Assembly: GCA_025041175.1 (NCBI GenBank)
Contig: JAKCFJ010000001.1
Span: 1,488,001-1,552,000 of the forward strand
Length of the DNA stretch: 64,000 nucleotides
Source: Halobacteriales archaeon YIM A00010
GTDB taxonomy: Archaea; Halobacteriota; Halobacteria; Halobacteriales; Haloarculaceae
Reading direction: 5' to 3'
In this document: positions 1 to 64,000 of the stretch, in pieces
How positions within the stretch are numbered: position 1 is the first letter of the stretch
Layout: every line of letters begins with the position of its first letter
The notes under the pieces: generated by a model
Told to the model about the DNA's origin: nothing
Databases searched by the model: none
The model's input: only the letters and a program-made list of their open reading frames with translations
Position numbers and translations under genes: made by a program

Positions 1-599
1 GGCGTGTCGGCCAGTCTCGCGCCGGCGTACAGCGCGGCGGTTGCAACCCCCTCGATCGATCGGCCCTGGAGATGCCCACCGGAGAGCGCGCGCCGGTAGA
101 TGACGCTCGCGGTTTCACGAACGGTATCGGGCAATCCGAGCGCCGACGCCATGCGTTCGATCTCACCCAGCGCCTGCTTGAGGTTGCGCTCCTGTGCGTC
201 ACCCGCCTGCACGCGCGAGTTCCACGTGCGAAGCCGCTGTACCTTCTGGCGCTGTCGGGACGACAAGGCGGAGCCGTAGGCGTCGGTGTCCTGCCAGTCG
301 ATGGTGGTCGACAGACCCTTGTCGTGTAGCATGTTCGTCGTCGGTGCACCGACGCGGGACTTCTCTTCGTGCTCGCTCGCGTCGAACGCACGCCACTCCG
401 GCCCACGGTCGATCTCATCGGTCTCGATGACTAATCCACACTCCCGACAGACCCGCTCGCCGTGTTCGGCGTCCTCCACGAGCGATCCGCCACACTCCGG
501 ACACACCGTTTCTTCGGTCGGCTGAGAGCGCTCGTTTTTAGAAGCCGTGGCGTCTGCTGTCGATACGTCGCTTTGCTTGTACGATGTTACGTTGTTCAC
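1..599 (-). CDS. tfb: Transcription initiation factor TFB (C-terminus off the left edge)
   Basis: Archaeal TFIIB homologue that bridges TBP-bound promoter DNA and RNA polymerase. I read it from a GTG at 599 (VNNVTSYKQSD), because no ATG precedes the zinc ribbon. The ribbon is complete (CPECGGSLVED then CRECGLVIETD), followed by the B-reader/B-linker region (GPEWRAF, SRVGAPTT, DKGLSTTIDW) and the start of the first cyclin fold. The frame is still open at base 1, so most of the second cyclin repeat is missing. Haloarchaea usually carry several TFBs; which paralogue this is cannot be decided here. Identity is certain, the exact start less so. Confidence 0.95.
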   Translation of the reverse strand, partial: MNNVTSYKQSDVSTADATASKNERSQPTEETVCPECGGSLVEDAEHGERVCRECGLVIETDEIDRGPEWRAFDASEHEEKSRVGAPTTNMLHDKGLSTTIDWQDTDAYGSALSSRQRQKVQRLRTWNSRVQAGDAQERNLKQALGEIERMASALGLPDTVRETASVIYRRALSGGHLQGRSIEGVATAALYAGARLADT

Positions 600-844
600 T
601 GGATATGGTTGGAAATAACTCGTAGTGCTCGTCTGCTCGCTACTCTCCTCGTGTTCACTCGCAATGTGACACGCCACGATAATATAGATGTGTTCGGTTA
701 TTACCGAACTCACCTATTTGGAGCCTTCATTTCTCTCCAGTATTTCCTCTATCTTTGGCTGTTACGCCCGAAACGCAGCCGTACAGCCGTCAATCGATCA
801 TCCTCGATCGACAGCTATTACTTCGGTATGAACCGAGTATCCGT
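600..844. other. Divergent intergenic region between tfb and the HTH_10 gene
   Basis: A 245-bp gene-free stretch, more AT-rich than its neighbours, separating the divergent tfb and regulator genes. An AT-rich block near 679-690 (gataatatag) could be a TATA element, but its strand and target are unclear. I see no RNA gene or convincing repeat. Confidence 0.4.
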
Positions 845-1564
845 ATGCGGGAGTTCGTTATTACGCTCGAATACGATTCCGGCGTCGATCCAGTTGCGGA
901 CGTGTTCATCGATCATCCGGGATCGCTCTTGAAATCGGTCGCGTGTTCGGTTGCGAGTGACGCGATGTGGCGGCTCGATCGCATTACCGGTCCGTCGTCG
1001 GCTATCGACCGGCTCGAATACCTCCTTCTCGACACCGAACGGTGTAACGAGTGTCCGGATCGGCCGGCCTGCCAGTCCCACCGGGAGTACGAGCTGCTCT
1101 CTCGAGATGCGACGAGCTGCACGATGTACACGTACCGATCGGCCATCGATCGGTGTCGAACGCTTCCTTCCCTCGCTGCGGAGTATCTCGGCGATGGGCT
1201 GTTCTACGAAACCCAACGAAAGACCAACCAGTACGAATGGCGGATCCTGATGCGCAACGACGCGAACGTCGGGCGGCTGTACGACGCGCTCCAAGCCGAG
1301 CTTTCCGATGGGATCAGCGTTTCCCTCTCTCATCTGACGGAACCCACCCACTGGACCGACGAGGCGATCTCAGTGACGAAGCTCCCCTACGAACAGCGCG
1401 AAGCGCTCAGACTGGCGGTCGAACACGGCTACTACCAGACGCCGCGTGAAACCTCACTGAGCGAACTCGCCGAGCGGATTGACGTCCCCCAGTCGACGCT
1501 GCAGTACCGGCTCCAACGCGCCGAATCGTGGCTCGCCAGTCATTTCGTTACTGAGTGTTTGTAA
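845..1564 (+). CDS. Bacterio-opsin-activator-like HTH_10 transcriptional regulator
   Basis: Haloarchaeal regulator of the HTH_10 (Bat C-terminal) type. The C-terminal 60 residues show the family pattern: LPYEQREALRLAVEHGYYQTPR, then LSELAERIDVPQSTLQYRLQRAE, a helix-turn-helix close to the C-terminus. The N-terminal half is a Bat-like sensory region with a cysteine cluster (CNECPDRPAC, residues about 63-72). I place the start at the ATG at 845 (MREFVITLEYD), which matches usual family N-termini; an in-frame start at 755 only adds an uncharacteristic leader. It is transcribed away from tfb. Ligand and targets cannot be inferred. Confidence 0.85.
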   Translation: MREFVITLEYDSGVDPVADVFIDHPGSLLKSVACSVASDAMWRLDRITGPSSAIDRLEYLLLDTERCNECPDRPACQSHREYELLSRDATSCTMYTYRSAIDRCRTLPSLAAEYLGDGLFYETQRKTNQYEWRILMRNDANVGRLYDALQAELSDGISVSLSHLTEPTHWTDEAISVTKLPYEQREALRLAVEHGYYQTPRETSLSELAERIDVPQSTLQYRLQRAESWLASHFVTECL

Positions 1565-1583
1565 TTTAACAAATAGTCCATAA

Positions 1584-2558
1584 CTACATCCAATCGTCGA
1601 GTCCGGTTTGAGCCACGGAGTCTTCGACGCGCTCGAACCCGCGTTCGACGGTGGTGTCCGGAATCTCCCAGTCAGCGACGTACTCCCGAGCAGCGCCGAT
1701 GTCGGGCGAAAGCTCCGTGTCGATGGAGTACTCGTCGGTCACGTTGGGGTTCAAAAACAGCTCCTGGATGACATCGGCGTGTTCGACGTATTCGCCTTCA
1801 GTGTCGAGCACTCCCCAGAGGTCGCCGTGTTCGTGGATCTTCCGCACTGCCGTCTTCGGTCCGATGCCGTCGACGCCGTCGTTGAAGTCCGTCCCACAGA
1901 GGAGGGCAACGTCCACGAGCTGTTCCCACGTGAGGTCGTGTTTTTCCAGCGTCGCTTCGAAATCCATCCGCTCGGGATCGCCAGAGCTCGTCAGCTGTCG
2001 GAGCGTGAGCGGTGCGCCGAGCAACAGCGCGTCGTAGTCCTCGCTGCCGACGTAGTCCACTGCTCCGGTGCGGGCCATGTGCGCCGCTTGGGCCTCACCC
2101 TCTGCGGGGGCTTCGACGATCGGCACATCGAGGTGGGTTAGTAGCTCCCGCGTCGTCTCGTGGATCACGTCCGTGAGGCGCTGGGTGCGCGATTCGAGCC
2201 GTGAAATCACTCTCGCGTCTCCTTTCTCTCTTGCGGTTTCGAGCTGTTCCTCGTAGCGCTCGCGCTGTTCTCGGCGCTCTTCGATCTCTTCACTTTTGAG
2301 ATCAGTGACGCCGCCATCGAAGACGAACACCGGGATCAGGTCGTGTTCGAAGAACTTCGGCAGCCCCTGAACGATCCCGATGAGGTTCGCTACCTCTGTC
2401 TCGTCTTCCGTCGTGTACGCGTCCTCGCTCGTGAACCTGACAGTCGTTGTGAGATACCGGTAGAGCCAATTGTGTGCGTCCACCGCGACGACGCCGTCGA
2501 GTGAATCGAACGACACGTCCTCGATGACTGCGATCTCTCGGAGTGCGGCGTTTCCCAT
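1584..2558 (-). CDS. fen: Flap endonuclease 1 (FEN1)
   Basis: Structure-specific 5' flap nuclease for Okazaki-fragment maturation and repair. The 324-residue protein has the N-terminal XPG block ([11 protein letters not shown], 25-35; VFVFDGG, 77-83) and the internal XPG block ([14 protein letters not shown], 149-162; [12 protein letters not shown], 171-182; [17 protein letters not shown], 221-237), which supply the acidic metal-binding residues and the helix-hairpin-helix. The C-terminus QTGLDDWM is a PIP-box-like PCNA-binding tail. Length is normal for archaeal FEN1. It ends close to the convergent regulator gene and begins a short distance from the acetyltransferase gene on the same strand. 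Confidence 0.97.
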
Positions 2559-2607
2559 TGTTGGTTCTATCCAGCGATGGAATGTAAATGGCCCGTCGGC
2601 GGTCGTG

Positions 2608-3141
2608 TTAGTCGGGTGGGTCGGCGACCGGTGGCGGTCCTTCCTGCTCTTTCGCGTCGATGAACGCGTGTTCCTCCTCCGAGAGGTCCCGTTCCCGGAA
2701 GACGGTCAGTCCCTCCCGGTAGCGCGTCCGGTCGCTGGGGTGTTCGAGCACCAACTCGGCGATGCCGGTCCGCTCGCCGGTGAATCCGAAGCCGGCTTTC
2801 GACAGCGCGTGGTAGGCAAAGGGGTTGTTGACCGCGATCACGACCCGTTCGTAGCCACGGTCGTGCGCTCGGGCCGTGATGTACGCCGCGAGCCGCGCCC
2901 CGATGCCCTCCCCACGGCGGTCCGTCCGGGTGGTGATGTACCGGAGCCACACCGCGTCGGGGTCCGTGCGGTCCTCGTTGAACGCGACCGCCCCGAAAAT
3001 GTCGGAATCGTCGGCGTCGGAGTCGCGGACGACCGCCTTCCCGGTGTTCGACATGACGAACTTCCCGGCGTAGGCGAACTGTCGGTGATCGAGCCGGAGC
3101 GTCGGCCCCTCCGGCGGCCACCCCAACACCACGTACTCCAT
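2608..3141 (-). CDS. GNAT-family N-acetyltransferase
   Basis: Acetyl-CoA-dependent acyltransferase of unknown substrate. The acetyl-CoA-binding motif is [11 protein letters not shown] (74-84), followed by the family's C-terminal signature [19 protein letters not shown] (105-123). Start chosen at the ATG at 3141 ([12 protein letters not shown]). A decayed copy of the 5' end of this same gene lies near 4446-4590, and its similarity includes this start region. The tail [13 protein letters not shown] is poorly ordered. No operon partner is evident; it lies 49 bp upstream of fen on the same strand. Confidence 0.88.
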
Positions 3142-3333
3142 ATCACCCGGTAGGTGGGGACGACGAATGTGTCCTCTGTTCCGGAGTGTCCTCCGCGAGG
3201 AACGCGGCGACCCGACGATGCGGGGTGATTTCGTCCGGTGCGATGGATTGCTACGGGTAGACAATAGTTGACAACTTTACTACACTGGTGTGTGAAGAAT
3301 TGCAATCGAACTATTTCCGCTATTAGGGACTTC

Positions 3334-3402
3334 CGTCGTCTTGCTGTGGGTTTGATAGCGATCCGATTGGTGATGAGCACCGTTTATGGGACGGGCGCGT
3401 TC
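3334..3402 (+). pseudogene. Fragment: copy of the 5' end of the toxin N-terminal gene
   Basis: About 70 bp closely matching the start of the gene at 4714 (bases about 4726-4794), covering the signal-anchor codons RRLAVGLIAIG and the YGTGAF region. The fragment reads like RRLAVGLIAIRLVMSTVYGTGAF and then diverges with no further homology. It is the detached head of a second copy of that gene, left by recombination. Confidence 0.75.
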
Positions 3403-3560
3403 GGGCTCTATACAGTGATCTGACGCGAACTACGAGACTCCGAATACGCTGTCGCGAATTCCGTCGGTTTGCCGAGCCGATCCAGAAACCAACTCGAACG
3501 AAACCCAAACCCGCACCGACGTATAGGAACGATTTTATTTCCAATGACCATGTGTCTGGT

Positions 3561-4172
3561 ATGCTTGCGACGGTCCGCGATGTGTTGATCGATCCGAACG
3601 GATATTTTGGGGAGAACGCCACGGAACCGCGGCTGTTACTGCCGGTCGCCGTCGTGGTGGCGTACGCCGCATTCAGCAGCGCGGCGTACCTCCCGATTCT
3701 GCTCCATTTCGATGGGAATTTAACACAAATATTTACATATGCTTTACTCGATGTTTTCTTGATGAACGGTGCCATGGCTGTCATCGGGTGGTTCCTGCTC
3801 GCCGTGACGTGCCAGACACTCTCGTACGTCTTGGACGGGAGCGGCTCGTTTCGCCGGATGTTCCCGCTCATCGGTTGGGGCTTTCTCCCCCTGATCGGCG
3901 GGCACGTGGGTATGCTCATCGCCACGACCATCGCAGTCCAGGGAGCGCCATCGATGTCAGTAGAATCCACCCAACAGATGGCTTTGGCCGCCGAGTCTCT
4001 CATGGACGGCCAAGCCGTTCAGATAGCAGTGTACGTTTCCACCGTCCTGTATCTCTGGAGCTGCTACATCTGGGTGTTCGTTCTCAAACACACGCGTGAT
4101 CTCTCTTTGAGCTTGGCCGTCGTCTCAGTCGTGATCCCGGTACTGCTTTTGAACATGTTCGGGCTCATGTGA
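3561..4172 (+). CDS. Yip1-like multi-pass membrane protein, copy A
   Basis: A 203-residue integral membrane protein with about five hydrophobic segments and the Yip1-type opening (LIDPNGYFGENATEPRLLLP). It is clearly paralogous to the protein at 7486-8097 along its whole length (shared IGWGFLPLxGGHV, TVQGAP, YVLKHARDLS-type C-terminus). Start set at the ATG at 3561 to match copy B; an ATG nine bases earlier is possible. An AT-rich TATA-like element sits about 25 bp before the start, suggesting a leaderless mRNA. The function of haloarchaeal Yip1 proteins is unknown. The two copies bracket the toxin locus. Confidence 0.78.
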   Translation: MLATVRDVLIDPNGYFGENATEPRLLLPVAVVVAYAAFSSAAYLPILLHFDGNLTQIFTYALLDVFLMNGAMAVIGWFLLAVTCQTLSYVLDGSGSFRRMFPLIGWGFLPLIGGHVGMLIATTIAVQGAPSMSVESTQQMALAAESLMDGQAVQIAVYVSTVLYLWSCYIWVFVLKHTRDLSLSLAVVSVVIPVLLLNMFGLM

Positions 4173-4315
4173 GACGAACAGGGTATGTTGGCACTGAATC
4201 GCGGCCACCCCAGAAACCAGACGTAGTCCTTGCCAATCGTTTTCCGATCGATCTCATCGTTTCAGTCACCATCAAAGAGGACGTAGAGCAAGCGATTCTA
4301 CTCCACTCGTGGGCA

Positions 4316-4445
4316 CGGACGATACCATCCCCGGTCAACGAGACGCCCTTGTACTTTTCGTGGTCGGCAAAGCCCCGGTCTTGGAGCTTACCGATCATTT
4401 CGTTGGCGCTTGCGGGACTGACGTCCAGCATGTCGACGACCCGTT
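4316..4445 (-). pseudogene. Fragment of the DtxR-like regulator gene
   Basis: About 130 bp with roughly 90 percent identity to 8461-8590, the winged-helix region of the intact regulator at 8213-8662. Read on the minus strand it encodes LDVSPASANEMIGKLQDRGF and continues through KYKGVSLTGDGIVRA, then loses homology on both sides. There is no start and no effector domain, so it is a dead copy. Confidence 0.85.
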
Positions 4446-4590
4446 GGCGTCGGAGTCACGGACGACTGGCTTCCCGGTGTAGGCGAACTGCCGGTGATCG
4501 AGCCGGAGCGTCGGTCCCCGACAACTACCCCAACACCTCATACTCCATATTGGTTGGTAGGGTGAGGAGACGAATGTGGCCTCCGCTTGG
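4446..4590 (-). pseudogene. Fragment of the GNAT acetyltransferase 5' end
   Basis: About 145 bp similar to 3017-3170, the start and upstream region of the intact acetyltransferase gene. It lacks a 22-bp block present in the intact gene between two short TTCCCGG-type repeats, and carries other small gaps. It abuts the regulator fragment, so pieces of two normally distant genes are now joined. Confidence 0.8.
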
Positions 4591-4663
4591 GGAGTGAACG
4601 GGGCGATCGGCGGCGTGTCGCTTTTACCCTTACTCTTTGTTATGTCTCGACAGATACTGGTAA

Positions 4664-4677
4664 CATTAATATAATAG
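4664..4677 (+). promoter_or_regulatory. TATA-like promoter element of the toxin locus
   Basis: The block attaatataatag lies about 40 bp before the ATG at 4714 in an otherwise G+C-rich flank. Its position and composition fit an archaeal TATA box with a short 5' leader. Confidence 0.5.
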
Positions 4678-4713
4678 TAGTGAAATGGATAGTAACAGGA
4701 CGTATTCCCTGCT

Positions 4714-5850
4714 ATGATTGACCTCCGCCGTCTTGCTGTCGGCTTGATAGCGATCGGATTAGTGGTGAGTGCCGTCTACGGGACAGGTGCGTTCGATTCG
4801 TTGACGACGTCCCGGGACGCGACCGTGCAGGTGGTGGGTGACGCGTCGGGGTATCTCGCGCTCGCGCCGGCGGACGGCCCCAACGGGGCGTATGCGAGTC
4901 AGCGTAACGGGCAGTTGCAGGTGTCGCTGGCCGGGGCGTTCGAGGATACGTCGGGTTCGGGGATGAACCCCGACGCGATAACGGGCGTTCGGGAGGTGTT
5001 CACGATCACGAACCGGGGCACCCAGCCCGTCGGGGTATGGGTGACCGACGAGAGTGAGCGGGTCACGTTCGAGGCCGGCAACGGCCCGATCGAAAAGCGG
5101 GAGTGGGCGATGACACTCCAGCCCGGAGAGAGCCGCCACATCGATCTCGTGGTGGACACCCGCGGGTATACGGGCGATGACGTCAGCTTGTTGGAGTCGG
5201 TGACGATCCACGCCGACGCCGAGGCGGCAGGGCAATCCGGCAATGACGGTGACAGTGGTCAGTCCTCCGACGGCGACACCGTTCCGGAGCCGAACCCGAA
5301 TCCGGAGCGGGAGCCGGAACCCGACGACTCGGCGGCGGATCCACCGACAACTGCCGGCCCGCCAGAGCTCTCGCCGGAGATGAAAGATCGGATGGAGGAG
5401 GTGCGTTCGGAGCAGGATGAAACGATCGATGACGCCGAAGACTCCAGCAACTCCGGTGACGACGTAGTAGGAACGATAGCGGGTATAATTGGGAGCACCG
5501 TCGGTGTGAATGAAGGAACTGTTGCAAAACACGGAGGAACGACGGTTCTGAAAAGCGGTGCCAGGGTGCTCTCAAGGGTGGCTGTGCCCCTCACGGCGGC
5601 CTACGTCTTCTTCGAGCATGGCGTCGACACGGCAGGCGGGCCGGCGACAACCCACGGATCGCTCACTATGCTCGCCCTCTATCCGGCGGACGCAACCGAT
5701 TCGGAGCTCAACGAGCCGATCCGGCTTCCATCTGGCGCAGGCGGGTATGAAGCTCCTGACGGAACTGATCGGGAGTTCGGGGGGATCAGCTCGTCCAGTT
5801 GCCCGGGATTACGCATGACAACGTTAGGGGAACCGTCGGAGAGATTCTGA
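4714..5850 (+). CDS. Membrane-anchored N-terminal half of a putative polymorphic toxin
   Basis: A 378-residue exported protein. Residues 6-27 form an uncleaved signal-anchor, followed by a beta-rich extracellular domain (about 37-170: VQVVGDASGYLAL, FTITNRGTQPVGVWV, LQPGESRHIDLVVDT) resembling the haloarchaeal DUF1102 type. A Pro/Glu/Asp/Ser linker (175-250) and a Gly/hydrophobic segment (251-300) follow. Codon third positions are strongly G/C up to about 5715, then weaken sharply, while coding-like bias moves to the +2 frame (about 5720-5772) and then to the frame of the next gene. The last 45 residues here are therefore probably out-of-frame sequence, and this gene and the next look like one frameshifted gene. 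Confidence 0.65.
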   Translation: MIDLRRLAVGLIAIGLVVSAVYGTGAFDSLTTSRDATVQVVGDASGYLALAPADGPNGAYASQRNGQLQVSLAGAFEDTSGSGMNPDAITGVREVFTITNRGTQPVGVWVTDESERVTFEAGNGPIEKREWAMTLQPGESRHIDLVVDTRGYTGDDVSLLESVTIHADAEAAGQSGNDGDSGQSSDGDTVPEPNPNPEREPEPDDSAADPPTTAGPPELSPEMKDRMEEVRSEQDETIDDAEDSSNSGDDVVGTIAGIIGSTVGVNEGTVAKHGGTTVLKSGARVLSRVAVPLTAAYVFFEHGVDTAGGPATTHGSLTMLALYPADATDSELNEPIRLPSGAGGYEAPDGTDREFGGISSSSCPGLRMTTLGEPSERF

Positions 5851-6746
5851 AAAATCCGGAGGAAGTCCGTGAGGAGGACGGATACACAGTTGTCGTCGGT
5901 GAGAATCCACAGGGAGAGGGTGAGCTCACGCTCTGGATCTACGACGGCTTCGTGATGAAAGGGACGACCGAGGAGATGGAGCAGTCCGAAGAGGCCGAGC
6001 AGGATCAGGGAGACACCGGCGAGGACGCCCAACAGCAGGAAGATGAGAGCGGCGACAGCTCGGGCCCTTCGCCGCGACGGATTCTCCCAGAGATCGCACG
6101 GCTCATTCCCGACGGGGGAGAGAGCAAGGAACACGAGGCCATGAATGAGCTCCGTCAGAAGGGAGTCCCATCAGAAACGATCGTCGACTGGAGCAATCAG
6201 GGATACGATGTCCAGGCGATGAACAAAGCACTCGATCAATACCAGAACTCCGGCGAAACATTCTCTACGGACCGTCGTACAGCTAGAGGTGAGTTCGGTG
6301 AGATCCTCGCTAAACAGGAGGTTACGAACAGATACCCACGCTCGACGGGTTATGAATACGAACAGAACGTTAAACTTGACAAGGGTGGTAGCAAAGGGGA
6401 GATAGATTGGGTCGTAATCGATAATAATACTGGGAATGTTGTGGCAACTTATCAGGTGAAAAGTGGCTCTAGTGTAGAAAGAGTCCGAGACGCACAAAAG
6501 CAGAAACAGTTGGTCAAGAATAACTTCAAGGAGGGAGAGATTAATCAGATGGTTAATACGTCTGGTCTCACAGTCGGTGATTTCACTGATGATGGGAACC
6601 TTGATGAAATCGATCGCTACACATTGGGTCCGCAAGATGGTACCTCGTCTAATAGACGGCCTGGTAATAGTTACGATGAGACATACGATCTCACTGAAGA
6701 CGAATTCGAAGCAGTATTAGATATGATCCGTGAAAATGGGATTTAG
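5799..6746 (+). CDS. Nuclease-like C-terminal half of a putative polymorphic toxin
   Basis: Reads from a TTG at 5799 that overlaps the preceding gene; no good ATG exists and the frame is open only from 5769, so it may be the frameshifted continuation of the upstream gene. An acidic linker (58-90) leads to a predicted pre-toxin segment (112-150). The C-terminal domain (163-225) has a PD-(D/E)XK-like set of residues: GEFGEIL (164-170), GEIDWVV (200-206) and YQVKSG (218-223), that is E..D..QxK on alternating strands. A short tail (SYDETYDLTEDEFEAVLDM) is duplicated downstream at 7314. Base composition becomes AT-richer after about 6300. The toxin role is inferred from architecture and neighbours. 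Confidence 0.6.
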   Translation: MPGITHDNVRGTVGEILKNPEEVREEDGYTVVVGENPQGEGELTLWIYDGFVMKGTTEEMEQSEEAEQDQGDTGEDAQQQEDESGDSSGPSPRRILPEIARLIPDGGESKEHEAMNELRQKGVPSETIVDWSNQGYDVQAMNKALDQYQNSGETFSTDRRTARGEFGEILAKQEVTNRYPRSTGYEYEQNVKLDKGGSKGEIDWVVIDNNTGNVVATYQVKSGSSVERVRDAQKQKQLVKNNFKEGEINQMVNTSGLTVGDFTDDGNLDEIDRYTLGPQDGTSSNRRPGNSYDETYDLTEDEFEAVLDMIRENGI

Positions 6747-6790
6747 TACAGTGTGGAAAGGTTCATTATCATACAAAGAAAAATAACAAT

Positions 6791-7234
6791 ATGGGTGTAG
6801 AACTGTATCTAGAACTTGACGAGGACTATTTTCTTGACAAAGAAACTGCGGATGAATATTATAGGTATAAGGTCAAAAAGGCACGAAACCATCGGCCAAG
6901 ACCTGTTGATGGGGATGCCGATGCCGATTGGTATCGAAGATTGATATCTGACGATGTGGAAAGAGAAAATGGTAGGGAACTAGCTTCTGCTCGGTTGACC
7001 TCTGGTATACGCGATATAGAGATGGCCGACCTATTCACGCGTGATACATCCGTGATCTATGGGACGGATATACAGACTTTTATCGATCGATTAAGGGATA
7101 GAAAGAAACGTGCGATACGAGAAGCAGACGACGAAAGTTGTGAACACTTCTGGGATCGATTCTTCGAGCTAGAACTAATCGTCCTCTGTGAGTTCGCGTT
7201 TGAATATGGATATGGGATCAGATTGAGCGATTGA
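6791..7234 (+). CDS. Hypothetical protein in the immunity-gene position
   Basis: A 147-residue cytosolic acidic protein without signal or membrane segments and with no family I recognise. It starts 45 bp after the nuclease-like gene (ATG after aaaataacaat) and shares its low G+C, unlike flanking genes. The C-terminal half is helical with a conserved-looking HFWDRFFELELIVLCEFAFEYG block. A small unique gene placed directly after a toxin C-terminal domain and before an orphan toxin tip is the layout of an immunity gene; that is inference from context only. Confidence 0.6.
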   Translation: MGVELYLELDEDYFLDKETADEYYRYKVKKARNHRPRPVDGDADADWYRRLISDDVERENGRELASARLTSGIRDIEMADLFTRDTSVIYGTDIQTFIDRLRDRKKRAIREADDESCEHFWDRFFELELIVLCEFAFEYGYGIRLSD

Positions 7235-7313
7235 ACAGAGTCCAATGGACTATCTTCATCTACTCGACCTTTTGTGGCTCCTTGAGAAAGTCTGGATCAA
7301 TTTGGGATGACCC

Positions 7314-7391
7314 CGTTACGATAGAAGATATGATCTAACAGACGACGAGCTTGAAGTGCTCTTAGATACAATACGACGAGAAAATATATGA
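7314..7391 (+). pseudogene. Orphan copy of the toxin C-terminal tip
   Basis: Twenty-five codons plus stop reading RYDRRYDLTDDELEVLLD then TIRRENI. They align along their full length with the last 25 residues of the nuclease-like gene (SYDETYDLTEDEFEAVLDM then IRENGI). A stop codon lies just upstream in frame, so it is not translated alone. Such detached C-terminal tips are typical of loci where toxin ends are swapped by recombination. Confidence 0.8.
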
Positions 7392-7485
7392 TTCAATCAA
7401 TCTCTTTTAATACGATCAGACATCAAAGTGACCGATATCCACAGTAAATAAGAAATATTTTACTCACAGAAACTATGTATCAGCT

Positions 7486-8097
7486 ATGCTTGCGACGATC
7501 CGGGAGGTGTTGATCGATCCGGACGGGTATTTCGCAGAGCACGCCTCGGATCCGCGGCTGGTACCGCCCGTCGCCATCGTGGCGGCGTACATCGTGCTCG
7601 GCAGCCTGGCGTATCTCCCGCTTTTTCTCCGTTTCGACACGACTCTGACGGGCATACTCACGTACGCTCTGCTCGGGGCGGTCTTGACGAACGGCGCGAC
7701 GGCTGTCATCGCGTGGCTCGTGCTCGCCTTAGGGAGTCAGGCGCTCTCGTTCGTCTTGGGCGGGAGCGGCGCGTTTCGCCGGACACTCCTCCTCATCGGC
7801 TGGGGCTTTCTTCCGTTGCTCGGAGGCCACGTCATCGTGTTCATCGCTACTGCCATCACGGTCCAGGGAGCGCCACCGATACCGATGGACGGCTCCGCAC
7901 AGGCGGCCATCGCCGCCGATTCACTCATGAGTGGGCGCGCAATTCAGCTCGCAACCTACGCCTACAGCGCCCTGTATCTCTGGTGTTGTTACGTCTTGGT
8001 GTACGTCCTCAAACACGCACGGGATCTCTCGATGCGCCGGGCCTTCGTCGCCGTCGTCATCCCGGTGCTGATCGTGAATCTTTTCGGTCTCATGTGA
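7486..8097 (+). CDS. Yip1-like multi-pass membrane protein, copy B
   Basis: Paralogue of the protein at 3561-4172, 203 residues, with the same start context (MLATIREVLIDPDGYFAEHA), about five membrane segments and the same C-terminus (VLKHARDLSMRRAF, PVLIVNLFGLM). G+C is back to the chromosomal norm. The TATA-like run aaatatttta about 26 bp before the ATG suggests a leaderless transcript. Copy B is followed by the intact DtxR-like regulator, and copy A by the regulator fragment, so a unit containing Yip1 and regulator was duplicated. Confidence 0.78.
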   Translation: MLATIREVLIDPDGYFAEHASDPRLVPPVAIVAAYIVLGSLAYLPLFLRFDTTLTGILTYALLGAVLTNGATAVIAWLVLALGSQALSFVLGGSGAFRRTLLLIGWGFLPLLGGHVIVFIATAITVQGAPPIPMDGSAQAAIAADSLMSGRAIQLATYAYSALYLWCCYVLVYVLKHARDLSMRRAFVAVVIPVLIVNLFGLM

Positions 8098-8212
8098 TCG
8101 GGCCGGAAATCCGCACCACGTCAAAGTCGTGGACTGAGAGCTGTGCGATGCAGTGATGCAGGAAATCGTCGGAAAGATGGATAGCTCCGAGCCGTTGTAG
8201 TGTCAAACGCGC

Positions 8213-8662
8213 TCAATCGGCCATCTCCGAGTCAGCGGTTTCGAACGAGTCGCACTCCAGCAGCTCACACACGTCCGCTTCGGGACCGAAGCAGGAGGGA
8301 CACTGTGATTCCCGGTCGATGATGGTGTCGAGCCGTTCGGCGACGGTGGTGTCGATCACCGTTTCGAGCGTTTTTGCCTCCTCCCTGAACCCTTCGACCT
8401 CGAGCACCTCGATCAGAAACCGTTCGATGATGCAGTACGTCTGAAGCGCTTCGCGGGCGCGGACGATACCGTCCTCGGTCAACGAGACACCCTTGTACTT
8501 CTCGTGGTCGGCAAAGCCCCGGTCTTGGAGCTTACCGATCATTTCGTTGGCGCTTGCGGGGCTTACGTCCAGCACGTCGGCGACGCGACCCGTCGAGGCG
8601 GGACCGTCCTCGACCTGCTGAACGAGATAGATCGCTTTGAGATACTGGTCGGACGTGTTCAT
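8213..8662 (-). CDS. DtxR/MntR-like metal-dependent transcriptional regulator
   Basis: A 149-residue regulator of the SirR/MntR type. The N-terminal winged helix (QYLKAIYLVQQVEDGPA to KYKGVSLTEDGIVRARE) is followed by the dimerisation and metal-binding domain (CIIERFLIEVLEVE, VIDTTVAERLDTII). A C-terminal cysteine group (CPSCFGPEADVCELLEC) may bind metal. It lacks the SH3-like third domain of full DtxR. The ATG at 8662 overlaps the stop of the upstream ferritin-like gene (ATGA), so the two are translationally coupled and the pair probably handles iron or manganese homeostasis. Confidence 0.9.
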   Translation of the reverse strand: MNTSDQYLKAIYLVQQVEDGPASTGRVADVLDVSPASANEMIGKLQDRGFADHEKYKGVSLTEDGIVRAREALQTYCIIERFLIEVLEVEGFREEAKTLETVIDTTVAERLDTIIDRESQCPSCFGPEADVCELLECDSFETADSEMAD

Positions 8663-9147
8663 TGTCGGGACTCCATCAGCGTGGTCACTTCTTCGACACC
8701 GTCTGCTTCTTCTTCTCGGATCCCACTGAGCACAGTCACGAGGCGGTGGCGATCGATGCTGAACGACGTGTCGGAGGCTTCGATGGCGGCGATGACGTCG
8801 TCGTAGAACTTGTAGGCGGTCTCTTCGTTACAGAGCTGGTCGTACAGCACGCCGTCGAAATCCTCGGGCTTGGTCTTGCCGTACTGTGCCTCCACGAGCG
8901 GTTCGATCTGTTCGAATGGAACCGGTTCGGCCTCCAGCTCGTCGACCAACGATTCCAGTTTGGTGCGGTGTTCGGCCGACTCCTCGGCTGCGTCTTCGAG
9001 CAACGCGAGGATCTCCGATTCGAGTTCGATCTCCATCGATTGGGCGTGTTTGTACGCCCGCGCTTCGACGACCTCCTCGAGCACCATGCCGATCTGTAGG
9101 AGCCGGGCGAGCTGGTGGTCAGACCCGACGGCGCGTGTGACACTCAT
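8659..9147 (-). CDS. Ferritin-like superfamily protein
   Basis: A 162-residue all-helical protein with the Glu/His spacing of a ferritin-like four-helix bundle (EEVVEARAYKHAQ, EDAAEESAEHRTKLESLV, CNEETAYKFYDDVIAAIE). Haloarchaea often encode such a protein directly upstream of a DtxR-like regulator. Likely role is binding or oxidation of iron linked to that regulator, but the metal ligands cannot be assigned with confidence. It is the first gene of the two-gene minus-strand operon. Confidence 0.75.
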   Translation of the reverse strand: MSVTRAVGSDHQLARLLQIGMVLEEVVEARAYKHAQSMEIELESEILALLEDAAEESAEHRTKLESLVDELEAEPVPFEQIEPLVEAQYGKTKPEDFDGVLYDQLCNEETAYKFYDDVIAAIEASDTSFSIDRHRLVTVLSGIREEEADGVEEVTTLMESRQ

Positions 9148-9482
9148 GTCGAATTACAGAGTAGTGGTCAACGAACGATGCGTTCGTGATCATACTCCGC
9201 TTCAGAGGTGCTGAAAGTTAAGTCGTTCCCTCTATCACTACTCTCGTCTGGTCACACTGTGGCGAGCACGAGAGCACAGCAGTCCCGATGATCCGTGCGC
9301 CGTCTCCTCGAGATCGAATACGATCGACGCCAAAACACGAAAAACTGCAATAGATGACATATCGATTCGTGTCGTAATGGGGGATTCAGAGACTCATCCA
9401 TCACAACTGATTTTTATGCATTATTTATTGTGTCATTCGTTCCGTATCTCTTTTCAGTGTCAATCGATTCCACCCAGAAGAC
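9148..9482. other. Divergent promoter region between the ferritin-like gene and nadE
   Basis: A 335-bp gene-free region. The last 80 bp are AT-rich (tttttatgcattatttattg around 9411-9431) and could carry the nadE TATA box. On the other side an acttaact-type element near 9220 may serve the ferritin-like operon. No convincing DtxR-type palindrome or RNA gene is seen. Confidence 0.4.
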
Positions 9483-10331
9483 ATGGCGATGCTCTACGAG
9501 CAGACCCAAGAGGAGATCGAGCCGTTGGATCTTCGTTTCACTGACGCCGAACTCGAAGAGCGAGTCGACCACCTCACTGGATTCATTGAGGAGCAGGTTG
9601 GTTCGGATAGCGTCGGTGCTCTCATAGCGCTCTCGGGGGGTATCGACAGCACGGCAACCGCGTACCTTGCTGTCGAGGCGCTCGGTTCCGATGCGGTTCA
9701 CGGTCTCATCCTCCCGAAAGAAGTCAACGAGAATAAGAACATATCGGACGCCGAGCGAGTCGCCAAGACGCTCGGCATCAGCTACGAGATGCTCGACATC
9801 GACTCGATCGTCAGCGAGTTCCTCGATGTCTACGAGGTAGACGCCGGCGATTCCGAGGGCCGATGGGAGGGGCGTCACGTCGGCAATCTGAGTGCTCGCG
9901 TCCGAATGACGCTTAACTACCTGGTCGGAAGTTTCGAGAACAAACTGGTCCTCGGGACTGGTAATCGTGCGGAGCTTGCGACCGGCTACGTGACGAAGTT
10001 CGGCGACGGTGGCGTCGACTGTAATCCGCTCGGGAATCTCTACAAACAGCAAGTCCGGCAGATCGCCGCCTACCTCGGTGTCGATGAAGCCCTCGTCCAG
10101 AAGACGCCGACGGGCGGCATGGTCGATTACGGTACCGACGAAGAGGAACTCGGCGTCGACTACGACACGCTCGATGCCGTTCTCGCACTCCACATCGATG
10201 GGGGCGTCCCTGCCGCTGCGACGGCCCGTCTTACCGATACCTCTCGTGAGGTTATCGACCATATCAGACGGATGCACGAACAGAGTACGCACAAGCGCAC
10301 GCCGCCAACGACACCGGAACCGATCGTTTGA
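9483..10331 (+). CDS. nadE: NH3-dependent NAD+ synthetase
   Basis: Catalyses the last step of NAD biosynthesis, ATP-dependent amidation of deamido-NAD. The PP-loop SGGIDS (51-56) marks the N-type ATP pyrophosphatase fold. Other family blocks are LILPKE, LGTGNRAELATGYVTKFGDGG with CNPLGNLYKQQVRQIAAYL, and TPTGGMVDYGTDEEELG. There is no glutaminase domain, so ammonia is the nitrogen donor. A start two codons later (ATG at 9489) is equally possible. The length (282) is usual for archaeal NadE. Confidence 0.96.
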   Translation: MAMLYEQTQEEIEPLDLRFTDAELEERVDHLTGFIEEQVGSDSVGALIALSGGIDSTATAYLAVEALGSDAVHGLILPKEVNENKNISDAERVAKTLGISYEMLDIDSIVSEFLDVYEVDAGDSEGRWEGRHVGNLSARVRMTLNYLVGSFENKLVLGTGNRAELATGYVTKFGDGGVDCNPLGNLYKQQVRQIAAYLGVDEALVQKTPTGGMVDYGTDEEELGVDYDTLDAVLALHIDGGVPAAATARLTDTSREVIDHIRRMHEQSTHKRTPPTTPEPIV

Positions 10332-10525
10332 CGCATTTGGTTCTGTTGGAGACGATACACCACGGCGATACCCACAGTGGCGCACCGACCGTAGCGACCT
10401 CAGTTCGTAGCAATCACGATCGGTATCGACTGTCTACCAGCTTCATTTCACGCCTTCAACGGCAGGTGTAAAGTAGAACTAGAAATGAACGCAAGCGTCG
10501 TCCCGCTGTTCCTGAGCGGAGTGGG

Positions 10526-11752
10526 CTACGATCGCGCCTGGAGTCGGTCCTCGATGCGATCGTTCACGTCCTCGCGCAGCTCCTCGACCTCGATCTCGTC
10601 GAGCACGGGGACGAAAAAGCCGTTCACGAGCATGTTTTTGGCGAGGTGCTCGCTCACGCCCCGCGAGGTCATGTAAAACAGATCAGTCGCGTCGACCTGC
10701 CCGACCGTCGCGGAGTGGCTCGCCTCCGTATCGTGGTTGTTGATGATGAGCTTCGGCGACGCGTCGGCTTCGCTCTCATCCGAAAGCATCAGCGTGTTTT
10801 CGCGCTGGTAGGAGTTCGTGCTCCACGCCTCGGAGCCGACGTCCTGCACGCCTTCGTACACCGAGCGTGCGTCGTCGTCGATCACGCCGCGGGTGACGAG
10901 ATCGGCAGTGGTGTGTTCGTCCTCGTGCCAGACGCGCGAATCCACGTCGAAGTGTTGGTCGTTGTGCCCGTAGAACGCGCCGACAATCTTCGATTCCGAT
11001 GCCTCGCCCGCGAGCGTCGTTTCGACACTGGTTTTCGTCAGCCGCGACCCGATGTTGCAGTCGATCCAGTCGGCGGTCGCGTACGTCTCCGTGCTGGCGC
11101 GTTTCAGCTGGTAGTTGTACGTGTCCTCCGAAAGATCCTGCAAGGACCCGTACTGGACGTAGCTGTTTTCGCCCGCAACGAGTTCCACCAGACCGCTGTA
11201 ATACTTCCCTTCGTCCCCGGCGTCGGCGTCCGATCCCGTCTCCTGGCGTTCGAGGATCGTCACCGACGAGGACTGTTCCGCGACGATGAGCGTGTAGTTG
11301 AACAGCGACTGGCTGTTCATCGTGGTTCGGATCGTTACCTCTTCTGCGTCGACGCCCTCGGGGACGTAGACGACCGTACCAGTAGTGAACAGCGCCGTCT
11401 GCAGCGCCGTGAGGTGGTTGGTCTGTGGGTCGACGACGCTCCCGAACTGTTCGCGGAGGAGGTCCTCGTGCTCGTCGATCGCTTGGGCGAACGACAATAC
11501 CTCCGCGTCGTCGGGTGCCTCTCGTTCTTTGTGTTCGGTCGTGGTGGACGGATCGACCAGCGACTCGAAATCCAACTCGGACAGATCGGTCCACGTGCGC
11601 CCCGGCGTCCTGATGACATCGGGGAACGGGAGCGTCTCCAGTGCATCTAGCGCGTCGAGACGGGTTTCCAGCAGCCAGTCGGGTTCCCCCAGCTCCTCGC
11701 TGATCGCCCGTACGTGTTCCTCCGTGAGTGTTGCGTGTACCTGTGTGCTCAT
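10526..11752 (-). CDS. sufD: Fe-S cluster assembly protein SufD
   Basis: Subunit of the SufBCD scaffold that assembles Fe-S clusters in the cytosol. The 408-residue protein has the beta-helix core shared with SufB (ATVGQVDATDLFYMTSRGVSE and LAKNMLVNGFFVPVLDEI near the C-terminus) and an N-terminal helical domain (SEELGEPDWLLETRLDALDALE). It is the last gene of a minus-strand operon ordered sufC, sufB, sufD, with about 25 bp before it. Confidence 0.95.
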   Translation of the reverse strand: MSTQVHATLTEEHVRAISEELGEPDWLLETRLDALDALETLPFPDVIRTPGRTWTDLSELDFESLVDPSTTTEHKEREAPDDAEVLSFAQAIDEHEDLLREQFGSVVDPQTNHLTALQTALFTTGTVVYVPEGVDAEEVTIRTTMNSQSLFNYTLIVAEQSSSVTILERQETGSDADAGDEGKYYSGLVELVAGENSYVQYGSLQDLSEDTYNYQLKRASTETYATADWIDCNIGSRLTKTSVETTLAGEASESKIVGAFYGHNDQHFDVDSRVWHEDEHTTADLVTRGVIDDDARSVYEGVQDVGSEAWSTNSYQRENTLMLSDESEADASPKLIINNHDTEASHSATVGQVDATDLFYMTSRGVSEHLAKNMLVNGFFVPVLDEIEVEELREDVNDRIEDRLQARS

Positions 11753-11776
11753 TATTGTAGTTGTATCCCGCCTCGA

Positions 11777-13207
11777 TCAGCCGAGACTGCCCTCCATTTC
11801 GAGTTCGATGAGGCGGTTCAGCTCGACTGCGTATTCGATCGGCAGTTCCTCGGTGATCGGCTCGATGAAGCCGGCGACGATCATTTGTTTCGCGTCGTCG
11901 TCGTCCAGTCCGCGCGACTGGAGGTAGAACACGTCCTCGTCGCCGATCTTCCCGACGGTCGCCTCGTGGGCCACGTCGACTTTCGACTCCTCGATCTCCA
12001 TGTACGGCATCGTATCGGAGGTCGATTCGTTGTCGAACATCAACGCGTCACACTCGACGCTCGTGCTCGAATCCTCGGCACCGTCCGCGATGTGGACCAG
12101 TCCGCGGTAGTTCGTCCGACCGCCGTCCTTCGAGATGGATTTGGACTCGATCGTCGATTTCGTGTTCGGCGCGTTGTGGTACACCTTCGCCCCGGTGTCG
12201 ATGTTCTGGCCCTCACCGGCAAACGCGATGGTGATGTGGTTGTCCGTCGCACCCGGACCCTTGAGGATGGTACAGGGGTACAGCATGGTGGCTTTCGATC
12301 CCATGCTGCCCGAGACCCACTCCATCGTCGCGTCCTTCTCGGCGATCGCGCGCTTGGTGTTGAGGTTGTACGTGTTCTTCGACCAGTTCTGAACGGTCGA
12401 ATACTGCACGTGAGCGCCCTCCTTGACGAACACCTCGACACATCCGGAGTGGAGGTTGAACTTGCTGTATTTCGGCGCGGAACAGCCCTCGATGTAGTGC
12501 ACCTCGCTGTTTTCCTCGGCGACGATCAGCGTGTGCTCGAACTGGCCCATGCCCTCCGAGTTCATCCGGAAGTACGCTTGGACCGGCATCTCGACCGTCA
12601 CGTCCTCGGGAACGTAGACGAACGAGCCGCCCGACCAGACCGCGCCGTGCAGCGCCGCGAACTTGTTGTCGCTGGGCGGCACGGACTTGGTCATGAAGTA
12701 CTCCTCGACGAGATCCGGGTGCTCCTGGACGGCCTCGTCCATGTCACAGAAGACGACACCCTTCTCCTCCCACTGCTCTTGCATGTTCTGGTAGACGATC
12801 TCGGACTCGTACTGGGCACCAACACCGGAAAGAGCGTTCTTCTCGGCCTCCGGAATGCCCAGCTTGTCGAACGTGTCCTGGATCTCCTCGGGCAGTTCCT
12901 CCCAGTCGTCGACCCCGCCGCGGGTGTCGATGTCCGGGCGGATGTACGGCACGATCTCGTCGATGTCGACCTCGCTCAGATCCGGCTGCCCGGGCCAGTC
13001 GGTCGGCATCGGCATCTCGTGGAACTGACGGAGCGCGCGCAGACGCCGTTCGAGCATCCAGTCCGGTTCGTCCTTGTCATCGGAGATGAGCCGGATCGTC
13101 TCCTCGGTCAGGCCCTTCTCGGTCTGGAACGCGGACTGCTGCTCCTTTTTGAACCCGAAGCGAGCTTCCGTATCGGTTTCTTTTAGATGGTCTTGTTCTG
13201 AACTCAT
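11777..13207 (-). CDS. sufB: Fe-S cluster assembly protein SufB
   Basis: Scaffold subunit on which Fe-S clusters form. The 476-residue protein carries the family's central cysteine-containing block (HYIEGCSAPKYSKFNLHSGC), the YSTVQNWSKNTYNLNTKRA segment and the C-terminal block HEATVGKIGDEDVFYLQSRG then DDDAKQMIVAGFIEPI. The N-terminus matches haloarchaeal SufB (LTEETIRLISDDKDEPDW). It lies between sufC and sufD with short gaps, consistent with one transcript. Confidence 0.97.
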   Translation of the reverse strand: MSSEQDHLKETDTEARFGFKKEQQSAFQTEKGLTEETIRLISDDKDEPDWMLERRLRALRQFHEMPMPTDWPGQPDLSEVDIDEIVPYIRPDIDTRGGVDDWEELPEEIQDTFDKLGIPEAEKNALSGVGAQYESEIVYQNMQEQWEEKGVVFCDMDEAVQEHPDLVEEYFMTKSVPPSDNKFAALHGAVWSGGSFVYVPEDVTVEMPVQAYFRMNSEGMGQFEHTLIVAEENSEVHYIEGCSAPKYSKFNLHSGCVEVFVKEGAHVQYSTVQNWSKNTYNLNTKRAIAEKDATMEWVSGSMGSKATMLYPCTILKGPGATDNHITIAFAGEGQNIDTGAKVYHNAPNTKSTIESKSISKDGGRTNYRGLVHIADGAEDSSTSVECDALMFDNESTSDTMPYMEIEESKVDVAHEATVGKIGDEDVFYLQSRGLDDDDAKQMIVAGFIEPITEELPIEYAVELNRLIELEMEGSLG

Positions 13208-13237
13208 TGTTGTGGATGTGTTGGGACTCTATGCTTA

Positions 13238-14140
13238 TCAGGCTGTCTCGTACACTTCCTCTCGGACCCAATCGTACCCGTTCTCCTCGAGTTTCACGGC
13301 CAGCTCGGAGTCGCCGCTCATGGCGACCTTCCCGTCGAGCATGATGTGAACGTGGTCTGGCTCGACGTAATCGAGGATGCGCTGGTAGTGGGTGATCTGG
13401 AGGATGCCGGTGTTCTGCTCGTCGCGCAGCGCGTTGATCCCCGTCGCAACGTCTTGGAGCCGGTCGATGTCGAGCCCCGAGTCGATCTCGTCGAGCACCG
13501 CGACCGACGGTTCGAGGATCGCGGCCTGCAGGACCTCGTTCTGCTTTTTCTCACCGCCGGAAAAGCCGGCGTTGAGATACCGCTGGGCGAACGACTCGTC
13601 CATCTCGAGCTGCTCCATCTTCTCTTTGAGGAGTTCCTGGAACTCCTGGACGCCGATCTCGCCCTCGTCGGCCGCCCCTTCCATCGGACTGGACTCGTAG
13701 CCAGCCTCATCTTCGTCTTCTTCCACCTCACCCTCCTCGAACAGCTCCTCGCGCTCTTCGAGCTTGGCGTTCAGCGCCGTCCGGAGGAAGTTCACCATCG
13801 TGACGCCCTCGATCTCAGCAGGGTACTGGAAGCCGAGGAACACGCCCAGCGCAGCCCGCTCGTTGGGCTCCAGGTCGAGCAGATCCCACGTCCGGGCGTC
13901 CTCGGGGATCTCGATGTCGAACTCGTCTTCCTCGAGGTGGATCAACACCTCGCCGTCGGTGACTTCGTACGCCGGATGGCCGGCGATCACCTTCGCCATC
14001 GTCGACTTCCCGCTGCCGTTGGGACCCATCAGCGCGTGGATCTCACCCGACGCAACCTCGAGATTGACGCCGTACAGAATCTCTTCTCCACCGTCTTCGT
14101 TTACCTTCGCGTGAAGATTTTTGATCTCTAACCGTGCCAT
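13238..14140 (-). CDS. sufC: Fe-S cluster assembly ATPase SufC
   Basis: ABC-type ATPase that drives SufBD. Walker A GPNGSGKST (39-47), Q-loop FLGFQYPAEIEGV, signature FSGGEKKQNEVLQ and Walker B VAVLDEIDSGLDID are all intact. Compared with bacterial SufC it has an acidic insertion (about 135-170, EEGEVEEDEDEAGYE) after the Q-loop region, as is common in haloarchaea. It is the first gene of the operon; a TATA-like ttatac lies about 45 bp upstream. Confidence 0.97.
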   Translation of the reverse strand: MARLEIKNLHAKVNEDGGEEILYGVNLEVASGEIHALMGPNGSGKSTMAKVIAGHPAYEVTDGEVLIHLEEDEFDIEIPEDARTWDLLDLEPNERAALGVFLGFQYPAEIEGVTMVNFLRTALNAKLEEREELFEEGEVEEDEDEAGYESSPMEGAADEGEIGVQEFQELLKEKMEQLEMDESFAQRYLNAGFSGGEKKQNEVLQAAILEPSVAVLDEIDSGLDIDRLQDVATGINALRDEQNTGILQITHYQRILDYVEPDHVHIMLDGKVAMSGDSELAVKLEENGYDWVREEVYETA

Positions 14141-14395
14141 ATTACGAATACCTTCTTACCCTGTGGTCGGATCGTCTCGCGTATAATGTTTTCGTATCGA
14201 TCGTGATCGAGTTCGGATTTCAGTAATCAAATTTCGGCAACTACAAAATATTTCACCACATACTCCGCTTCATTCACAACACTATGTGTCACATTCAAAA
14301 TTTTGTTTCGGTGGCGTGACAGCCGCCGGTGGGCAGCACACACCTCGATCGGTCGCTTCGAGAACGCATATACGGACACCAGCGCTAGGCTGGAT

Positions 14396-15259
14396 ATGAA
14401 CGAGGAGACCGAGTCCGGTTCGGGCTGGTTTCGGGGGATCGATCCGGGGGATCGATCCGAGGCACGCCGGGCCATCGAGGACGGGACGGCGGACGCTCCG
14501 GCGGCGTGGCCCGCCAATGCGATCGAATCCGGGTTCGTCGAGAACGAGCGGGAGTACTACGACACGCTCCACGAGGTGACGGCGACAGTCGCTCGCGCGC
14601 AGGTTCGTGAACGCGAGGGAACGGATGCCCAACGGGTCATTCACTGCGTTCGCGCGATGGACGACGTCGAGCGGGTCGCTAACGAGCTCGCCGAGCGCGT
14701 TTCGGCGTGGGCGGGGACCAGCTTCGACGATCCCGGTACGGGCGTCGAGTACGCCCGGGAGATCGCTGCTGAGACGCCCGGACGAGACGACGACCTTCGT
14801 GGGGCGATGGATTCGCGGCTCGGTTCGCTCGCGGCGCGCGTTCGTGCGCTCGACGAGGAAGGGCAGGCGTTGCGCGAGACCATCGAGCGCGCCACACCGG
14901 AGCTCGCCCCCAACGTGTCGATGCTGGCGGGACCGGTGCTGGCGGCGCGGCTCATCGCGCTCGCAGGTGGACTGGAGGCGTTGGCGAAGCAGCCGAGCGG
15001 GACGGTACAGGTGCTCGGGGCTGAAGACGCCTTGTTTGCGCATCTCAGCGGGCGTGGGTCTTCCCCGAAACACGGCGTCATCTACGTCCACGAGTACGTC
15101 TCAGGCACCGCGCCCGAGCACCGTGGCGCTGCGGCGCGCGTGCTCGCTGGGAAGCTCGCCATCGCGGCGCGGATCGACCACTACTCGGGCGACCGGCGGC
15201 CCGAGCTACAGGACGAACTGGACGAGCGCATCGCCCGCATCAGGGGACGGGGGGACTGA
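14396..15259 (+). CDS. nop5: Nop5/Nop56-like C/D box RNP protein
   Basis: Core protein of archaeal C/D box sRNPs that guide 2'-O-methylation of rRNA and tRNA. The Nop domain is clear: VSMLAGPVLAARLIALAGGLEALAKQPSGTVQVLGAEDALFAHLSGRG, then SPKHGVIYVHEYV and the helical tail. Start chosen at the ATG at 14396 (MNEETESGSGWFRGI); longer in-frame starts add only leader sequence. It is followed one base later by the fibrillarin gene, its partner. Confidence 0.95.
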   Translation: MNEETESGSGWFRGIDPGDRSEARRAIEDGTADAPAAWPANAIESGFVENEREYYDTLHEVTATVARAQVREREGTDAQRVIHCVRAMDDVERVANELAERVSAWAGTSFDDPGTGVEYAREIAAETPGRDDDLRGAMDSRLGSLAARVRALDEEGQALRETIERATPELAPNVSMLAGPVLAARLIALAGGLEALAKQPSGTVQVLGAEDALFAHLSGRGSSPKHGVIYVHEYVSGTAPEHRGAAARVLAGKLAIAARIDHYSGDRRPELQDELDERIARIRGRGD

Positions 15260-15260
15260 G

Positions 15261-15890
15261 ATGGCTCCTGACCTCCCAGCCGGTGTGGAGCGGCGGCGGT
15301 TCGACGGAAATGAGCGGCTGGCGACGCGCGGCGAGCCCGTGTACGGCGAACCGACCGACGGCGAGTGGCGCGCGTGGGACATCCGCCGATCGAAGCTCGG
15401 AGCGATGCTCGACCGGGGGATGGAGACGGGACTGACCGGCGGCGAAACGGTGTTGTACCTCGGCGCGGCAGCGGGGACGACGGTCAGCCACGTGGCGGAT
15501 TTCGCCGGTCCGACGTACGCGGTCGAGTTCGCTGCTCGTCCGGTGCGCGATCTCCTCGGGGTGGCCCAACCGCGGTCGAACCTCTTCGTGTTGCTCAAAG
15601 ACGCCCGGAAGCCCGAAACGTACGCCCACGTCGTCGAACCGGTCGACGTGGTCGTTCAGGACGTGGCCACCCGTGGTCAAGCGCGGGTTGCCAGCGCGAA
15701 CCGCCGGTTTCTCACCGAAGATGGTCGGCTGCTCGCGGTCGTCAAAGCCCGCAGCGAGGACGTGACGGCCGACCCCGCCGAGGTGTTCGAGGCGTTTCAG
15801 TCCCAGCTTCAGGGGTACGAGGTGCTCGAAACCCAGCGGCTCGATCCGCTGCACGACGACCACCTCGCGGTCGTCGCGCGACCGGAGTAA
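15261..15890 (+). CDS. flpA: Fibrillarin-like rRNA/tRNA 2'-O-methyltransferase
   Basis: Catalytic subunit of the C/D box sRNP. The start at 15261 gives MAPDLPAGVERRRFDG and 209 residues, the normal archaeal size. The AdoMet motif I is VLYLGAAAGTTVSHVAD, followed by YAVEFAARPVRDLL, VDVVVQDVA and LLAVVKARS. A longer frame that starts inside nop5 is a shadow extension. The nop5 stop and this ATG are one base apart, so the two are co-expressed. Confidence 0.97.
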   Translation: MAPDLPAGVERRRFDGNERLATRGEPVYGEPTDGEWRAWDIRRSKLGAMLDRGMETGLTGGETVLYLGAAAGTTVSHVADFAGPTYAVEFAARPVRDLLGVAQPRSNLFVLLKDARKPETYAHVVEPVDVVVQDVATRGQARVASANRRFLTEDGRLLAVVKARSEDVTADPAEVFEAFQSQLQGYEVLETQRLDPLHDDHLAVVARPE

Positions 15891-15932
15891 CCGAGAACAC
15901 CATCTTTTAGCGCTCGCCCACATAGCACGGCT

Positions 15933-16388
15933 ATGAGCCTCTCAGTCGATCCGCCGGAGCCGCCCGCGCTCGAATCGCACGTCGATCCCGACGAGTACGA
16001 GGACAGCGAGGTGATGGGCGATGAGTACCGCCGCGAGGAGCTACAGGGGTTTCTGGAGGCCGGGGCGTGGGAGCAGGCGTTCGAGCAGTGGACCACGGAA
16101 TCACCGATGGACGAAGACGAGTTCGCCATCGCCGCCGATCTCGATCTGTTCTCTCGGTTCGATTTCTTCTGGGACGGCTTCGCAGACCGGGTGGGGTATC
16201 ACGCGCCGGGCCTTCCGGAGGACTGGCGCGAGCGCGACATCCACCCACAGCTCGACTCGTGGGGCACGGTCTCGGCGATCAACGCCGGCCTGACCGAACT
16301 CGGGCAGATCGTCTGTGACGTGCTCAAAGCGGAGTACATCGACTGGGAGTCCGACTACGAACCGCCCGAGGATCTGCCAGACTTCTGA
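15933..16388 (+). CDS. Conserved haloarchaeal protein of unknown function
   Basis: A 151-residue acidic protein rich in aromatic residues and without recognisable catalytic motif (LFSRFDFFWDGFADRVGYHAPGL, INAGLTELGQIVCDVLKAEYIDW). It follows flpA by about 40 bp on the same strand and overlaps the convergent methyltransferase gene by 34 bp at the 3' end. I do not recognise a function. Confidence 0.8.
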   Translation: MSLSVDPPEPPALESHVDPDEYEDSEVMGDEYRREELQGFLEAGAWEQAFEQWTTESPMDEDEFAIAADLDLFSRFDFFWDGFADRVGYHAPGLPEDWRERDIHPQLDSWGTVSAINAGLTELGQIVCDVLKAEYIDWESDYEPPEDLPDF

Positions 16389-16945
16389 TCGGCCGTCCGA
16401 CGCACACTGAGGACGAACGTCTCGAAGCGTTCGTCTCCCTGCTCGACCGTGAACCCCTCGTTTCCGGTGAACGCCTGGCGGGCGTCGGCCAACGAGTACC
16501 GTTCGCTCGTCGGTGGTCCCTCGGTGCCGGCACCGTTTCGAGACCAGTCTGCGATCCCCACGGATCCGCCGGGAGCGACGACGCGGGCCAGCTCCGTGAG
16601 AGCCGCCTCGCTCGCGAACTCGTGGTAGGTCATCGTCGAGAACGCGCCGTCGAGCGCGCCGTCCTCGAAGGGAAGATCGTCTATTTCGGCGGTCACAACG
16701 GAGACGTTCCCGGGAATCCCCTTCTGTCGGTAGTGGTCGTGCATCTCCGCTTGCACGTCGACGGCGTACACCGTCTCGGCGTGGGGGGCCACTTCGTCGG
16801 TGTAAAAGCCCGTCCCGCTGCCCAGATCCGCAATCGTTCCGCGCGGATCGAACAGCGAGAGCAGCTCCTCCACGGAGAGAAACCGGAACCGAGACGGATC
16901 GTCGAGCGCGTCGGCGTTCCCCACGTCGTAGGTGTGAAAGCCCAT
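16355..16945 (-). CDS. Class I SAM-dependent methyltransferase
   Basis: Small-molecule methyltransferase fold: motif I IADLGSGTGFYTDEVA, acidic loop VYAVDVQAEM, motif II TAEIDDLPFEDGALDGAFSTMTYHEF and motif III RVVAPGGSVGIADW. The start is placed at the ATG at 16945 (MGFHTYDVGNADALDDPSRF), matching related haloarchaeal enzymes; the longer reading from 16984 is less likely. Substrate unknown. The 3' end overlaps the convergent gene. Confidence 0.9.
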   Translation of the reverse strand: MGFHTYDVGNADALDDPSRFRFLSVEELLSLFDPRGTIADLGSGTGFYTDEVAPHAETVYAVDVQAEMHDHYRQKGIPGNVSVVTAEIDDLPFEDGALDGAFSTMTYHEFASEAALTELARVVAPGGSVGIADWSRNGAGTEGPPTSERYSLADARQAFTGNEGFTVEQGDERFETFVLSVRRTADQKSGRSSGGS

Positions 16946-17014
16946 GGACACACCAGTCGCTCCAGGGTGAAATAGGGTACTCACCGGAACGGACGCGATC
17001 GGTCGCCCCGGCCG

Positions 17015-17113
17015 TCAGCGAGCGGTGGCCCAGTACTCCCACGCGCCGAGTCCGACGACCGACGTGACGACGGCCAGCACGGTGTTCACGTCCAGTCGGT
17101 GCTGGAGCAACAC
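17015..17113 (-). CDS. Possible small membrane protein (32 aa)
   Basis: A GTG-started frame encodes VLLQHRLDVNTVLAVVTSVV and continues GLGAWEYWATAR, a single hydrophobic helix with high G/C third positions. It sits in the gap before folP, upstream of the methyltransferase gene on the same strand. Similar short single-helix proteins occur in haloarchaea, but this call rests on composition alone. Confidence 0.4.
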   Translation of the reverse strand: MLLQHRLDVNTVLAVVTSVVGLGAWEYWATAR

Positions 17114-17172
17114 GACTGTTGCTTCTCACCGGTGATCGTGTCGGATTTGTAGCCGCCCTGCCAAGGAGGGGT

Positions 17173-18324
17173 ATGCAGAACGTGGAGGCCGGGGGTCTCG
17201 GCATCGGCGACGACCACCCGCCGCGGATCATGGGGGTGCTCAACGTCAGCCGGGAGTCGCCGTACGAGCCAAGCGTCTTCGACGATCCGGGGGCGGCGGC
17301 TGCCTACGCCGACGAGCAACTCATCGATGAGGGAGCGGACATCGTGGACGTTGGGCTCGAATCGGCGAACAAGCGGTTCGACGTGCTCTCAGCAGACGAG
17401 GAGTTAGCCCGCCTCGACACCGCCCTCGAGACGATCGAATCGGTGAGCGGCGACGCCGTGTTCTCCATCGAAACGCGCTACCACGAGGTCGCAAGCGCTG
17501 CGCTCGATTCGGGTTTCGACATGGTGAACGACATCTGTGGCTTTGCCGATCCCGAGATGCCCCGCGTGTGCGAACAACACGACGCCGCCGTCGTCAAGAT
17601 GGCCAGTCCGCCGGATCTCGAACGACCCGGGGCGGTCGAGACCGTCGAGGAGATCCACGACGCGTTATCGAGGAACGGCTTCACCGAGAAGACGATCGTC
17701 GATCCCGCGTTCGGCGGCTGGTCTCCCGAGAAGACGCTCGCGGACGACCGGGAGACGTTCGAGCGGCTGCGGGAGTTTCGAGGGTTAGGCCGGCCGATTC
17801 TCGTGTCGATCAACCGGAAGAACTTCCTCCGGGAACTCGCTGACCGCTCGACGGAGGACGCGCTCCCCGTTTCGCTCGCGGCGACAGCGATGGCGGTCGA
17901 GCGCGGTGCCCACGTCGTTCGCACCCACGACGTGGCTGAGACGCGGGACGCGGCCATCGTCGGAAGCGAGTTCACGCAGGATCGGCTCCGAAACGAGGAC
18001 AGCGTCGAGGAACTCGACGTGCGGACCGCTCGGGAGATCGAGCGTCACTTCGAGCGGATCGGGGCTCCGACCGAGGACGCGGACGGACCGCGATCGAGTG
18101 TGATGCGAGCGTTCGAGCTGTCGGGACTCTCCCCGGACGGTCGGGAACACCTCTCGGCGCTCGCCTCGGCCCACAACGCGACGTTCGTCCACGGTGAGCA
18201 CGAGGCGACGGGGATTCTTGCCGGGACGCCGGCTGCGCTCGGAGCGATCGCCGAGGAGAACGAGCACCCACCGCTCGCCCGGACGTTCGAAGCGATCGCG
18301 GACCGCGTGAACGGAGGTCGGTAG
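17173..18324 (+). CDS. folP: Dihydropteroate synthase
   Basis: Condenses the pterin pyrophosphate with p-aminobenzoate-type acceptors in folate synthesis. The TIM-barrel signatures are present: IMGVLNVSRESPYEPSVF (the usual NxTPDSF-type loop, here with Arg-Glu-Ser), ADIVDVGLESANKR, VNDICGFADPEM and VRTHDVAETRDA. The C-terminal 110 residues extend beyond a standard synthase. Start at 17173, preceded by aaggagggg, a strong Shine-Dalgarno. The next gene starts two bases after the stop and encodes the pterin pyrophosphokinase, the preceding pathway step. Confidence 0.9.
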   Translation: MQNVEAGGLGIGDDHPPRIMGVLNVSRESPYEPSVFDDPGAAAAYADEQLIDEGADIVDVGLESANKRFDVLSADEELARLDTALETIESVSGDAVFSIETRYHEVASAALDSGFDMVNDICGFADPEMPRVCEQHDAAVVKMASPPDLERPGAVETVEEIHDALSRNGFTEKTIVDPAFGGWSPEKTLADDRETFERLREFRGLGRPILVSINRKNFLRELADRSTEDALPVSLAATAMAVERGAHVVRTHDVAETRDAAIVGSEFTQDRLRNEDSVEELDVRTAREIERHFERIGAPTEDADGPRSSVMRAFELSGLSPDGREHLSALASAHNATFVHGEHEATGILAGTPAALGAIAEENEHPPLARTFEAIADRVNGGR

Positions 18325-18325
18325 C

Positions 18326-19003
18326 GTGGATTTTTCGGAGTGGGAGCCAATCTACGCGGCGATCGTCGAGGACCTGGATCTCGATCGCGGGGCCGATCGG
18401 CGTGCGCGTAACCGACTCGCGGACCTCACGATCCCGTTCGATCTCGGTCGGCTCGCGTTCGCCGGGGAGAGGATTGCTATCGTCGGCGGCGGACCAATCG
18501 AGGATCCCACCCCGGCCCGGCGGGCCGATCGCGTGGTGGCCGCAGGGGGTGGAATCGGGCGCTGTTGGCGCACGGACGTTCCGATCGATCTGGTGGTCAC
18601 CGATCTCGACTCCGCGCCGGAGGTGGTGGTGGAGCTGACTCACAACGGAACGCCGGTCGCGGTCGCTGCCCACGGCGACAACGTCCCAGCAATCGAGACC
18701 CACGTCCCTGCCATGGATCGGGACAACGTGCTTGCGACGACGCAGGCGAAACCCGTGGCCCACGTGGTGAACGCGGGCGGGTTCACGGACGGCGACCGCG
18801 CTGCGTTCATCGCGGATCACTGTGGTAGCGAATCGTTAGCGTTTCTCGGGTGGGATCTCGACGATTCTGGAGTGGGATCGATGAAACAGAGGAAGCTCCG
18901 GTGGGCCGAACGGCTGCTCGGGGTGCTCGAACAGCGCCGCCACGACCGCTTTGCCGTGCTCGATGGGCGGCGCGACGAAATCGATACCGACGAATTCGTG
19001 TGA
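18326..19003 (+). CDS. mptE: 6-hydroxymethylpterin pyrophosphokinase, MptE type (DUF115)
   Basis: Archaeal enzyme that pyrophosphorylates 6-hydroxymethyl-7,8-dihydropterin, replacing bacterial FolK. Family blocks are IAIVGGGPIEDPT, VVAAGGGIGRCW, IDLVVTDLDS, VAVAAHGDNVP, THVVNAGGFTDGDRA-like and LAFLGWDLD. It starts at a GTG two bases after the folP stop, so folP and mptE form a two-gene folate operon. Confidence 0.9.
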   Translation: MDFSEWEPIYAAIVEDLDLDRGADRRARNRLADLTIPFDLGRLAFAGERIAIVGGGPIEDPTPARRADRVVAAGGGIGRCWRTDVPIDLVVTDLDSAPEVVVELTHNGTPVAVAAHGDNVPAIETHVPAMDRDNVLATTQAKPVAHVVNAGGFTDGDRAAFIADHCGSESLAFLGWDLDDSGVGSMKQRKLRWAERLLGVLEQRRHDRFAVLDGRRDEIDTDEFV

Positions 19004-19036
19004 GCAGCCGATCGGTGGAGCGTGCTGTTTCTCCAG

Positions 19037-19534
19037 CTACGACTCCGTTTCGTAGACCGTCGCCCGCCGCCCGCCAGAATAGTCCTGTAGTTCGGCGGGC
19101 GAGAGCTCGAACACCGCTGTTGGCGTCCCGGCGGCCGCCCAGATCTCCTCGTGCTCGAACAGGCCCTCGTCGATGAGGATCGGCACATCGGTCGCGTGAC
19201 AGAACGGCGGCACACCGCCGATGGACCAGCCGAGCGTTCGTTTGACGTTGTCCGCGTCGGCCATCGAGACCGCTGTGGCGTCGAGCAGTTCGGCAACCGC
19301 GTCCGTGTCCACGCGATGGGCACCGCTCGTGACCACGACCACAAGCCCGTCGTCTGCCGTCACCACGATGGACGAGGCGATCTGGGCAACGTCACAGCCG
19401 ACCGCCGCCGCGGCGTCGGCCGCCGTTTTCGTTCCCTCCTGAAACACCCGGATCTCCGGGTCGAATCCGTGTCGTTCGCGCGCGTGTGTTCGGAACTCCT
19501 CGATGCTCGGGTGCATATCCGGTTTCGTTACCAC
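19037..19534 (-). CDS. YbaK/EbsC-family aminoacyl-tRNA deacylase
   Basis: Single-domain editing protein that hydrolyses mischarged tRNA (family members act on Cys- or Ala-tRNAPro). Conserved blocks are KTAADAAAAVGCDVAQIASSIV, VVTSGAHRVD, LGWSIGGVPPFCH (the glycine-rich loop) and VFELSPAELQDYSGG. The length (165) is typical. It faces the mptE gene convergently. Confidence 0.9.
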   Translation of the reverse strand: MVTKPDMHPSIEEFRTHARERHGFDPEIRVFQEGTKTAADAAAAVGCDVAQIASSIVVTADDGLVVVVTSGAHRVDTDAVAELLDATAVSMADADNVKRTLGWSIGGVPPFCHATDVPILIDEGLFEHEEIWAAAGTPTAVFELSPAELQDYSGGRRATVYETES

Positions 19535-19614
19535 CGCACCATAATCGACACGGATCGGACCGAATTCGGCTCACACGGACCGATGTCGGTCCGGCCGCCG
19601 GTTGGGACGAGCCG

Positions 19615-20013
19615 TTAGCCTTCGCGCTTGGCGTGGGCGAGGAACGCGAGCGCGCCCCCGATGAGTCCGACGTTCTTGATGAAATGGATCTGTTCGGTCT
19701 CCTTGCGCTCCTCGTCGACGGCCCAGAAGTCGTGCATCACCGGCGTGGTCCCGAGGAGGAACGTCAGCACCGACAGCGCAGCGAGTTTCGGGAGCCGCCA
19801 GAGCACGATCCCGACGCTCCCCAACAGGAGTGCCCCGCTCGCGGCCGGCACCGTCCGCTCGGGATACGGCGCGCCCTTGGCCCGCGCGTATTCGATCATG
19901 CCGTCGAGATCGCGCAGGTTGTCGATGGCCGAGAACGCGAGAACGCTCCCGAACAACAGTCGGGCCACCCGAAGGCCCAGACCGTGCGATCGTTCCGTAG
20001 TCTCCTCAGTCAT
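19615..20013 (-). CDS. DoxX-family membrane protein
   Basis: A 132-residue protein with four hydrophobic segments and DoxX features (GLRVARLLFGSVLAFSAIDNL, AASGALLLGSVGIVLW, HFIKNVGLIGGALAFLAHAK). Family members are inner-membrane proteins linked to quinone or thiol redox; no specific role can be read here. It is transcribed divergently from the helicase gene. Confidence 0.85.
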   Translation of the reverse strand: MTEETTERSHGLGLRVARLLFGSVLAFSAIDNLRDLDGMIEYARAKGAPYPERTVPAASGALLLGSVGIVLWRLPKLAALSVLTFLLGTTPVMHDFWAVDEERKETEQIHFIKNVGLIGGALAFLAHAKREG

Positions 20014-20153
20014 GGCGTCTCACCGTCGGACGATCCATACGGCTGCTACTCGCTGGATCGATTTAGACTTTATTCGTTCTTTCCGTGTGGCTCGTGGGGA
20101 CTGTTCTCACTCGCCCCGTGAGCCTTAATCGGTTCCCACGAGTAGGGCCGGTG

Positions 20154-22973
20154 ATGGAGAGCAACGCGGGCGTAGACGCGTTCACGGCGCTCGATTCGCC
20201 GGTTCGGTCGGTGCTTTCTCGCCGGGGATTCACGACCCCCACCGAGCCACAGCGCCGGGCGCTCCCGGTGCTCGCCACCGGTTCGAACGCGCTAGTCGTC
20301 GCGCCCACCGGGACCGGCAAAACCGAAACCGCGATGCTCCCGGTGTTCGATGCCCTCGTCGACACCGATCGCCACGGGATTTCGGCGCTGTACGTCACGC
20401 CGCTGCGCGCGCTGAACCGCGACATGCGCGATCGATTGGAGTGGTGGGGCGAGCAGTTAGAGATCGAGATCGATGTTCGCCACGGCGATACGACCCAGTA
20501 CCAGCGCACCAAGCAGGCCGACGACCCGCCCGACGTTCTCGTGACGACGCCGGAAACCCTGCAAGCGATGCTCACCGGCTCGAAGCTCAGACGGGCGCTG
20601 TCGGCCGTCGAGCACCTCGTCGTCGATGAGGTTCATGAGCTTGCGGGATCGAAACGCGGCGCACAGCTCTCGGTCGGTCTCGAACGGCTCCGGGCGCTGG
20701 CCGGGCCGTTCCAGCGCATCGGTCTCTCGGCGACCGTCGGCGATCCGGAAACCGTCGGGCGCTTTCTCACCGGGGATCGGGGCTGTGAGATCGTGACGAT
20801 CGACGCGGGAAGCACGCTCGACGTTCGCGTCCGAACCCCCGAAATCACACCCGAAGACGAACAGCTGGCCGGACAGCTGCTCACCGAAGCCGATGTCGCC
20901 AGCCACGTCCGCGTGATGTGTGAGATCGTCGACGAACACGAATCGACGCTGATCTTCGTCAACACCAGACAGACCGCCGAAGCGCTCGGCTCCCGGTTCA
21001 AAGCCGTCGACGCCAGCGTCGGCGTTCACCACGGCTCGCTCTCGAAGACGGCCCGGATCGACGTCGAAGACCGGTTCAAGGAGGGCGAGCTGGACGCGCT
21101 GTTGTGCACTTCTTCGATGGAGCTGGGCATCGACGTCGGGCGCATCGACCACGTGATCCAGTACTCCAGCCCGCGACAGGTTTCCCGGCTCCTCCAGCGC
21201 GTCGGGCGGGCCGGCCACCGACGGGACCGCCAGTCGACGGGAACGATCGTCACGACCCGACCGGACGACACCTTCGAGGCGCTCGCTATCGCTGACCGAG
21301 CAACCGACGGCGCAGTCGAACCGACCACTGTTCACGAGGGGAGCCTCGACACCGTCGCAAACCAGGTCGTTGGGTTGTTGATGGGCCACGGCGAGATCGG
21401 CGCGCGCCGGGCCTACGAGATCACCACCCGGGCGTACCCCTTCCGGGAGCTCTCGACTGATACGTTCCGGGAGATCATCCGGGAACTGTCCGGCAATCGG
21501 CTGCTCTGGCTCGAGGAGGACGCCGATCGACTCGAAAAATCCGGCGGAACGTGGAAGTATTTTTATGATAATCTGTCGATGATCCCGGACGAGGCGACGT
21601 ACGCCGTCGAGGACGTGGCGAGCGGCCGCCAGATCGGGACGCTCGACGAGCGCTTCGTGGTGAACTTCGCCGAGCCGGGAGAGGTGTTCATTCAGCGCGG
21701 TGAGATGTGGCGGATAGTGGAAGTCGACGACGAGGACGACTCGGTGACGGTGTCGCCGATCGAGGACCCCGGCGGGGAGGTGCCGTCGTGGACCGGCCAG
21801 GAAATTCCGGTACCGTACGCGGTGGCCCAGGGCGTCGGCTCGCTGCGGGCAACGGCCCGCCAGCAGTTCGATTCGGGACGGTCCCGGTCGGCGGTTGCCC
21901 AGTGGCTGTGCGAGCGGTATCCGACCGACGAGCACACGGCGAGCGAGGCGCTCGCCCAGATCGAGCGCCACACCGAAGCGATGCCCGACGCGGACCGTAT
22001 CGTGGTCGAGTCCCACGGGCGAGAGGTCGTCGTGAACGCTCCGTTCGGACACAAGATCAACGATACGCTCGGGCGAGTCATCTCGGCGCTGCTGGGACAG
22101 CGGACGGGATCTTCGGTCGGGTTGGAGTTCGATCCGTACCGGATCGAGCTGGAGGTTCCGCGCGGGATCTCCCGAGACGATGTCGTGGACGTGCTGGAAA
22201 CGACGACGCCCGAACACGTGGCGGGCATCATCGAACTGGCGCTGAAACGCTCGGACGTGTTGAAGTTCACGCTTGCCCAGGTCGCTGCGAAATTCGGTGC
22301 GCTCAAACGCTGGCGCGGATCCTCGTCGTTCGGGCGGACCCGCCTGCTCGATGCGCTCGCCGACACGCCGGTGTACGAGGAAGCCCTCCGCGAGGTCCAG
22401 TACGAGCAGCTCGCGGTCTCGGAGACGATCGAGCTTCTCCGCCGGATACAGGAAGGCGAGGTAACGATCGAGACGGTTTCGGGCCGAACGCCGATCGGCA
22501 CGGGGGGGCGCTCCTCGGGCCAGGAGCTGCTCACCCCCGAGAACGCCGACGCGAGCGTCGTCCAAACCGTCAAAGAACGCATTCGGGAGGACCGAATGCT
22601 GCTGTTCTGTCTGCACTGTCTGGAGTGGGAGCGAACTCAACAGGTGAAACGGGTTCCCGAACAGCCGACGTGCCCGAACTGTGAATCGACCCAGATCGCC
22701 GCGCTCAACCCGTGGGCCGATGAGGTGGTCGATGCAGTCAACGCATCCGAAAAGGACGACGAACAGGAGAAGATGACCGAACGCGCCTATCGCGCCGGGA
22801 ACCTCGTCCAGAGCCACGGCAAACGCGCCGTGATCGCGCTCGCGGCGCGCGGCGTCGGTCCCCACAACGCCGCTCGGATCATTGCGAAACTCAGGGAGAA
22901 CGAGGACGACTTCTACCGGGACATCCTCTCACAGGAACAACAGTACGCGCGGACGAAAGCGTTCTGGGACTGA
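20154..22973 (+). CDS. lhr: Lhr-type superfamily 2 DNA/RNA helicase
   Basis: A large DEAD/DEAH helicase (939 aa). Motif I APTGTGKTE (50-58), Ia TPLRALNRD, II VVDEVHELAGSKRG, III LSATVGDP, IV TLIFVNTRQTAE, V SSMELGIDVGRIDHV and VI LLQRVGRAGHRRD are intact. The winged-helix and Lhr core domains follow, and a C-terminal cysteine module (CLHCLEWERTQQ ... CPNCES) may bind zinc. Start at 20154 (MESNAGVDAF), since the longer frame adds atypical residues. Archaeal Lhr proteins act in repair of replication blocks and in RNA metabolism. Confidence 0.95.
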   Translation: MESNAGVDAFTALDSPVRSVLSRRGFTTPTEPQRRALPVLATGSNALVVAPTGTGKTETAMLPVFDALVDTDRHGISALYVTPLRALNRDMRDRLEWWGEQLEIEIDVRHGDTTQYQRTKQADDPPDVLVTTPETLQAMLTGSKLRRALSAVEHLVVDEVHELAGSKRGAQLSVGLERLRALAGPFQRIGLSATVGDPETVGRFLTGDRGCEIVTIDAGSTLDVRVRTPEITPEDEQLAGQLLTEADVASHVRVMCEIVDEHESTLIFVNTRQTAEALGSRFKAVDASVGVHHGSLSKTARIDVEDRFKEGELDALLCTSSMELGIDVGRIDHVIQYSSPRQVSRLLQRVGRAGHRRDRQSTGTIVTTRPDDTFEALAIADRATDGAVEPTTVHEGSLDTVANQVVGLLMGHGEIGARRAYEITTRAYPFRELSTDTFREIIRELSGNRLLWLEEDADRLEKSGGTWKYFYDNLSMIPDEATYAVEDVASGRQIGTLDERFVVNFAEPGEVFIQRGEMWRIVEVDDEDDSVTVSPIEDPGGEVPSWTGQEIPVPYAVAQGVGSLRATARQQFDSGRSRSAVAQWLCERYPTDEHTASEALAQIERHTEAMPDADRIVVESHGREVVVNAPFGHKINDTLGRVISALLGQRTGSSVGLEFDPYRIELEVPRGISRDDVVDVLETTTPEHVAGIIELALKRSDVLKFTLAQVAAKFGALKRWRGSSSFGRTRLLDALADTPVYEEALREVQYEQLAVSETIELLRRIQEGEVTIETVSGRTPIGTGGRSSGQELLTPENADASVVQTVKERIREDRMLLFCLHCLEWERTQQVKRVPEQPTCPNCESTQIAALNPWADEVVDAVNASEKDDEQEKMTERAYRAGNLVQSHGKRAVIALAARGVGPHNAARIIAKLRENEDDFYRDILSQEQQYARTKAFWD

Positions 22974-23280
22974 GCATCGTGCTCCCGGTCTGTGGTATCT
23001 CTGGGACCACCAACGCTGGGAACGTTCTCGTATCACTCGGTGCCGGATAGAGAGGAGCGTGTCGTGGAGAGTCTCCCTCGCACTATTTGATTCATAATAT
23101 CTAATATTGAAAAAATACAACTAGGAATATGGAGTGGGGAATGGTTCCGAATTCTCGTAGTGGAGAATGCACAGCCTTCCGGGAAATCCAATCCGTGGCG
23201 ATGTATGAAAACGGTCTCCACGCGTGTACTGAGACGCGCTGGAGCCGCCCCGGCGACACTATAAAGGAGAACAGCCGCTG
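22974..23280. other. Intergenic stretch after lhr
   Basis: About 300 bp without a credible gene. The middle (about 23085-23135) is AT-rich. Near its end, actataaag (23258-23266) plus aggag just before the next ATG could be TATA box and ribosome-binding site for the following small gene. Confidence 0.4.
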
Positions 23281-23934
23281 ATGTCCAGCGCGCCGCCATC
23301 ACCTCCGGTGTGTCGAGAATGCGGTGCACAAAAAACGACGAGGAGCGAAGAGCTAACGTATCGCTCCACACGGAAGGATTCGAAGACGAAAAGCAACCAC
23401 GGAACTGCTGATTTGACGAGCCTCGTAGGAGAACACAACCACGAAGACACGGAAACCACCGGAAAGACGACCGGGACAAAGTCAGTGAAGACCACCTCGA
23501 TCTGTCCGACACCGGGCTGTCCACAGCGGAAACGGGATCGGTGGGAGCTGCGACGATGGAAATTGGATACCGATCCGACGCTTACTGACACTCCCGAAAC
23601 CAGGGAGTGGGAGATACAGACGATCGTGAAGGACGAGAGACAGTACGTGAGGGAGATGGATGTGCTCCTATCCAGGTCTCGGACATCCGAACGGGATCAG
23701 GAAGGACACGAGAGAACAGCGCGATGGGAACGAGACACCCAGAGCCACCGAGATGAGCAACGCGAACAGGCAGCGTCCTCACAGCGAGATGATGACGATG
23801 GGGAACTGTCCAGTGACCAGTCGCCTACCACTCCGGCCAGTTCCCAGCCAACCGACGAGGAAGATACTAAGCCATGGGGCCATCCACGAGAGTCCGACAC
23901 GAGCGAGAAACAAGGATCGAACGCTACAGGGTAG
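23281..23934 (+). CDS. Hypothetical protein with two cysteine pairs
   Basis: A 217-residue very hydrophilic protein with an early CRECG and a later CPTPGCPQRK, possible halves of a zinc ribbon, then a predicted helical segment (EIQTIVKDERQYVREMDVL) and a low-complexity acidic/Ser tail. Third-position bias is weaker than in neighbouring genes. It is the last chromosomal gene before the tRNA-like remnant. No family is recognised, and it could be a degraded gene. Confidence 0.45.
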   Translation: MSSAPPSPPVCRECGAQKTTRSEELTYRSTRKDSKTKSNHGTADLTSLVGEHNHEDTETTGKTTGTKSVKTTSICPTPGCPQRKRDRWELRRWKLDTDPTLTDTPETREWEIQTIVKDERQYVREMDVLLSRSRTSERDQEGHERTARWERDTQSHRDEQREQAASSQRDDDDGELSSDQSPTTPASSQPTDEEDTKPWGHPRESDTSEKQGSNATG

Positions 23935-23951
23935 ACACACCGCCGAGAAAC

Positions 23952-23997
23952 TGCTCGGTACGGGATTTGAACCCGTGTCGCAGGCTCGAAAGGCCCG
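23952..23997 (-). other. Provirus attachment-site remnant: 3' half of a tRNA
   Basis: On the minus strand a 5-bp anticodon-type stem (CGGGC/GCCTG) closes loop CTTTCGA. A 4-nt variable region follows, then a perfect T arm (ACGGG, loop TTCAAAT, CCCGT), acceptor 3' strand ACCGAGC and discriminator A. No matching D arm lies at normal distance; a GCTCGGC that could pair with the acceptor is about 90 nt too far upstream (24083-24089). The 3' end points to the chromosome and the virus begins just to the right, as expected for a displaced tRNA 3' half at an att site. Confidence 0.65.
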
Positions 23998-24136
23998 CAA
24001 TGATTTCCTCTCCTTCGCCATCTCCGTAACTGTCCTGTGGGACAATTGATAAGCGGGCCAACCCTGCGGCCTGCGGTGATTTGCCGAGCTGTGCACTTGC
24101 TTCCGTTGTGCACACTCACGATTCACACGGGCGGGT

Positions 24137-24171
24137 ACTATAAAACCCCCACACCGCGGGCCTACAGGCCC
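24137..24171 (+). promoter_or_regulatory. Promoter and operator-like palindrome of the virion operon
   Basis: The block tactataaaa (24137-24146) is a strong archaeal TATA box 43 bp before the terminase ATG. About 25 bp downstream, where transcription should begin, lies the perfect hairpin gggcc-taca-ggccc (24158-24171). Two GTGCAC hexamers (24091-24096 and 24108-24113) lie upstream. The palindrome at the start site could bind a repressor or fold in the leader RNA. Confidence 0.55.
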
Positions 24172-24188
24172 ATCACGATTCAATCACC

Positions 24189-25823
24189 ATGCCCACCGAT
24201 CCAACCACCGATGGCTACCCGATCCAGCCGGGGGGTTCCGTCCTCGAGGCAGACCGCGAGCCCAAGCCACGGCCACCCGAGGCGTACCACCCCGGTACAG
24301 GCTCGGATCGGTACGTCCGGTTCCTGCGTGATTGGTGTGATGTGGTTCTCACCCCCGGCCAAGAGCGCATTCTGGTCGCAGTCGAGCAGAACAAATACGT
24401 CCACGTAGAGGGAGCAAACGGCTTCGGTAAGAGCTACGCTGTCGCCGGCCTCGCGCTCGCGTTTTTATACTGCAATCCGCATAGCACGGTCAACGCGACG
24501 AGCGGGGGGTACGCAACGCTTGATGATACCCTGTGGAAGCCCATCAAAACGATGTTCAAAGCGGGCGAAGAGAAGGGGCTTCCTGGTCGCACGCTCGATA
24601 ACCCGCCCATCCTGCGCACGGAGCTTCACGATGAGTGGTATTTCCGGGCCATCGCTCCGAGGGATCCGCGAGATCTCGAAGGGCGTCACAACGACCACAT
24701 GCTGTCCATCGTAGAGGAAGCCGACAAGCCCTACATCACCGAGGAGCACGTCGATTCCGCCGATTCGACCATCACGGACTCGAGAGACCGAATGGTGGTG
24801 CTCGGCAACCCGCCCGAGGACGAAGCCAACGTGGTGTGGGATCTCGATCAGTCGGACCTGTGGCACACCGAGCGGTTTTCCTCGTTCGATTCGCACAATG
24901 TCCATGTCGATTTGGGCTTGGCGGACGGTCCCAAGATTCCGGGACTTATCGAACTCTCGAAGATTAAAGAAACGTGGTGTGAATGGACGGGCGACGATTG
25001 GCCGGCGGACGACGACCGCGAAGCGGTCGCCCAACTGATCCGGTGGTCGGTCGATTCGGAGCACGAAGAGTTCCGTGAAGATCTCCCCACGCGGTGGTAT
25101 CGCCGGCGAGCGGGGGTTATGCCTCCGGCCGGCGCGGCGGCCCACCGCCCGATCACCGCCGAAGCCGCTCGGTCGGCGTGCAGTCGGCGGATGCGCGAGA
25201 CGGCCCGCCAAAGCTTCGGCATCGGCATCGACGTGGCTCGGAAGGGCGGAGATTCGATGGCGGTGGTGGTGATCCACGACGACAAGACGACCGTGGAGAT
25301 GTGGGCGGATCAGGATCATGAGGTGAACTATCGGAATATCATCGATGTGATCGATGGCCTCGGGAGAGATTCGGATACCCGGCGCACTCCAATCGCCATC
25401 GATTCGAGCGGCGAAGGCTCGGGGTTGGCCGATCGACTTGCGAACGATCCGTATCTTGATAATCCCGTTCACCGATTCGACGGCAGTGGGCAGGCCGATG
25501 ATGACACGGCGTACTACAACAAACGGGCTGAAGCGTTGGCTCGCGGCGGTGACTGGCTATCGGACGTGGCAGTGGACGACACACGCCTGAGCAAAGAACT
25601 CCACGCGTGCGCTCGGGAGATACAATACGAAGAGAGATCGATCAAGAACAATACCGTCTTTAAAGCCTCTCCGAAGGACGACCTGAAAGACCGCCTCGGT
25701 CAGTCGCCGGATGCGCTCGATGCGTACTGCATGGGGGCCTGGATCGCTGAGCGACAGCGGAATCTCGGCTCCGGAACATGGACGGGCAGCGTATCGACCG
25801 GGCGCACCGACGCGTGGAACTAA
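24189..25823 (+). CDS. terL: Terminase large subunit
   Basis: Viral DNA-packaging motor. The ATPase domain has Walker A GANGFGKS (75-82), Walker B LSIVEEAD (about 176-183) and a coupling motif (VVLGNPPEDEANVVWD). The C-terminal RNase H-like nuclease has acidic residues in GIGIDVARKGGDS and AIDSSGEGSGLAD and near LKDRLGQSPDALDAYCMG. The length (544) is normal. It is the first gene of the virion operon; no small terminase gene lies upstream in the window. Confidence 0.95.
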   Translation: MPTDPTTDGYPIQPGGSVLEADREPKPRPPEAYHPGTGSDRYVRFLRDWCDVVLTPGQERILVAVEQNKYVHVEGANGFGKSYAVAGLALAFLYCNPHSTVNATSGGYATLDDTLWKPIKTMFKAGEEKGLPGRTLDNPPILRTELHDEWYFRAIAPRDPRDLEGRHNDHMLSIVEEADKPYITEEHVDSADSTITDSRDRMVVLGNPPEDEANVVWDLDQSDLWHTERFSSFDSHNVHVDLGLADGPKIPGLIELSKIKETWCEWTGDDWPADDDREAVAQLIRWSVDSEHEEFREDLPTRWYRRRAGVMPPAGAAAHRPITAEAARSACSRRMRETARQSFGIGIDVARKGGDSMAVVVIHDDKTTVEMWADQDHEVNYRNIIDVIDGLGRDSDTRRTPIAIDSSGEGSGLADRLANDPYLDNPVHRFDGSGQADDDTAYYNKRAEALARGGDWLSDVAVDDTRLSKELHACAREIQYEERSIKNNTVFKASPKDDLKDRLGQSPDALDAYCMGAWIAERQRNLGSGTWTGSVSTGRTDAWN

Positions 25824-25845
25824 CGGATTTTCAATACCAACAACA

Positions 25846-27498
25846 ATGAGTTATAGAGAGCGCATAGCATCGTGGCTACCGAGCCTCGGGAGCGGCCGGC
25901 TTCGCCATGCCCGGTCGTTGTCGATGGCGATGCCCGGTGATCGCGACCGAGAGCGAATGCTGGCGTGGTCGCCCGATGCGGATACGCGAGCGCTCGATGA
26001 GCAGGATAGCGTCCTCACCGATTCGGTGGGCTTCGATCGCGTCGAACCCGCCGAGGGGGATATCGAAGATTGGACACATCTATACGAAACATCCCCCCTG
26101 GTCCGGGCGTCTATCAACAAGTTTTCCCGCGACGTAGCCGCTCCGGGCTACCGGATCGACCTCGTAGATCATGACGACGATCCACCCCAGGCACGAGACG
26201 ACCTCTCCGAGCGCATCGATCCTACCTTTGGGGATTTGGATCTCGTTGATGCCATCGAGCAGTTCCTCGACCGATCGGTGATCCACGCGGGCGAGTTCGA
26301 ACACGACTTTTCCGAACTCGTCGTGGAGTGCGTTAAAGACGCTCGTGGCCGGCGGGGCACGGCGCTCGTAGAACACGTCTATGACAACGCAGAAAACGCT
26401 GATTTCATTCTCGGTTTCCGGGCGTTCAAGGCTGAAACCACCACCGCTTACACACGCCCAGGGACGGGCATCCTGCTCCAACCCGGTGATGAACCGGACG
26501 ATGGCGATGGTGGGAACTTCACCACCCGCACGGTGGGCGGCAGCCGACGACGGGCACCCCAAACCCCGGCTGGAAAGCGAGCGGCGTACGTGCAGTTCGA
26601 TTCGGTGTTTTTCGGCGGCGATGAACCGGAATCGGCGTTCGCCGTGGATGATGTCACGAAGATCTCACACGATCCTGACACGGGAGAGGTGTACGGAACG
26701 CCCGACACGGCGACGATCTACGACCGGGCGACCGCTCTAAAGCAACGGCTGACGGACCTGGATCACTCGATTCTGGCGAGTGCCTACAAACACTGGTTCG
26801 TCTCCGTGGATGCGCCGCAGTCCCAAGCCGAACAGCTCGTATCGGACCTGAACCCCAGTGATCCGACCGATGTCTCGGTGCTCGGCCACGAGCTTGAAGT
26901 TGACTCGGTGAAGGGCGATGTCCCATCCATCTCCGAAGCCGTCCACGACGACGTTGAGTACATCATGGCAGGGTTGCCAACACCGGTCTATCAGATTGGG
27001 TTTGCCAACGACGTGAACCGGGACGTGACGGGCGAACAATCCCCGTCCTACCGTGAATTAGTCCAAAACGAACGCCGGCGCATCGAAGGGGCATTCAATC
27101 CTGCCATTCAGCAGGTTGCGGATCAGTTCATGCCCGAGGGAGAAGACGCTCCGATCGTGGAGCTAAAGCTCGCTCCCGATGGCGATCTCTCGCCCATGGA
27201 TGATGAGGACTTTGACGCAACGGCGTTCAAAGAACTCTCCGACGCGCTCTCCACGGCCGGCGTTACGATGGATCCGGAATACGTGCTCGAACGCTGGCTC
27301 GGAATCGATCCGGACGAAGCCATGCCCGATACGGACGCGGACTTCGGCCCGATGGATCCGAACGATCCAGCCGTTCAAGAGCAGTTCGACCAAATGACCG
27401 GCGATTCGGGCGATGGCCCACCCGGCGCATCGGGCGACGGTCCGGGCGGTGGTGATGGATCGGGAACCGACGAGGACGATTCCGAGGGCGAAGAGTAA
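25846..27498 (+). CDS. Portal protein
   Basis: Dodecameric portal through which DNA enters the head. Start at 25846 (MSYRERIASWLPSLG), 23 bp after terL. Features are HLYETSPLVRASINKFSRDVA near the start, an HWFVSVDAPQSQAEQLVSDL region, VEYIMAGLPTPVYQIGFAND and RELVQNERRRIEGAFNPAIQQVADQF, as in phage portal proteins that follow TerL. The C-terminal about 60 residues are low-complexity Gly/Asp/Ser. 550 residues. Confidence 0.9.
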   Translation: MSYRERIASWLPSLGSGRLRHARSLSMAMPGDRDRERMLAWSPDADTRALDEQDSVLTDSVGFDRVEPAEGDIEDWTHLYETSPLVRASINKFSRDVAAPGYRIDLVDHDDDPPQARDDLSERIDPTFGDLDLVDAIEQFLDRSVIHAGEFEHDFSELVVECVKDARGRRGTALVEHVYDNAENADFILGFRAFKAETTTAYTRPGTGILLQPGDEPDDGDGGNFTTRTVGGSRRRAPQTPAGKRAAYVQFDSVFFGGDEPESAFAVDDVTKISHDPDTGEVYGTPDTATIYDRATALKQRLTDLDHSILASAYKHWFVSVDAPQSQAEQLVSDLNPSDPTDVSVLGHELEVDSVKGDVPSISEAVHDDVEYIMAGLPTPVYQIGFANDVNRDVTGEQSPSYRELVQNERRRIEGAFNPAIQQVADQFMPEGEDAPIVELKLAPDGDLSPMDDEDFDATAFKELSDALSTAGVTMDPEYVLERWLGIDPDEAMPDTDADFGPMDPNDPAVQEQFDQMTGDSGDGPPGASGDGPGGGDGSGTDEDDSEGEE

Positions 27499-27502
27499 CC
27501 CA

Positions 27503-28384
27503 ATGGTAACCGCCCAAGAGAACGATCCACAGAACCTCGTTGACGAAAAACGCCGGCTTGGCGGGGCTATCGCCGGGCGCTTCCGGGATTTGAAGGGATT
27601 GGTCATCGCTGATCTCATCGAACGCGATGCGCTCGGGCTATCACTTAGTGGTTCCACAGCAGTTGGTGAAAGTTCTATAAGTGTTACATCAGGAGCGTCC
27701 CACCTCTCCGAGACACGCGGCTCAGATGCTGAGAAGGTCGCTGCGGTGGGCGATTGGCTCCGTAGGGCGACAACCAACGAGGTGCTCGAAACAGAACCTT
27801 TCGGTAACGACATATCAGGAAACCATTACACGAGTACGTACGTAACTGGCGCTTACGAAACTGGAATTCGCCATGCCGACCGGTCGGCTCGGGCAGCGGG
27901 CTACGACGTTCCCGATGAGGAAGCCGCGGCGGTCGCCGGCGCTGGCAACCACGCCAACCGGATCGAATCTCACAACCGTCGGGTTGTGGACGACCTTCGG
28001 GGTGTCACGACCGCGACGGCCACCCAGGCCACGCGGCAGTTTTCCGATGAGTTCTCCTCGGGTAATCGCTCACGCTATCAACTCGCTGATGAGATCAACG
28101 ACCGCGTTGATAAGATCGGCATCACCCGCGGGCGCACGCTCGCCCGGGTTGGGTTGGCGCGAGCGCATCATGATGGGTCGATGGAGAGGTTTGGAGAGCT
28201 TGGCATCGAACTCGTCACCGGGCGGGCGGAACACGTCCGATTCACTACGGCCGGTGATAGCGGCGTGTGCGCACAATGCAGATTCCTTGAAGGGAACGTC
28301 TACACGCTCGAAGAGGCGCGGGGTATGATTCCCCAACATCCCGGTTGTAGATGCGTGTTTTTACCCGCAAACCCACCATCCTAA
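27503..28384 (+). CDS. MuF-like minor head protein
   Basis: Head morphogenesis protein of the Mu gpF type. The C-terminal domain has the signature RGRTLARVGLARAHHDG and GVCAQCRFLEGNVYTLEEARG then HPGCRCVF, with the cysteines and histidine typical of MuF. The N-terminal two thirds are helical. Start at 27503 (MVTAQENDPQNLVDEKRR), four bases after the portal stop. Position directly after portal is canonical. Confidence 0.9.
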   Translation: MVTAQENDPQNLVDEKRRLGGAIAGRFRDLKGLVIADLIERDALGLSLSGSTAVGESSISVTSGASHLSETRGSDAEKVAAVGDWLRRATTNEVLETEPFGNDISGNHYTSTYVTGAYETGIRHADRSARAAGYDVPDEEAAAVAGAGNHANRIESHNRRVVDDLRGVTTATATQATRQFSDEFSSGNRSRYQLADEINDRVDKIGITRGRTLARVGLARAHHDGSMERFGELGIELVTGRAEHVRFTTAGDSGVCAQCRFLEGNVYTLEEARGMIPQHPGCRCVFLPANPPS

Positions 28385-28397
28385 TTCAACCCAATCC

Positions 28398-29714
28398 ATG
28401 GCACCCGATCCAACCGACCGCGAGCAGATGCGCACGGTCCACGTCGACATCCGCGACGGCGAGAACGCCCACCGTCCCATTGAGGACGGATCGGATGGCG
28501 AACTCTTAGAGTTCCCACCCGGCCGGTTCTCTTGGCCCAGCAAGCTCCGGGTTGTACGGGAGGACTGGGGCATCACGGGCGCGGAGGACGGCGAAACCGT
28601 GTTCGTCGTCCCAAATGGCTACGGAACATCGAATCATGAGTACGTTCTCGACACGGCGGCAGGCACCCCCCGTAACGACAATGCAGTTATCGAAAATATC
28701 ACGTTCGACACGTCTGGTGACAATCGAGCCAATCCGGGCGTGCGATTCGAATGCGTCACGCGCGGGTACGTCGGAGATCTCACCCACGCATGTGATGGAG
28801 TGGTAAACCGCTCGGAGCACACGGACGGACTGAAGCCCATCATCACGGATCCGGGCGGCTCGTTGACTGTCCGGCGCTACACGATCCACAACAACGGTCG
28901 CCTCGCAGATTACAACGGTGGGAATTCCCGCGTTGGGATTGCCAGCCAACGCGGCGATGGTGAAGTCCTGTTGGAAGACTGTCGCATCACCGGCTGTCCG
29001 AACAATGGAGTCTATGCCCGAATGCCGGGCGTGATGTTCATCGAAGGTGGGCTGTATGGGAACAATAACGTCTCCCAAATCCGGTTCGCCGGCGAGAATG
29101 ATGCGGCCGACGGAGTGACGCTATTCGTTGATGAAGGCTGGTATGAAGCGGCGGGCAACAAGGTCTACCGCGACGACCGGAGCGGAAACTACGCATCGCG
29201 GCTGTTGTGGAACGACACCCGCGGCGGATCCGGCTTCGGGGGTGTGGTGCGTAACAGTACCTTCCTCCGCCTCGATTCCTCGGTCGGGAAAGGCCACATC
29301 GAGCAGCTGGATGGCCAGGCGTTCTCCGTTCGCTCCTCCCAGTTCCTTATGGGCGATAGCAACCCGGCGCTCGTTCCCAACGACGGCCCGGTCGGCGCAC
29401 GGAATTGCGTGTTCGTCGGGCGTGGAGATTTAGTCGGTGGGAATGGCAACGCCCACGGAATCGACAACGTTGCAACCGGCAATCCATTCGGCCCGCTCGA
29501 TGGAGAGCACCGGGATGTCACGCTCGATGAGTTCCGCATTCATCCCGATCTCCCCAAGCATTCGAGCTTCGAGTTCGAATCGGGCGATGGTCCGGATGAC
29601 GACCGGCCGGATGGTGGGGATGATTCCCCCGACCACCCCCCGATAGGAGTGGTGGTCGACCGCATCGATCACCTCGAGGAGAAAGTCGATTCGTTGGAGA
29701 TAGTCGTTGGATAG
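28398..29714 (+). CDS. Right-handed beta-helix protein with C-terminal coiled coil
   Basis: A 438-residue protein with irregular repeats ending in N/D-rich turns (AVIENITFDTSGDNR, VLLEDCRITGCPNNGVYAR, MFIEGGLYGNNNVSQIRF, GVVRNSTFLRLDSS), the pattern of a parallel beta-helix as in tailspikes and polysaccharide lyases. The C-terminus is an acidic linker plus a short coiled coil (VVDRIDHLEEKVDSLEIVVG), similar to the end of the beta-helix protein at 45504. Its place among head genes, between MuF and protease, is unusual. Confidence 0.75.
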   Translation: MAPDPTDREQMRTVHVDIRDGENAHRPIEDGSDGELLEFPPGRFSWPSKLRVVREDWGITGAEDGETVFVVPNGYGTSNHEYVLDTAAGTPRNDNAVIENITFDTSGDNRANPGVRFECVTRGYVGDLTHACDGVVNRSEHTDGLKPIITDPGGSLTVRRYTIHNNGRLADYNGGNSRVGIASQRGDGEVLLEDCRITGCPNNGVYARMPGVMFIEGGLYGNNNVSQIRFAGENDAADGVTLFVDEGWYEAAGNKVYRDDRSGNYASRLLWNDTRGGSGFGGVVRNSTFLRLDSSVGKGHIEQLDGQAFSVRSSQFLMGDSNPALVPNDGPVGARNCVFVGRGDLVGGNGNAHGIDNVATGNPFGPLDGEHRDVTLDEFRIHPDLPKHSSFEFESGDGPDDDRPDGGDDSPDHPPIGVVVDRIDHLEEKVDSLEIVVG

Positions 29715-29729
29715 GAGACATAACCAATA

Positions 29730-30857
29730 ATGCACAATAGAGATACAGCTCAGAACTACCACACCCGATGGGCACGCCTCTCCGATGGGGATGGGGCAGC
29801 CGGCCATGTGATCCATGGCGTTGCGCTCCCCCCCGACACGACCGCCCGAGCGGGTGGAGAAGATATCCACTTCCCCGCCTCGGAGATTGCAGCCGGCGCG
29901 GGGAGCCTCGAGGGTGAATCGATATCAGTCGGGCATCCGGATACGATTCCCTACCCGGTGGATGAGACGGTCGGACGCATCACGAAATCCGAGTGGGACG
30001 ACGATCTCGGGCTGGTGTACGAAGGTGTCATCTCGGATGATGATATCGCACAGAAAATCAACTCGGGCGTCCTCGATGTCTCCGCTCACGTCTTTTCAAA
30101 CGATGGAGACACAACCGAGGACGGCGCGATAACGGCCGAAGATCTCGTCTTCGCCGGTCTTGGCGTCGTTTCCCAAGGCGCGGCGGCTGGAAACACGGCT
30201 GAAGCCGGCCCGCTGGCGCTGGCGGCCGGATCGGAGAGAGAGGAAACAGAATGTACGCTTAGCGCGGTCGAAACCGCGCTCGGAGCCACCAATGACGGCA
30301 CCAACGGCGGTAAACGACCAGAGGACTCCGGCGGATCAAACGGCAAAAACATGAGCGATAACAACGACGGCCAAGAGCGCATTAGCGCGCTCGAGGCCAC
30401 GGTAGACGAAAAGGACGACAGAATCGCGGAACTCGAGGACGCCCTCGAAGACGAGCGCGAGCGCGCGAACTCTCTCGAGGAGCAACTCGATGAACAAACG
30501 CAGGATCTCAAGGCCGAATACGCGGAGGCACTCGCCAACGAATCGGCGCTGTCGGCCGATTCGTTGGCCGATGCGTTCGACCTCGAAGCTCTCAAGTCGC
30601 AATATGAGACGGCGGTCGAAGCCGGCGACCTTGAGCCAGTTGTCGACAGCTCCCCCACCGAACCGGATGTTCAATCCGGCGCGGGTGGCTCCTCGGGCAG
30701 CGGTAGCGGTGGCCCGTCGGACGACGAGCGCGAGCGCATCGAAGAGCTGGAAGACGAGCTGTCGGAACTCGAAGGCTCGGCTGGATCTAACATGCTGGTC
30801 AGTGGCATGGTCGAAGACCGCGAGAACGAACTGGCAGAACTCAAAGGTGAAAACTAA
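29730..30857 (+). CDS. Prohead protease with C-terminal scaffold domain
   Basis: The N-terminal about 170 residues resemble phage prohead proteases (GVALPPDTTARAGGEDIHFPASE, VGHPDTIPYPVDETVGRITKSEWDD, INSGVLDVSAHVFS, FAGLGVVSQGAA). After a low-complexity link, residues about 208-375 are a long coiled coil (IAELEDALEDERERANSLEEQLDEQ), the scaffold. An in-frame ATG at 30351 (MSDNNDGQERISALEATVD) lies exactly at the domain border and could start a separate scaffold protein. It sits just before decoration and capsid genes. Confidence 0.75.
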   Translation: MHNRDTAQNYHTRWARLSDGDGAAGHVIHGVALPPDTTARAGGEDIHFPASEIAAGAGSLEGESISVGHPDTIPYPVDETVGRITKSEWDDDLGLVYEGVISDDDIAQKINSGVLDVSAHVFSNDGDTTEDGAITAEDLVFAGLGVVSQGAAAGNTAEAGPLALAAGSEREETECTLSAVETALGATNDGTNGGKRPEDSGGSNGKNMSDNNDGQERISALEATVDEKDDRIAELEDALEDERERANSLEEQLDEQTQDLKAEYAEALANESALSADSLADAFDLEALKSQYETAVEAGDLEPVVDSSPTEPDVQSGAGGSSGSGSGGPSDDERERIEELEDELSELEGSAGSNMLVSGMVEDRENELAELKGEN

Positions 30858-31243
30858 TGGCACTATTCGAAGGCGATCGGGCGTATGAAGACAGCGATGT
30901 GATTTCCGGCGGTGCGGGCGCGGCGATCTCCGCCGGTGAAGTCGTCGCGCTCGATTCGAGCGGCTATTTCCTCGCATCCGACGATGGCACCGACCGGTTC
31001 GCTCCGGTCGGCGTTGCGCACACCGATGCGGCGAGCGGTGAAGTCGTCTCACTGAGCACTCAGGGCGCATGTGTCGCCAATGTCGCATCCGGCCTCTCGG
31101 CCGGCGTTGAAGTCGACGTGCAAACGACCGGGGGGCAGTTCGGAGCGGTAGAAGACGGCCCCTACGTCTCCCTCTCCGCCGAAGGTGGAGAGTACCGCAA
31201 CCAGTCGGTCCCTGCTGGGCACGCGGTTGTGCTCCTGAAGTAA
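30857..31243 (+). CDS. Putative capsid decoration protein (DUF2190-like)
   Basis: A 128-residue beta-rich protein (GAAISAGEVVALDSSGYFL, RFAPVGVAHTDAASGEVVSL, GQFGAVEDGPYVSLSAEGG) of the small head-protein type found between scaffold and capsid genes. Start overlaps the preceding stop (TAATGG). The role is inferred from position and composition. Confidence 0.65.
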   Translation: MALFEGDRAYEDSDVISGGAGAAISAGEVVALDSSGYFLASDDGTDRFAPVGVAHTDAASGEVVSLSTQGACVANVASGLSAGVEVDVQTTGGQFGAVEDGPYVSLSAEGGEYRNQSVPAGHAVVLLK

Positions 31244-31271
31244 TCGCGGCGAAACTAACGGTCCCTTTGGC

Positions 31272-31284
31272 TGACGCTATTTTC
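31272..31284 (+). promoter_or_regulatory. Possible promoter before the major capsid gene
   Basis: The only sizeable gap in this part of the virion operon (63 bp) holds gctattttcatag about 25-30 bp before the capsid ATG, a spacing that fits a leaderless transcript boosting capsid expression. Weak as a TATA box. Confidence 0.3.
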
Positions 31285-31306
31285 ATAGCTTCGGCTCCTC
31301 CAACAA

Positions 31307-32098
31307 ATGGCAGAACTCATTACCGAAACTGATGTTCGGCGCGTTGTCGAGCAAATCACTGAAGAAGAATTGGTGTTCCGCGGCGCATTCCGAGACCTGT
31401 CGGTCTCGATGGGCCAAAACCCAATCCGCATCCCTCGCACGAACGACGTGCTTGGCGAACCCGCTGAAGTCGGCAAGGCATCCGAATACCCCAACGGGAA
31501 GGATGACTTCGAGACGATCGATATCGAGCGACACAAGTACGGTTTCAAGACTCCGATTGCGATGGAGGACGAAGCCGACCACGTGCTCGATCTCGCCGGC
31601 CACCACGTCGAGTATCAGGCCCGCAAGCTCGCGGAATTCCTGGATGCTCAGGCCTACGGCGAACTCGCGGACAACAACACGGCGTCGTCCGTCGGTGCGG
31701 ATGGAGTCCTTGACTTCGCTGATGTGGTCGACACCTCCGCGGAGATGGAAGATCTGGGGTACGACCCTGACATGATCGTCACAAACCCGAGCGGCAAGGC
31801 CGATCTCCTGAAGTCCTCGGAGTTCAACCGAGCGAGCGACCTTGGTGATTCGACCGTCACCACCGGCCTGATCGGAGATGTCGCCGGCATCGATGTGCTG
31901 TATTCGAACACCGGCGACCTCACCGATTCGAACGCGTTCATGATCGACACCTCGCTGGCGGGGTATGAAGCCACGTGGTCGAACCCATCCACGGACTCGT
32001 GGAGCGACCAAGAGCGACAGGTCGATTTCTACCGGACCTGGCTCATGAAGTACTGGAAGGTCATGGAGACTGAAGCCGTCTTCCACATCGACGCATAG
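31307..32098 (+). CDS. Major capsid protein (HK97-fold type)
   Basis: A 263-residue protein in the capsid position. Recognisable blocks are FRDLSVSMGQNPIRIPR near the N-arm, EDEADHVLDLAGHHVEYQARKLAEFLDAQ for the spine helix, MIVTNPSGKADLLKSSEF and GLIGDVAGIDVLYS in the A domain, and WKVMETEAVFHID at the end, the layout of phage HK97-type capsid proteins. No delta-domain-like N-terminal extension, which fits a separate scaffold. Confidence 0.85.
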   Translation: MAELITETDVRRVVEQITEEELVFRGAFRDLSVSMGQNPIRIPRTNDVLGEPAEVGKASEYPNGKDDFETIDIERHKYGFKTPIAMEDEADHVLDLAGHHVEYQARKLAEFLDAQAYGELADNNTASSVGADGVLDFADVVDTSAEMEDLGYDPDMIVTNPSGKADLLKSSEFNRASDLGDSTVTTGLIGDVAGIDVLYSNTGDLTDSNAFMIDTSLAGYEATWSNPSTDSWSDQERQVDFYRTWLMKYWKVMETEAVFHIDA

Positions 32099-32114
32099 AG
32101 GGGTATAACTCTCA

Positions 32115-32291
32115 ATGAGTTCCCTAACCCCACATAGGCGCGCGCGTGCGGAAGGACAGCGAAAGCGCATCATCGAATTACTCGAAAAGGCGACCGAGAG
32201 CGAATCGAAAAACCAATGCCCCAAATGCGGGCAGTATTTCGAATCGGTCGGCCTCCACTCCCCCCACTGCGACGGTCCGCAGAACAACTGA
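32115..32291 (+). CDS. Small zinc-finger protein in the head operon (58 aa)
   Basis: A short gene between capsid and connector genes: a basic, Arg-rich N-terminus and a helix (QRKRIIELLEKA), then CPKCGQYFESVGLHSPHC, a C2HC-type zinc knuckle. ATG at 32115 and good spacing to both neighbours. Function unknown; similar small zinc proteins are frequent in the early module. Confidence 0.7.
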   Translation: MSSLTPHRRARAEGQRKRIIELLEKATESESKNQCPKCGQYFESVGLHSPHCDGPQNN

Positions 32292-32297
32292 ACACCC

Positions 32298-32666
32298 ATG
32301 GCCCGCACAACCGCTGATGCCGTCTTATCGATCATGAAGACGGATCTCACCGCCTCGGATGTCGACCCGTTTGTGACGATGGCGCATGAGATGGTCGAAG
32401 AACTCGTGGCAGTGGAAGATGATGTCTCCGAGACGTTGCTCGAGAAGCTCGAGCAATTGCTCGGCGCGCATTTCACCACCGTTCTCGACCCACGCGTTTC
32501 GAGCGGTGGGGAAGGTGATTCCACCATTAGCTTCGAAGGATCGACCGGCGAAGACCTCCGCGCCTCGAGGTATGGCAACGCTGCTATCGCGCTCGATCCG
32601 ACGGGCAACGTGGAGCGGGGGTATGCAACCTACACCCTCTCGGCCGGACCAACGCAGGACGAATAG
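32298..32666 (+). CDS. Head-tail connector protein (gp6-like)
   Basis: A 122-residue, largely helical protein with the connector pattern: short helices at the start (TTADAVLSIMKTDL), VTMAHEMVEELV, LLEKLEQLLGAHFTTVLDPRV, and a C-terminal hairpin (STGEDLRASRYGNAAIALDPTG). Matches adaptor proteins placed after the capsid gene. Confidence 0.65.
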   Translation: MARTTADAVLSIMKTDLTASDVDPFVTMAHEMVEELVAVEDDVSETLLEKLEQLLGAHFTTVLDPRVSSGGEGDSTISFEGSTGEDLRASRYGNAAIALDPTGNVERGYATYTLSAGPTQDE

Positions 32667-32668
32667 CC

Positions 32669-33046
32669 ATGGCTACGAAAATCGGCACCATGACCGGCGG
32701 TTGGGGTATGCAGATGATCGGCTTCAACGCCATCATGGATCTCTTCGATGATATCGAAGCCAATTGGGCGGGTTCGTCGGTATGGCTGGCGGGCACCGAG
32801 GTACACTATGCCGTGTTCCTCGAATTTGGTACTTCCAAAATGCCTGCGTATCCCTTTGCGCGCCCAGCAGTCGATCGGGTCATGCAAACCCAAGCTGATG
32901 GGATTGCTGACTCGGCCGATTCGATCGAGGAACTCGTCTCGGATCTCGCCCAAGCGATCAGTGACGAGATGTCGAGCGTCATCCAAGAGAAGGATCTCAT
33001 AGATACTGGAAAGCTCCTGCGATCGATCCACGCCCGGCCCGTCTAA
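32669..33046 (+). CDS. HK97 gp10-like neck/minor tail protein
   Basis: A 125-residue protein with the family hallmark HYAVFLEFGTSKMPAYPFARPA (residues about 48-68), N-terminal helix and C-terminal helices ending in IDTGKLLRSIHA. In tailed viruses this family forms the head-tail joining or tail terminator region. Two bases separate it from the connector gene. Confidence 0.8.
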   Translation: MATKIGTMTGGWGMQMIGFNAIMDLFDDIEANWAGSSVWLAGTEVHYAVFLEFGTSKMPAYPFARPAVDRVMQTQADGIADSADSIEELVSDLAQAISDEMSSVIQEKDLIDTGKLLRSIHARPV

Positions 33047-33068
33047 CCCCCTCTCGACACCACCCACC

Positions 33069-33479
33069 ATGACAAACCTCCACGACCGACTGAATGCCCC
33101 CATCCAACGGATGTACAATCAGATGGGCAAGGATCTCCGTGTGTACAACGCGAACCCCCCCGCTGATGCGACTGATCTCCCCGAATGGGTAGATGAAGGG
33201 CTTGTGAAGGGTCAAATTGTCCGCGCCCAAGCCCCCGAAGATACGGTTGTGGCTGGGGGAGCGGACATAGAACAGGACGCGCTCGTTCGCATCATTCCCG
33301 ATTCGGGGTTTGACATCCACGCGGCGATAGATAACCAACCGGCGACCGTTTTCAGACACGAACCCGATGGGGCAACGGCGACCGAGACACATGAATGGTT
33401 CCAGGCCTTCGGCGTTCACCGGAACGCGACTGGGGTTGTCGTTGTGGATGTCAAACGCTCCGACCCGCTCAACGTCTAA
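33069..33479 (+). CDS. Putative neck/tail completion protein
   Basis: A 136-residue beta-rich protein (KDLRVYNANPPADATDLPEW, KGQIVRAQAPEDTVV, DALVRIIPDSGFDIHA, VHRNATGVVVVDVKRSD). No motif I recognise; its place between the gp10-like and next neck gene suggests a completion or stopper protein. Confidence 0.6.
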   Translation: MTNLHDRLNAPIQRMYNQMGKDLRVYNANPPADATDLPEWVDEGLVKGQIVRAQAPEDTVVAGGADIEQDALVRIIPDSGFDIHAAIDNQPATVFRHEPDGATATETHEWFQAFGVHRNATGVVVVDVKRSDPLNV

Positions 33480-33485
33480 TCACCC

Positions 33486-33989
33486 ATGGCTATCAAGCAT
33501 CCCGATAGAGATCTCAAGGCCTTCCTCCGCTCGAACATGGATTTCTCGGGCATCCGGGCGACAATCGATTCATCGTCTGTCGACCTTCCAGATCCGGAGG
33601 GCGACCGCCCATTCCCAAAGTTCGTGGTGCAAGGCCCATCAGTCACCCCCCTCTCAGCCGGCAGCCGACCGAGCGGGAACGTCGACACGACTGGGTGGAC
33701 GGGCACGACCGGCGACGGATCCGGACCGATGCAGACAACGTTTGCCTCGGTGCAGGTCTCAGCCTTTGCCGGAACGGAAGAATCGCCCGCGCTGTCGGCC
33801 CACCCCTACGATGTCGTAGAGGACATGCTCGATGAGGTGACGGATGCCGTTCGAGCGGCCCCCGGCGGCCCGAGTGGGTACCAATCGATGGGATACTCCG
33901 GTGGTGGGTCAATTCCAGAAGACGACGAAGATCCCCCAGTGTATGGTGAGTATCGGATCATCGCCATGACGTATCACGACATGCCATAA
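33486..33989 (+). CDS. Putative tail terminator/completion protein
   Basis: A 167-residue protein. The N-terminal part (FLRSNMDFSGIRATIDS, FPKFVVQGPSVTPL), the block TTFASVQVSAFAGTEESPAL with SAHPYDVVEDMLDEVTDAV, and the end GEYRIIAMTYHDMP resemble minor tail completion proteins with an alpha/beta core. Function inferred from gene order. Confidence 0.55.
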   Translation: MAIKHPDRDLKAFLRSNMDFSGIRATIDSSSVDLPDPEGDRPFPKFVVQGPSVTPLSAGSRPSGNVDTTGWTGTTGDGSGPMQTTFASVQVSAFAGTEESPALSAHPYDVVEDMLDEVTDAVRAAPGGPSGYQSMGYSGGGSIPEDDEDPPVYGEYRIIAMTYHDMP

Positions 33990-33990
33990 C

Positions 33991-34215
33991 ATGTACATCA
34001 AAAACGACAACGAGGCTTCGAGAGCCATCTACGCGGCGGATATCATGGGTGAGACGTACCCCCCGCCCGGCGTGGAGTTCTCATCGAACGGTATCGCAAA
34101 TGTCGAGAGGGAGGTTGGAGAGGCGATGTGCGACCGGTACGACAGCGTACACCCCCACGACACGACTGAAAACGAGAGTGAGGAGAGCGGTGCGGATGCG
34201 GATAACGATTCATAA
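33991..34215 (+). CDS. Small acidic protein upstream of the tail tube gene
   Basis: 74 residues starting right after the previous stop (MYIKNDNEASRAIYA). The middle resembles phage head-tail joining small proteins (YPPPGVEFSSNGIANVEREVGEAM) and the end is an acidic tail. No recognised family. Confidence 0.55.
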   Translation: MYIKNDNEASRAIYAADIMGETYPPPGVEFSSNGIANVEREVGEAMCDRYDSVHPHDTTENESEESGADADNDS

Positions 34216-34221
34216 CACACC

Positions 34222-35445
34222 ATGGCTGACGAGAGATTCATGGGGGGTTCTGCCCCCCAACGTATCGAATGGATAGCAGAAGAAACCGAAGGCGTTACGC
34301 CCGCGGATCCGAGTTGGAACGCCCTCTCGGATACCGTAACGTCCTTCCCTGGAACCGAACCCGATGCGGGCACCGAAGCCCTGCGCGGCGTTGGCGACCC
34401 GGACCCGGACGGGTTCTATAACGGCCCCGTGGAGCTTGAAGGAACGTTCGAGTATTATTTCCAAAACTGGTTCGTGGACGCATCGGGCAACACGCTCGAT
34501 CCGGGCAACGATGCCATTCGGCGCGCGTCGGACAACTCGATTAGCGCAACGCATTCGTACCTCCTCCGGGAGGAACACGACACGGGCGGAGTCAATGGCA
34601 CGGGCAGACGCATCTACGTCCACTTGCAGGGCGGGCACCCAGGAGAGCTGACGGTTCCCTTCGAAACCGAGGACGGGCTTCCGATTCTAAACGAACTCGG
34701 GTATCAGTTCGAGCGCGGGCGGGCGTATACGATCCACCAACCCCCCGATGGCGGCTCTCTTCTCGATATCGTCTCCGACGATGCGAACGATACAATGGAT
34801 ATCACGGTAGAATCTGAAGGAGCGTCCGATTCTGAGACGATCGCTCTCACCGGCGACACGGCGGTTACTACCACGACATCCTTCCCCAATGTCGATGCGG
34901 CCGAACTCGCCGCTCAGGCCCAAGGGACGGTCACCATCTCGGATAGCAGCGGCAACGTGCTCATGGAGATCCCCGGAAAGTCCTCCTACCGCTACGACGA
35001 GGGCGACCTTGGCGTCCCCACGCTCGGCTCGGGCAGTCACGCGAGCGCGATCGGGAGCGAGTACATCTCGTTCAACTCCGATACCATCGATTACGGCGCG
35101 GATGGCGCGATCGCAGCCGAACTCGTCACCTCGGAGATGGTGTTCTCTCAGGAACTCGATTCGAACTCCCGGCAGGGCACGGATCGGATGAACATCCACC
35201 CCACCTCGCGGGTTGTGACCATGGAGGGCGACTTGGGCGGTCCGAACGTCCTGGTCGACCAGTGGAAGGACTACTTCGAGGAGAACGCGCATGATATCGT
35301 CTTCGAATCGACCGGAAACGGAACAGTAACGCTTCCCAACGCCCGGCTTACATCACCGGGTGAAGATGCGAGAGAGACCGATCAGGCCAAGCTCATTCTG
35401 TCGTGTGAGTGGGAGTCTGAAGGAGCGGAGGTTACAGCGGCATAA
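34222..35445 (+). CDS. Major tail tube protein
   Basis: A 407-residue beta-rich protein placed before the tail chaperones and tape measure, as expected for the tube. Blocks include GGSAPQRIEWIAEETEGVTP, LEGTFEYYFQNWFVDASGN and SQELDSNSRQGTDRMNIHP, with an inserted Ig-like segment (about 180-260, DITVESEGASDSETIALTGD) that could decorate the tube. Confidence 0.75.
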   Translation: MADERFMGGSAPQRIEWIAEETEGVTPADPSWNALSDTVTSFPGTEPDAGTEALRGVGDPDPDGFYNGPVELEGTFEYYFQNWFVDASGNTLDPGNDAIRRASDNSISATHSYLLREEHDTGGVNGTGRRIYVHLQGGHPGELTVPFETEDGLPILNELGYQFERGRAYTIHQPPDGGSLLDIVSDDANDTMDITVESEGASDSETIALTGDTAVTTTTSFPNVDAAELAAQAQGTVTISDSSGNVLMEIPGKSSYRYDEGDLGVPTLGSGSHASAIGSEYISFNSDTIDYGADGAIAAELVTSEMVFSQELDSNSRQGTDRMNIHPTSRVVTMEGDLGGPNVLVDQWKDYFEENAHDIVFESTGNGTVTLPNARLTSPGEDARETDQAKLILSCEWESEGAEVTAA

Positions 35446-35458
35446 TGGAGATTAGCAC

Positions 35459-36001
35459 ATGAGCGACATCGAACCCGGCGACCTGATGAATTCAGGAGAA
35501 CCGACACCCACGAATGCCCCGGCGAATGCCGATCCGGAAGAGGAAGGCACCCGCCTCGGGGATGGAGAGGGGCTTGAAGTCGCGGACCCGGCCGACTTTT
35601 CGATCCAACGCGATGGAGAGGGCGACATCATCCCGGTCAAACAGAAGATTCCGGGCACCGACAAAGCTGTCCTCGTTCACCCGCTCCATGGTGGAGCGGT
35701 CGAAGAGTATTCCGACGTGCTCGAGGGAGAGAACGCAGACGACGAGCGCGTTGATGAGTTCCTCGAAACCCACATAGTCCGTGGTCCGGGCCAAAACGGA
35801 ATCGGAGATCTCCACGATTACGTCATCCCGGCGCTGATCCAAGCTGTCAAAAACAGCAGTGGTCATGACCTTTTTATCGGGGCACAGGAACAGCGAAGCA
35901 AGGAAGTCGCGGCGAACATGCGGATGATGGAAGCGATGGGCGTCGATCTATCCGACAAGATGGGCGAGCTGATGGAAGAGGAGATGGGAGAGGACGAATA
36001 G
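35459..36001 (+). CDS. Tail assembly chaperone (first frame)
   Basis: A 180-residue acidic protein with a disordered N-terminus, a central fold (KQKIPGTDKAVLVHPLHGG, VEEYSDVLEGENADDERVDEF, DYVIPALIQAVKNSSG) and a helical C-terminus. Position between tube and tape measure matches lambda gpG. The next frame has no ATG and stays open back through this gene's end, so an extended product by -1 frameshifting is plausible. Confidence 0.7.
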   Translation: MSDIEPGDLMNSGEPTPTNAPANADPEEEGTRLGDGEGLEVADPADFSIQRDGEGDIIPVKQKIPGTDKAVLVHPLHGGAVEEYSDVLEGENADDERVDEFLETHIVRGPGQNGIGDLHDYVIPALIQAVKNSSGHDLFIGAQEQRSKEVAANMRMMEAMGVDLSDKMGELMEEEMGEDE

Positions 36002-36021
36002 AACCCCAATCCGAGAGCGAA

Positions 36022-36282
36022 TTGTTGGCTGATCAGGCCCACATGGATTTCGTCATCGTATCGGAAGGCAACGAAACCATGCGCTCGCTCGGAGGGCTCC
36101 ACCTCTCGGAAAAGCGTCGGTTTCTCGAAGGCCGATACCAGCATCAAAAGGCCAAACAGGAACAACGCGATGGCCCACCGCGGAACTCGCTCGAGGCGAC
36201 GAGTCAGTACCGCCAAAGCTTAGAGAAACGGCGGGACGACACGCTCTCACGCATCGAAAACGACTCGAAAGGTTATCAGTAG
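36022..36282 (+). CDS. Tail assembly chaperone (second frame, gpT-like)
   Basis: An 86-residue hydrophilic helical segment (LHLSEKRRFLEGRYQHQKAKQEQ, SQYRQSLEKRRDDTLSRIE). The only usable start is TTG at 36022, yet the frame is open far upstream into the preceding gene. It lies in the -1 frame relative to that gene, and directly precedes the tape measure, as does the T part of lambda gpGT. Either a TTG start or programmed frameshift. Confidence 0.6.
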   Translation: MLADQAHMDFVIVSEGNETMRSLGGLHLSEKRRFLEGRYQHQKAKQEQRDGPPRNSLEATSQYRQSLEKRRDDTLSRIENDSKGYQ

Positions 36283-36309
36283 CAACTACCACCACGGAAT
36301 CTACCACAA

Positions 36310-39300
36310 ATGGCATTCACCGGTCAGGGCGGCTCTAACGACTTGCTTGTAAACATCCGAGGGGATGGCTCCGGCTTAGAAAGCGCTCTCGCTTCTGGAT
36401 CGGCTGCCATGACATCCTTCCGACAGAAGGCCATCGCTGTCTCGGGGGCAGTCGCGGCGCTCGGAACGGTTGCCATCGCGGGAACGATCTCCGCGGCGCG
36501 GGATTACAACGAAGTTGTCCGTGAAATGACGAAAGTCACGGACGCACAAACCGCCCAGGGACTCGCGGAGGATATGAAAGATCTATCCGAGACCATCCCC
36601 CTGCCCACGAAGGAGATCGGGACTCTCATCACCGAGGCAAAACGGTTTGGTATCGCGGAAGAGAATCTGAAGGACTTCACGAAAACGGCGGCCGAGCTTG
36701 CGGTAGCAACGGACGTGTCGATCGATCAGGCTTCTCAATCGCTGGCGAAGCTCGCGAACATCACGGGTGTTCCCATCCCCGAAATCGACAAGCTCGGAAG
36801 CGCGGTGAACACACTCGGCCAAACTACCTCCGCCTCCGCGAGCGACGTTATCGATTCGATGACTCGCTCGGCGGCCACGCTATCTCAGGCCGGCGCAACG
36901 GCCCCCGAAATCGCGGGCTTGAACGCCACGCTCGTGGAGATGTTCCCGAGCGCGGAGCGTGCGGGTACGGCGTTGAACTCGCTCGCCTCGGAGATGACGA
37001 ACCCGAAGAAAGCGGCCGATTTCGCTCGGGCGATTGGGAAGACTCCCGACGAATTCCGGCGGATGGTCGAAGAGGACCCGACCGGGACGATGATCAAGTT
37101 GGCCGAAGCGTACAATACTAACGACGAAGCGGCCCGGATTCTCAACAAGGAACTCACGAATCTCGGTCGTCGGACGCTCGGATCTCTCGCCCAACGGACG
37201 GATGAAACAAAAGAGGCGATCGACCGCTCGAACCAATCATTCGAAAAGGCAACATCTCTCTCCGAAGAGTTCGCCATCGAAGCCGAAAGTACGGGCACGG
37301 CAATCCAGCTGTTTAAAAACCGCGTCTTCAACGCGGCAGCCGCGCTCGGGAATCACTTCATCCCGGCCCTGAAGGTCGTCATTCGAGCGGCCACCCAAGC
37401 CGCGGGGGCATTCGAGCGGTTAGCCGAAGGCCCGATGGGTGTAGTGATCTCGATCGGGCTTCTGGTTGGTACGCTCGTCTCCGCGGCGGGAGCGATCTAT
37501 GGACTCATCACCGCCTCGAGTACAGCTATGGCGGTGCTCGCGGGCATCAAAGCGGCCTTTCTCGCACTCACCGGCCCCGTGGGTATCATCATCGGTGCGA
37601 TTGCCTTACTGGCAGCCGCGTGGTCGACGAACTTCTTAGGCATACGTGATAAGACGAAGGCCGCATTTGCAGCTGTCAAATCCGCCATCGGTGCGACGGT
37701 CAACTGGATGCAGGCAAACGTCATTCCGGTGGTCCGGAGGCTTGCCACCCAATGGGCGGCCACCTTCAACCGGATAGTCGCGTTTACCCGCTCGGTGATC
37801 AATCAGGTCAAGAATATTGTCAAGACCGGGTTGGCCCTGCTCCGGGCGATTTGGGATGGCGACACCCAACGCATCGCCGCGTTGTGGGCGAGTCTGCGAA
37901 CTCAAATCCAGGCGCTTACGACGCGTCTGTTCGCTGTGCTCAAACGTATCGTGAAGGCTGGCATCAACGCCCTGGTTGGATTCTTCCGGCTGTTGGTCTC
38001 CCGCGGCGTGGAGCTTCTGAAGGGCGCAATCCGCGCTCTCCCTGGATTCTTCCGCTCCATCTTCAACGGGTTGGTGTCACTCCTGCGCTCGGCCGTCGAT
38101 CGGATCATCACGATTTGGAACGGCCTGCTCCCGCTGATGCCGAAACCGATCCGGCAGGCAGTGAATCTCGTCGGGCGGATCATCAACGGCCTGAAGCGCA
38201 CGTTCACCTCCGTCCTGAACACGATCACAAGCCTGTGGCAAAGCCACGGCCAATCGTCGGTGAACACAACCCGAACGCAATACAACCGCGTTCGGACGGT
38301 GGTCGTGGGCGTCCTGAACACGCTCCGTAACGCGATCAATCGCGTGCTCGGGTTCATCACCACGCAGTGGAACACGCATACCTCCCGGATTAAGAAGGCT
38401 GCCGGACCGGCCTACCGGAACATCCGGCGCATCATCACGAACGTCATCGAGGCGATCCGCGCGAAGGTTCTCCCCGTCCTGAATACGATCCAATCGGCGT
38501 GGAACAAACACACGACGCGTGTCGTCAACGAAGTCAGGCCTGCGTTCACCCGCGCCCGGCGGATCATCCGCCAAGTGATGAATGCCGTCCGGACGAAGAT
38601 AAACAAAGTCCTGGGCTTCCTCTCCGGCCTGTGGAGAAAACACGGCGATACGGTCAAATCCATCGCCCGAACGGCCTTTAACGGCCTGAAGATGATCATC
38701 ACGACGGTGATCGGGGCTATCAAGACTGGCATCAGCAATAATCTCTCGCTGATCGTCGGCATCTTCAAAGCGAAGCTCAAGATTCTCAAAGGCACCGTTG
38801 AAGTCGTGTGGGATGCTATCAAGCTGATATTCGGCACCGCGATTGATGCGATCACTACGCTGATCGTCATCGGTCTGAAGGTTCTCGCGCAGGATTGGGA
38901 GGGCGTCTTGGCCGAGATGGAAGGATTCGGCCGGCGGACGTGGAACAGAATCAAAACCTTCCTCTCGAAGACGTGGGATAAGATCGAAGGGCTGGCGAAC
39001 TCGGCATGGGACGCGATTCTCTCCGTTATCCAAAGCGTCTCCGATTCTATCGTTGGAGCGGTCGAAGACCTGCGCTCCTCGATAGTCAACAAATTCAGCA
39101 AAGCGAAATCGGATGTCCTCGGAACGATCCGCGGGCTGAAATCCGATGGCGTCTCCGCTGTCGAATCGATGCTCTCGCAGATGAAAAGCGCGGCGAGTAG
39201 CTGGGTTAGCAACTTCACCAAGCCCTTCCGTGATGCGAAAGAGGACGTGCTCGGGGAGTTCAACGACCTGAAAAAGAAGGTGTCCGGGAATTCGATCGTC

Positions 39301-39633
39301 CCGGATATGCTCGATGAGACGGTCGGCCAATCCGATAATTGGATTGGGACGTTTGCCGGCAAATTCGGAGATGCGCGAAAGAAAGCGGTCGGGGAGTTCG
39401 AAAACCTCGAGTCCCAAATCACCCCGCTCGCATCGATGGATCCGGCGATGGCTAACCCCGCGGCGCTTGCCCGCATGGCCGGGGCACGCGGGATGCGACC
39501 GGCCGGGGCAACCCTGAACGTCCGCTCGGTGAACGTCACCGTCGGGCGCGGTCAAGATCCCCGCGAAGCCGGGCGAGAAGTCACCCGCGGGCTCTACGAC
39601 GAACTCGAAGCGCGGAATCTCAACCACAAGTGA
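36310..39633 (+). CDS. Tape measure protein
   Basis: The longest gene (1107 aa) in the tape-measure position. The N-terminal region has the phage TP901-type core (ATDVSIDQASQSLAKLANITG, ALNSLASEMTNPKKAADFARAIG). Hydrophobic stretches (about 378-440: MGVVISIGLLVGTLVSAAGAI, AFLALTGPVGIIIGAIALLAA) suit membrane insertion. Long repeated amphipathic helices with Trp spacing follow, several sharing R..R.I.TNVI.AI-like units. It sets tail length and is ejected with the DNA. Confidence 0.9.
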   Translation: MAFTGQGGSNDLLVNIRGDGSGLESALASGSAAMTSFRQKAIAVSGAVAALGTVAIAGTISAARDYNEVVREMTKVTDAQTAQGLAEDMKDLSETIPLPTKEIGTLITEAKRFGIAEENLKDFTKTAAELAVATDVSIDQASQSLAKLANITGVPIPEIDKLGSAVNTLGQTTSASASDVIDSMTRSAATLSQAGATAPEIAGLNATLVEMFPSAERAGTALNSLASEMTNPKKAADFARAIGKTPDEFRRMVEEDPTGTMIKLAEAYNTNDEAARILNKELTNLGRRTLGSLAQRTDETKEAIDRSNQSFEKATSLSEEFAIEAESTGTAIQLFKNRVFNAAAALGNHFIPALKVVIRAATQAAGAFERLAEGPMGVVISIGLLVGTLVSAAGAIYGLITASSTAMAVLAGIKAAFLALTGPVGIIIGAIALLAAAWSTNFLGIRDKTKAAFAAVKSAIGATVNWMQANVIPVVRRLATQWAATFNRIVAFTRSVINQVKNIVKTGLALLRAIWDGDTQRIAALWASLRTQIQALTTRLFAVLKRIVKAGINALVGFFRLLVSRGVELLKGAIRALPGFFRSIFNGLVSLLRSAVDRIITIWNGLLPLMPKPIRQAVNLVGRIINGLKRTFTSVLNTITSLWQSHGQSSVNTTRTQYNRVRTVVVGVLNTLRNAINRVLGFITTQWNTHTSRIKKAAGPAYRNIRRIITNVIEAIRAKVLPVLNTIQSAWNKHTTRVVNEVRPAFTRARRIIRQVMNAVRTKINKVLGFLSGLWRKHGDTVKSIARTAFNGLKMIITTVIGAIKTGISNNLSLIVGIFKAKLKILKGTVEVVWDAIKLIFGTAIDAITTLIVIGLKVLAQDWEGVLAEMEGFGRRTWNRIKTFLSKTWDKIEGLANSAWDAILSVIQSVSDSIVGAVEDLRSSIVNKFSKAKSDVLGTIRGLKSDGVSAVESMLSQMKSAASSWVSNFTKPFRDAKEDVLGEFNDLKKKVSGNSIVPDMLDETVGQSDNWIGTFAGKFGDARKKAVGEFENLESQITPLASMDPAMANPAALARMAGARGMRPAGATLNVRSVNVTVGRGQDPREAGREVTRGLYDELEARNLNHK

Positions 39634-39645
39634 TCAGATACCCCC

Positions 39646-41631
39646 ATGACAGAAACCACAGATTACAACGAGCTAACGGTACCGACCGAACACTCAGTAT
39701 CCGATATCGATGAAGATCAGTGGGCGGACATCCTTAACACGATGTTCGAGGACGAAGCCGATGAATTGCTGATCAAACGCGGGACGCTTTCCGATCGTCC
39801 GGCGGCTGGCAACTCGAAGGATTCGTCCCGACACCGGATGTACATCGCGGAAGATCAAGACCCACCCCTGCTGTCGATTGATTCCGATTCTCAAGGGTGG
39901 ATAGATGTCAATTCGAATATCGATGCCGATACGGTCGATGGTTATGAAGGCTCGGACCTCGCCGCGCTCGTGGAGAACGAGACGGTCTCAGGATCGTGGG
40001 CGTTCAGCAGCGAACAGGCTATAGATGGTGGCCTCGGCGGCTCGTTGACCGGTGGGGTGTCGTTGACTGACATCAGCGGTTCCAACCTCTCTATCTCATC
40101 GGGAGCGTTGAACGCGACCGATACCGAAACCACCCCCGAAATCCGCAACGCGGCGGATTTCTCGGGCTCGGATGGCGGGGCACAGATCCAGGCAGCGGTG
40201 AACGACCTGCCTTCGGCGGGGGGTGTCGTGTGGGTGCCACCTGTTGGCCCAGACACGGGCGGCCAATGGACGGTCTCGAGTCACATACTCCTCGATTCCG
40301 ACACCCGCCTCGTCAGCAACGGAGCACTCCTCTACCTCGCTGATGCGTCGGATGATAATATCATCATGACGAACGAAGCCGAAGGCGATGCGACGACCGG
40401 GGATGTCGTTCTCGAAGGATTAGAAATGGACGGCAACCGGGCGAACAACGGCCAATGGACGCGCCCGGATGGCAAAACAGTCAACCCGGCATGTGTGTAC
40501 GTCCTCGAATCCACACGGATCACCGTCCGGGATTGTTGGTTTACGTCGTCAGTTGGGTATGCCACTAAATTCGCCAAGACGACCGATTCCACCGTTCGGA
40601 ATTGTTATGCGACGGATATGGGTGATGATGCGTTCACCATCACCGACACTCGGTATAGCTCCGCCACCTCAGCGTACAATTCGGTTTCGAACTGCACGGC
40701 CGAGAACAATTCCGATGCTGGATTTGAGGTAGACGATGGCCCCGTGCACTCTATGTTCGATGGGTGTGTGTCGATCGGGAATGCGGAGGGCTTCGACGTG
40801 CACACACACGATTTCACCGACACGCCCGCAAGCCCCCAGAATACGTACTATAGCAACTGCACGGCGATCAACAACGACTGGGGATGGCGTCTGGGAGCGA
40901 ACAACCATGACGACCAAGCCGAAGGGGTGTATTGTCAGAATATCAACGTCTCGGGGAGCGCTATAGCCGCGTTTTCCGCTGGGAATTCGGGCAGTTCATC
41001 GGACGAACCACCCACCGAAGTCTATGTTGACGGCTTCCATTTCGACCACCCAGCAAGTGCGACCCAAGCAGCGATCGATCTCCGATCACCCAACGGGATC
41101 AATCGGTGGTCGTTCTCTAACGGATTCATTGAGGGTGGTCGCCGGGCAGTGAACGGCGACCAAGGCGTTGACGGGTTGTATCTCCACAACGTCAATTGCA
41201 ACCTCTCCGATATGACGGACGGAGAATCGGGGATCGAACTCAACGCAGGATCCACCGGGCACATCCGAAACGTCGACATCATCGGGTGTTCGGTTACCAA
41301 CGCGGCCAATTCCGGTATCCAGCTTTGGACGGGGGGTGGACAACTCGCACGCGTTCGGATCATCGGTGGATCCTATCATAACAACGGAACTGGAAACACG
41401 AATTCGTCCGGTGCAGCCGGGATCTCGATCCACGATAATGGCGGGTCGCCCAACGAGATTGCCGTCCTCGGTGTCCGGTGCTACGATAGCTCAGGAACGC
41501 AAGAGACTGGCATTTGGTGGGACGGGGCGGTAAACTCGGTGTTCTCCTCAAGCATTTTCAGGGGTAATCAAACCAATTCAACGGACGGCACGCTCGGAGG
41601 CGGGAGCGTCACCTCCGCCAACGTCACATAA
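39646..41631 (+). CDS. Tail fibre/tailspike-like beta-helix protein
   Basis: A 661-residue protein. The N-terminus (DEDQWADILNTMFEDEADEL) and the block DADTVDGYEGSDLAALVENE with ETVSGSWAF are common in phage fibre proteins. From about residue 180 it is a pectate-lyase-type parallel beta-helix with the FSGSDGGAQIQAAVNDLPSAGG start and many N-rich turns (ITVRDCWFTSSVGYATKF, STVRNCYATDMGDDAF, YSNCTAINNDWGWRLGANNH). Likely surface-binding or glycan-degrading; no catalytic residues assigned. Confidence 0.8.
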   Translation: MTETTDYNELTVPTEHSVSDIDEDQWADILNTMFEDEADELLIKRGTLSDRPAAGNSKDSSRHRMYIAEDQDPPLLSIDSDSQGWIDVNSNIDADTVDGYEGSDLAALVENETVSGSWAFSSEQAIDGGLGGSLTGGVSLTDISGSNLSISSGALNATDTETTPEIRNAADFSGSDGGAQIQAAVNDLPSAGGVVWVPPVGPDTGGQWTVSSHILLDSDTRLVSNGALLYLADASDDNIIMTNEAEGDATTGDVVLEGLEMDGNRANNGQWTRPDGKTVNPACVYVLESTRITVRDCWFTSSVGYATKFAKTTDSTVRNCYATDMGDDAFTITDTRYSSATSAYNSVSNCTAENNSDAGFEVDDGPVHSMFDGCVSIGNAEGFDVHTHDFTDTPASPQNTYYSNCTAINNDWGWRLGANNHDDQAEGVYCQNINVSGSAIAAFSAGNSGSSSDEPPTEVYVDGFHFDHPASATQAAIDLRSPNGINRWSFSNGFIEGGRRAVNGDQGVDGLYLHNVNCNLSDMTDGESGIELNAGSTGHIRNVDIIGCSVTNAANSGIQLWTGGGQLARVRIIGGSYHNNGTGNTNSSGAAGISIHDNGGSPNEIAVLGVRCYDSSGTQETGIWWDGAVNSVFSSSIFRGNQTNSTDGTLGGGSVTSANVT

Positions 41632-41633
41632 TC

Positions 41634-43127
41634 ATGACCCGCTATATCACAGAAGCCGCCCTGGTCGGCTACCATCCGGGCAATTCCTCCACGTCCCGAT
41701 CCGATGCGGATTACTCCATCTCCGGCGGGGAATTCCGTGATTTCTCGATCACTGGAAGGCTGCGCGATGTGAAAGACACCGCCTCGGTCACCATCCAGAA
41801 CAACCAGGGCGTATACTCCGATCACATACGCATCGGAGACCGCGTAGAGGTGTTCGAGCGCGCGGGCAGTTCCTCCGATACCACCGGATACGGGCAGGGA
41901 GGCTACGGAGTTGGCCCCTATGGTGGGGGAGACACACGCAGATGGACTGGCATGATCTCCTCGATCGATATCGACGGCCATGGATCCACCATATATAGCC
42001 TCTCGTTCAAGCTCGAAGACTTCGGCGGGGGAATCATGGGGATGCGGCGGATAAATCGCGTCTTCGAGAACACGCCCATCGCCGGCGATGGTGGGATCAT
42101 CAACGAGATACTCGAAGCCGAATGTCCCGAGCTGAACACCGCTCAACTCCCCGACATCTCCCAACCCGCCTCGGTATTTCTCAATGGAGATGTCGTTCTC
42201 GATGTCGTCGCGGGCCTCGCCCTGCGGGCGGGATACGTCCTCAAAACGGTCGGGAAGGATGTCTTGGCGGTGAATTCGAACACGCTCACCCCCGCGTTCG
42301 TCGTCACCAACGAGGACGTGGGCGTTCCACAAATCAAAATCCGCTCCTCGGGGATGGTGAACGACCTCCAACTCATCGGGGGCACCGCCCACGATGAAGA
42401 GGAGTTGTCGGCTCAAACCACCGTGGATGGGTACCAACGCGTCACGAAATCAGATAAGATCGTCTACCAGATTCAAACGCGGAAAGACTCGCTCTCCCGC
42501 GTGGAGATTTGGACGAAACGCGACATGGATTCCGACGACGACCTCGTTGTCCGCCTCCAATACGACGATGGTGGCTCCCCGGTCGACGTGGGCAGTCGCT
42601 CTTCGGACATCGCCCAACGCACGCTATCCCAAGAGTTCGTTTCGGAAGACGATTGGACGACGTTTATCATGCCAGAACACACAAACCCCGAGCCTCTCCC
42701 ATGGCTGATCATCGAGGCGGGGGGAGACACGGGCCACGACATCGGTATCAACACGGCGAGTGGCAATCCGGGCGTTATCCCCCACTATCCGTATGATATC
42801 GTGGTGGATGTGGACGACGTGGAATCAGCCGAGAAGTACCGCCGGCGCGATGATGTCATGTCTGATGATTCGCTGAAAACCTTCGATGCCGCGAACGGGG
42901 CAGCCGAAGCCTCGATAGCGCGGACGAACCAACCAGACACCGCGCTTCAAACCACGCTCGAATCCCCACGCGCCCACGCGCTCGAAACGGGCGACGTGAT
43001 GCGCTTCGATTGGCCCGATGTCCGAGCGGTGGGAGATTACCTCATCGAAGAGAAACAAGAAGAATACGCTGGCTCCGCGGTCAATGCGTCGGTTTCGTTG
43101 GTCCCTGTTGACTCGATCCCCGGCTGA
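41634..43127 (+). CDS. Tail hub/baseplate protein
   Basis: A 497-residue protein after the tape measure and fibre genes. The N-terminal half resembles tail hub proteins (FSITGRLRDVKDTASVTIQN, VRIGDRVEVFERAG-like, RWTGMISSIDIDGHGSTIYSL, GDVVLDVVAGLALRAGYVLK) and the C-terminal part has a jelly-roll-like insertion. The start overlaps the context of the previous stop. It probably anchors fibres at the tail tip. Confidence 0.7.
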   Translation: MTRYITEAALVGYHPGNSSTSRSDADYSISGGEFRDFSITGRLRDVKDTASVTIQNNQGVYSDHIRIGDRVEVFERAGSSSDTTGYGQGGYGVGPYGGGDTRRWTGMISSIDIDGHGSTIYSLSFKLEDFGGGIMGMRRINRVFENTPIAGDGGIINEILEAECPELNTAQLPDISQPASVFLNGDVVLDVVAGLALRAGYVLKTVGKDVLAVNSNTLTPAFVVTNEDVGVPQIKIRSSGMVNDLQLIGGTAHDEEELSAQTTVDGYQRVTKSDKIVYQIQTRKDSLSRVEIWTKRDMDSDDDLVVRLQYDDGGSPVDVGSRSSDIAQRTLSQEFVSEDDWTTFIMPEHTNPEPLPWLIIEAGGDTGHDIGINTASGNPGVIPHYPYDIVVDVDDVESAEKYRRRDDVMSDDSLKTFDAANGAAEASIARTNQPDTALQTTLESPRAHALETGDVMRFDWPDVRAVGDYLIEEKQEEYAGSAVNASVSLVPVDSIPG

Positions 43128-43141
43128 GAGGTACGACAGAC

Positions 43142-43360
43142 ATGTTTGGCTCAGAACCCTCCGATATCGCGGAGATCATCAAACGGTTAGACGACCGGCT
43201 CACGAAAAACGAATTGCAGGATACCGAAGGCTCCACCACTCAGACATCCGAAACCGTCACCGAACAGGCCACGGCAACCGACACCATCTCGAGCGAGAGC
43301 GAAACCGCCCAAGCTGGCTTCGAGTGGGGCACCGACGCGTGGGGGGTAGATTCATGGTGA
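43142..43360 (+). CDS. Small structural protein (72 aa)
   Basis: N-terminal helix (SDIAEIIKRLDDRLTKNELQ), Thr/Ser/Glu-rich middle and an aromatic end (FEWGTDAWGVDSW). Its stop overlaps the next ATG (ATGGTGA). Probably a tail tip component; no family recognised. Confidence 0.6.
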   Translation: MFGSEPSDIAEIIKRLDDRLTKNELQDTEGSTTQTSETVTEQATATDTISSESETAQAGFEWGTDAWGVDSW

Positions 43361-43923
43361 CTAACCGGGAAACCGACGACCGAGCGGTCGTTTCGGGCAC
43401 CATCACCGTGCGGGAATACGACATCGAGCGCGTCCGCGAGGAAGCCGACGCGTGGGACCAACTCAGCGGGCGGGACAAACTCACCGTCCTCCGCCGGCTC
43501 CAACCCGCGGCGGAACACACCTCGCATAACATCATCTGCGTGGGTCACCACGAATGGGTGGTGGATGCGATGGATGCGGCCCAAACCAACCCCCCACCGC
43601 TCCGGACCATCGCGGTCGGGCGATCATCGTCCGACCCCGCAGAAAGCGACCGGGCTCTAAACGACGAGGTATACCGGGCGGACATCTCGGCGTATGAAGA
43701 CGGTGGGCAAACGATCAGTGTTACCTCGGTGCTCGATACGCGCGAAGGCAACGTGGATGTAGATAACGGCGAGGAACTCGCGGAGATGGGCGTCTATTCG
43801 GGAGACGAATCGCTCGATGAGTCCACACTCCTGATAAATCACGGCCTGTTCGATTCTCCGATACCCAAGGACGATACGATGATTTCGACGGTTGGGTGTG
43901 AATTCTCCTGGTCGCCCGCCTAA
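43354..43923 (+). CDS. Minor tail protein
   Basis: 189 residues from the ATG at 43354, overlapping the preceding stop; the longer upstream reading is out-of-frame shadow. Beta-rich with VVSGTITVREYDIERVREEAD, NIICVGHHEWVVDAMDAAQ, DESTLLINHGLFDSPIPKDD. Resembles tail-tip proteins found next to hub genes in haloarchaeal viruses, but the exact role is unknown. Confidence 0.6.
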   Translation: MVTNRETDDRAVVSGTITVREYDIERVREEADAWDQLSGRDKLTVLRRLQPAAEHTSHNIICVGHHEWVVDAMDAAQTNPPPLRTIAVGRSSSDPAESDRALNDEVYRADISAYEDGGQTISVTSVLDTREGNVDVDNGEELAEMGVYSGDESLDESTLLINHGLFDSPIPKDDTMISTVGCEFSWSPA

Positions 43924-43937
43924 TCCAATAGCCAATC

Positions 43938-44789
43938 ATGACAGACGACGCTAACATAACCGGAACCAACGTAACGACACCGACCGCCTCGGCTCAGAAC
44001 TTCAGGTATGGCTCTCATTTCGATGCTCCTGGGTGGGTAGCCCCGGACACCCTCACCCTCATCGCCGGCGAGGGAGATCTCGCGGCCGGACCGTACGGAG
44101 CGTTCGACCACGTTGGAACGAGCGGGTTGGATGTGACGATCGACACCGGCGAAGCGATGGTGTCGGGCTCGATCATCGCTCGGGACGACCAAACCACCAT
44201 CACGCTCCCCGAATCCACGGCGGGCATCACCGTACAGGCCGGCTACCATCCAGATTCTATCGATTCCGTGCAAGTCGATGTCTCGGGAAACTTTGCGTCG
44301 GGCACCAAGACCATCGACCTGTGGGAGTTCGATACGAACTCAACCGATGTCACCGCAACCACCAATCTCCGGACGCTCGGGCCTGTGATCTCCGTGGAGA
44401 ACTCCCGCTATGAAACCGACGATGGTTCTGGCACCACGGTGGATAATACGGACGCACTCGGGGGTGTGGGAGCGGCCAACTACGCCCGGACGGATATTAA
44501 CGAATCCTTTGATGGGGCTGTTGACATCAACGGACAGCTTGCCATCGACCAAGAAAATTCCCACATCGAACTTCAGGAGACCGACACGAGCCAAATCTAC
44601 CGGATCGGTGGGTCTAACGAGCATCTGAACCTCTTCGATCCAGATGGTCCGGGTATCATCCGCATCCGTGGCTCGGATGGACTTGTCGAAACTAAAGACG
44701 GGCTGATCGTCACATCCGGAAGCACCGCGTATGAGATCCAGAAGGATGGCACCGATGGTTCGGGCATTATCAACTTCAAAACCACATGA
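43938..44789 (+). CDS. Fibre-like minor tail protein
   Basis: A 283-residue beta-rich protein: an N-terminal attachment-like domain (GTNVTTPTASAQNFRYGSHF, VTIDTGEAMVSGSIIARDDQ), the fibre hallmark ALGGVGAANYARTDINESFD, then a short shaft (SHIELQETDTSQIYRIGG, IIRIRGSDGLVETKDGL). Probable tail fibre. Its stop overlaps the next ATG by four bases. Confidence 0.65.
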   Translation: MTDDANITGTNVTTPTASAQNFRYGSHFDAPGWVAPDTLTLIAGEGDLAAGPYGAFDHVGTSGLDVTIDTGEAMVSGSIIARDDQTTITLPESTAGITVQAGYHPDSIDSVQVDVSGNFASGTKTIDLWEFDTNSTDVTATTNLRTLGPVISVENSRYETDDGSGTTVDNTDALGGVGAANYARTDINESFDGAVDINGQLAIDQENSHIELQETDTSQIYRIGGSNEHLNLFDPDGPGIIRIRGSDGLVETKDGLIVTSGSTAYEIQKDGTDGSGIINFKTT

Positions 44790-45493
44790 CACATAGCACC
44801 ATCGATGGATCGGAATACAACGCTGTCACCGCGGACGGCGACGATATCAAAGAGATCACCGTGGATGGAACGGTCGTGTGGCAGGCCGTCCAAATCGTTG
44901 ATGACTTCGAGGACGGGGATGATTCGGGGTGGGACGTTCCGAGTTCGACCGGCTCGGATGCGGTGGTCACTCCCGGCCTCGATAACACGGATTACAAGTG
45001 GGAAATCACGGGCTTCCGGGAGCCTCACCTTTCGGGCAACTCCACGGTCGACCGCGGACCACAACCCGGCGACCTGTGGGAGTTTTGGTTTCAAATCACC
45101 AATACGACGAGCGGCGGGGTGATCAACCGGTTCGAATTCGCTACGTACGGCCAGGACGACGGCCATTTCTACCGCATCGAGTGGGAGCGTGAAACCGGCG
45201 ACAATGAGCTGTCAATAGAAAAATACTCCGGTGGCTCCCAAGAGCTGGTCGACACGGACCCGAACTTTTCCCCCTCGATGGATTTCCCCTATCGCTGTCG
45301 CATCGGGTGGAACCACGGAGACAATCAAATAGCTGTCGACATGATCACCCCCGGCGGAGATATCGTCGGATCGGTTTCGATCACCGACGATTCATCGGCA
45401 TCGGCAAGTTTCCAAGACCAAGGCATCCGGATCGAAAACTCGGGGAACAACACGTGCGAATACGACGAAATCAAGATCACTGACACGATCTAA
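44786..45493 (+). CDS. Lectin-like (LamG/concanavalin-type) tail protein
   Basis: 235 residues. An N-terminal 35-residue unit (DGSEYNAVTADGDDIKEITV) is followed by a jelly-roll domain (VDDFEDGDDSGWDVPS, YKWEITGFREPHLSGN, WEFWFQITNTTSGGVI, FYRIEWERETGDNELSIE, YRCRIGWNHGDNQIAVDM), as in LamG-type carbohydrate-binding modules. Likely receptor binding; it is coupled to the fibre gene before it and precedes a beta-helix gene. Confidence 0.7.
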   Translation: MTHSTIDGSEYNAVTADGDDIKEITVDGTVVWQAVQIVDDFEDGDDSGWDVPSSTGSDAVVTPGLDNTDYKWEITGFREPHLSGNSTVDRGPQPGDLWEFWFQITNTTSGGVINRFEFATYGQDDGHFYRIEWERETGDNELSIEKYSGGSQELVDTDPNFSPSMDFPYRCRIGWNHGDNQIAVDMITPGGDIVGSVSITDDSSASASFQDQGIRIENSGNNTCEYDEIKITDTI

Positions 45494-45503
45494 CACCAAC
45501 ACA

Positions 45504-47063
45504 ATGGCATTACCACACGAAGCACCGTTAGACGGCTTCCACCGGCGGATTGGCGGAAGCGCAGGCAAGGGCACCCACGGCGGTACGGACATCTCCCGCC
45601 CGGAGGGGATGCCCACCCGCGACGAATGTGAGTACCACGTCTCCAAACCGAGAGAGTTCGTTTCAGCCGTCCAAGAAGACGGTGCGACGATCTATTTGGA
45701 CAAAACGATCGGGCTTACGGGGTACGTTCGGCGCACCGGCGGCATCGACATGGGTTCTGATGTGGCTATCGTCGGTGGGTATTGTGACCCGGACGTTCCC
45801 GGTCGTGGTCCCCAAATCGTCTGTGAAGAAAACGGCCACCGAGTCCTCGAGAGTGGGTATGGCACCGCTCCATCACTGTGGGGGGTGTCGTTTCTCGGCC
45901 CCGAACTCGAATACGTCGATCCGGACCACACCGCTCCTGGATTTGACGACATGCAGGGCACCGGCCTGTGGTCTCACGACACGGCGGGGACGCTCACCGT
46001 CGTTGGGTGTGAGTTCCGCGGATGGAGCCTCGCCGGCCTTGAAATCGGCTCCCGGTCGAAGAACACGGATGCTGTTATCGAGCGCACGACCTTCCATAGA
46101 AGCTCCATGGAGCATCTCGGGTACGGTATCGAGCACTACAACGGCGACCTCTCGCTGAATGAGTGTTTCCTCGATACCTGCCGCCATGGCATTTCCGGCT
46201 TCGGATATCCGGATTGTTCGTGGAGTATGACGAATTCGGTCGTCGGGCCTGGGCCATGGTCGGGCCACGCGCTTGACATGCATTGTCTGGCGAATAATCT
46301 CAGCGATTCCGCGGCTGAGAAATACCCACTCGGGGGGGATACAGCGGGCGGAGACATCCTGATCGAACGCTGTTCGATCATGTCGACGTGGGACGTAGGA
46401 GATTACGCGCAAGAGGGGTTCGCTCTCCGGGGCATTCCGACCGGGGAAGCCCACATCAACAATTCCCACTTCTGGCATACAGCCCGACCGAGCGCGGTGA
46501 ACGCGCAGGGGCAAGCGTACCGCCAAGAGACCGACGCGTGGACCGATTTCTACGTCACGGGCAATATCTACGGCCCGAACGTCCGCGATGGGCGTACGGA
46601 CGTGGGCGCACCGCTCGCAGTCGATCGGGATGGAGACGATGGCGACAACGGAAATGATCAACATATGAAACTGATAGTGGACGGCCTCGGTGGCCCCGGC
46701 GTGAACGGTAATTATGAGATCGTCGTTCACGGCGACGTTTCGGGCACCGAGCAGAACGAACCGAGCGAATCGATCGAGGAGATCAGCGATAATCGAAAGA
46801 TGATCAGCGGGAACATGTGGGGTGGTGTCGATGAATTCGAACTCGCGGAAGGTGCCATCCCCGTCTCCGCAACGTTCGATGGCGTGCCCGCTCGCATTCT
46901 CCGCGACGGCGACGACATCACGGGCTCGCTCGTTGGCAACGGCCTCGATGGCGGGCACGACGAAAACGTTGTCACCGAATCGGACCTCGAAGCCCTGCGC
47001 GAGTGGGTGGCCGGCCAGCTCAACTCGCTCGAGATCGTCTCCGGTGGTGGTTCCGATGAGTAG
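45504..47063 (+). CDS. Beta-helix tailspike-like protein
   Basis: A 519-residue protein with parallel beta-helix repeats (IGLTGYVRRTGGIDMGSDVAI, LTVVGCEFRGWSLAGLEIG, LSLNECFLDTCRHGISGFG, EAHINNSHFWHTARPSAVNA), a C-terminal small beta domain (MKLIVDGLGGPGVNGNYEIV) and a short coiled coil (LREWVAGQLNSLEIVSGG), the last shared with the protein at 28398. Probable adhesin or depolymerase of the virion. Confidence 0.78.
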   Translation: MALPHEAPLDGFHRRIGGSAGKGTHGGTDISRPEGMPTRDECEYHVSKPREFVSAVQEDGATIYLDKTIGLTGYVRRTGGIDMGSDVAIVGGYCDPDVPGRGPQIVCEENGHRVLESGYGTAPSLWGVSFLGPELEYVDPDHTAPGFDDMQGTGLWSHDTAGTLTVVGCEFRGWSLAGLEIGSRSKNTDAVIERTTFHRSSMEHLGYGIEHYNGDLSLNECFLDTCRHGISGFGYPDCSWSMTNSVVGPGPWSGHALDMHCLANNLSDSAAEKYPLGGDTAGGDILIERCSIMSTWDVGDYAQEGFALRGIPTGEAHINNSHFWHTARPSAVNAQGQAYRQETDAWTDFYVTGNIYGPNVRDGRTDVGAPLAVDRDGDDGDNGNDQHMKLIVDGLGGPGVNGNYEIVVHGDVSGTEQNEPSESIEEISDNRKMISGNMWGGVDEFELAEGAIPVSATFDGVPARILRDGDDITGSLVGNGLDGGHDENVVTESDLEALREWVAGQLNSLEIVSGGGSDE

Positions 47064-47598
47064 GGACGAACGCGAGAGGAAGGCCGACGAAGACACATCT
47101 TCGGGTGCTACACCTGGGGTAAACGGTGGTCGATCACCCCTGCACGGGTCTCAATCAGCCCCCGATCCACCACCCCAGAAACCGGATGGCCCATCCCCCG
47201 ATGATCGGGATGGGACCCGGTGGGAGGTGTGGTACCAGGAACTCAAACCGCTCGCGGGTTACCTACCGATGGGAAAATACGAGGAAGATACGGAACGCGA
47301 TGGTTTCATGTCGTACAGCGTGGAGGTTCATGCAGCGATCATCGGCGTGTCGGTCGGCCTGGCAGCCGCGCTCGGAGGGAACGTCGAACTCCTGATGATG
47401 CTCGTTGGAGCGGCGTTGGGTGTCGGTCGCATTCAACAGCAATTCTCCGAGACTGTCACCGAGCACCTGATTCGAGAGCCATGGTATGCGCTCGGTGGAG
47501 CGGCGGTGGTGTGGCTTGGGTATGCGCTCATCACGGGTGATTACAGCTCGATAGAACAGGTGTCCGAACTTCTTAGCGTGAGAGAGATGCTGACATAA
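47056..47598 (+). CDS. Membrane protein with two transmembrane segments
   Basis: 180 residues from the ATG at 47056, which overlaps the preceding stop (ATGAGTAG). A hydrophilic N-terminus (Pro/Asp/Gly-rich) precedes two membrane segments (AAIIGVSVGLAAALGGNVELL and YALGGAAVVWLGYALITGDY). It is the first of three small membrane proteins at the end of the virion operon; a holin-like egress role is a guess from position. Confidence 0.65.
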   Translation: MSRDERERKADEDTSSGATPGVNGGRSPLHGSQSAPDPPPQKPDGPSPDDRDGTRWEVWYQELKPLAGYLPMGKYEEDTERDGFMSYSVEVHAAIIGVSVGLAAALGGNVELLMMLVGAALGVGRIQQQFSETVTEHLIREPWYALGGAAVVWLGYALITGDYSSIEQVSELLSVREMLT

Positions 47599-47678
47599 TC
47601 ACCGTGAGGCACGATGGGCGATGGGGATAACAACACCGCCTCGAAGCCTGGGTGGGACGGCGCGGAGGTATAGACGGA

Positions 47679-47963
47679 ATGGAAGACCAACAATTCAGAC
47701 AACGGACGCTCACGATACTGGGATCGGTCGGGTACCTCACCGCGTTGGCATTGATGATCGTAGATATCATGCCCGAGGTATCCGTCCCACTGAGAACGAT
47801 ATTCATCGTTTTGCTCACGTCCTCGGCATTACTCGGCGTTGATTACGGGATCGATGTGTTCGATCTCCTTAGCCACGAAACGAACCGGCCACACAAGCCA
47901 GACTCGGACCGCCCGGTGAATAACCCGGATGGAATAACGGATAATAGAGATGATAAGAAATGA
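47679..47963 (+). CDS. Small membrane protein, holin-like
   Basis: 94 residues from the ATG at 47679: two hydrophobic helices (LTILGSVGYLTALALMIVDI and LRTIFIVLLTSSALLGVDYG) and a charged C-terminal tail (HKPDSDRPVNNPDGITDNRD), the general layout of holins. Overlaps the next gene by four bases (ATGA). Confidence 0.6.
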   Translation: MEDQQFRQRTLTILGSVGYLTALALMIVDIMPEVSVPLRTIFIVLLTSSALLGVDYGIDVFDLLSHETNRPHKPDSDRPVNNPDGITDNRDDKK

Positions 47964-48262
47964 TCATGGCGCAACTGCAACTTTTAACAATCCAACCTGA
48001 AGTAATACTGCTCATCGCGGCAGCGACGTGGATCGGAGCAGCGTTGGCAACCGGCATTCCCCGCCATCGATTCCCAAGTGAATTCCCCTTCCTGTTCGCC
48101 TCGGTGGGGGTAATCTCATCGATCATCGGGGTGACTGAGCTTGCCCCCCCAAACGTCGATGTGATTCTCACGCTTCTCGGCGTCATTTTGTTCACCATCA
48201 TCCCCATCGTAACGACGGTGAAGCTGTACCGAACGTACCCACCTCGGAATGTGGGTGTGTGA
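47960..48262 (+). CDS. Small membrane protein with three transmembrane segments
   Basis: 100 residues with three helices (VILLIAAATWIGAALATGI, FLFASVGVISSIIGVTEL, VILTLLGVILFTIIPIVTTV) and a short basic end. Coupled to the genes on both sides (ATGA before, GTGTGA after). Function unknown. Confidence 0.6.
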   Translation: MIMAQLQLLTIQPEVILLIAAATWIGAALATGIPRHRFPSEFPFLFASVGVISSIIGVTELAPPNVDVILTLLGVILFTIIPIVTTVKLYRTYPPRNVGV

Positions 48263-49653
48263 TAACTTTGCAGGATAACATGACTACCTCCGAGGACACC
48301 TCCGAGCGGGGAGTATCGAATTCGACACACATCGGTTGCAAACGTGACGGCGCAGGAGAGCTAACGCGCATCGAGACGATGGTGTGCTCCGCGCTCCCCT
48401 CCTCGAGCGGTGAGATCGGGGGCGACCTGGGTGTCTCACCATCCACGGTCCGCGATCATGTCGCGTCGATCCGAGCGAAGGGCTATCCGGTAGAGTACGA
48501 CCGCTCGGCCGGCGTGTACCGCCTCGGGCCACCCGCTCCCCAGGAGAGCGAGACTCCGGAGGAGAGCGAACCGGTGATGGGGAACGAACCACCGATTCGG
48601 GATATCGATACCCCCGACCCACGCCCGACCCACCTAACCACCCAGTCGAAGCGTGAGACGACGGTCGAAGCGAAGAGCCTTGCGGAGGAGTTAGAAGCGT
48701 CGATCATCGAGCGCCTCGAAGCAAAGGCTCCGGTCAAAGCCCCGTTGACGAGTACCGCCGGCCACGAAGACATGGTACTGCACATCACGGATGTGCACAT
48801 GGGAGACGTGGTGGAGGGGACAGAGACGGTCGAACTCGACAATGGCCGGGTAGTACCCGTAGAGGTATTCAATCCGAGCGTCACCGAGCGGTCGTTCGAG
48901 CATATCACGGACAAAATTCTCGAACTCCGGTCGATGTTCGAGGGGGAACGGGCGTTTGATACGCTCCACGTGCTCTACGGCGGGGATTTCATCACCAACG
49001 AGAATGTATATGATTCCCAAGCTCACGACATCGCCATTCCGATCAGTAAGCAACTCTCTCGCTCGGTCGCCATGGCGACCCACCAAATCAAGACGTTCGC
49101 TGAACACTTCCCGAGCGTGCAGGTCATTTGCCAAGCCGGGAACCACGGAGAGATACGCTCGAGGGGTTCGTCCTCGAAAGCGAACTTCGACCGCGTTGGG
49201 TACCTGTGGCTCCAAGATAGGATCGCTGAAACTGACATCGAGAACGTCTCGATGATGGTCGAAGGAGGCCAATACTATCGGAATTTCTCCATGCGTGGGG
49301 GGAAGATGGCCGGGCACTTGCGTCACGGCCACGAAGCCCCCAAACACATCGAAGCGACCCGCATGTCTGAAAGCAAATGGAGAGGGTGGCAGGCCGCCCA
49401 CCGGTTCGACGTGGCCTATCTGGGGCATTACCACAACGCGCGGAAGGCTCACGTTCTGCACCAGCAACCCGTGTTCATGTCACCGAGCATGAAACCCGGA
49501 AGCGAGTTTGCCGAGCGCATCGGATCCCCGGATTGTTCGGATCACAGAAAGATGGCGACCGTCCATGGCGTCAGTGACGACCGGCCGGTCACATGGGAAT
49601 GTGTAATCGATGATGTGGATTTGGATCTCGATTACGCCGCGTTGACTGAGTGA
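48259..49653 (+). CDS. Winged-helix/calcineurin-like phosphoesterase fusion
   Basis: A 464-residue fusion. Residues about 35-90 form a winged helix (RIETMVCSALPSSSGEIGGDL, VSPSTVRDHVASIRAKGYPV). After an acidic linker comes a metallophosphoesterase core with DVHMGD, YGGDFI, GNHGEIR, and GHYHNARKAH, the two-metal ligands of the calcineurin/Mre11 superfamily. It may be a nuclease or phosphatase acting on viral DNA. Start is a GTG at 48259 overlapping the previous stop, or the ATG at 48280. Last plus-strand gene, facing the early module. Confidence 0.85.
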   Translation: MITLQDNMTTSEDTSERGVSNSTHIGCKRDGAGELTRIETMVCSALPSSSGEIGGDLGVSPSTVRDHVASIRAKGYPVEYDRSAGVYRLGPPAPQESETPEESEPVMGNEPPIRDIDTPDPRPTHLTTQSKRETTVEAKSLAEELEASIIERLEAKAPVKAPLTSTAGHEDMVLHITDVHMGDVVEGTETVELDNGRVVPVEVFNPSVTERSFEHITDKILELRSMFEGERAFDTLHVLYGGDFITNENVYDSQAHDIAIPISKQLSRSVAMATHQIKTFAEHFPSVQVICQAGNHGEIRSRGSSSKANFDRVGYLWLQDRIAETDIENVSMMVEGGQYYRNFSMRGGKMAGHLRHGHEAPKHIEATRMSESKWRGWQAAHRFDVAYLGHYHNARKAHVLHQQPVFMSPSMKPGSEFAERIGSPDCSDHRKMATVHGVSDDRPVTWECVIDDVDLDLDYAALTE

Positions 49654-49695
49654 GCGTCTGTTTCTACGGTTCGTTATACGCGCGCAGTGGCAACG

Positions 49696-49980
49696 CTACC
49701 ACCCACCATTCTCAACGGGGGAGTTCGGGTTCATGACCCTAACCCCAAGATCGGCAGCGAAACCCCGCACGTCGTCTTCGCGAAACACATGCCCGCAGGG
49801 AACCATCAGATAACAGTCGAGAGCGTCCACTGTGGGCACCGGTCGGGGGAAATCATCCCACAATTCAGTCGAGAGGGGTGGGGGGAAGTCATCCCGTTCA
49901 TCCGGTGGTATTCTCCACTTGTACGGCCGGGTTTTCTCCACCTTCTCATAGCAGAACGGGCAGTGTGTCGGTCGTTTCAT
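49696..49980 (-). CDS. Zinc-ribbon protein (94 aa)
   Basis: CPFCYEKVEKTRPYKW at the start and YLMVPCGHVF later suggest a C2-CH zinc site; the middle is acidic and Pro-rich. Its ATG overlaps the stop of the preceding gene (ATGA). Last gene of the leftmost early operon on the minus strand. Confidence 0.65.
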   Translation of the reverse strand: MKRPTHCPFCYEKVEKTRPYKWRIPPDERDDFPPPLSTELWDDFPRPVPTVDALDCYLMVPCGHVFREDDVRGFAADLGVRVMNPNSPVENGGW

Positions 49981-50174
49981 TGGTGTCCCTCTCTCGCTGC
50001 ATTCGCTGCTCGATTTTCTAACTCTCTCGAACCGTCGGAATATTCACAGTCGTTCATGTGATTCTCTATTACGATCTCAGCCATAACCATCGTTGTCCAC
50101 TCAACAGACGCTCCACAACCAAGACACGTCGCTCTCCAATTGTACCTCATATTCCACCCACGCCCGCCATTCAC
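49977..50174 (-). CDS. Zinc-finger protein (up to 65 aa)
   Basis: CLGCGASVEW followed by ENHMNDC gives a C2HC-type zinc finger. The frame begins with a GTG at 50174 that overlaps the previous stop (GTGTGA); an ATG at 50150 (MRYNWRATCLGC) is an alternative start. Confidence 0.65.
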   Translation of the reverse strand: MNGGRGWNMRYNWRATCLGCGASVEWTTMVMAEIVIENHMNDCEYSDGSRELENRAANAAREGHQ

Positions 50175-50338
50175 ACCACCTCTCCGGCTTCAGTATCGAA
50201 CGAGTAGAGATGGTTGTTGATACAAACGAGAACGACGGCCGGCCCATCGTGTTGCACATCGTGGGGTTCGACCGGACGGCTTCCGCACGTCGGACACTCC
50301 GATTCCCCATCCACACATTCCCATGCAGCGTTACTCAT
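50171..50338 (-). CDS. Zinc-binding protein (55 aa)
   Basis: MSNAAWECVDGESECPTCGS with a later LVCINNHLYSF gives a CxxC plus C/H pair. The start at 50338 overlaps the upstream stop as ATGAGTAA. No family recognised. Confidence 0.65.
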   Translation of the reverse strand: MSNAAWECVDGESECPTCGSRPVEPHDVQHDGPAVVLVCINNHLYSFDTEAGEVV

Positions 50339-50537
50339 AGCAAACGTACCCACATTCACAAGTATACGGATCTCTTATGGTAAACTCCCATCCCCCTTTC
50401 TTCGTGTTAGACCGTTCACAGATGGGGCAGTCGATCGTCACCGGTTCAACCAACTCTTGCCGTCTTATGACCGCAATCGGCATCCCCTCAACTGCCCCAT
50501 CGCTGTCACACTCCGTACCCTTTGGTTCCGCGCCCAT
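50331..50537 (-). CDS. Zinc-ribbon protein (68 aa)
   Basis: Starts at the ATG at 50537 (MGAEPKGTECDSDG), 40 bp after a TATA box; the longer reading to 50609 would place the start inside the promoter. Zinc ligands are in CPICERSNTKKGGW and CECGYVCYE. First gene of a four-gene operon of small zinc proteins. Confidence 0.7.
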   Translation of the reverse strand: MGAEPKGTECDSDGAVEGMPIAVIRRQELVEPVTIDCPICERSNTKKGGWEFTIRDPYTCECGYVCYE

Positions 50538-50569
50538 ATCCTTAATGGTTTGTGTGTGTGTAAAAACTT

Positions 50570-50581
50570 TCCGTATATAAC
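50570..50581 (-). promoter_or_regulatory. TATA box of the leftmost early operon
   Basis: On the minus strand gttatatacgg lies about 35-40 bp before the ATG at 50537, in an A/T-rich leader. It fits an archaeal TATA box driving the four zinc-protein genes to 49696. Confidence 0.6.
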
Positions 50582-50670
50582 GTTCTTGTAGTGTTACGAA
50601 AAAAGGCATGAATCCACCGCCGTATGCGTAAATAACTCACAACGCGAGTAGAGTTTTCACCCGGTGACGA

Positions 50671-51078
50671 TCAATAGTATCCGGGGCTGGATGTGTCGGA
50701 CTCATCGGCCGCAGCCGATTTCAACTCTTCGAGTTCATCGGCAGGGAGCGATCCGATGGGAGACCCACCCTCTTCACCGTTCGATTCGAGTGTGCGCTCG
50801 ACCGGGGAGAACAAGGCGTACGCCAACGCGTTGCGCGCCTCTACCGGAAGGAACTCGCCCGAATTGCGCATGTGGTAATTCTCAGCCTTGAAGAGAACCC
50901 CCAACAGCTCCCCACCAAGAGAATCGTGAAGCGCCGATTGGTCGGCAAAGCGTGTGATCCGGTCGGTGAGTTCGTCCCACCGATCATCGGGTGTGGCTTC
51001 ATCGCCCAGGCCAAGGTCGAAGCGATCCCCGAAGATGAATTCCGTCTCCTCGCTCCCCGTCTCGTCTCGCTCGCTCAT
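50671..51078 (-). CDS. Hypothetical early viral protein (135 aa)
   Basis: Acidic helical protein (DDRWDELTDRITRFADQSAL, GELLGVLFKAENYHMRNSG, ARNALAYALFSPVERTLES). It begins MSERDETGSEE, nearly the same as the next upstream gene product (MSERDETESGG), because the start region is duplicated. Coupled by ATGA. No function recognised. Confidence 0.65.
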   Translation of the reverse strand: MSERDETGSEETEFIFGDRFDLGLGDEATPDDRWDELTDRITRFADQSALHDSLGGELLGVLFKAENYHMRNSGEFLPVEARNALAYALFSPVERTLESNGEEGGSPIGSLPADELEELKSAAADESDTSSPGYY

Positions 51079-51275
51079 AACAACCCCCTCGATTTCCGGA
51101 ACTCACCTTCCGGGACCGCCCACCCGAAATGATTCTTACATTCCGGGCAGATTATGTCCACGGCGCGGACATACTCTCTACTATCGATGTCAACCGCGAA
51201 GTCACCACAACCACACCGAACCGTGGCATCATCGTAGTTCAGACCCCCGCTCTCCGTCTCGTCTCGCTCGCTCAT
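51075..51275 (-). CDS. Zinc-ribbon protein (66 aa)
   Basis: Start at 51275 (MSERDETESGG), overlapping the preceding stop. RCGCGDFAVDIDSREYV then ICPECKNHFGWAVPEG is a four-cysteine zinc ribbon. The 30-bp junction around its start is repeated at its own 3' end. Confidence 0.7.
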   Translation of the reverse strand: MSERDETESGGLNYDDATVRCGCGDFAVDIDSREYVRAVDIICPECKNHFGWAVPEGEFRKSRGLL

Positions 51276-51502
51276 AACAACCCCCCGGCGATCATTAGAA
51301 CGCTGAAATGTTGAAGGATCGTCAACGCGACCCACAACACGACAGCGACAGTTGCTCCGAGGACGACCAGCTGAAGAACAAACCCAACGATCGCCGCGGC
51401 CATTCCCCACCCGAACACACGTCTGAATAGCCCCGCGTCCTCTTTGAGTTCCTCGCGTTGGTCGTGGAAAAACTGGCTGTCAAACGGATCGTCGTCTCTC
51501 AT
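51272..51502 (-). CDS. Small membrane protein (76 aa), paralogue of 63293-63478
   Basis: Start at the ATG at 51502 (MRDDDPFDSQFFHDQREEL). A short charged N-terminus is followed by two membrane helices (GFVLQLVVLGATVAVVLWVA and the LQHFSVLMIAGGLL end). The LxVLGxxxAVVLWxAxxILQ core matches the membrane protein near the right edge. Overlaps both neighbours by ATGA. Confidence 0.7.
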   Translation of the reverse strand: MRDDDPFDSQFFHDQREELKEDAGLFRRVFGWGMAAAIVGFVLQLVVLGATVAVVLWVALTILQHFSVLMIAGGLL

Positions 51503-51822
51503 TCGTCTCCCCCCGCTGAGAGTAGCCCATCTTCGGCCGCCTTGGCCACGGAAAACGCCAAGGCTGTCGACTGACCGACCGTGAGTGTTCCGTCCCCACC
51601 CATCTCCGCGTAGACATCGGTTGCTACCGCCAACCACATGGCGGCATAGGTCTCTTCGACCGAGAGATCCGCACGCAACCCCTCCGCGCAATTCCACAAA
51701 AAGCCATCGCCCGCGGCCTTCGATTGTTCGAGACCATCGGACAGCATACCGGCGATGGGACCGCCATCTTCCGCTCTCTCTCCCGCCAGTTCCAATACGT
51801 CGTTGGTATCGTTTTCTGCCAT
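51499..51822 (-). CDS. Hypothetical early viral protein (107 aa)
   Basis: Start at 51822 (MAENDTNDVLELAGER). Helical and acidic (EQSKAAGDGFLWNCAEGLRA, VEETYAAMWLAVATDVYAEM, QSTALAFSVAKAAEDGLLSA). First gene after a 137-bp gap holding a structured element. No function recognised. Confidence 0.65.
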   Translation of the reverse strand: MAENDTNDVLELAGERAEDGGPIAGMLSDGLEQSKAAGDGFLWNCAEGLRADLSVEETYAAMWLAVATDVYAEMGGDGTLTVGQSTALAFSVAKAAEDGLLSAGGDE

Positions 51823-51893
51823 AGTTGCTTTCTCCGCGCGGGCACACCCCCACACCATCACACACCGACCGCTCCCGACATCGGCGCGCCCAT

Positions 51894-51942
51894 GCCTCCG
51901 TGGGGGGTTGCACCCCTCCCACGGCGTGGATACCGTGGAGGC
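51894..51942 (-). other. Structured leader: nested inverted repeats
   Basis: GCCTCC (51894-51899) pairs with GGAGGC (51937-51942). Between them CCGTGGG and CCCACGG close a further hairpin with a GGG/CCC extension, and an overlapping CCACGG/CCGTGG stem is mutually exclusive with it. The element lies 70-120 nt before the start at 51822, in a gap between operons, so it may be a leader switch or a terminator. Confidence 0.45.
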
Positions 51943-51959
51943 TCCGCGATCGCCCGCTG

Positions 51960-52220
51960 TTAGTCGTCTGGATCGTGGGTTGCCGGATCGGCGTAGAACA
52001 CTACCACGCCATTAACCCCCTCAAATCTCCGTCCGATGGAGACTCGACCAGATGAATCCACACGCCCTTCTCTCGAACTCGTTTCCGGACTATCGGCCAC
52101 GAGTTCTACCAATTCTTCGATTACTTGCGCCCGGTCCCGGTCGCCGCGTTCGAGCAGCGATGCCTTGCCTGCCAACGCCTCGGCCAGCTCCTCGTCGGAA
52201 ATCGTATCGTCGTTGCTCAT
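51960..52220 (-). CDS. Small protein with an AbrB-like C-terminal segment (86 aa)
   Basis: Helical N-terminus (ISDEELAEALAGKASLLERG, RDRAQVIEELVELVAD) and a C-terminal segment RVDSSGRVSIGRRFEGVNGV then VVFYADP, which recalls the swapped-hairpin AbrB/SpoVT fold. That similarity is short and tentative. Confidence 0.6.
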   Translation of the reverse strand: MSNDDTISDEELAEALAGKASLLERGDRDRAQVIEELVELVADSPETSSREGRVDSSGRVSIGRRFEGVNGVVVFYADPATHDPDD

Positions 52221-52224
52221 TTTC

Positions 52225-52782
52225 TCACGTCTCGTAGCTGATCGTCACCACGCCGTGTTCGGCGCTCGTTGATTTTTCTTCGACCACTTCACCGTCGTTC
52301 AGGATTTCGACGGTCATCTCCCCATCGCCGGCTTCAAGCTTCTGGACCGTTGCTGACACCATGTTTAGCATTTCATCATCCATGTCGATGTCGATGGTTT
52401 TCGCTCCCGTCCCATCAACGGTTCGACTCTCGCCCATCGATCCGAAGCTACCGGACCACTCGCCATCGTAGCTCACGCGTACCTGATACCCATCGCCGGA
52501 TGACCCGCTGTCACCCGATTCCCCCTCGGGGGCTTCGGTTTCGGTCTCTTCGGCTGGCTGCTCGGTTTCGGTTCCACCGTCAGCCTTGGCCGTCTCCGTG
52601 TCATCCGGAGCATCGGTCGCCTCGGTTTCGGCTTCGGCTTCCGACGCACCGGAGTTGTCCGTGTCTTCGGCCGGTGCCATCGCACCGATTACCATCAGCA
52701 GTACGAACGCGTACACCGCTCCAACCGCAATGTTTCTGATAGTCGATCCCGCTTTCATTCCCGGCAAGTCTGTTATGTTCAT
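52225..52782 (-). CDS. Membrane-anchored secreted protein with acidic linker
   Basis: 185 residues: N-terminal anchor (IRNIAVGAVYAFVLLMVIGA, about 15-35), a Glu/Thr/Asp-rich linker (40-95), and a C-terminal beta domain (YQVRVSYDGEWSGSFGSMGE, SATVQKLEAGDGEMTVEIL, STSAEHGVVTISYE) seen in exported haloarchaeal proteins. It would display a small domain on the cell surface during infection or lysogeny. Confidence 0.7.
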   Translation of the reverse strand: MNITDLPGMKAGSTIRNIAVGAVYAFVLLMVIGAMAPAEDTDNSGASEAEAETEATDAPDDTETAKADGGTETEQPAEETETEAPEGESGDSGSSGDGYQVRVSYDGEWSGSFGSMGESRTVDGTGAKTIDIDMDDEMLNMVSATVQKLEAGDGEMTVEILNDGEVVEEKSTSAEHGVVTISYET

Positions 52783-52824
52783 TGTAGTATTCCGTTTATG
52801 TGTTTGACTGGATAACTATAGTAG

Positions 52825-53298
52825 TTACCCATCCGTTCGTTGTTCGTCTGCCTGTTCCATCATGGCGACCGCTGCGGCCATGTGCGCATAGACCCCTTCG
52901 TCCTCGTGGGCGTCACCTGTCGATTCGTAATTCATCGATTCGGCGCGGAACTCCCCCGTGAAGCTCCGAAACATCTTATCCAGACGGCGGGTGTACAACC
53001 CCGCCCGCACCCAGTCTTCGGGGCTGTCGAGTGTGACCGGCTCTTCGCCGGCCATTTTGTACAGGACTTCTCCAATCTCATACCACGAGGCTCCGTAATC
53101 CGCGTTCTTGCGCTCGTAGGTGTCCGCGCCCGATCTCAGGAGCTTCGGGGGGATGTCCTCGATGGGCATTGTCTCATCTTCTCCGTGACTCACACCACGG
53201 GCGACATCAAGGGGGATATCCCCCAATGCCTTCCGGGCAGACTCGGATATATCCGAAGCATCGACCCCACCGGGGGACGATACGCGCTTATCAGTCAT
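52825..53298 (-). CDS. Early viral protein with a KNADYG motif (DUF1599/DUF6378-like)
   Basis: Start at 53298 (MTDKRVSSPGGVDASDIS), overlapping the preceding stop by 8 nt. The helical core TYERKNADYGASWYEIGEVL, LYTRRLDKMFRSF and EDEGVYAHMAAAVAMME resembles phage MazG-adjacent families whose members carry KNxDYG and are linked to nucleotide metabolism. Assignment is from the motif only. Confidence 0.6.
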   Translation of the reverse strand: MTDKRVSSPGGVDASDISESARKALGDIPLDVARGVSHGEDETMPIEDIPPKLLRSGADTYERKNADYGASWYEIGEVLYKMAGEEPVTLDSPEDWVRAGLYTRRLDKMFRSFTGEFRAESMNYESTGDAHEDEGVYAHMAAAVAMMEQADEQRTDG

Positions 53299-53539
53299 CG
53301 CCGGCCCCCATGTCGTCGCGCAGGGCCTCGATCGATTCACGCGCTTTCTCGATGTGTCTTTCCGCCCGGTCCATCCGGCGGTCGATACCGGAGAGCTGTC
53401 CCTCCAACTCCCCATCTCCGCTCACCGCCCAGTACCGGGCCATCACAACGCCCGCAACCGTCCGATTGAGACTCGATATTTGGAGATCCAGCAGTCTCAC
53501 GTGGTCGATGTCTCCGCCCTCTTGTGATTCGTCAGACAT
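53291..53539 (-). CDS. Small coiled-coil protein (82 aa)
   Basis: N-terminal acidic stretch, helix (DHVRLLDLQISSLNRTVAGV), then a second amphipathic helix (IDRRMDRAERHIEKARESIE). Start overlaps the upstream stop as ATGTCTGA. No family recognised. Confidence 0.65.
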   Translation of the reverse strand: MSDESQEGGDIDHVRLLDLQISSLNRTVAGVVMARYWAVSGDGELEGQLSGIDRRMDRAERHIEKARESIEALRDDMGAGDD

Positions 53540-53804
53540 TATTTCTCACCTCGTCTTCCTCCCCGGATTGCTCCCATTCGATGGGGCATTCACTCGATAG
53601 GAGATACCCCGCGTGCGGGCGACAGACAACGCGCGTTCCGCTCATGAACGACCGAAGCCCAACGCGGCGAATGACTACCTCCGCCTCAGCCGTGCACAGG
53701 ACGACACCACTCTCACGCACATCTTCATCGTCGGTATGCCCACGGCCGTCCTCGGTATCGGAGACGTACTGGCAGTGGGGCATGTTGGGGTCATCTTCCA
53801 CCAT
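53532..53804 (-). CDS. Small Cys/His-containing protein (90 aa)
   Basis: Start at 53804 (MVEDDPNMPHCQYVSD). Cysteines and histidines are spread (MPHC, VVLC, VVCRPH, SSEC), consistent with a zinc site. Coupled to the next gene by an 8-nt overlap. Confidence 0.6.
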   Translation of the reverse strand: MVEDDPNMPHCQYVSDTEDGRGHTDDEDVRESGVVLCTAEAEVVIRRVGLRSFMSGTRVVCRPHAGYLLSSECPIEWEQSGEEDEVRNNV

Positions 53805-53823
53805 CTCATCACCGCCGGTATCG

Positions 53824-54417
53824 TTAGTTGTCAAACCACACCACCATCCTAACATTCTCCGCTCCGAAGCGATCCCCGAGAAGCTCGAGCAGGTCGAAGA
53901 TTACCCACTCCCACGCTCCCGATAGCGACCACCGGCGTGTGAGCTTCATCCGCTTGATGTATTTCGATTCGTCCTCGTTGGGCACCGCCTCGCCATCGGC
54001 CAACGCCTCGTCGTTGGAGTTGATGATATCCGCCCAACCACTCGACCACCCGAACTTTGTTCCGGTCGGCTCTTTGTCCTCATCGAGGACTGTATACCGC
54101 AAGTCTCGCCCGGCGGCTTCCTCGCTCCAATCGAGTCTTTGAAGCTCGTACAGCGTTGCATAGCTCGCGGAATGGAACTCTATGGCTCCGAGATTCTCCA
54201 TGCCTCCCCACCGCTCCACCGCGTCTTCTACCCCCCGGCTGATGTGCTCGGGGAAGCCACGCTTTGGAAACGCAGGATCGAACGCCACGTTATTTCGCAC
54301 CCCGAACAGCATTCCGAACGCGTCATACGACCGCCCGACGAGTGGAAGGAGATCGCACGCGGTGTACCAGTGGTCGTGGTTGCGCACCTCGATGCGGCCG
54401 TGGATATCACATCCCAT
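53824..54417 (-). CDS. Phage-conserved MGCDIH-family protein
   Basis: Start at 54417 gives MGCDIHGRIEVRNHDHWY, the N-terminal signature of a widespread phage protein family of unknown function (MGCDIH at the extreme N-terminus). Further conserved-looking parts are GRSYDAFGMLFGVRNNV, HSASYATLYELQRLDW and ENVRMVVWFDN. 197 residues; the start overlaps the previous stop by 11 nt. Confidence 0.75.
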   Translation of the reverse strand: MGCDIHGRIEVRNHDHWYTACDLLPLVGRSYDAFGMLFGVRNNVAFDPAFPKRGFPEHISRGVEDAVERWGGMENLGAIEFHSASYATLYELQRLDWSEEAAGRDLRYTVLDEDKEPTGTKFGWSSGWADIINSNDEALADGEAVPNEDESKYIKRMKLTRRWSLSGAWEWVIFDLLELLGDRFGAENVRMVVWFDN

Positions 54418-54754
54418 CGTCCACCACCCGTGCTTCACCGCCAAATGGTGTGACCGTAGCCCCACCATCGGATCTCTTAAGGTGCTCTCCCATGAATTCG
54501 AGAACGTCAATATCTCTCGGTTGGAACACCAAGAGACTCTTTCTCCACCCCCGAGATTTCAGTTTGACACCCTCATACGATTCAAGGCTGTACGTCTCAG
54601 TCTCCGGGTTGTAGGAGAACGTCGCACGACGGCCTCGGTTGGAGGTATCCAACGTCTGGACGGGGGAAACTAACGTTCTCTCGCGTGTCTCCCCAGTCTC
54701 CGGGCTGTTCTCCGATCGGTCGACCGCGATTCGTGGGTATTCGTCGTCACTCAT
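54407..54754 (-). CDS. Hypothetical early viral protein (115 aa)
   Basis: Start at 54754 (MSDDEYPRIAVDRSENSP), ATGA overlap with the gene before. Contains a small beta segment (RRATFSYNPETETYSLESYE) and LLVFQPRDIDVLEFMGEHLK. No family recognised. Confidence 0.65.
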   Translation of the reverse strand: MSDDEYPRIAVDRSENSPETGETRERTLVSPVQTLDTSNRGRRATFSYNPETETYSLESYEGVKLKSRGWRKSLLVFQPRDIDVLEFMGEHLKRSDGGATVTPFGGEARVVDDGM

Positions 54755-55176
54755 TGGCTGAATTCCCCCGCGCAGTGTTCGCACACCCACATATCCGGCT
54801 CCCCCCGCTCGGGCGTGATGCGCACGCGTACGCCCACCTCATCGGACTCGTGTATTTGGACATCTCCGTACTCCGTATTCGTGAGGTCGTAGACATACCG
54901 CGGGCGGTACTCTCCCACCACCTCAACCTTTCTTCCGTGGTCGATGGTGGCCCGATCCGATTTATCGAGCGCGTTCAACACGGCTGCCATCATCGGAAGC
55001 CTCCGCCCGTGGTGTCGATATACTGGCTCGTTCGGTGGGATTCGGGCGACACCCTCGAACGAGGTTTCACCCGGTGGACCGACGTAGATCGGTGTGAGGC
55101 CCTCGTCTTCCCACAACGCTTGGTCGCAGTAGTCGCACTCGGGTGGAAGCTCGACCGGTTCGGTCGTGCTACTCAT
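54751..55176 (-). CDS. Zinc-ribbon protein with central domain (141 aa)
   Basis: Start at 55176 (MSSTTEPVELPPECDYC), overlapping the preceding stop as ATGAGTAG. CDYC near the start and CEHC near the end form a split zinc ribbon enclosing about 90 residues (IYVGPPGETSFEGVARIPPN, VEVVGEYRPRYVYDLTNTEY). Unknown function. Confidence 0.7.
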   Translation of the reverse strand: MSSTTEPVELPPECDYCDQALWEDEGLTPIYVGPPGETSFEGVARIPPNEPVYRHHGRRLPMMAAVLNALDKSDRATIDHGRKVEVVGEYRPRYVYDLTNTEYGDVQIHESDEVGVRVRITPERGEPDMWVCEHCAGEFSQ

Positions 55177-55387
55177 CGACATCACCCCCCGGCCCGACAT
55201 CCCCGATAACGTCCTCGATGCGATCGGCCACCTCGGAGACCGTGATGGCGGAACGGGCATTGTCATCTTCCGATGCGGCTTTTCCCGCGAATCGGAGCGC
55301 TCGCACTACCGTCTCCGATTCGAACTCATCGAGATAGACCGAACCATCACCGTTTTTGAAACGGATTTGTACTGATTCGTCACTCAT
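55169..55387 (-). CDS. Small acidic protein (72 aa)
   Basis: Start at 55387 (MSDESVQIRFKNGDGSVYL), overlapping the upstream stop (ATGAGTGA). Short beta hairpin followed by a helix (TVVRALRFAGKAASEDDNAR, SEVADRIEDVIGDVG). No family recognised. Confidence 0.65.
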   Translation of the reverse strand: MSDESVQIRFKNGDGSVYLDEFESETVVRALRFAGKAASEDDNARSAITVSEVADRIEDVIGDVGPGGDVDE

Positions 55388-55517
55388 CGCCATCACCCAC
55401 CATCGCCCGGTCGAAATACCCCACACGGCCGAGGAATATCTCGGCTTCGCCCATGCTGATGTCCCACCGCCGGGACACCTCCCACATAGCCCCAGCTTCA
55501 ACGCTCGAGCTACCCAT
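55380..55517 (-). CDS. Micro-protein (45 aa)
   Basis: MGSSSVEAGAMWEVSRRWDI followed by MGEAEIFLGRVGYFDRAMVG. Both ends overlap neighbouring genes (ATGGGTAG before, GATGAGTGA after). Too short for family assignment. Confidence 0.55.
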   Translation of the reverse strand: MGSSSVEAGAMWEVSRRWDISMGEAEIFLGRVGYFDRAMVGDGDE

Positions 55518-55722
55518 CGCGGTCGTCCTCCGGGATGTACCCACAATTGCAGCAGGAAGCTGTCGTAAGGTGGGCGAGTTTGTAATCACACTTCTCACAC
55601 GCGTATTCCCCGGAGTGGATGTCGTCAGCCTCGTCTCCGGTCGCCGTGAAGGCCTTGCGCTCGCGGACTTTCTGCTCGACGTTGGCCGGCGGTTTGGCGT
55701 TCTCGATCGAATCGGATATCAT
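55510..55722 (-). CDS. Zinc-ribbon protein (70 aa)
   Basis: Start at 55722 (MISDSIENAKPPANVEQKV), which overlaps the preceding stop (GAATGA); the longer frame to 55887 runs through another gene and is rejected. YACEKCDYKLAHLTTASCCNCGYIPE is a four-cysteine ribbon in two CxxC pairs. Confidence 0.7.
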   Translation of the reverse strand: MISDSIENAKPPANVEQKVRERKAFTATGDEADDIHSGEYACEKCDYKLAHLTTASCCNCGYIPEDDRDG

Positions 55723-55844
55723 TCGGGACACCCACAGTTCGCGCACCAATGCAGGCCATTGGCTGATTCGAGCGGCGTTCCGCATTCCCCACACGGAACG
55801 TCCGTTCGGTGGTAGCCTCTTCCGTTCTTCTGTTTTCTCACCAT
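55719..55844 (-). CDS. Zinc-ribbon micro-protein (41 aa)
   Basis: MVRKQKNGRGYHRTDVPCGE continues through CGTPLESANGLHWCANCGCPE: CGECG and CANCG pairs form a compact zinc ribbon with a basic N-terminal arm. It is the first gene after the tRNA-like element at 55887, with GGCAACTACC just before its ATG. Confidence 0.75.
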   Translation of the reverse strand: MVRKQKNGRGYHRTDVPCGECGTPLESANGLHWCANCGCPE

Positions 55845-55886
55845 GTTTGGTAGTTGCCTCTCGATAGCGCACCACCGCGGCGCGCA

Positions 55887-55928
55887 TGGCCCGCCGGGGA
55901 ATCGAACCCCGGCAATACCAATCGGGCC
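55887..55928 (-). ncRNA. tRNA-like minihelix A
   Basis: Minus strand, 42 nt. GGCCCG pairs with CGGGCC (6 bp), the T arm is CGGGG-TTCGATT-CCCCG with a canonical T loop, and a discriminator-like A follows. Counting seven acceptor positions (one A-G mismatch) plus five T-stem pairs gives the 12-bp coaxial stack of a tRNA top half. The linker TTGGTATTGC has a GG like a D loop; there is no anticodon arm. It begins 13 nt after the stop of the 55942 gene. The 3' side continues with CCGCGGTGG and GGCAACTACC before the next ATG. Confidence 0.75.
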
Positions 55929-55941
55929 TGTGTTTCGCTCG

Positions 55942-56100
55942 CTATTGTGTGTGGTGGAGCGGAACGGTCACATCGGATGAGAGGTATGCATCGTGATTCG
56001 ATTCGTCCACGAGACACAACCCCCCACCCTCGGTTTGGTATCCAACGATGACTGGCTCGTCGTAGTACCCGCCATCTTCGCCCGTCACGGGCATACTCAT
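55942..56100 (-). CDS. Small beta-rich protein (52 aa)
   Basis: MSMPVTGEDGGYYDEPVIVG and onwards, ATG overlapping the previous stop (ATGA). Contains GGGLCLVDESNHDAYLSSDV. Last gene before minihelix A. The longer frame to 56409 is a shadow. Confidence 0.6.
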   Translation of the reverse strand: MSMPVTGEDGGYYDEPVIVGYQTEGGGLCLVDESNHDAYLSSDVTVPLHHTQ

Positions 56101-56399
56101 GCTGTTACCTCCGCCGGCTCCTCGGAGGAATCCACATTCTCCGGGGGTTCGGCGGGTTCTGGATCGGTGGTTTCGTCCTCTTTCACCGGGGGTGTAGCCT
56201 CCACGTTGGCCGTTGCGCGGGCTTTCGCTGCGCGGCGTTCGAGACGATCGACCGCTCGGGTACCACACTCCGTGCAGTACCACTGTCCCGCGACGAAGGA
56301 GACGTACGACGCTCTCCCACACCCGTAGCAGGATTGATGCAGCCGATCCGGGCACGGATCGTTGTCCGCTCGAGCGTCGACCAAGCTTCGGTGGGTCAC
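56097..56399 (-). CDS. Zinc-ribbon protein with disordered tail (100 aa)
   Basis: GTG start at 56399 overlapping the upstream stop (GTGA). DPCPDRLHQSCYGCGRA then GQWYCTECGTRAVDRL forms a zinc ribbon with four to five cysteines; the rest is an acidic Pro/Glu/Thr tail. Confidence 0.7.
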   Translation of the reverse strand: MTHRSLVDARADNDPCPDRLHQSCYGCGRASYVSFVAGQWYCTECGTRAVDRLERRAAKARATANVEATPPVKEDETTDPEPAEPPENVDSSEEPAEVTA

Positions 56400-56590
56400 T
56401 CGCCATCACCCCACCCCGCGCCGATGCCGATGGTTTCGCCGTATTCGCATTCGATCCATTCGCCCTCTTCGCAGGTCGTCAAGACCGTAAGCCCCTCCGT
56501 GGGGTACTCAAAGCACCGCACGGGGGGTTCGGGATCCCACTCGCCGTTTTGTAAGTCTTCGGTCGCCGTTGGTAGTTGCTTGTTCGCCAT
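56396..56590 (-). CDS. Small protein (64 aa)
   Basis: Start at 56590 (MANKQLPTATEDLQNGEW). Three cysteines (VRCFEY, TTCEEGEWIECEYG). Coupled to the zinc-ribbon gene after it by GTGA. The longer frame to 56659 lacks support. Confidence 0.6.
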   Translation of the reverse strand: MANKQLPTATEDLQNGEWDPEPPVRCFEYPTEGLTVLTTCEEGEWIECEYGETIGIGAGWGDGE

Positions 56591-56625
56591 TGTCCTGTGT
56601 TGGTTCCGCGGGTTGGTCGGCCGGT

Positions 56626-56748
56626 CTATCCCTCGCAGCTCATCAGGTGGATGTCGCACGATTCGGCGCGGACGATCTCACCGCACTCCTCACACCGGAG
56701 TTCCATCGCATCGCGTTGGTGCCATGTGAACGGTTCGGGTGGGTTCAT
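56626..56748 (-). CDS. Zinc-finger micro-protein (40 aa)
   Basis: Found by reading the frame between two larger genes: MNPPEPFTWHQRDAMELRCE continues ECGEIVRAESCDIHLMSCEG. CEECG with C..H...C gives a C2-type finger. The ATG overlaps the stop of the preceding gene (ATGA). Confidence 0.7.
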   Translation of the reverse strand: MNPPEPFTWHQRDAMELRCEECGEIVRAESCDIHLMSCEG

Positions 56749-57839
56749 TGGTCGCACGCCGCGACGAGTTCCTCTCCGAACTCGCGTTCAAGCTCATTGT
56801 AGTAGCCATCCCGGCAGCCTTGGCACAGGCACGCACTACCGAATTCGCTGTTCTCCCGGTCGACAACGACCATGCCGCATTCGTCGCAGATTGGCTCGTC
56901 GTGCTCGTTCCGGCGCTCGGGCTCGGTCGGGCAGATTGGCGGCAGGTCGATTCCACCGTCGGTGATGAGTTCCTTCGCCTCCACGCGGTGGTTCTGGTTG
57001 GGGTATTCTTCGTCTAATTCGGCCGCTCGCTCCACCGCTGTAGACTCGTCGCGATATTCGGTGACATGACCGTCTACATCGCTGATAACTCGGTACTCGA
57101 TATCCCGACCACCGTCCGTGACGATTTCCTTCCTCGACACGGCTTTCTTCAGATTGATAGATTGGATGGAGTACCCGAGCGGTCCGTAGTTCCGGACTCC
57201 CTGATGTCCATTCTCACATTCAAACACCTCCGACTCGACCACCGGGCCATCATTCCCATCTCGAACCCGATCGAACTCCATCGGCTCATCGCACACGCTA
57301 CAGTCGAACTCGCGCCCACCGTCGGTGACGAGTTCGGGCTCGCTCTCCACGTCGCCGTAGAAGCCGATTCCCTGGAGGAATGCTTTGGCTTCGGAGTATT
57401 CGATTTCCCACCGGAGTGACAGCTCGATGCCCGCGCTCATTCGGTGGGGGCAAGGCACCCCGTCGCGCAGCGGGAATTCGGGGGTGTCGTCCTCCTCTCC
57501 ACCATCAGTGATGAGTTCGGGCTCGCTCTCCGAGCGGGGCAGCCGGCCGGGGTTCTCGAGGAGCACACGCATGATGTGCTTGCACACGTCCGCGCGGTCC
57601 TCACACTGACAGAAGTACCCATCCGGTCCCTGAAGGTCGACCGCGTAGGTCTCTCCCGAGCCACTGTGAACGCGGTAGCCTGCCTCGGAATACTCTCCCT
57701 TCTCCACCTTCAGGAAGCCGCTCAATGCGCTGTCGGCCCGCGTGCTCGCGTCGTAATCGAACTCCCCGTTCTCGTCTTCGCTCTCGAACTCCTCGAACGT
57801 CGCTTGGTTGGTATCGTTGGTATCGTTGGTAGTTGCCAT
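56745..57839 (-). CDS. Modular SWIM/zinc-ribbon protein with repeated ELITDGG linkers
   Basis: 364 residues from the ATG at 57839 (MATTNDTNDTNQ). First module: SWIM zinc finger (TYAVDLQGPDGYFCQCEDRA, DVCKHIMRVL). Others: CPHRMSAGIELSL; a ribbon CSVCDEPMEF with FECENGHQG; an alpha/beta module (IEYRVISDVDGHVTEYRDES); and a final ribbon (CPTEPERRNEHDEPICDECG, CLCQGC). Between modules stand near-identical linkers ELITDGG, ELVTDGG, EIVTDGG, ELITDGG. First gene behind promoter copy 1; the in-frame codons before 57839 are promoter sequence. Confidence 0.75.
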   Translation of the reverse strand: MATTNDTNDTNQATFEEFESEDENGEFDYDASTRADSALSGFLKVEKGEYSEAGYRVHSGSGETYAVDLQGPDGYFCQCEDRADVCKHIMRVLLENPGRLPRSESEPELITDGGEEDDTPEFPLRDGVPCPHRMSAGIELSLRWEIEYSEAKAFLQGIGFYGDVESEPELVTDGGREFDCSVCDEPMEFDRVRDGNDGPVVESEVFECENGHQGVRNYGPLGYSIQSINLKKAVSRKEIVTDGGRDIEYRVISDVDGHVTEYRDESTAVERAAELDEEYPNQNHRVEAKELITDGGIDLPPICPTEPERRNEHDEPICDECGMVVVDRENSEFGSACLCQGCRDGYYNELEREFGEELVAACDQ

Positions 57840-57848
57840 TTTTCTTCT

Positions 57849-57909
57849 CCCTCTATCTATAGGTATGTGCCACACCCACTTAATACTACCGATTTATTTT
57901 GCCACAATC
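57849..57909 (-). promoter_or_regulatory. Duplicated early promoter, copy 1
   Basis: A 61-bp block matching 56 of 61 positions of the block at 59737. On the minus strand: TGTGGCA, an AT-rich stretch, the TATA-like AGTATTAAGT (57878-57887), a second TGTGGCA, then tatagatagaggg just before the start region. The TGTGGCA boxes are 32 bp apart (three helical turns) and flank the TATA element, so they look like regulator sites. It serves the operon beginning at 57839. Confidence 0.8.
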
Positions 57910-58206
57910 CTATTCGTTACTATACTCTTCACCAATCCCGTTCTCTTCGACGGCCTTGTTTCGGAGTTCGGCCGACCGCTCGAGTGAAGCGAATGTGTCG
58001 GTTTGATTATCGAGCGTATCTCCCGTGTGCCACCTGATCGTTATTGGCATGGAGTAGTCGCACCACTCCGTGCAGGCAACCACGCGGTAGTGGATGCCTT
58101 CCTGCACGGGGAGTTCATCAGCCAGTTGTGGGCACATGTAGTGCGGGTGGCCCAGGATCTCCTTCGACACCTCCACGCGGGCATCGAGTGCCTCGTATTC
58201 GGTCAT
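57910..58206 (-). CDS. Hypothetical early viral protein (98 aa)
   Basis: MTEYEALDARVEVSKEILGH with three cysteines (MCPQL, ACTEWCDY). Possible zinc site but irregular spacing. Coupled to the upstream gene by ATGA; it ends at the edge of promoter copy 1. Confidence 0.65.
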   Translation of the reverse strand: MTEYEALDARVEVSKEILGHPHYMCPQLADELPVQEGIHYRVVACTEWCDYSMPITIRWHTGDTLDNQTDTFASLERSAELRNKAVEENGIGEEYSNE

Positions 58207-58460
58207 TGGTATGCCTCCCCCAACCCTCCCCAGTCGTCTTTCGGGTGACCGTGGGTGTCGAAGGCTCCGTGGAGGAACCGATGCTGTTCGTCTGAGAGAG
58301 CTATGACCCGCACTTTGGTGTGGATCGTGTTGTCAGATACGAACTCGTAGAAGTTCGCACGGTGGTGGTACGAATCGAACGTGAACGCCACACCCCCGAT
58401 TACGAACTTTGCTACGCCGTGGTCCAGTACCTCTATCTCGTTGTCGAATGCGTCTGTCAT
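58203..58460 (-). CDS. Hypothetical early viral protein (85 aa)
   Basis: Beta-rich start (NEIEVLDHGVAKFVIGGVAF), His-rich middle and end (SYHHRANFYEF, HRFLHGAFDTHGHPKDD). ATGA overlaps at both ends. No family recognised. Confidence 0.65.
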   Translation of the reverse strand: MTDAFDNEIEVLDHGVAKFVIGGVAFTFDSYHHRANFYEFVSDNTIHTKVRVIALSDEQHRFLHGAFDTHGHPKDDWGGLGEAYQ

Positions 58461-58924
58461 TGGTCTGCCTCCCGAACTCGCTCCACCACAACGCTGTTGT
58501 TCTCGAAATCGATGCTCCCGAAGATTTCGAATCCGGCTGCACGGATGTCTCTCACATCCATATCGGTCAGACGGTCGTATCCTGACCTGATCCGGTACCG
58601 ATCGCCGTATTCTTCGGCCGTCTCGAAATCCGATGTCACATCTTGGAGTATCTCCAAATCCGTGGGTTCTTCGTCTTTCACGTCGGGTTCTCGAACTCGC
58701 TCTATTTTCACACTGACACCCCCCGGAGACTCGCGGAGGACGCGGCCGGTGATCTCGAACCCCTGCTCGCGCAATCGGTCGATCTCACCACCGGTTATCA
58801 TCCGGTGTTCCGATTCGACAATGTACGACCCATCCATCGGTATGACCGTCTCGTACCCCGACAGCAACGATTCGAGTTCCTCGCTCGTTTCCACCGCGCT
58901 AAGATCCATTGGTATTTCGTCCAT
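58457..58924 (-). CDS. Protein with a tandem internal repeat (155 aa)
   Basis: Two copies of a 50-residue unit. The first is centred on HRMITGGEIDRLREQGFEIT then VSVKIERVREPD; the second on YDRLTDMDVRDIRAAGFEIF then VVVERVREAD. Each reads strand, helix, strand. It starts after minihelix B and the GCAACTACC motif. Function unknown. Confidence 0.7.
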   Translation of the reverse strand: MDEIPMDLSAVETSEELESLLSGYETVIPMDGSYIVESEHRMITGGEIDRLREQGFEITGRVLRESPGGVSVKIERVREPDVKDEEPTDLEILQDVTSDFETAEEYGDRYRIRSGYDRLTDMDVRDIRAAGFEIFGSIDFENNSVVVERVREADQ

Positions 58925-58956
58925 GGTAGTTGCTTCCCCATCCCACCGCGGGATGA

Positions 58957-59000
58957 TGCCCCCGCACGGAATCGAACCGTGCTACGCCATCGCCGGGGGT
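58957..59000 (-). ncRNA. tRNA-like minihelix B
   Basis: Minus strand, 44 nt. CCCCCG pairs with CGGGGG (6 bp, with one end mismatch to reach seven), T arm CACGG-TTCGATT-CCGTG with canonical loop, then C and discriminator-like A. The linker GCGATGGCGTAG again holds a GG flanked by D-loop-like bases. The first base coincides with the stop codon of the 59000 gene. Downstream come CCGCGGTGG and GCAACTACC before the ATG at 58924, the same order as after minihelix A. Confidence 0.75.
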
Positions 59001-59095
59001 TAGTCGGTATCCAACGCCCAATCACACACGTCGCAATCGGAGATCGGAACATCCTGCAACGCGTTGCATCGCGGACAGCGGGCGCGTCGGGTCAC
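59000..59095 (-). CDS. Zinc-ribbon micro-protein (31 aa)
   Basis: A GTG at 59095, three bases after the previous stop, gives VTRRARCPRCNALQDVPISD and continues CDVCDWALDTD: CPRC and CDVC, twelve residues apart. An ATG at 59128 inside the previous gene would give 42 residues. Its TAA stop overlaps minihelix B. Confidence 0.65.
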   Translation of the reverse strand: MTRRARCPRCNALQDVPISDCDVCDWALDTD

Positions 59096-59097
59096 CG

Positions 59098-59727
59098 CTA
59101 TCTCCCCCGCATCGAGCACTCGCGGCATCGGATGCCGTGATACCCGTGGAACGATTCCCCGCATGATGGGCAGTCGCTGTGGACCTGCTCGGCCTCGTCG
59201 CGGCATTCGAACGAGCAGTACTTTGGGACGTTACGCGCTTCAATCCCGTATTTGATCTCCGCTTTACATCGGTCGTTTTTGCAGGTTGTTGTTGGCTGCA
59301 TTGGTGTTCCTCCGTCGGTGACGAGTTCCTTGCCCGCGTTCTCGTCGTCTTCAGGCTCGGCATCCCCGAACAGGTCTTTGAGTGCTCCGCACTCGGTACA
59401 TTGGAACCAGCGAACACCCCGCGCAGTCTCGTAGGTGACTGTCTCGGTCTCACACTCGCATTCGTCACACTCCCACGAATCGATGCGCTCCGGGTCACCG
59501 AGCGAGCGGCCACCGTCGGTTTCCTCCTCGATGAGTTCCCATCCGAACTTGGTGGTTTTGGCCATCGCTTTGGTGAATGGGACGATGATCTCACTCTCGC
59601 CCAGTTCGTAGATCAGGTGGTTTTCCCCGTCATGGATCTCCCACCCTTTGACCGTTCGTACGTCCTCGTCGGCTTCTACGGTGAATTTGTCGCCCGTTTC
59701 GAGATTTCGGAGTTCGTTGGTATCCAT
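59098..59727 (-). CDS. Multi-zinc-ribbon protein with an ELVTDGG linker
   Basis: About 209 residues from the ATG at 59727 (MDTNELRNLETGDKFTVEA; the ATG just before is equally possible). A small beta domain leads to CDECECETETVTYETARG with FQCTECGALKDLF, then the linker GKELVTDGG, then CKNDRCKAEIKYG with YCSFECRDEA and a last ribbon CPSCGESFHGYHGIRCREC. An EEETDGGRS earlier is a degenerate linker. It shares promoter type and linker with the 56745 gene. Confidence 0.75.
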   Translation of the reverse strand: MDTNELRNLETGDKFTVEADEDVRTVKGWEIHDGENHLIYELGESEIIVPFTKAMAKTTKFGWELIEEETDGGRSLGDPERIDSWECDECECETETVTYETARGVRWFQCTECGALKDLFGDAEPEDDENAGKELVTDGGTPMQPTTTCKNDRCKAEIKYGIEARNVPKYCSFECRDEAEQVHSDCPSCGESFHGYHGIRCRECSMRGR

Positions 59728-59736
59728 CATCTGTCC

Positions 59737-59797
59737 CCCTCTATCTATACATACATGCCACAACCACTTAATACTACCGATTTATTTTGCCACAATC
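59737..59797 (-). promoter_or_regulatory. Duplicated early promoter, copy 2
   Basis: 61 bp, 56 identical to copy 1 at 57849, with the same TATA-like AGTATTAAGT (59766-59775), flanking TGTGGCA boxes (59756-59762 and 59788-59794 as TGCCACA on plus) and downstream tatagatagaggg. It stands between the nuclease gene stop and the multi-ribbon gene at 59727. Confidence 0.8.
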
Positions 59798-59808
59798 TCT
59801 ATTGTATA

Positions 59809-60765
59809 TTATCCAGTCACTGTTGCCGTGAGGTGCTCGGTCGCCGCGTCGACCGCGCGGGCGCATCGGCCGGTGAGTTCCGAGCGCGAGCCTTCCCACT
59901 TTGAATATCCGCTCCCGGCGGTGAGAACGCCGCGCATAGCCTCGGTCTCCGGTGGTGTGTACACTTCCCACCCACGGCGCGGGTGAACGCGTAGCACCTC
60001 GAGGCGGTCGATGTCGTAGGGTACCATCGCTGCGTAGAGCGCGGATTGAAGGGTGTGCTTTTCGTACAATCCCGCCGATGTCTTGAGATCCGCGAGCACG
60101 CGCGCGCCATCGGGCGCGTCGTATATCAGGTCGCATTGGCCCGCTACGCCCATTTCCGGGTCGAAGAGAAAGCGCTCGGCATCGATGATGCTCTCTTGGC
60201 TAATCCCCAACGCGTCGGTCGCTTCCTGCCATTTTGGCAGAAACTGACGCATGTCGTATCGGCATTGGCGCGCGAGACAGTATTGTTGATCGCGCTCGAG
60301 CGAGAGCATCCGCGTGTGGACGTGATTGAAGAACTCGACCTTGGTGTCCACGAAGCCCCAGTCTTTCCACAGGCTATAGAGCACCAAGCCGGGGTTCTCC
60401 CCCGAAACTTCCCGATCGGAGAGCGTGATGAGTTCCTGTGCGCTTTCGAGTTCGTCGTCCGACCACACGTTCCCATCCTGGAAGGGCGCGAGCGCGGCGT
60501 AGTGACATAGCGTGCCTCGATGGCGCTTGTACCAGAACAGGTGTTCGTGGTGGGGGGAGTTCCCTTCACCATCTTTCTGCTGCTTCCAGCTCTCCAAGCC
60601 ACTCGTGTCGGTATCTGCGTATTTGAGCACGGAGGTGACTGATGGCAGCCGGACGCGTTCGCCATCGATCCGAGCGGTGTACAGCCGCATGGGCGCGCCA
60701 TCGGGGCCAATCCCCCACTCAGTATCACGTCTCACTTCTCCGATGCCGGGGACGTGTTGGGTCAT
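59809..60765 (-). CDS. RecB/Cas4-like PD-(D/E)XK exonuclease
   Basis: 318 residues. The nuclease core has FLFDPEMGVAGQCDLIYDAP (motif with GxxD), VLADLKTSAGLYEKHTLQSA (DxK plus downstream Gln) and LYAAMVPYDI, as in RecB-family and Cas4-type viral exonucleases. Upstream helices include HRGTLCHYAALAPF with the motif I histidine region. Likely processes DNA ends in viral replication or recombination. Coupled to the gene before it by ATGA. No iron-sulfur cysteine cluster is evident. Confidence 0.8.
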   Translation of the reverse strand: MTQHVPGIGEVRRDTEWGIGPDGAPMRLYTARIDGERVRLPSVTSVLKYADTDTSGLESWKQQKDGEGNSPHHEHLFWYKRHRGTLCHYAALAPFQDGNVWSDDELESAQELITLSDREVSGENPGLVLYSLWKDWGFVDTKVEFFNHVHTRMLSLERDQQYCLARQCRYDMRQFLPKWQEATDALGISQESIIDAERFLFDPEMGVAGQCDLIYDAPDGARVLADLKTSAGLYEKHTLQSALYAAMVPYDIDRLEVLRVHPRRGWEVYTPPETEAMRGVLTAGSGYSKWEGSRSELTGRCARAVDAATEHLTATVTG

Positions 60766-61148
60766 TTCTGAGAGTACCCCCGGTAATTCCCACCGTAATC
60801 AGGCCGTAGGCCGATGTCTTCCTCGATCCGCTCATAGACCCGCTTATCCCGCATGAGATCTTCGCGGTCGCTCCATCGGTTTATCTCCGCTCCGTTGTTG
60901 TCCACCTGGGTGAATGTGAACATATCACTGGTATCGCTTCCGGAGACGACCACACAACAGTCGATCTCCCCACCGGTCTTTGCCATCTGAAGTATGTGAG
61001 ACTCCACGCGGTCGCCGCGGCGGTGAACGTCGAGAATGACATCGAATCCATCGCCGGGGTGGTTGCGCACCGAGACTGTCGACAAGAATGCTTCTGGCAT
61101 CTCGTATTCCCCAGCGTATTTGACGTTGAGAGCTGTCCAGGTGCTCAT
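60762..61148 (-). CDS. Hypothetical early viral protein (128 aa)
   Basis: MSTWTALNVKYAGEYEMPEA, beta-rich centre (DGFDVILDVHRRGDRVESHI, MAKTGGEIDCCVVVSGSDTS) and a charged helical end (REDLMRDKRVYERIEEDIGL). Directly precedes the nuclease gene in transcription with a 4-nt overlap, so it may be an accessory factor; no family recognised. Confidence 0.65.
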   Translation of the reverse strand: MSTWTALNVKYAGEYEMPEAFLSTVSVRNHPGDGFDVILDVHRRGDRVESHILQMAKTGGEIDCCVVVSGSDTSDMFTFTQVDNNGAEINRWSDREDLMRDKRVYERIEEDIGLRPDYGGNYRGYSQK

Positions 61149-61176
61149 TGTCGGATCACCATCGTCTCTCTATCGG

Positions 61177-61422
61177 TCATTCAGACCACCCGTCACGTGG
61201 TCCGGTCCAGTCGTGTTCTTCCTCTCCGTGTTCGGCAAGCCTTTCAAGGATTTCACTCCAACTGTCGCCTTCAACAACGTGGTCGCAGAACTTACACTGC
61301 GCCTCGCGGTCGTCAATGACACGATTAAGCCCCCCAATGATATCGTCCGTTGGGGGATCACGAACGCGCGGATTCTCCGTCGTTTCTTCGTCAGTATTCA
61401 ATGTCCACCACCTCGATATCAT
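61177..61422 (-). CDS. Zinc-finger protein (81 aa)
   Basis: CKFCDHVVEGDSWSEILERL followed by AEHGEEEHDW is a C2H2-type finger. The ATG at 61422 overlaps the preceding gene by 32 nt; a TTG at 61401 is an alternative start. Confidence 0.65.
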   Translation of the reverse strand: MISRWWTLNTDEETTENPRVRDPPTDDIIGGLNRVIDDREAQCKFCDHVVEGDSWSEILERLAEHGEEEHDWTGPRDGWSE

Positions 61423-61963
61423 CCGGAATTACCGCATCTGGATTGTACTCAGCCTCTTGAACAGGGACATGGATCATTATCATCACATCGCCGTCGCGCT
61501 TGGTGCCATTGATGTACTCGACCGTGTGGCCCCTCTCTCTAACCGCCGATAGGCCGTCTCGATCGATGAGACCAGTCGCCCAAAAAACGTATTCGCCGTT
61601 GTCGTAATCGGACATCGTGAACAACTCCAGTTTGGGGCTGTGGGACGCTTTCGTGGTGTTGAATGTGTCAATGATTTCGCGCGCTTCGGCTTCGAGTTCG
61701 TCTGTGGATTGACTACTTTCCGTGTCGGATGCATCAGACGTGTCAGTGTCTATCTGACTATTCGGTCGGAGGACCTCACCGCACCCGTTGCACTCGGGAT
61801 ACGGGATTGTAGTCCCATAATCCTCGCCATCACGGATTTTATCAACACAGTTGTCCTCCTTTGCTGTACATCCAACACATTTCACTACTGGCTCATCGTT
61901 ATCAACGACAAAACCGATGATAGGCTGCTGCTGCATAGTGCGTTCGGATTCGTCGTTAACCAT
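61391..61963 (-). CDS. Zinc-ribbon protein with C-terminal domain (190 aa)
   Basis: N-terminal ribbon (VVKCVGCTAKEDNCVDKIRD, YPECNGCGEVLRPN), a Ser/Thr/Asp linker, and an alpha/beta domain (LELFTMSDYDNGEYVFWATG, AVRERGHTVEYINGTKRDGD). This last unit resembles the strand-helix-strand repeats of the 58457 protein. Start overlaps the upstream stop as ATGGTTAA. Confidence 0.65.
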   Translation of the reverse strand: MVNDESERTMQQQPIIGFVVDNDEPVVKCVGCTAKEDNCVDKIRDGEDYGTTIPYPECNGCGEVLRPNSQIDTDTSDASDTESSQSTDELEAEAREIIDTFNTTKASHSPKLELFTMSDYDNGEYVFWATGLIDRDGLSAVRERGHTVEYINGTKRDGDVMIMIHVPVQEAEYNPDAVIPDDIEVVDIEY

Positions 61964-62075
61964 TGTTGAAATGTATAACCGAACAGTGGGGGTTGTCGCA
62001 CTCCCACCACGGGCCGTGATTGGACATTTTCGATGCTCTCTCTCCGCAATTCGGGCATTGGTCTAAGTCAGTCAT
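61956..62075 (-). CDS. Zinc-ribbon micro-protein (39 aa)
   Basis: MTDLDQCPNCGERASKMSNH then GPWWECDNPHCSVIHFNNG: CPNC and CDNPHC make a ribbon. Start at 62075 overlaps the stop of the next micro-gene upstream (ATGA); the longer frame to 62153 is rejected. Confidence 0.7.
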   Translation of the reverse strand: MTDLDQCPNCGERASKMSNHGPWWECDNPHCSVIHFNNG

Positions 62076-62173
62076 TCTTTCGCTCCCATAACCACATGCC
62101 AACACTGGTAGCAATACTCTTCGTACATTTCCGAGTGGATCTTTCGGGTACAATCCTTACACTCCTCACTCAT
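62072..62173 (-). CDS. Zinc-ribbon micro-protein (33 aa)
   Basis: MSEECKDCTRKIHSEMYEEY then CYQCWHVVMGAKE: CKDC and CYQC. Its ATG lies in ATGAGTGA over the previous stop, and its TGA in ATGA with the next gene. One of the smallest genes here; support comes from perfect nesting and the cysteine pattern. Confidence 0.7.
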   Translation of the reverse strand: MSEECKDCTRKIHSEMYEEYCYQCWHVVMGAKE

Positions 62174-62489
62174 CACAACCACCCCCAGAATCAACGAGTT
62201 CGTCGTAGATCACCACATCTCGATGTCGGTCGGCGCGGACGCTCGCGGCATCGAGCTGTTTCGCATCGATGACGTACGAATGATACGGATCCCCATCACG
62301 TCGGCACGTCCGACAGTAGTACGGCTTGTCTGTGTGTTGACTGTCACCCGCCCGCCGGATGGCCGTGTGTCCATTCGGGCAGCGATATCTCCACACCTCT
62401 TTGTGGAGATCTCCGCGTGGGAGTGTGTGTACGACACACTCCGGTGGGGTGTCCACACCACGTTCGGTGGGAGAGCGGGCGCTACTCAT
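62166..62489 (-). CDS. Zinc-ribbon protein (107 aa)
   Basis: Start at 62489 (MSSARSPTERGVDTPPEC). YRCPNGHTAIRRAGDSQH and YYCRTCRRDGDPYHSY provide the zinc ligands; the end is DVVIYDELVDSGGGCDE. Overlaps the gene before by 8 nt. Confidence 0.65.
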   Translation of the reverse strand: MSSARSPTERGVDTPPECVVHTLPRGDLHKEVWRYRCPNGHTAIRRAGDSQHTDKPYYCRTCRRDGDPYHSYVIDAKQLDAASVRADRHRDVVIYDELVDSGGGCDE

Positions 62490-62901
62490 CGGGCTCACCC
62501 CCACTCCATGCAGTCTTCGGAGAGACTGTATCACACCGCTTGCAGGTGAGTCCATCCGTCTCGGCCTCGTTGATGAACGAACAGCTCGAACACTCGGGGC
62601 AGTCTGTCGACACATCCCCATCCCCGAGGTATCGCGGCGCACGTTCGGGATCGCGGAGATCGCGCTCCTCGATCCACTCGTCAACGTATGGATCCGTGCG
62701 CCACACGGCCGATCGCTCTTTTGTGGGACGGGAGACACGCTCGATGATCCCCATATTCCGCAGGGGTTGTGCCAACCGGCTGTTGATGTCAGTATCCCGA
62801 ATCGGCCACTCCTCGTTAGGCCGGGGGAGATCGCGGCATAGTTGGGGGTTGTTGTACAGCTTGTTGCGGATTTTTGGACTAACGGTAGTGTCCGTGCTCA
62901 T
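62482..62901 (-). CDS. Winged-helix plus zinc-ribbon protein, paralogue 1
   Basis: 139 residues. Helices and wing (SRLAQPLRNMGIIERVSRPT, ERSAVWRTDPYVDEWIEE) are followed by CPECSSCSFINEAETDGLTC then KRC, and a DTVSPKTAWSGGEPDE end. The same architecture and closing pattern (C..C..SPK.xW..GGE) occur in the next gene, so they are duplicates. A DNA-binding early regulator is likely. Confidence 0.75.
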   Translation of the reverse strand: MSTDTTVSPKIRNKLYNNPQLCRDLPRPNEEWPIRDTDINSRLAQPLRNMGIIERVSRPTKERSAVWRTDPYVDEWIEERDLRDPERAPRYLGDGDVSTDCPECSSCSFINEAETDGLTCKRCDTVSPKTAWSGGEPDE

Positions 62902-63296
62902 GCACTCTCTCCCCCCTGTTTCCAGTCGTCCTTCGGGGATATCTCACCACACGCTTTACACTGTAGTCCCGCGCACCCGCGCGCGTTGGTGAAACTCCAC
63001 CGCCCGCATTCGGGGCATTGTGGGTCGTTCTCTTTGTCGTCCACGAATCGTGGATCGGGCTTCCCACCGCCGGTATCTGTCGTTTCCAGGTAGTGGTGGG
63101 CTTCCCGGTCGGTCCGCCAAACCCACGCTTTGTTTTTGCCTTTGCGCACACGGTGGATGATATCCCGCTTTGCAAGGCTCATGATCTCACTTTGAGAGAG
63201 TCCCACATTCCCCGATAACCACTCCGTATCGGGATGTGGGAGATGCCCGACCACCTCGGGGTTGGCCCGAACGTAGGCGTGCATGTTCCGGTTCAC
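62898..63296 (-). CDS. Winged-helix plus zinc-ribbon protein, paralogue 2
   Basis: 132 residues from a GTG at 63296 (VNRNMHAYVRANPEVVGHL), overlapping the upstream stop as GTGA. Winged helix GLSQSEIMSLAKRDIIHRVR with KAWVWRTDREAHHYLE, then CPECGRWSFTNARGCAGLQC and KACGEISPKDDWKQGGE. The longer frame to 63488 is a shadow extension. Confidence 0.75.
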   Translation of the reverse strand: MNRNMHAYVRANPEVVGHLPHPDTEWLSGNVGLSQSEIMSLAKRDIIHRVRKGKNKAWVWRTDREAHHYLETTDTGGGKPDPRFVDDKENDPQCPECGRWSFTNARGCAGLQCKACGEISPKDDWKQGGESA

Positions 63297-63478
63297 AGGC
63301 CCACCCCCATGGCGATCAGTGGCATGGCCCCGAAGAACTGTAGGATTTGGAACGCTATCCACAGGACTACCGCGGCGATCGTCCCGAGGACGATGAGATC
63401 GATAGCGAGGCCGACCACCACGGCGATCACCACCGTTAAGACGTTCTTCACCAAACCGGCGAATTGTCGAACGCTCAC
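63293..63478 (-). CDS. Small membrane protein (61 aa), paralogue of 51272-51502
   Basis: GTG start at 63478 (VSVRQFAGLVKNVLTVV), overlapping the PCNA stop (GTGA). Two hydrophobic segments (VLTVVIAVVVGLAIDLIVLG, IAAVVLWIAFQILQFFGAMP) closely match the membrane protein at 51272. Role unknown. Confidence 0.65.
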   Translation of the reverse strand: MSVRQFAGLVKNVLTVVIAVVVGLAIDLIVLGTIAAVVLWIAFQILQFFGAMPLIAMGVGL

Positions 63479-64000
63479 GAACTCCCACCCCGGTCGAGCC
63501 TTGGGGAGAGCATCCACGTCGCTAAGCCGCGATTTCCGAAGGCCTTGGCTCCGAGCGACATCGGATGGTTATCACCCATCCCCATGACGATCTCTTCGCT
63601 TTCGGTGAAGCCTCGAGCGACCCGTGAGAGAAAGTCAACGGCGAACGTCGACATGAGGGGGTCGGGAATGTCTTGGTCTCCGTCCGCACCCCCGGTGAAA
63701 CCGCCCACGATCGTGTTGGGCTCGTCTTCGGCTTCCTCCGTACTATCCGTCACGGAGAGCGAGATCTCCGAGCGGTCGTCGTCTCCGCGCCCGGAGACGT
63801 GGAAGTGATCGCCATCGAAGTGGATCGTTGCGGTGCTTGCGGCGAGTTCCACCGCCGAGATGGCTGTTTCGAGGTGATCGGTTTCGAGATTCAGGGCGGC
63901 ATCGAACTCGACGTGTTGAACATCCGGAGGTTGGGCGATCGAATCTGGAACGATTCCCGTGAGCGCGTATTCGAACGCTCCCGCCTCGATGATGATTTGC
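63475..64000 (-). CDS. Viral PCNA sliding clamp (N-terminus off the right edge)
   Basis: 175 codons to the edge, open at base 64000. The sequence covers the end of PCNA domain 1, the interdomain part and domain 2 (FDAALNLETDHLETAISAVE, ATIHFDGDHFHVSGRGDDDR, STFAVDFLSRVARGFTESEE, IVMGMGDNHPMSLGA). It would tether polymerase and FEN1 to DNA. A virus-encoded clamp suggests self-directed replication. The gene begins beyond the window and is coupled to the membrane protein gene by GTGA. Confidence 0.85.
   Translation of the reverse strand, partial: QIIIEAGAFEYALTGIVPDSIAQPPDVQHVEFDAALNLETDHLETAISAVELAASTATIHFDGDHFHVSGRGDDDRSEISLSVTDSTEEAEDEPNTIVGGFTGGADGDQDIPDPLMSTFAVDFLSRVARGFTESEEIVMGMGDNHPMSLGAKAFGNRGLATWMLSPRLDRGGSS

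Follow-up and report, generated by a model that had tools for sequence, protein, structure and literature searches.

A haloarchaeal provirus carries between its genes two short elements, A and B, whose sequence and covarying fold place them in the t-element family; each is followed at once by a hairpin and, shortly after, by a start codon. We consider it likely that the two serve as tRNA-mimic processing signals between cistrons, at which predicted cleavage would give the mRNA behind them a hairpin at its 5′ end. Positions refer to the window, the whole analysed stretch of 64 kb. The features concerned are the following, from the upstream to the downstream end of the minus-strand region:

59734..59797, minus strand: 64-nt AT-rich repeat, 0.73 kb upstream of B (repeat search, 91% identical to the other copy)
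59000..59206, minus strand: upstream ORF with a zinc-ribbon-like C-terminus, its TAA ending at base 59000
58957..59000, minus strand: element B, a tRNA-like minihelix (t-element) (sequence, A/B covariation, match to model R3 at E 2.8e-8)
58939..58955, minus strand: hairpin behind B, CAUCCC-GCGGU-GGGAUG, 6 bp (sequence, compensatory changes relative to A, hairpin enrichment)
58925..58933, minus strand: GCAACTACC directly 5′ of the ATG behind B (sequence)
58457..58924, minus strand: 155-aa ORF behind B (ORF list)
57846..57909, minus strand: second 64-nt AT-rich copy, 1.9 kb upstream of A (repeat search, 91% identical)
55887..55928, minus strand: element A, a minihelix of 12 bp as 6+6 (sequence, covariation, match to model R3 at E 9.3e-7)
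55867..55885, minus strand: hairpin behind A, GCGCGCC-GCGGU-GGUGCGC (sequence, covariation relative to B)
55849..55857, minus strand: GCAACTACC behind A (exact copy)
55719..55844, minus strand: ORF of a small CxxC protein, 41 aa, behind A
23952..23999, minus strand: other attachment site of the provirus, a 48-bp repeat of the tRNA-Glu 3′ part

Anatomy and genomic context of the elements

Element B comprises 44 intergenic bases shaped as the top half of a tRNA (acceptor/T arm) and reads, on the minus strand from 59000 to 58957, A CCCCC GGCGATGGCGTA GCACGG TTCGATT CCGTGC GGGGG C A. Its acceptor strands (59000-58995 with 58963-58958) and T stem (58982-58977 with 58969-58964) form 11 bp over 12 positions, position 1.72 being an A.C mismatch (A59000.C58958). 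The T loop TTCGATT occupies 58976-58970, the 12-nt linker GGCGATGGCGTA (58994-58983) carries GG, and the element ends in the discriminator-like A58957, with T58956 next. Element A, which reads GGCCCG ATTGGTATTG CCGGGG TTCGATT CCCCGG CGGGCC A on the same strand, has the T loop TTCGATT, the linker ATTGGTATTG and the discriminator-like A55887. The initial annotation had described two copies with different stems and the same fold, T loop, linker type and 3′ context, and all of these are present on the minus strand; it had also noted that B begins on the closing base of a stop codon, and base 59000 is indeed the final A of the upstream ORF's TAA.

Each element is followed by CCGCGGTGG, GCAACTACC and an ATG, an arrangement previously taken for a shared downstream module. 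The module is there behind both elements, but it is a covarying hairpin and not a linear motif: CCGCGGTGG forms the loop and upper stem of the second hairpin in both, leaving no free motif, and the hairpin starts exactly two bases past the discriminator-like A in A and B alike. Behind the hairpin come GGGGAA, GCAACTACC and the ATG in B, and GCAACTACC, four bases and the ATG in A. Exact copies of GCAACTACC lie at 55849, 56571 and 57828 on the minus strand and at 36282 on the plus strand, those at 57828 and 56571 sitting just within the opening codons of two adjacent genes. The 155-aa ORF behind B had no Pfam match.

The surrounding DNA is a tailed provirus that extends from 23.95 kb of the window and contains terminase, portal, head and tail genes as well as exonucleases, A and B lying in a minus-strand stretch of small genes. 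An integrase gene and an intact tRNA-Glu gene adjoin each other 11 kb past the window, and a 48-bp tRNA-Glu repeat is found at both provirus ends (23952-23999 of the window and L051:11253-11327 in the flank), which gives the provirus a length of ~51 kb. Because the attachment sites are this repeat at the ends, A and B are internal and are not attachment sites. That the elements are the remnant of an attachment site or a decayed tRNA gene of the virus is scarcely credible, even though PMC7230728 and PMC8707807 describe haloviruses that carry partial tRNA genes as attP, and the T arm is the part usually used: the repeat is far from A and B, the compensatory changes described below indicate selection on the fold, and two copies with unlike stems occur in each of two unrelated viruses.

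The two 64-nt AT-rich repeats stand upstream of the genes heading each gene series and are probably the promoters of two operons, with one element inside each. The proteins adjoining B and the exonuclease proteins had no relatives in the genome contigs or viral contigs. A 438-aa ORF, used as a query for related viruses, matched common proteins and was discarded as uninformative.

Evidence for the fold

The criteria for a minihelix were satisfied exactly twice in the window, compared with three times in total when the entire 64 kb was dinucleotide-shuffled 200 times. A third minihelix-like match in the flank (L051:8496-8542) was rejected, as it falls within a gene that encodes a zinc-ribbon protein. 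When A and B were compared over minihelix and hairpin together, both sides had changed in 8 of 19 pairs; the mean among shuffles was 4.1, only 2 of 500 shuffles reached 8, and the pairing was lost when one strand was slid. This agrees with the earlier reading of the compensatory stem differences as a sign that the fold matters. The local folding energy of B was ordinary for such GC-rich sequence (z −0.31), and the evidence for B is its covariation and family membership, not folding energy.

For A, RNAfold favoured an alternative pairing of GGUGG with CUACC, a result that speaks against the processing model, and it drew the same pairing for B when given a slightly longer sequence. Both stretches are identical between A and B, as might be expected if the GCGGU hairpin and the GGUGG/CUACC pairing competed to free or hide the start codon while the minihelix sensed the state of tRNA processing. 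We judge such a translational switch to be distinctly unlikely. With two copies only, the conservation may reflect a recent common origin; the elements of the HF2 group, of SH1 and of haloarchaeal chromosomes retain the hairpin without the GGUGG/CUACC stretches; and GCAACTACC occurs within coding starts as well.

Two simpler identities were rejected. ARAGORN reported zero tRNA genes at A and B, with no full cloverleaf bearing an anticodon, and no Rfam 15 family exceeded its gathering threshold in the window, which argues against a tRNA gene; at nine related loci, the Rfam 15 matches were ordinary tRNAs only. An intrinsic terminator was dismissed, there being no T run behind either helix.

Membership in the t-element family

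The initial annotation had proposed building a covariance model from the two copies. This model, R1, recovered clean minihelices across the order, so further members exist, contrary to the refuting outcome that the annotation had named; an independent model of 5S leaders matches A and B. The latter model, R3, was made from 14 t-elements preceding 5S rRNA only and provides a non-circular test of A and B. In the window, R3 ranked B first and A second, at the E-values listed above, with the next match at 0.0056. Over the 6-Mb genome of the host itself, three matches were found at E<1e-3: the genome's own 5S leader (2e-11), B, and A. R3 also matched both elements of HF2; elements of HRTV-8, HCTV-7, SH1, HRTV-27 and HHTV-2; and four elements of L326, a viral contig of bacterial type.

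The traits of t-elements are present in both copies, namely an acceptor/T-arm helix of ~12 positions with no D or anticodon arms, a T loop of the form TTCGANT and a GG in a short linker. The distance from element to start codon is 32-42 nt, and the hairpin begins 1 nt past the predicted cut. Judged by helix, T loop, linker and the model matches, A and B belong to the t-element family. The host encodes both RNase P RNA and RNase Z.

The t-element or mini-tRNA upstream of the Haloferax volcanii 5S rRNA was reportedly described by Hoelzle et al. in 2008 (RNA 14:928) and 2012 (Biochimie 94:940), the second study being said to have surveyed t-elements in one genome. It resembles A and B in its 12-position acceptor/T helix, T loop and GG linker and shares the A1.C72 mismatch with B; it also immediately precedes the RNA whose 5′ end is set by it, as A and B are predicted to do. 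Unlike it, A and B precede protein genes of a provirus and have a hairpin right behind. As reported in PMC4326828, tRNase Z cuts the H. volcanii 5S leader element. In Haloferax, t-elements placed on both sides of a crRNA, as an artificial RNA, are cut in vivo by the same enzyme and RNase P, and the RNA between them is released (PMC4326828, PMC4946936).

Haloarchaeal relatives and the hairpin behind the minihelix

Elsewhere in the order, the strong R1 matches proved to be clean, mostly intergenic minihelices that share the T loop and a GG linker; two of the first members (L063 and L065) lie directly 5′ of 5S rRNA. R1 matches at E ~0.1 were near chance (92 of 392 genomes, with ~39 expected), and the strong matches and the models R2 and R3 were used instead. 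R2 was made from an alignment of 26 haloarchaeal elements from which B was left out. In this alignment, 94.5% of cells were paired, 10 of 12 pairs showed double changes and 73 cells were doubly changed, a pattern reached by none of 500 shuffles; the percentage paired is biased upward by the rows having been found with a structure model, a bias that does not account for the variety of compensation seen. Both the T loop and the GG of the linker were near-invariant. At position 1.72 (columns 1 and 43 of alignment A5), an A.C mismatch is more usual than a pair.

With R2, matches at E<=1e-4 were found in 259 of 392 haloarchaeal genomes, many of them 5S leaders. Other chromosomal elements stand 20-35 nt 5′ of genes for Peptidase_M73 (camelysin)-like or DUF1102-type proteins, most with an intervening hairpin, and the products have twin-arginine-like N-termini. 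These loci (L062, L066, L058, L069, L397 and L373 for Peptidase_M73-like and L064, L077, L082 and L084 for DUF1102-like proteins) come from several genera of haloarchaea, and their products are of a secreted surface type. On the smaller contigs C6 and C4 of the host's own genome, three elements (L359, L361 and L365) lie 3-4 nt 5′ of the ATG of genes for a family of 153-154 aa, where cleavage by tRNase Z would yield nearly leaderless mRNAs.

A hairpin within 10 nt behind the element was found in 22 of 35 (63%) non-5S haloarchaeal elements, compared with 8.3% in shuffles, and in 0 of 17 elements of the 5S type. Its presence in the mRNA type and absence from the 5S type indicate that the hairpin belongs to the use in mRNA. 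Viruses of the HF1/HF2 group vary little in the minihelix, and their second hairpin compensates in three of six pairs.

Relatives in haloviruses

HF2 (NC_003345) carries two elements in its early region (2905-2947 and 4375-4416), both following one plan, in which the minihelix precedes a hairpin whose loop is GUAA or ACGA, and GTGACACCG and ATG come next; the stems differ. Two copies on one plan are thus a layout common to HF2 and the window, while the surrounding sequence differs. By BLAST, 47 virus records contain the first HF2 element, and 41 contain the second. SH1, HHTV-2 and HRTV-27 have the minihelix, hairpin and start codon within the gap between two genes; of these, HHTV-2 and HRTV-27 are further tailed viruses, and SH1 is a tailless one from a different realm. 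HGTV-1 gave one weak match only, and ChaoS9, phiCh1, phiH1, BJ1, Humcor1 and HJTV-4 gave no match, so that the element is common but not universal among haloviruses.

PMC8707807 gives a primer-extension 5′ end of HF2 at T-4384, interpreted there as a start site. This base falls in the linker of the second HF2 element, off the predicted tRNase Z site, and may be a stop of the reverse transcriptase or a processed end rather than a start site. Lying inside the element and matching no predicted cut, it neither proves nor excludes processing.

An early scan of viral contigs for the T loop combined with CCGCGGTGG gave 14 matches, which were set aside as largely ordinary tRNA neighbourhoods of other phages. 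In these, CCGCGGTGG is often the 5′ end of the neighbouring tRNA, and none of the 14 had the minihelix-hairpin layout.

Elements in bacterial-virus contigs and cyanophages

Using a loose pattern, we found the match to lie within a minihelix at 43 of 120 viral-contig loci but at 3 of 117 loci on cellular-genome contigs, which are mostly ordinary tRNAs and were used as a control. The total helix length was 12 in 47 of 85 viral elements, the strand break varying between 5/7, 6/6 and 7/5; such clustering at 12 despite the varying break is expected of enzymes that measure the acceptor/T stack. Only 8 of 76 viral-contig elements were inside ORFs, compared with 844 of 1,520 random places, and a stop codon was present within 60 nt upstream in 48 of 76 cases on the same strand versus 21 of 76 on the opposite strand.

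Several bacterial-type viral contigs hold multiple copies. L326 repeats four times the series of minihelix, hairpin, ribosome-binding-site-like sequence and ATG, while the intergenic minihelices number 8-9 in L189 and three each in L113, L116 and L140. In T7-like cyanophage contigs (L095, L109, L117 and L131), a minihelix forms part of the conserved leader of the capsid gene, and one cyanophage psbA leader also contains a minihelix. The cyanophage isolate NATL1A-7 (L418) has a complete tRNA-Gly at the corresponding place before its capsid gene, and this exchange of minihelix and whole tRNA supports the view that processing as a tRNA is what matters. Cyanophage S-RIP2 was excluded; its capsid leader is conserved, but the upstream structure fails the minihelix criteria. 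The bacterial-virus cases may be convergent with the haloarchaeal elements.

Proposed processing and competing explanations

Under the processing model, A and B would mimic the acceptor/T-arm half of a tRNA within a polycistronic viral transcript. Host tRNase Z would cut past the discriminator-like base, at the predicted sites 58957/58956 in B and 55887/55886 in A, and the predicted 5′ ends of the downstream mRNAs are then one base before the hairpin (58956 and 55886), not at CCGCGGTGG. RNase P could cut on the 5′ side, by the stop codon of the upstream gene, and free the upstream mRNA. The processed mRNA would begin with one U and enter at once a hairpin of 6-7 bp, the leader extending for 32 nt in B or 42 nt in A up to the start codon. 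The hairpin would probably protect the new monophosphate 5′ end against 5′-3′ decay and keep the leader ready for translation, and the genes behind the element would be uncoupled from those ahead, with a presumed effect on expression.

The overlap of B with the stop codon constrains the 5′ cut. Cleavage by RNase P 5′ of A59000 would take the last base of the stop codon, implying that such cleavage is absent, late or one base further in; the A.C mismatch would permit a cut one base later with the stop codon kept. As in B, the final base of a stop codon is exactly the first base of the element in 7 of 40 non-5S elements.

The structures might instead stay uncut in the mRNA, with minihelix and hairpin forming a barrier that blocks exonucleases, marks the upstream 3′ end or prevents read-through by ribosomes. 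Strong helices right behind stop codons on the coding strand would suit this role, and it requires no enzyme. Yet a barrier has no need of a TTCGANT T loop, a near-invariant linker GG or a helix of 12 positions, the relatives in 5S leaders are cut, and in cyanophages a whole tRNA takes the place of the minihelix; we therefore regard this explanation as unlikely. A role in trans appears very improbable. The many copies on some contigs, such as L189, could suggest that freed minihelices act as decoys, occupying the tRNA-processing or T-loop-modifying enzymes of the host or mimicking tRNA against a defence system, but the position between stop and start codons, the association with a hairpin and the presence before cellular genes and 5S rRNA favour action in cis. 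Processing between cistrons remains our preferred reading.

Relation to known systems and significance

In mitochondrial tRNA punctuation, and with the t-elements of plant mitochondria, intergenic tRNAs or tRNA-like structures direct the cleavage of polycistronic RNA by RNase P and RNase Z. The elements described here differ in belonging to another domain of life, in being minihelices without D and anticodon arms, in their paired hairpin and in their location in viral operons. In RNAs of the MALAT1 mascRNA type, the end of a long RNA arises where RNase P and RNase Z cleave a tRNA mimic; these are eukaryotic, retain more of the tRNA and, unlike A and B, serve 3′ ends. The element type itself is already known as the t-element.

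According to PMC8707807, the long early and late transcripts of HF2 and phiH1 are thought to be processed, and intergenic repeats of HF2 are described as promoters; a term search of the main text of that article found no description of a minihelix at HF2 2905-2947 or 4375-4416. In a limited literature search that covered few subscription papers, we found no description of t-elements in viruses, of the paired hairpin, of operons, viral or cellular, that use hairpin-paired t-elements, or of tRNAs exchanged for the element before capsid genes.

A broader proposition, which we see as evenly balanced between true and false, is that DNA viruses of archaea and bacteria have, in a minimal tRNA mimic followed by a 5′ hairpin, a general module for mRNA processing. 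The module would be swappable with tRNA genes and placed ahead of strongly expressed genes (capsid, psbA), haloarchaeal chromosomes would use it ahead of genes for secreted surface proteins, and viruses would hijack tRNase Z and RNase P to split operons into hairpin-protected mRNAs.

Little is known about how archaea process their mRNA, and reports on haloviruses describe long transcripts that come apart into small mRNAs. How this happens becomes directly testable with a compact cis signal whose cut sites can be predicted and which occurs in laboratory viruses such as HF2 and SH1 and in operons of many haloarchaeal genomes; for annotation, it is a feature that can be searched for and that Rfam and tRNA finders overlook. 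If the model is true, it would extend tRNA punctuation to viruses of archaea and bacteria and give tRNase Z and RNase P a further part in viral gene expression.
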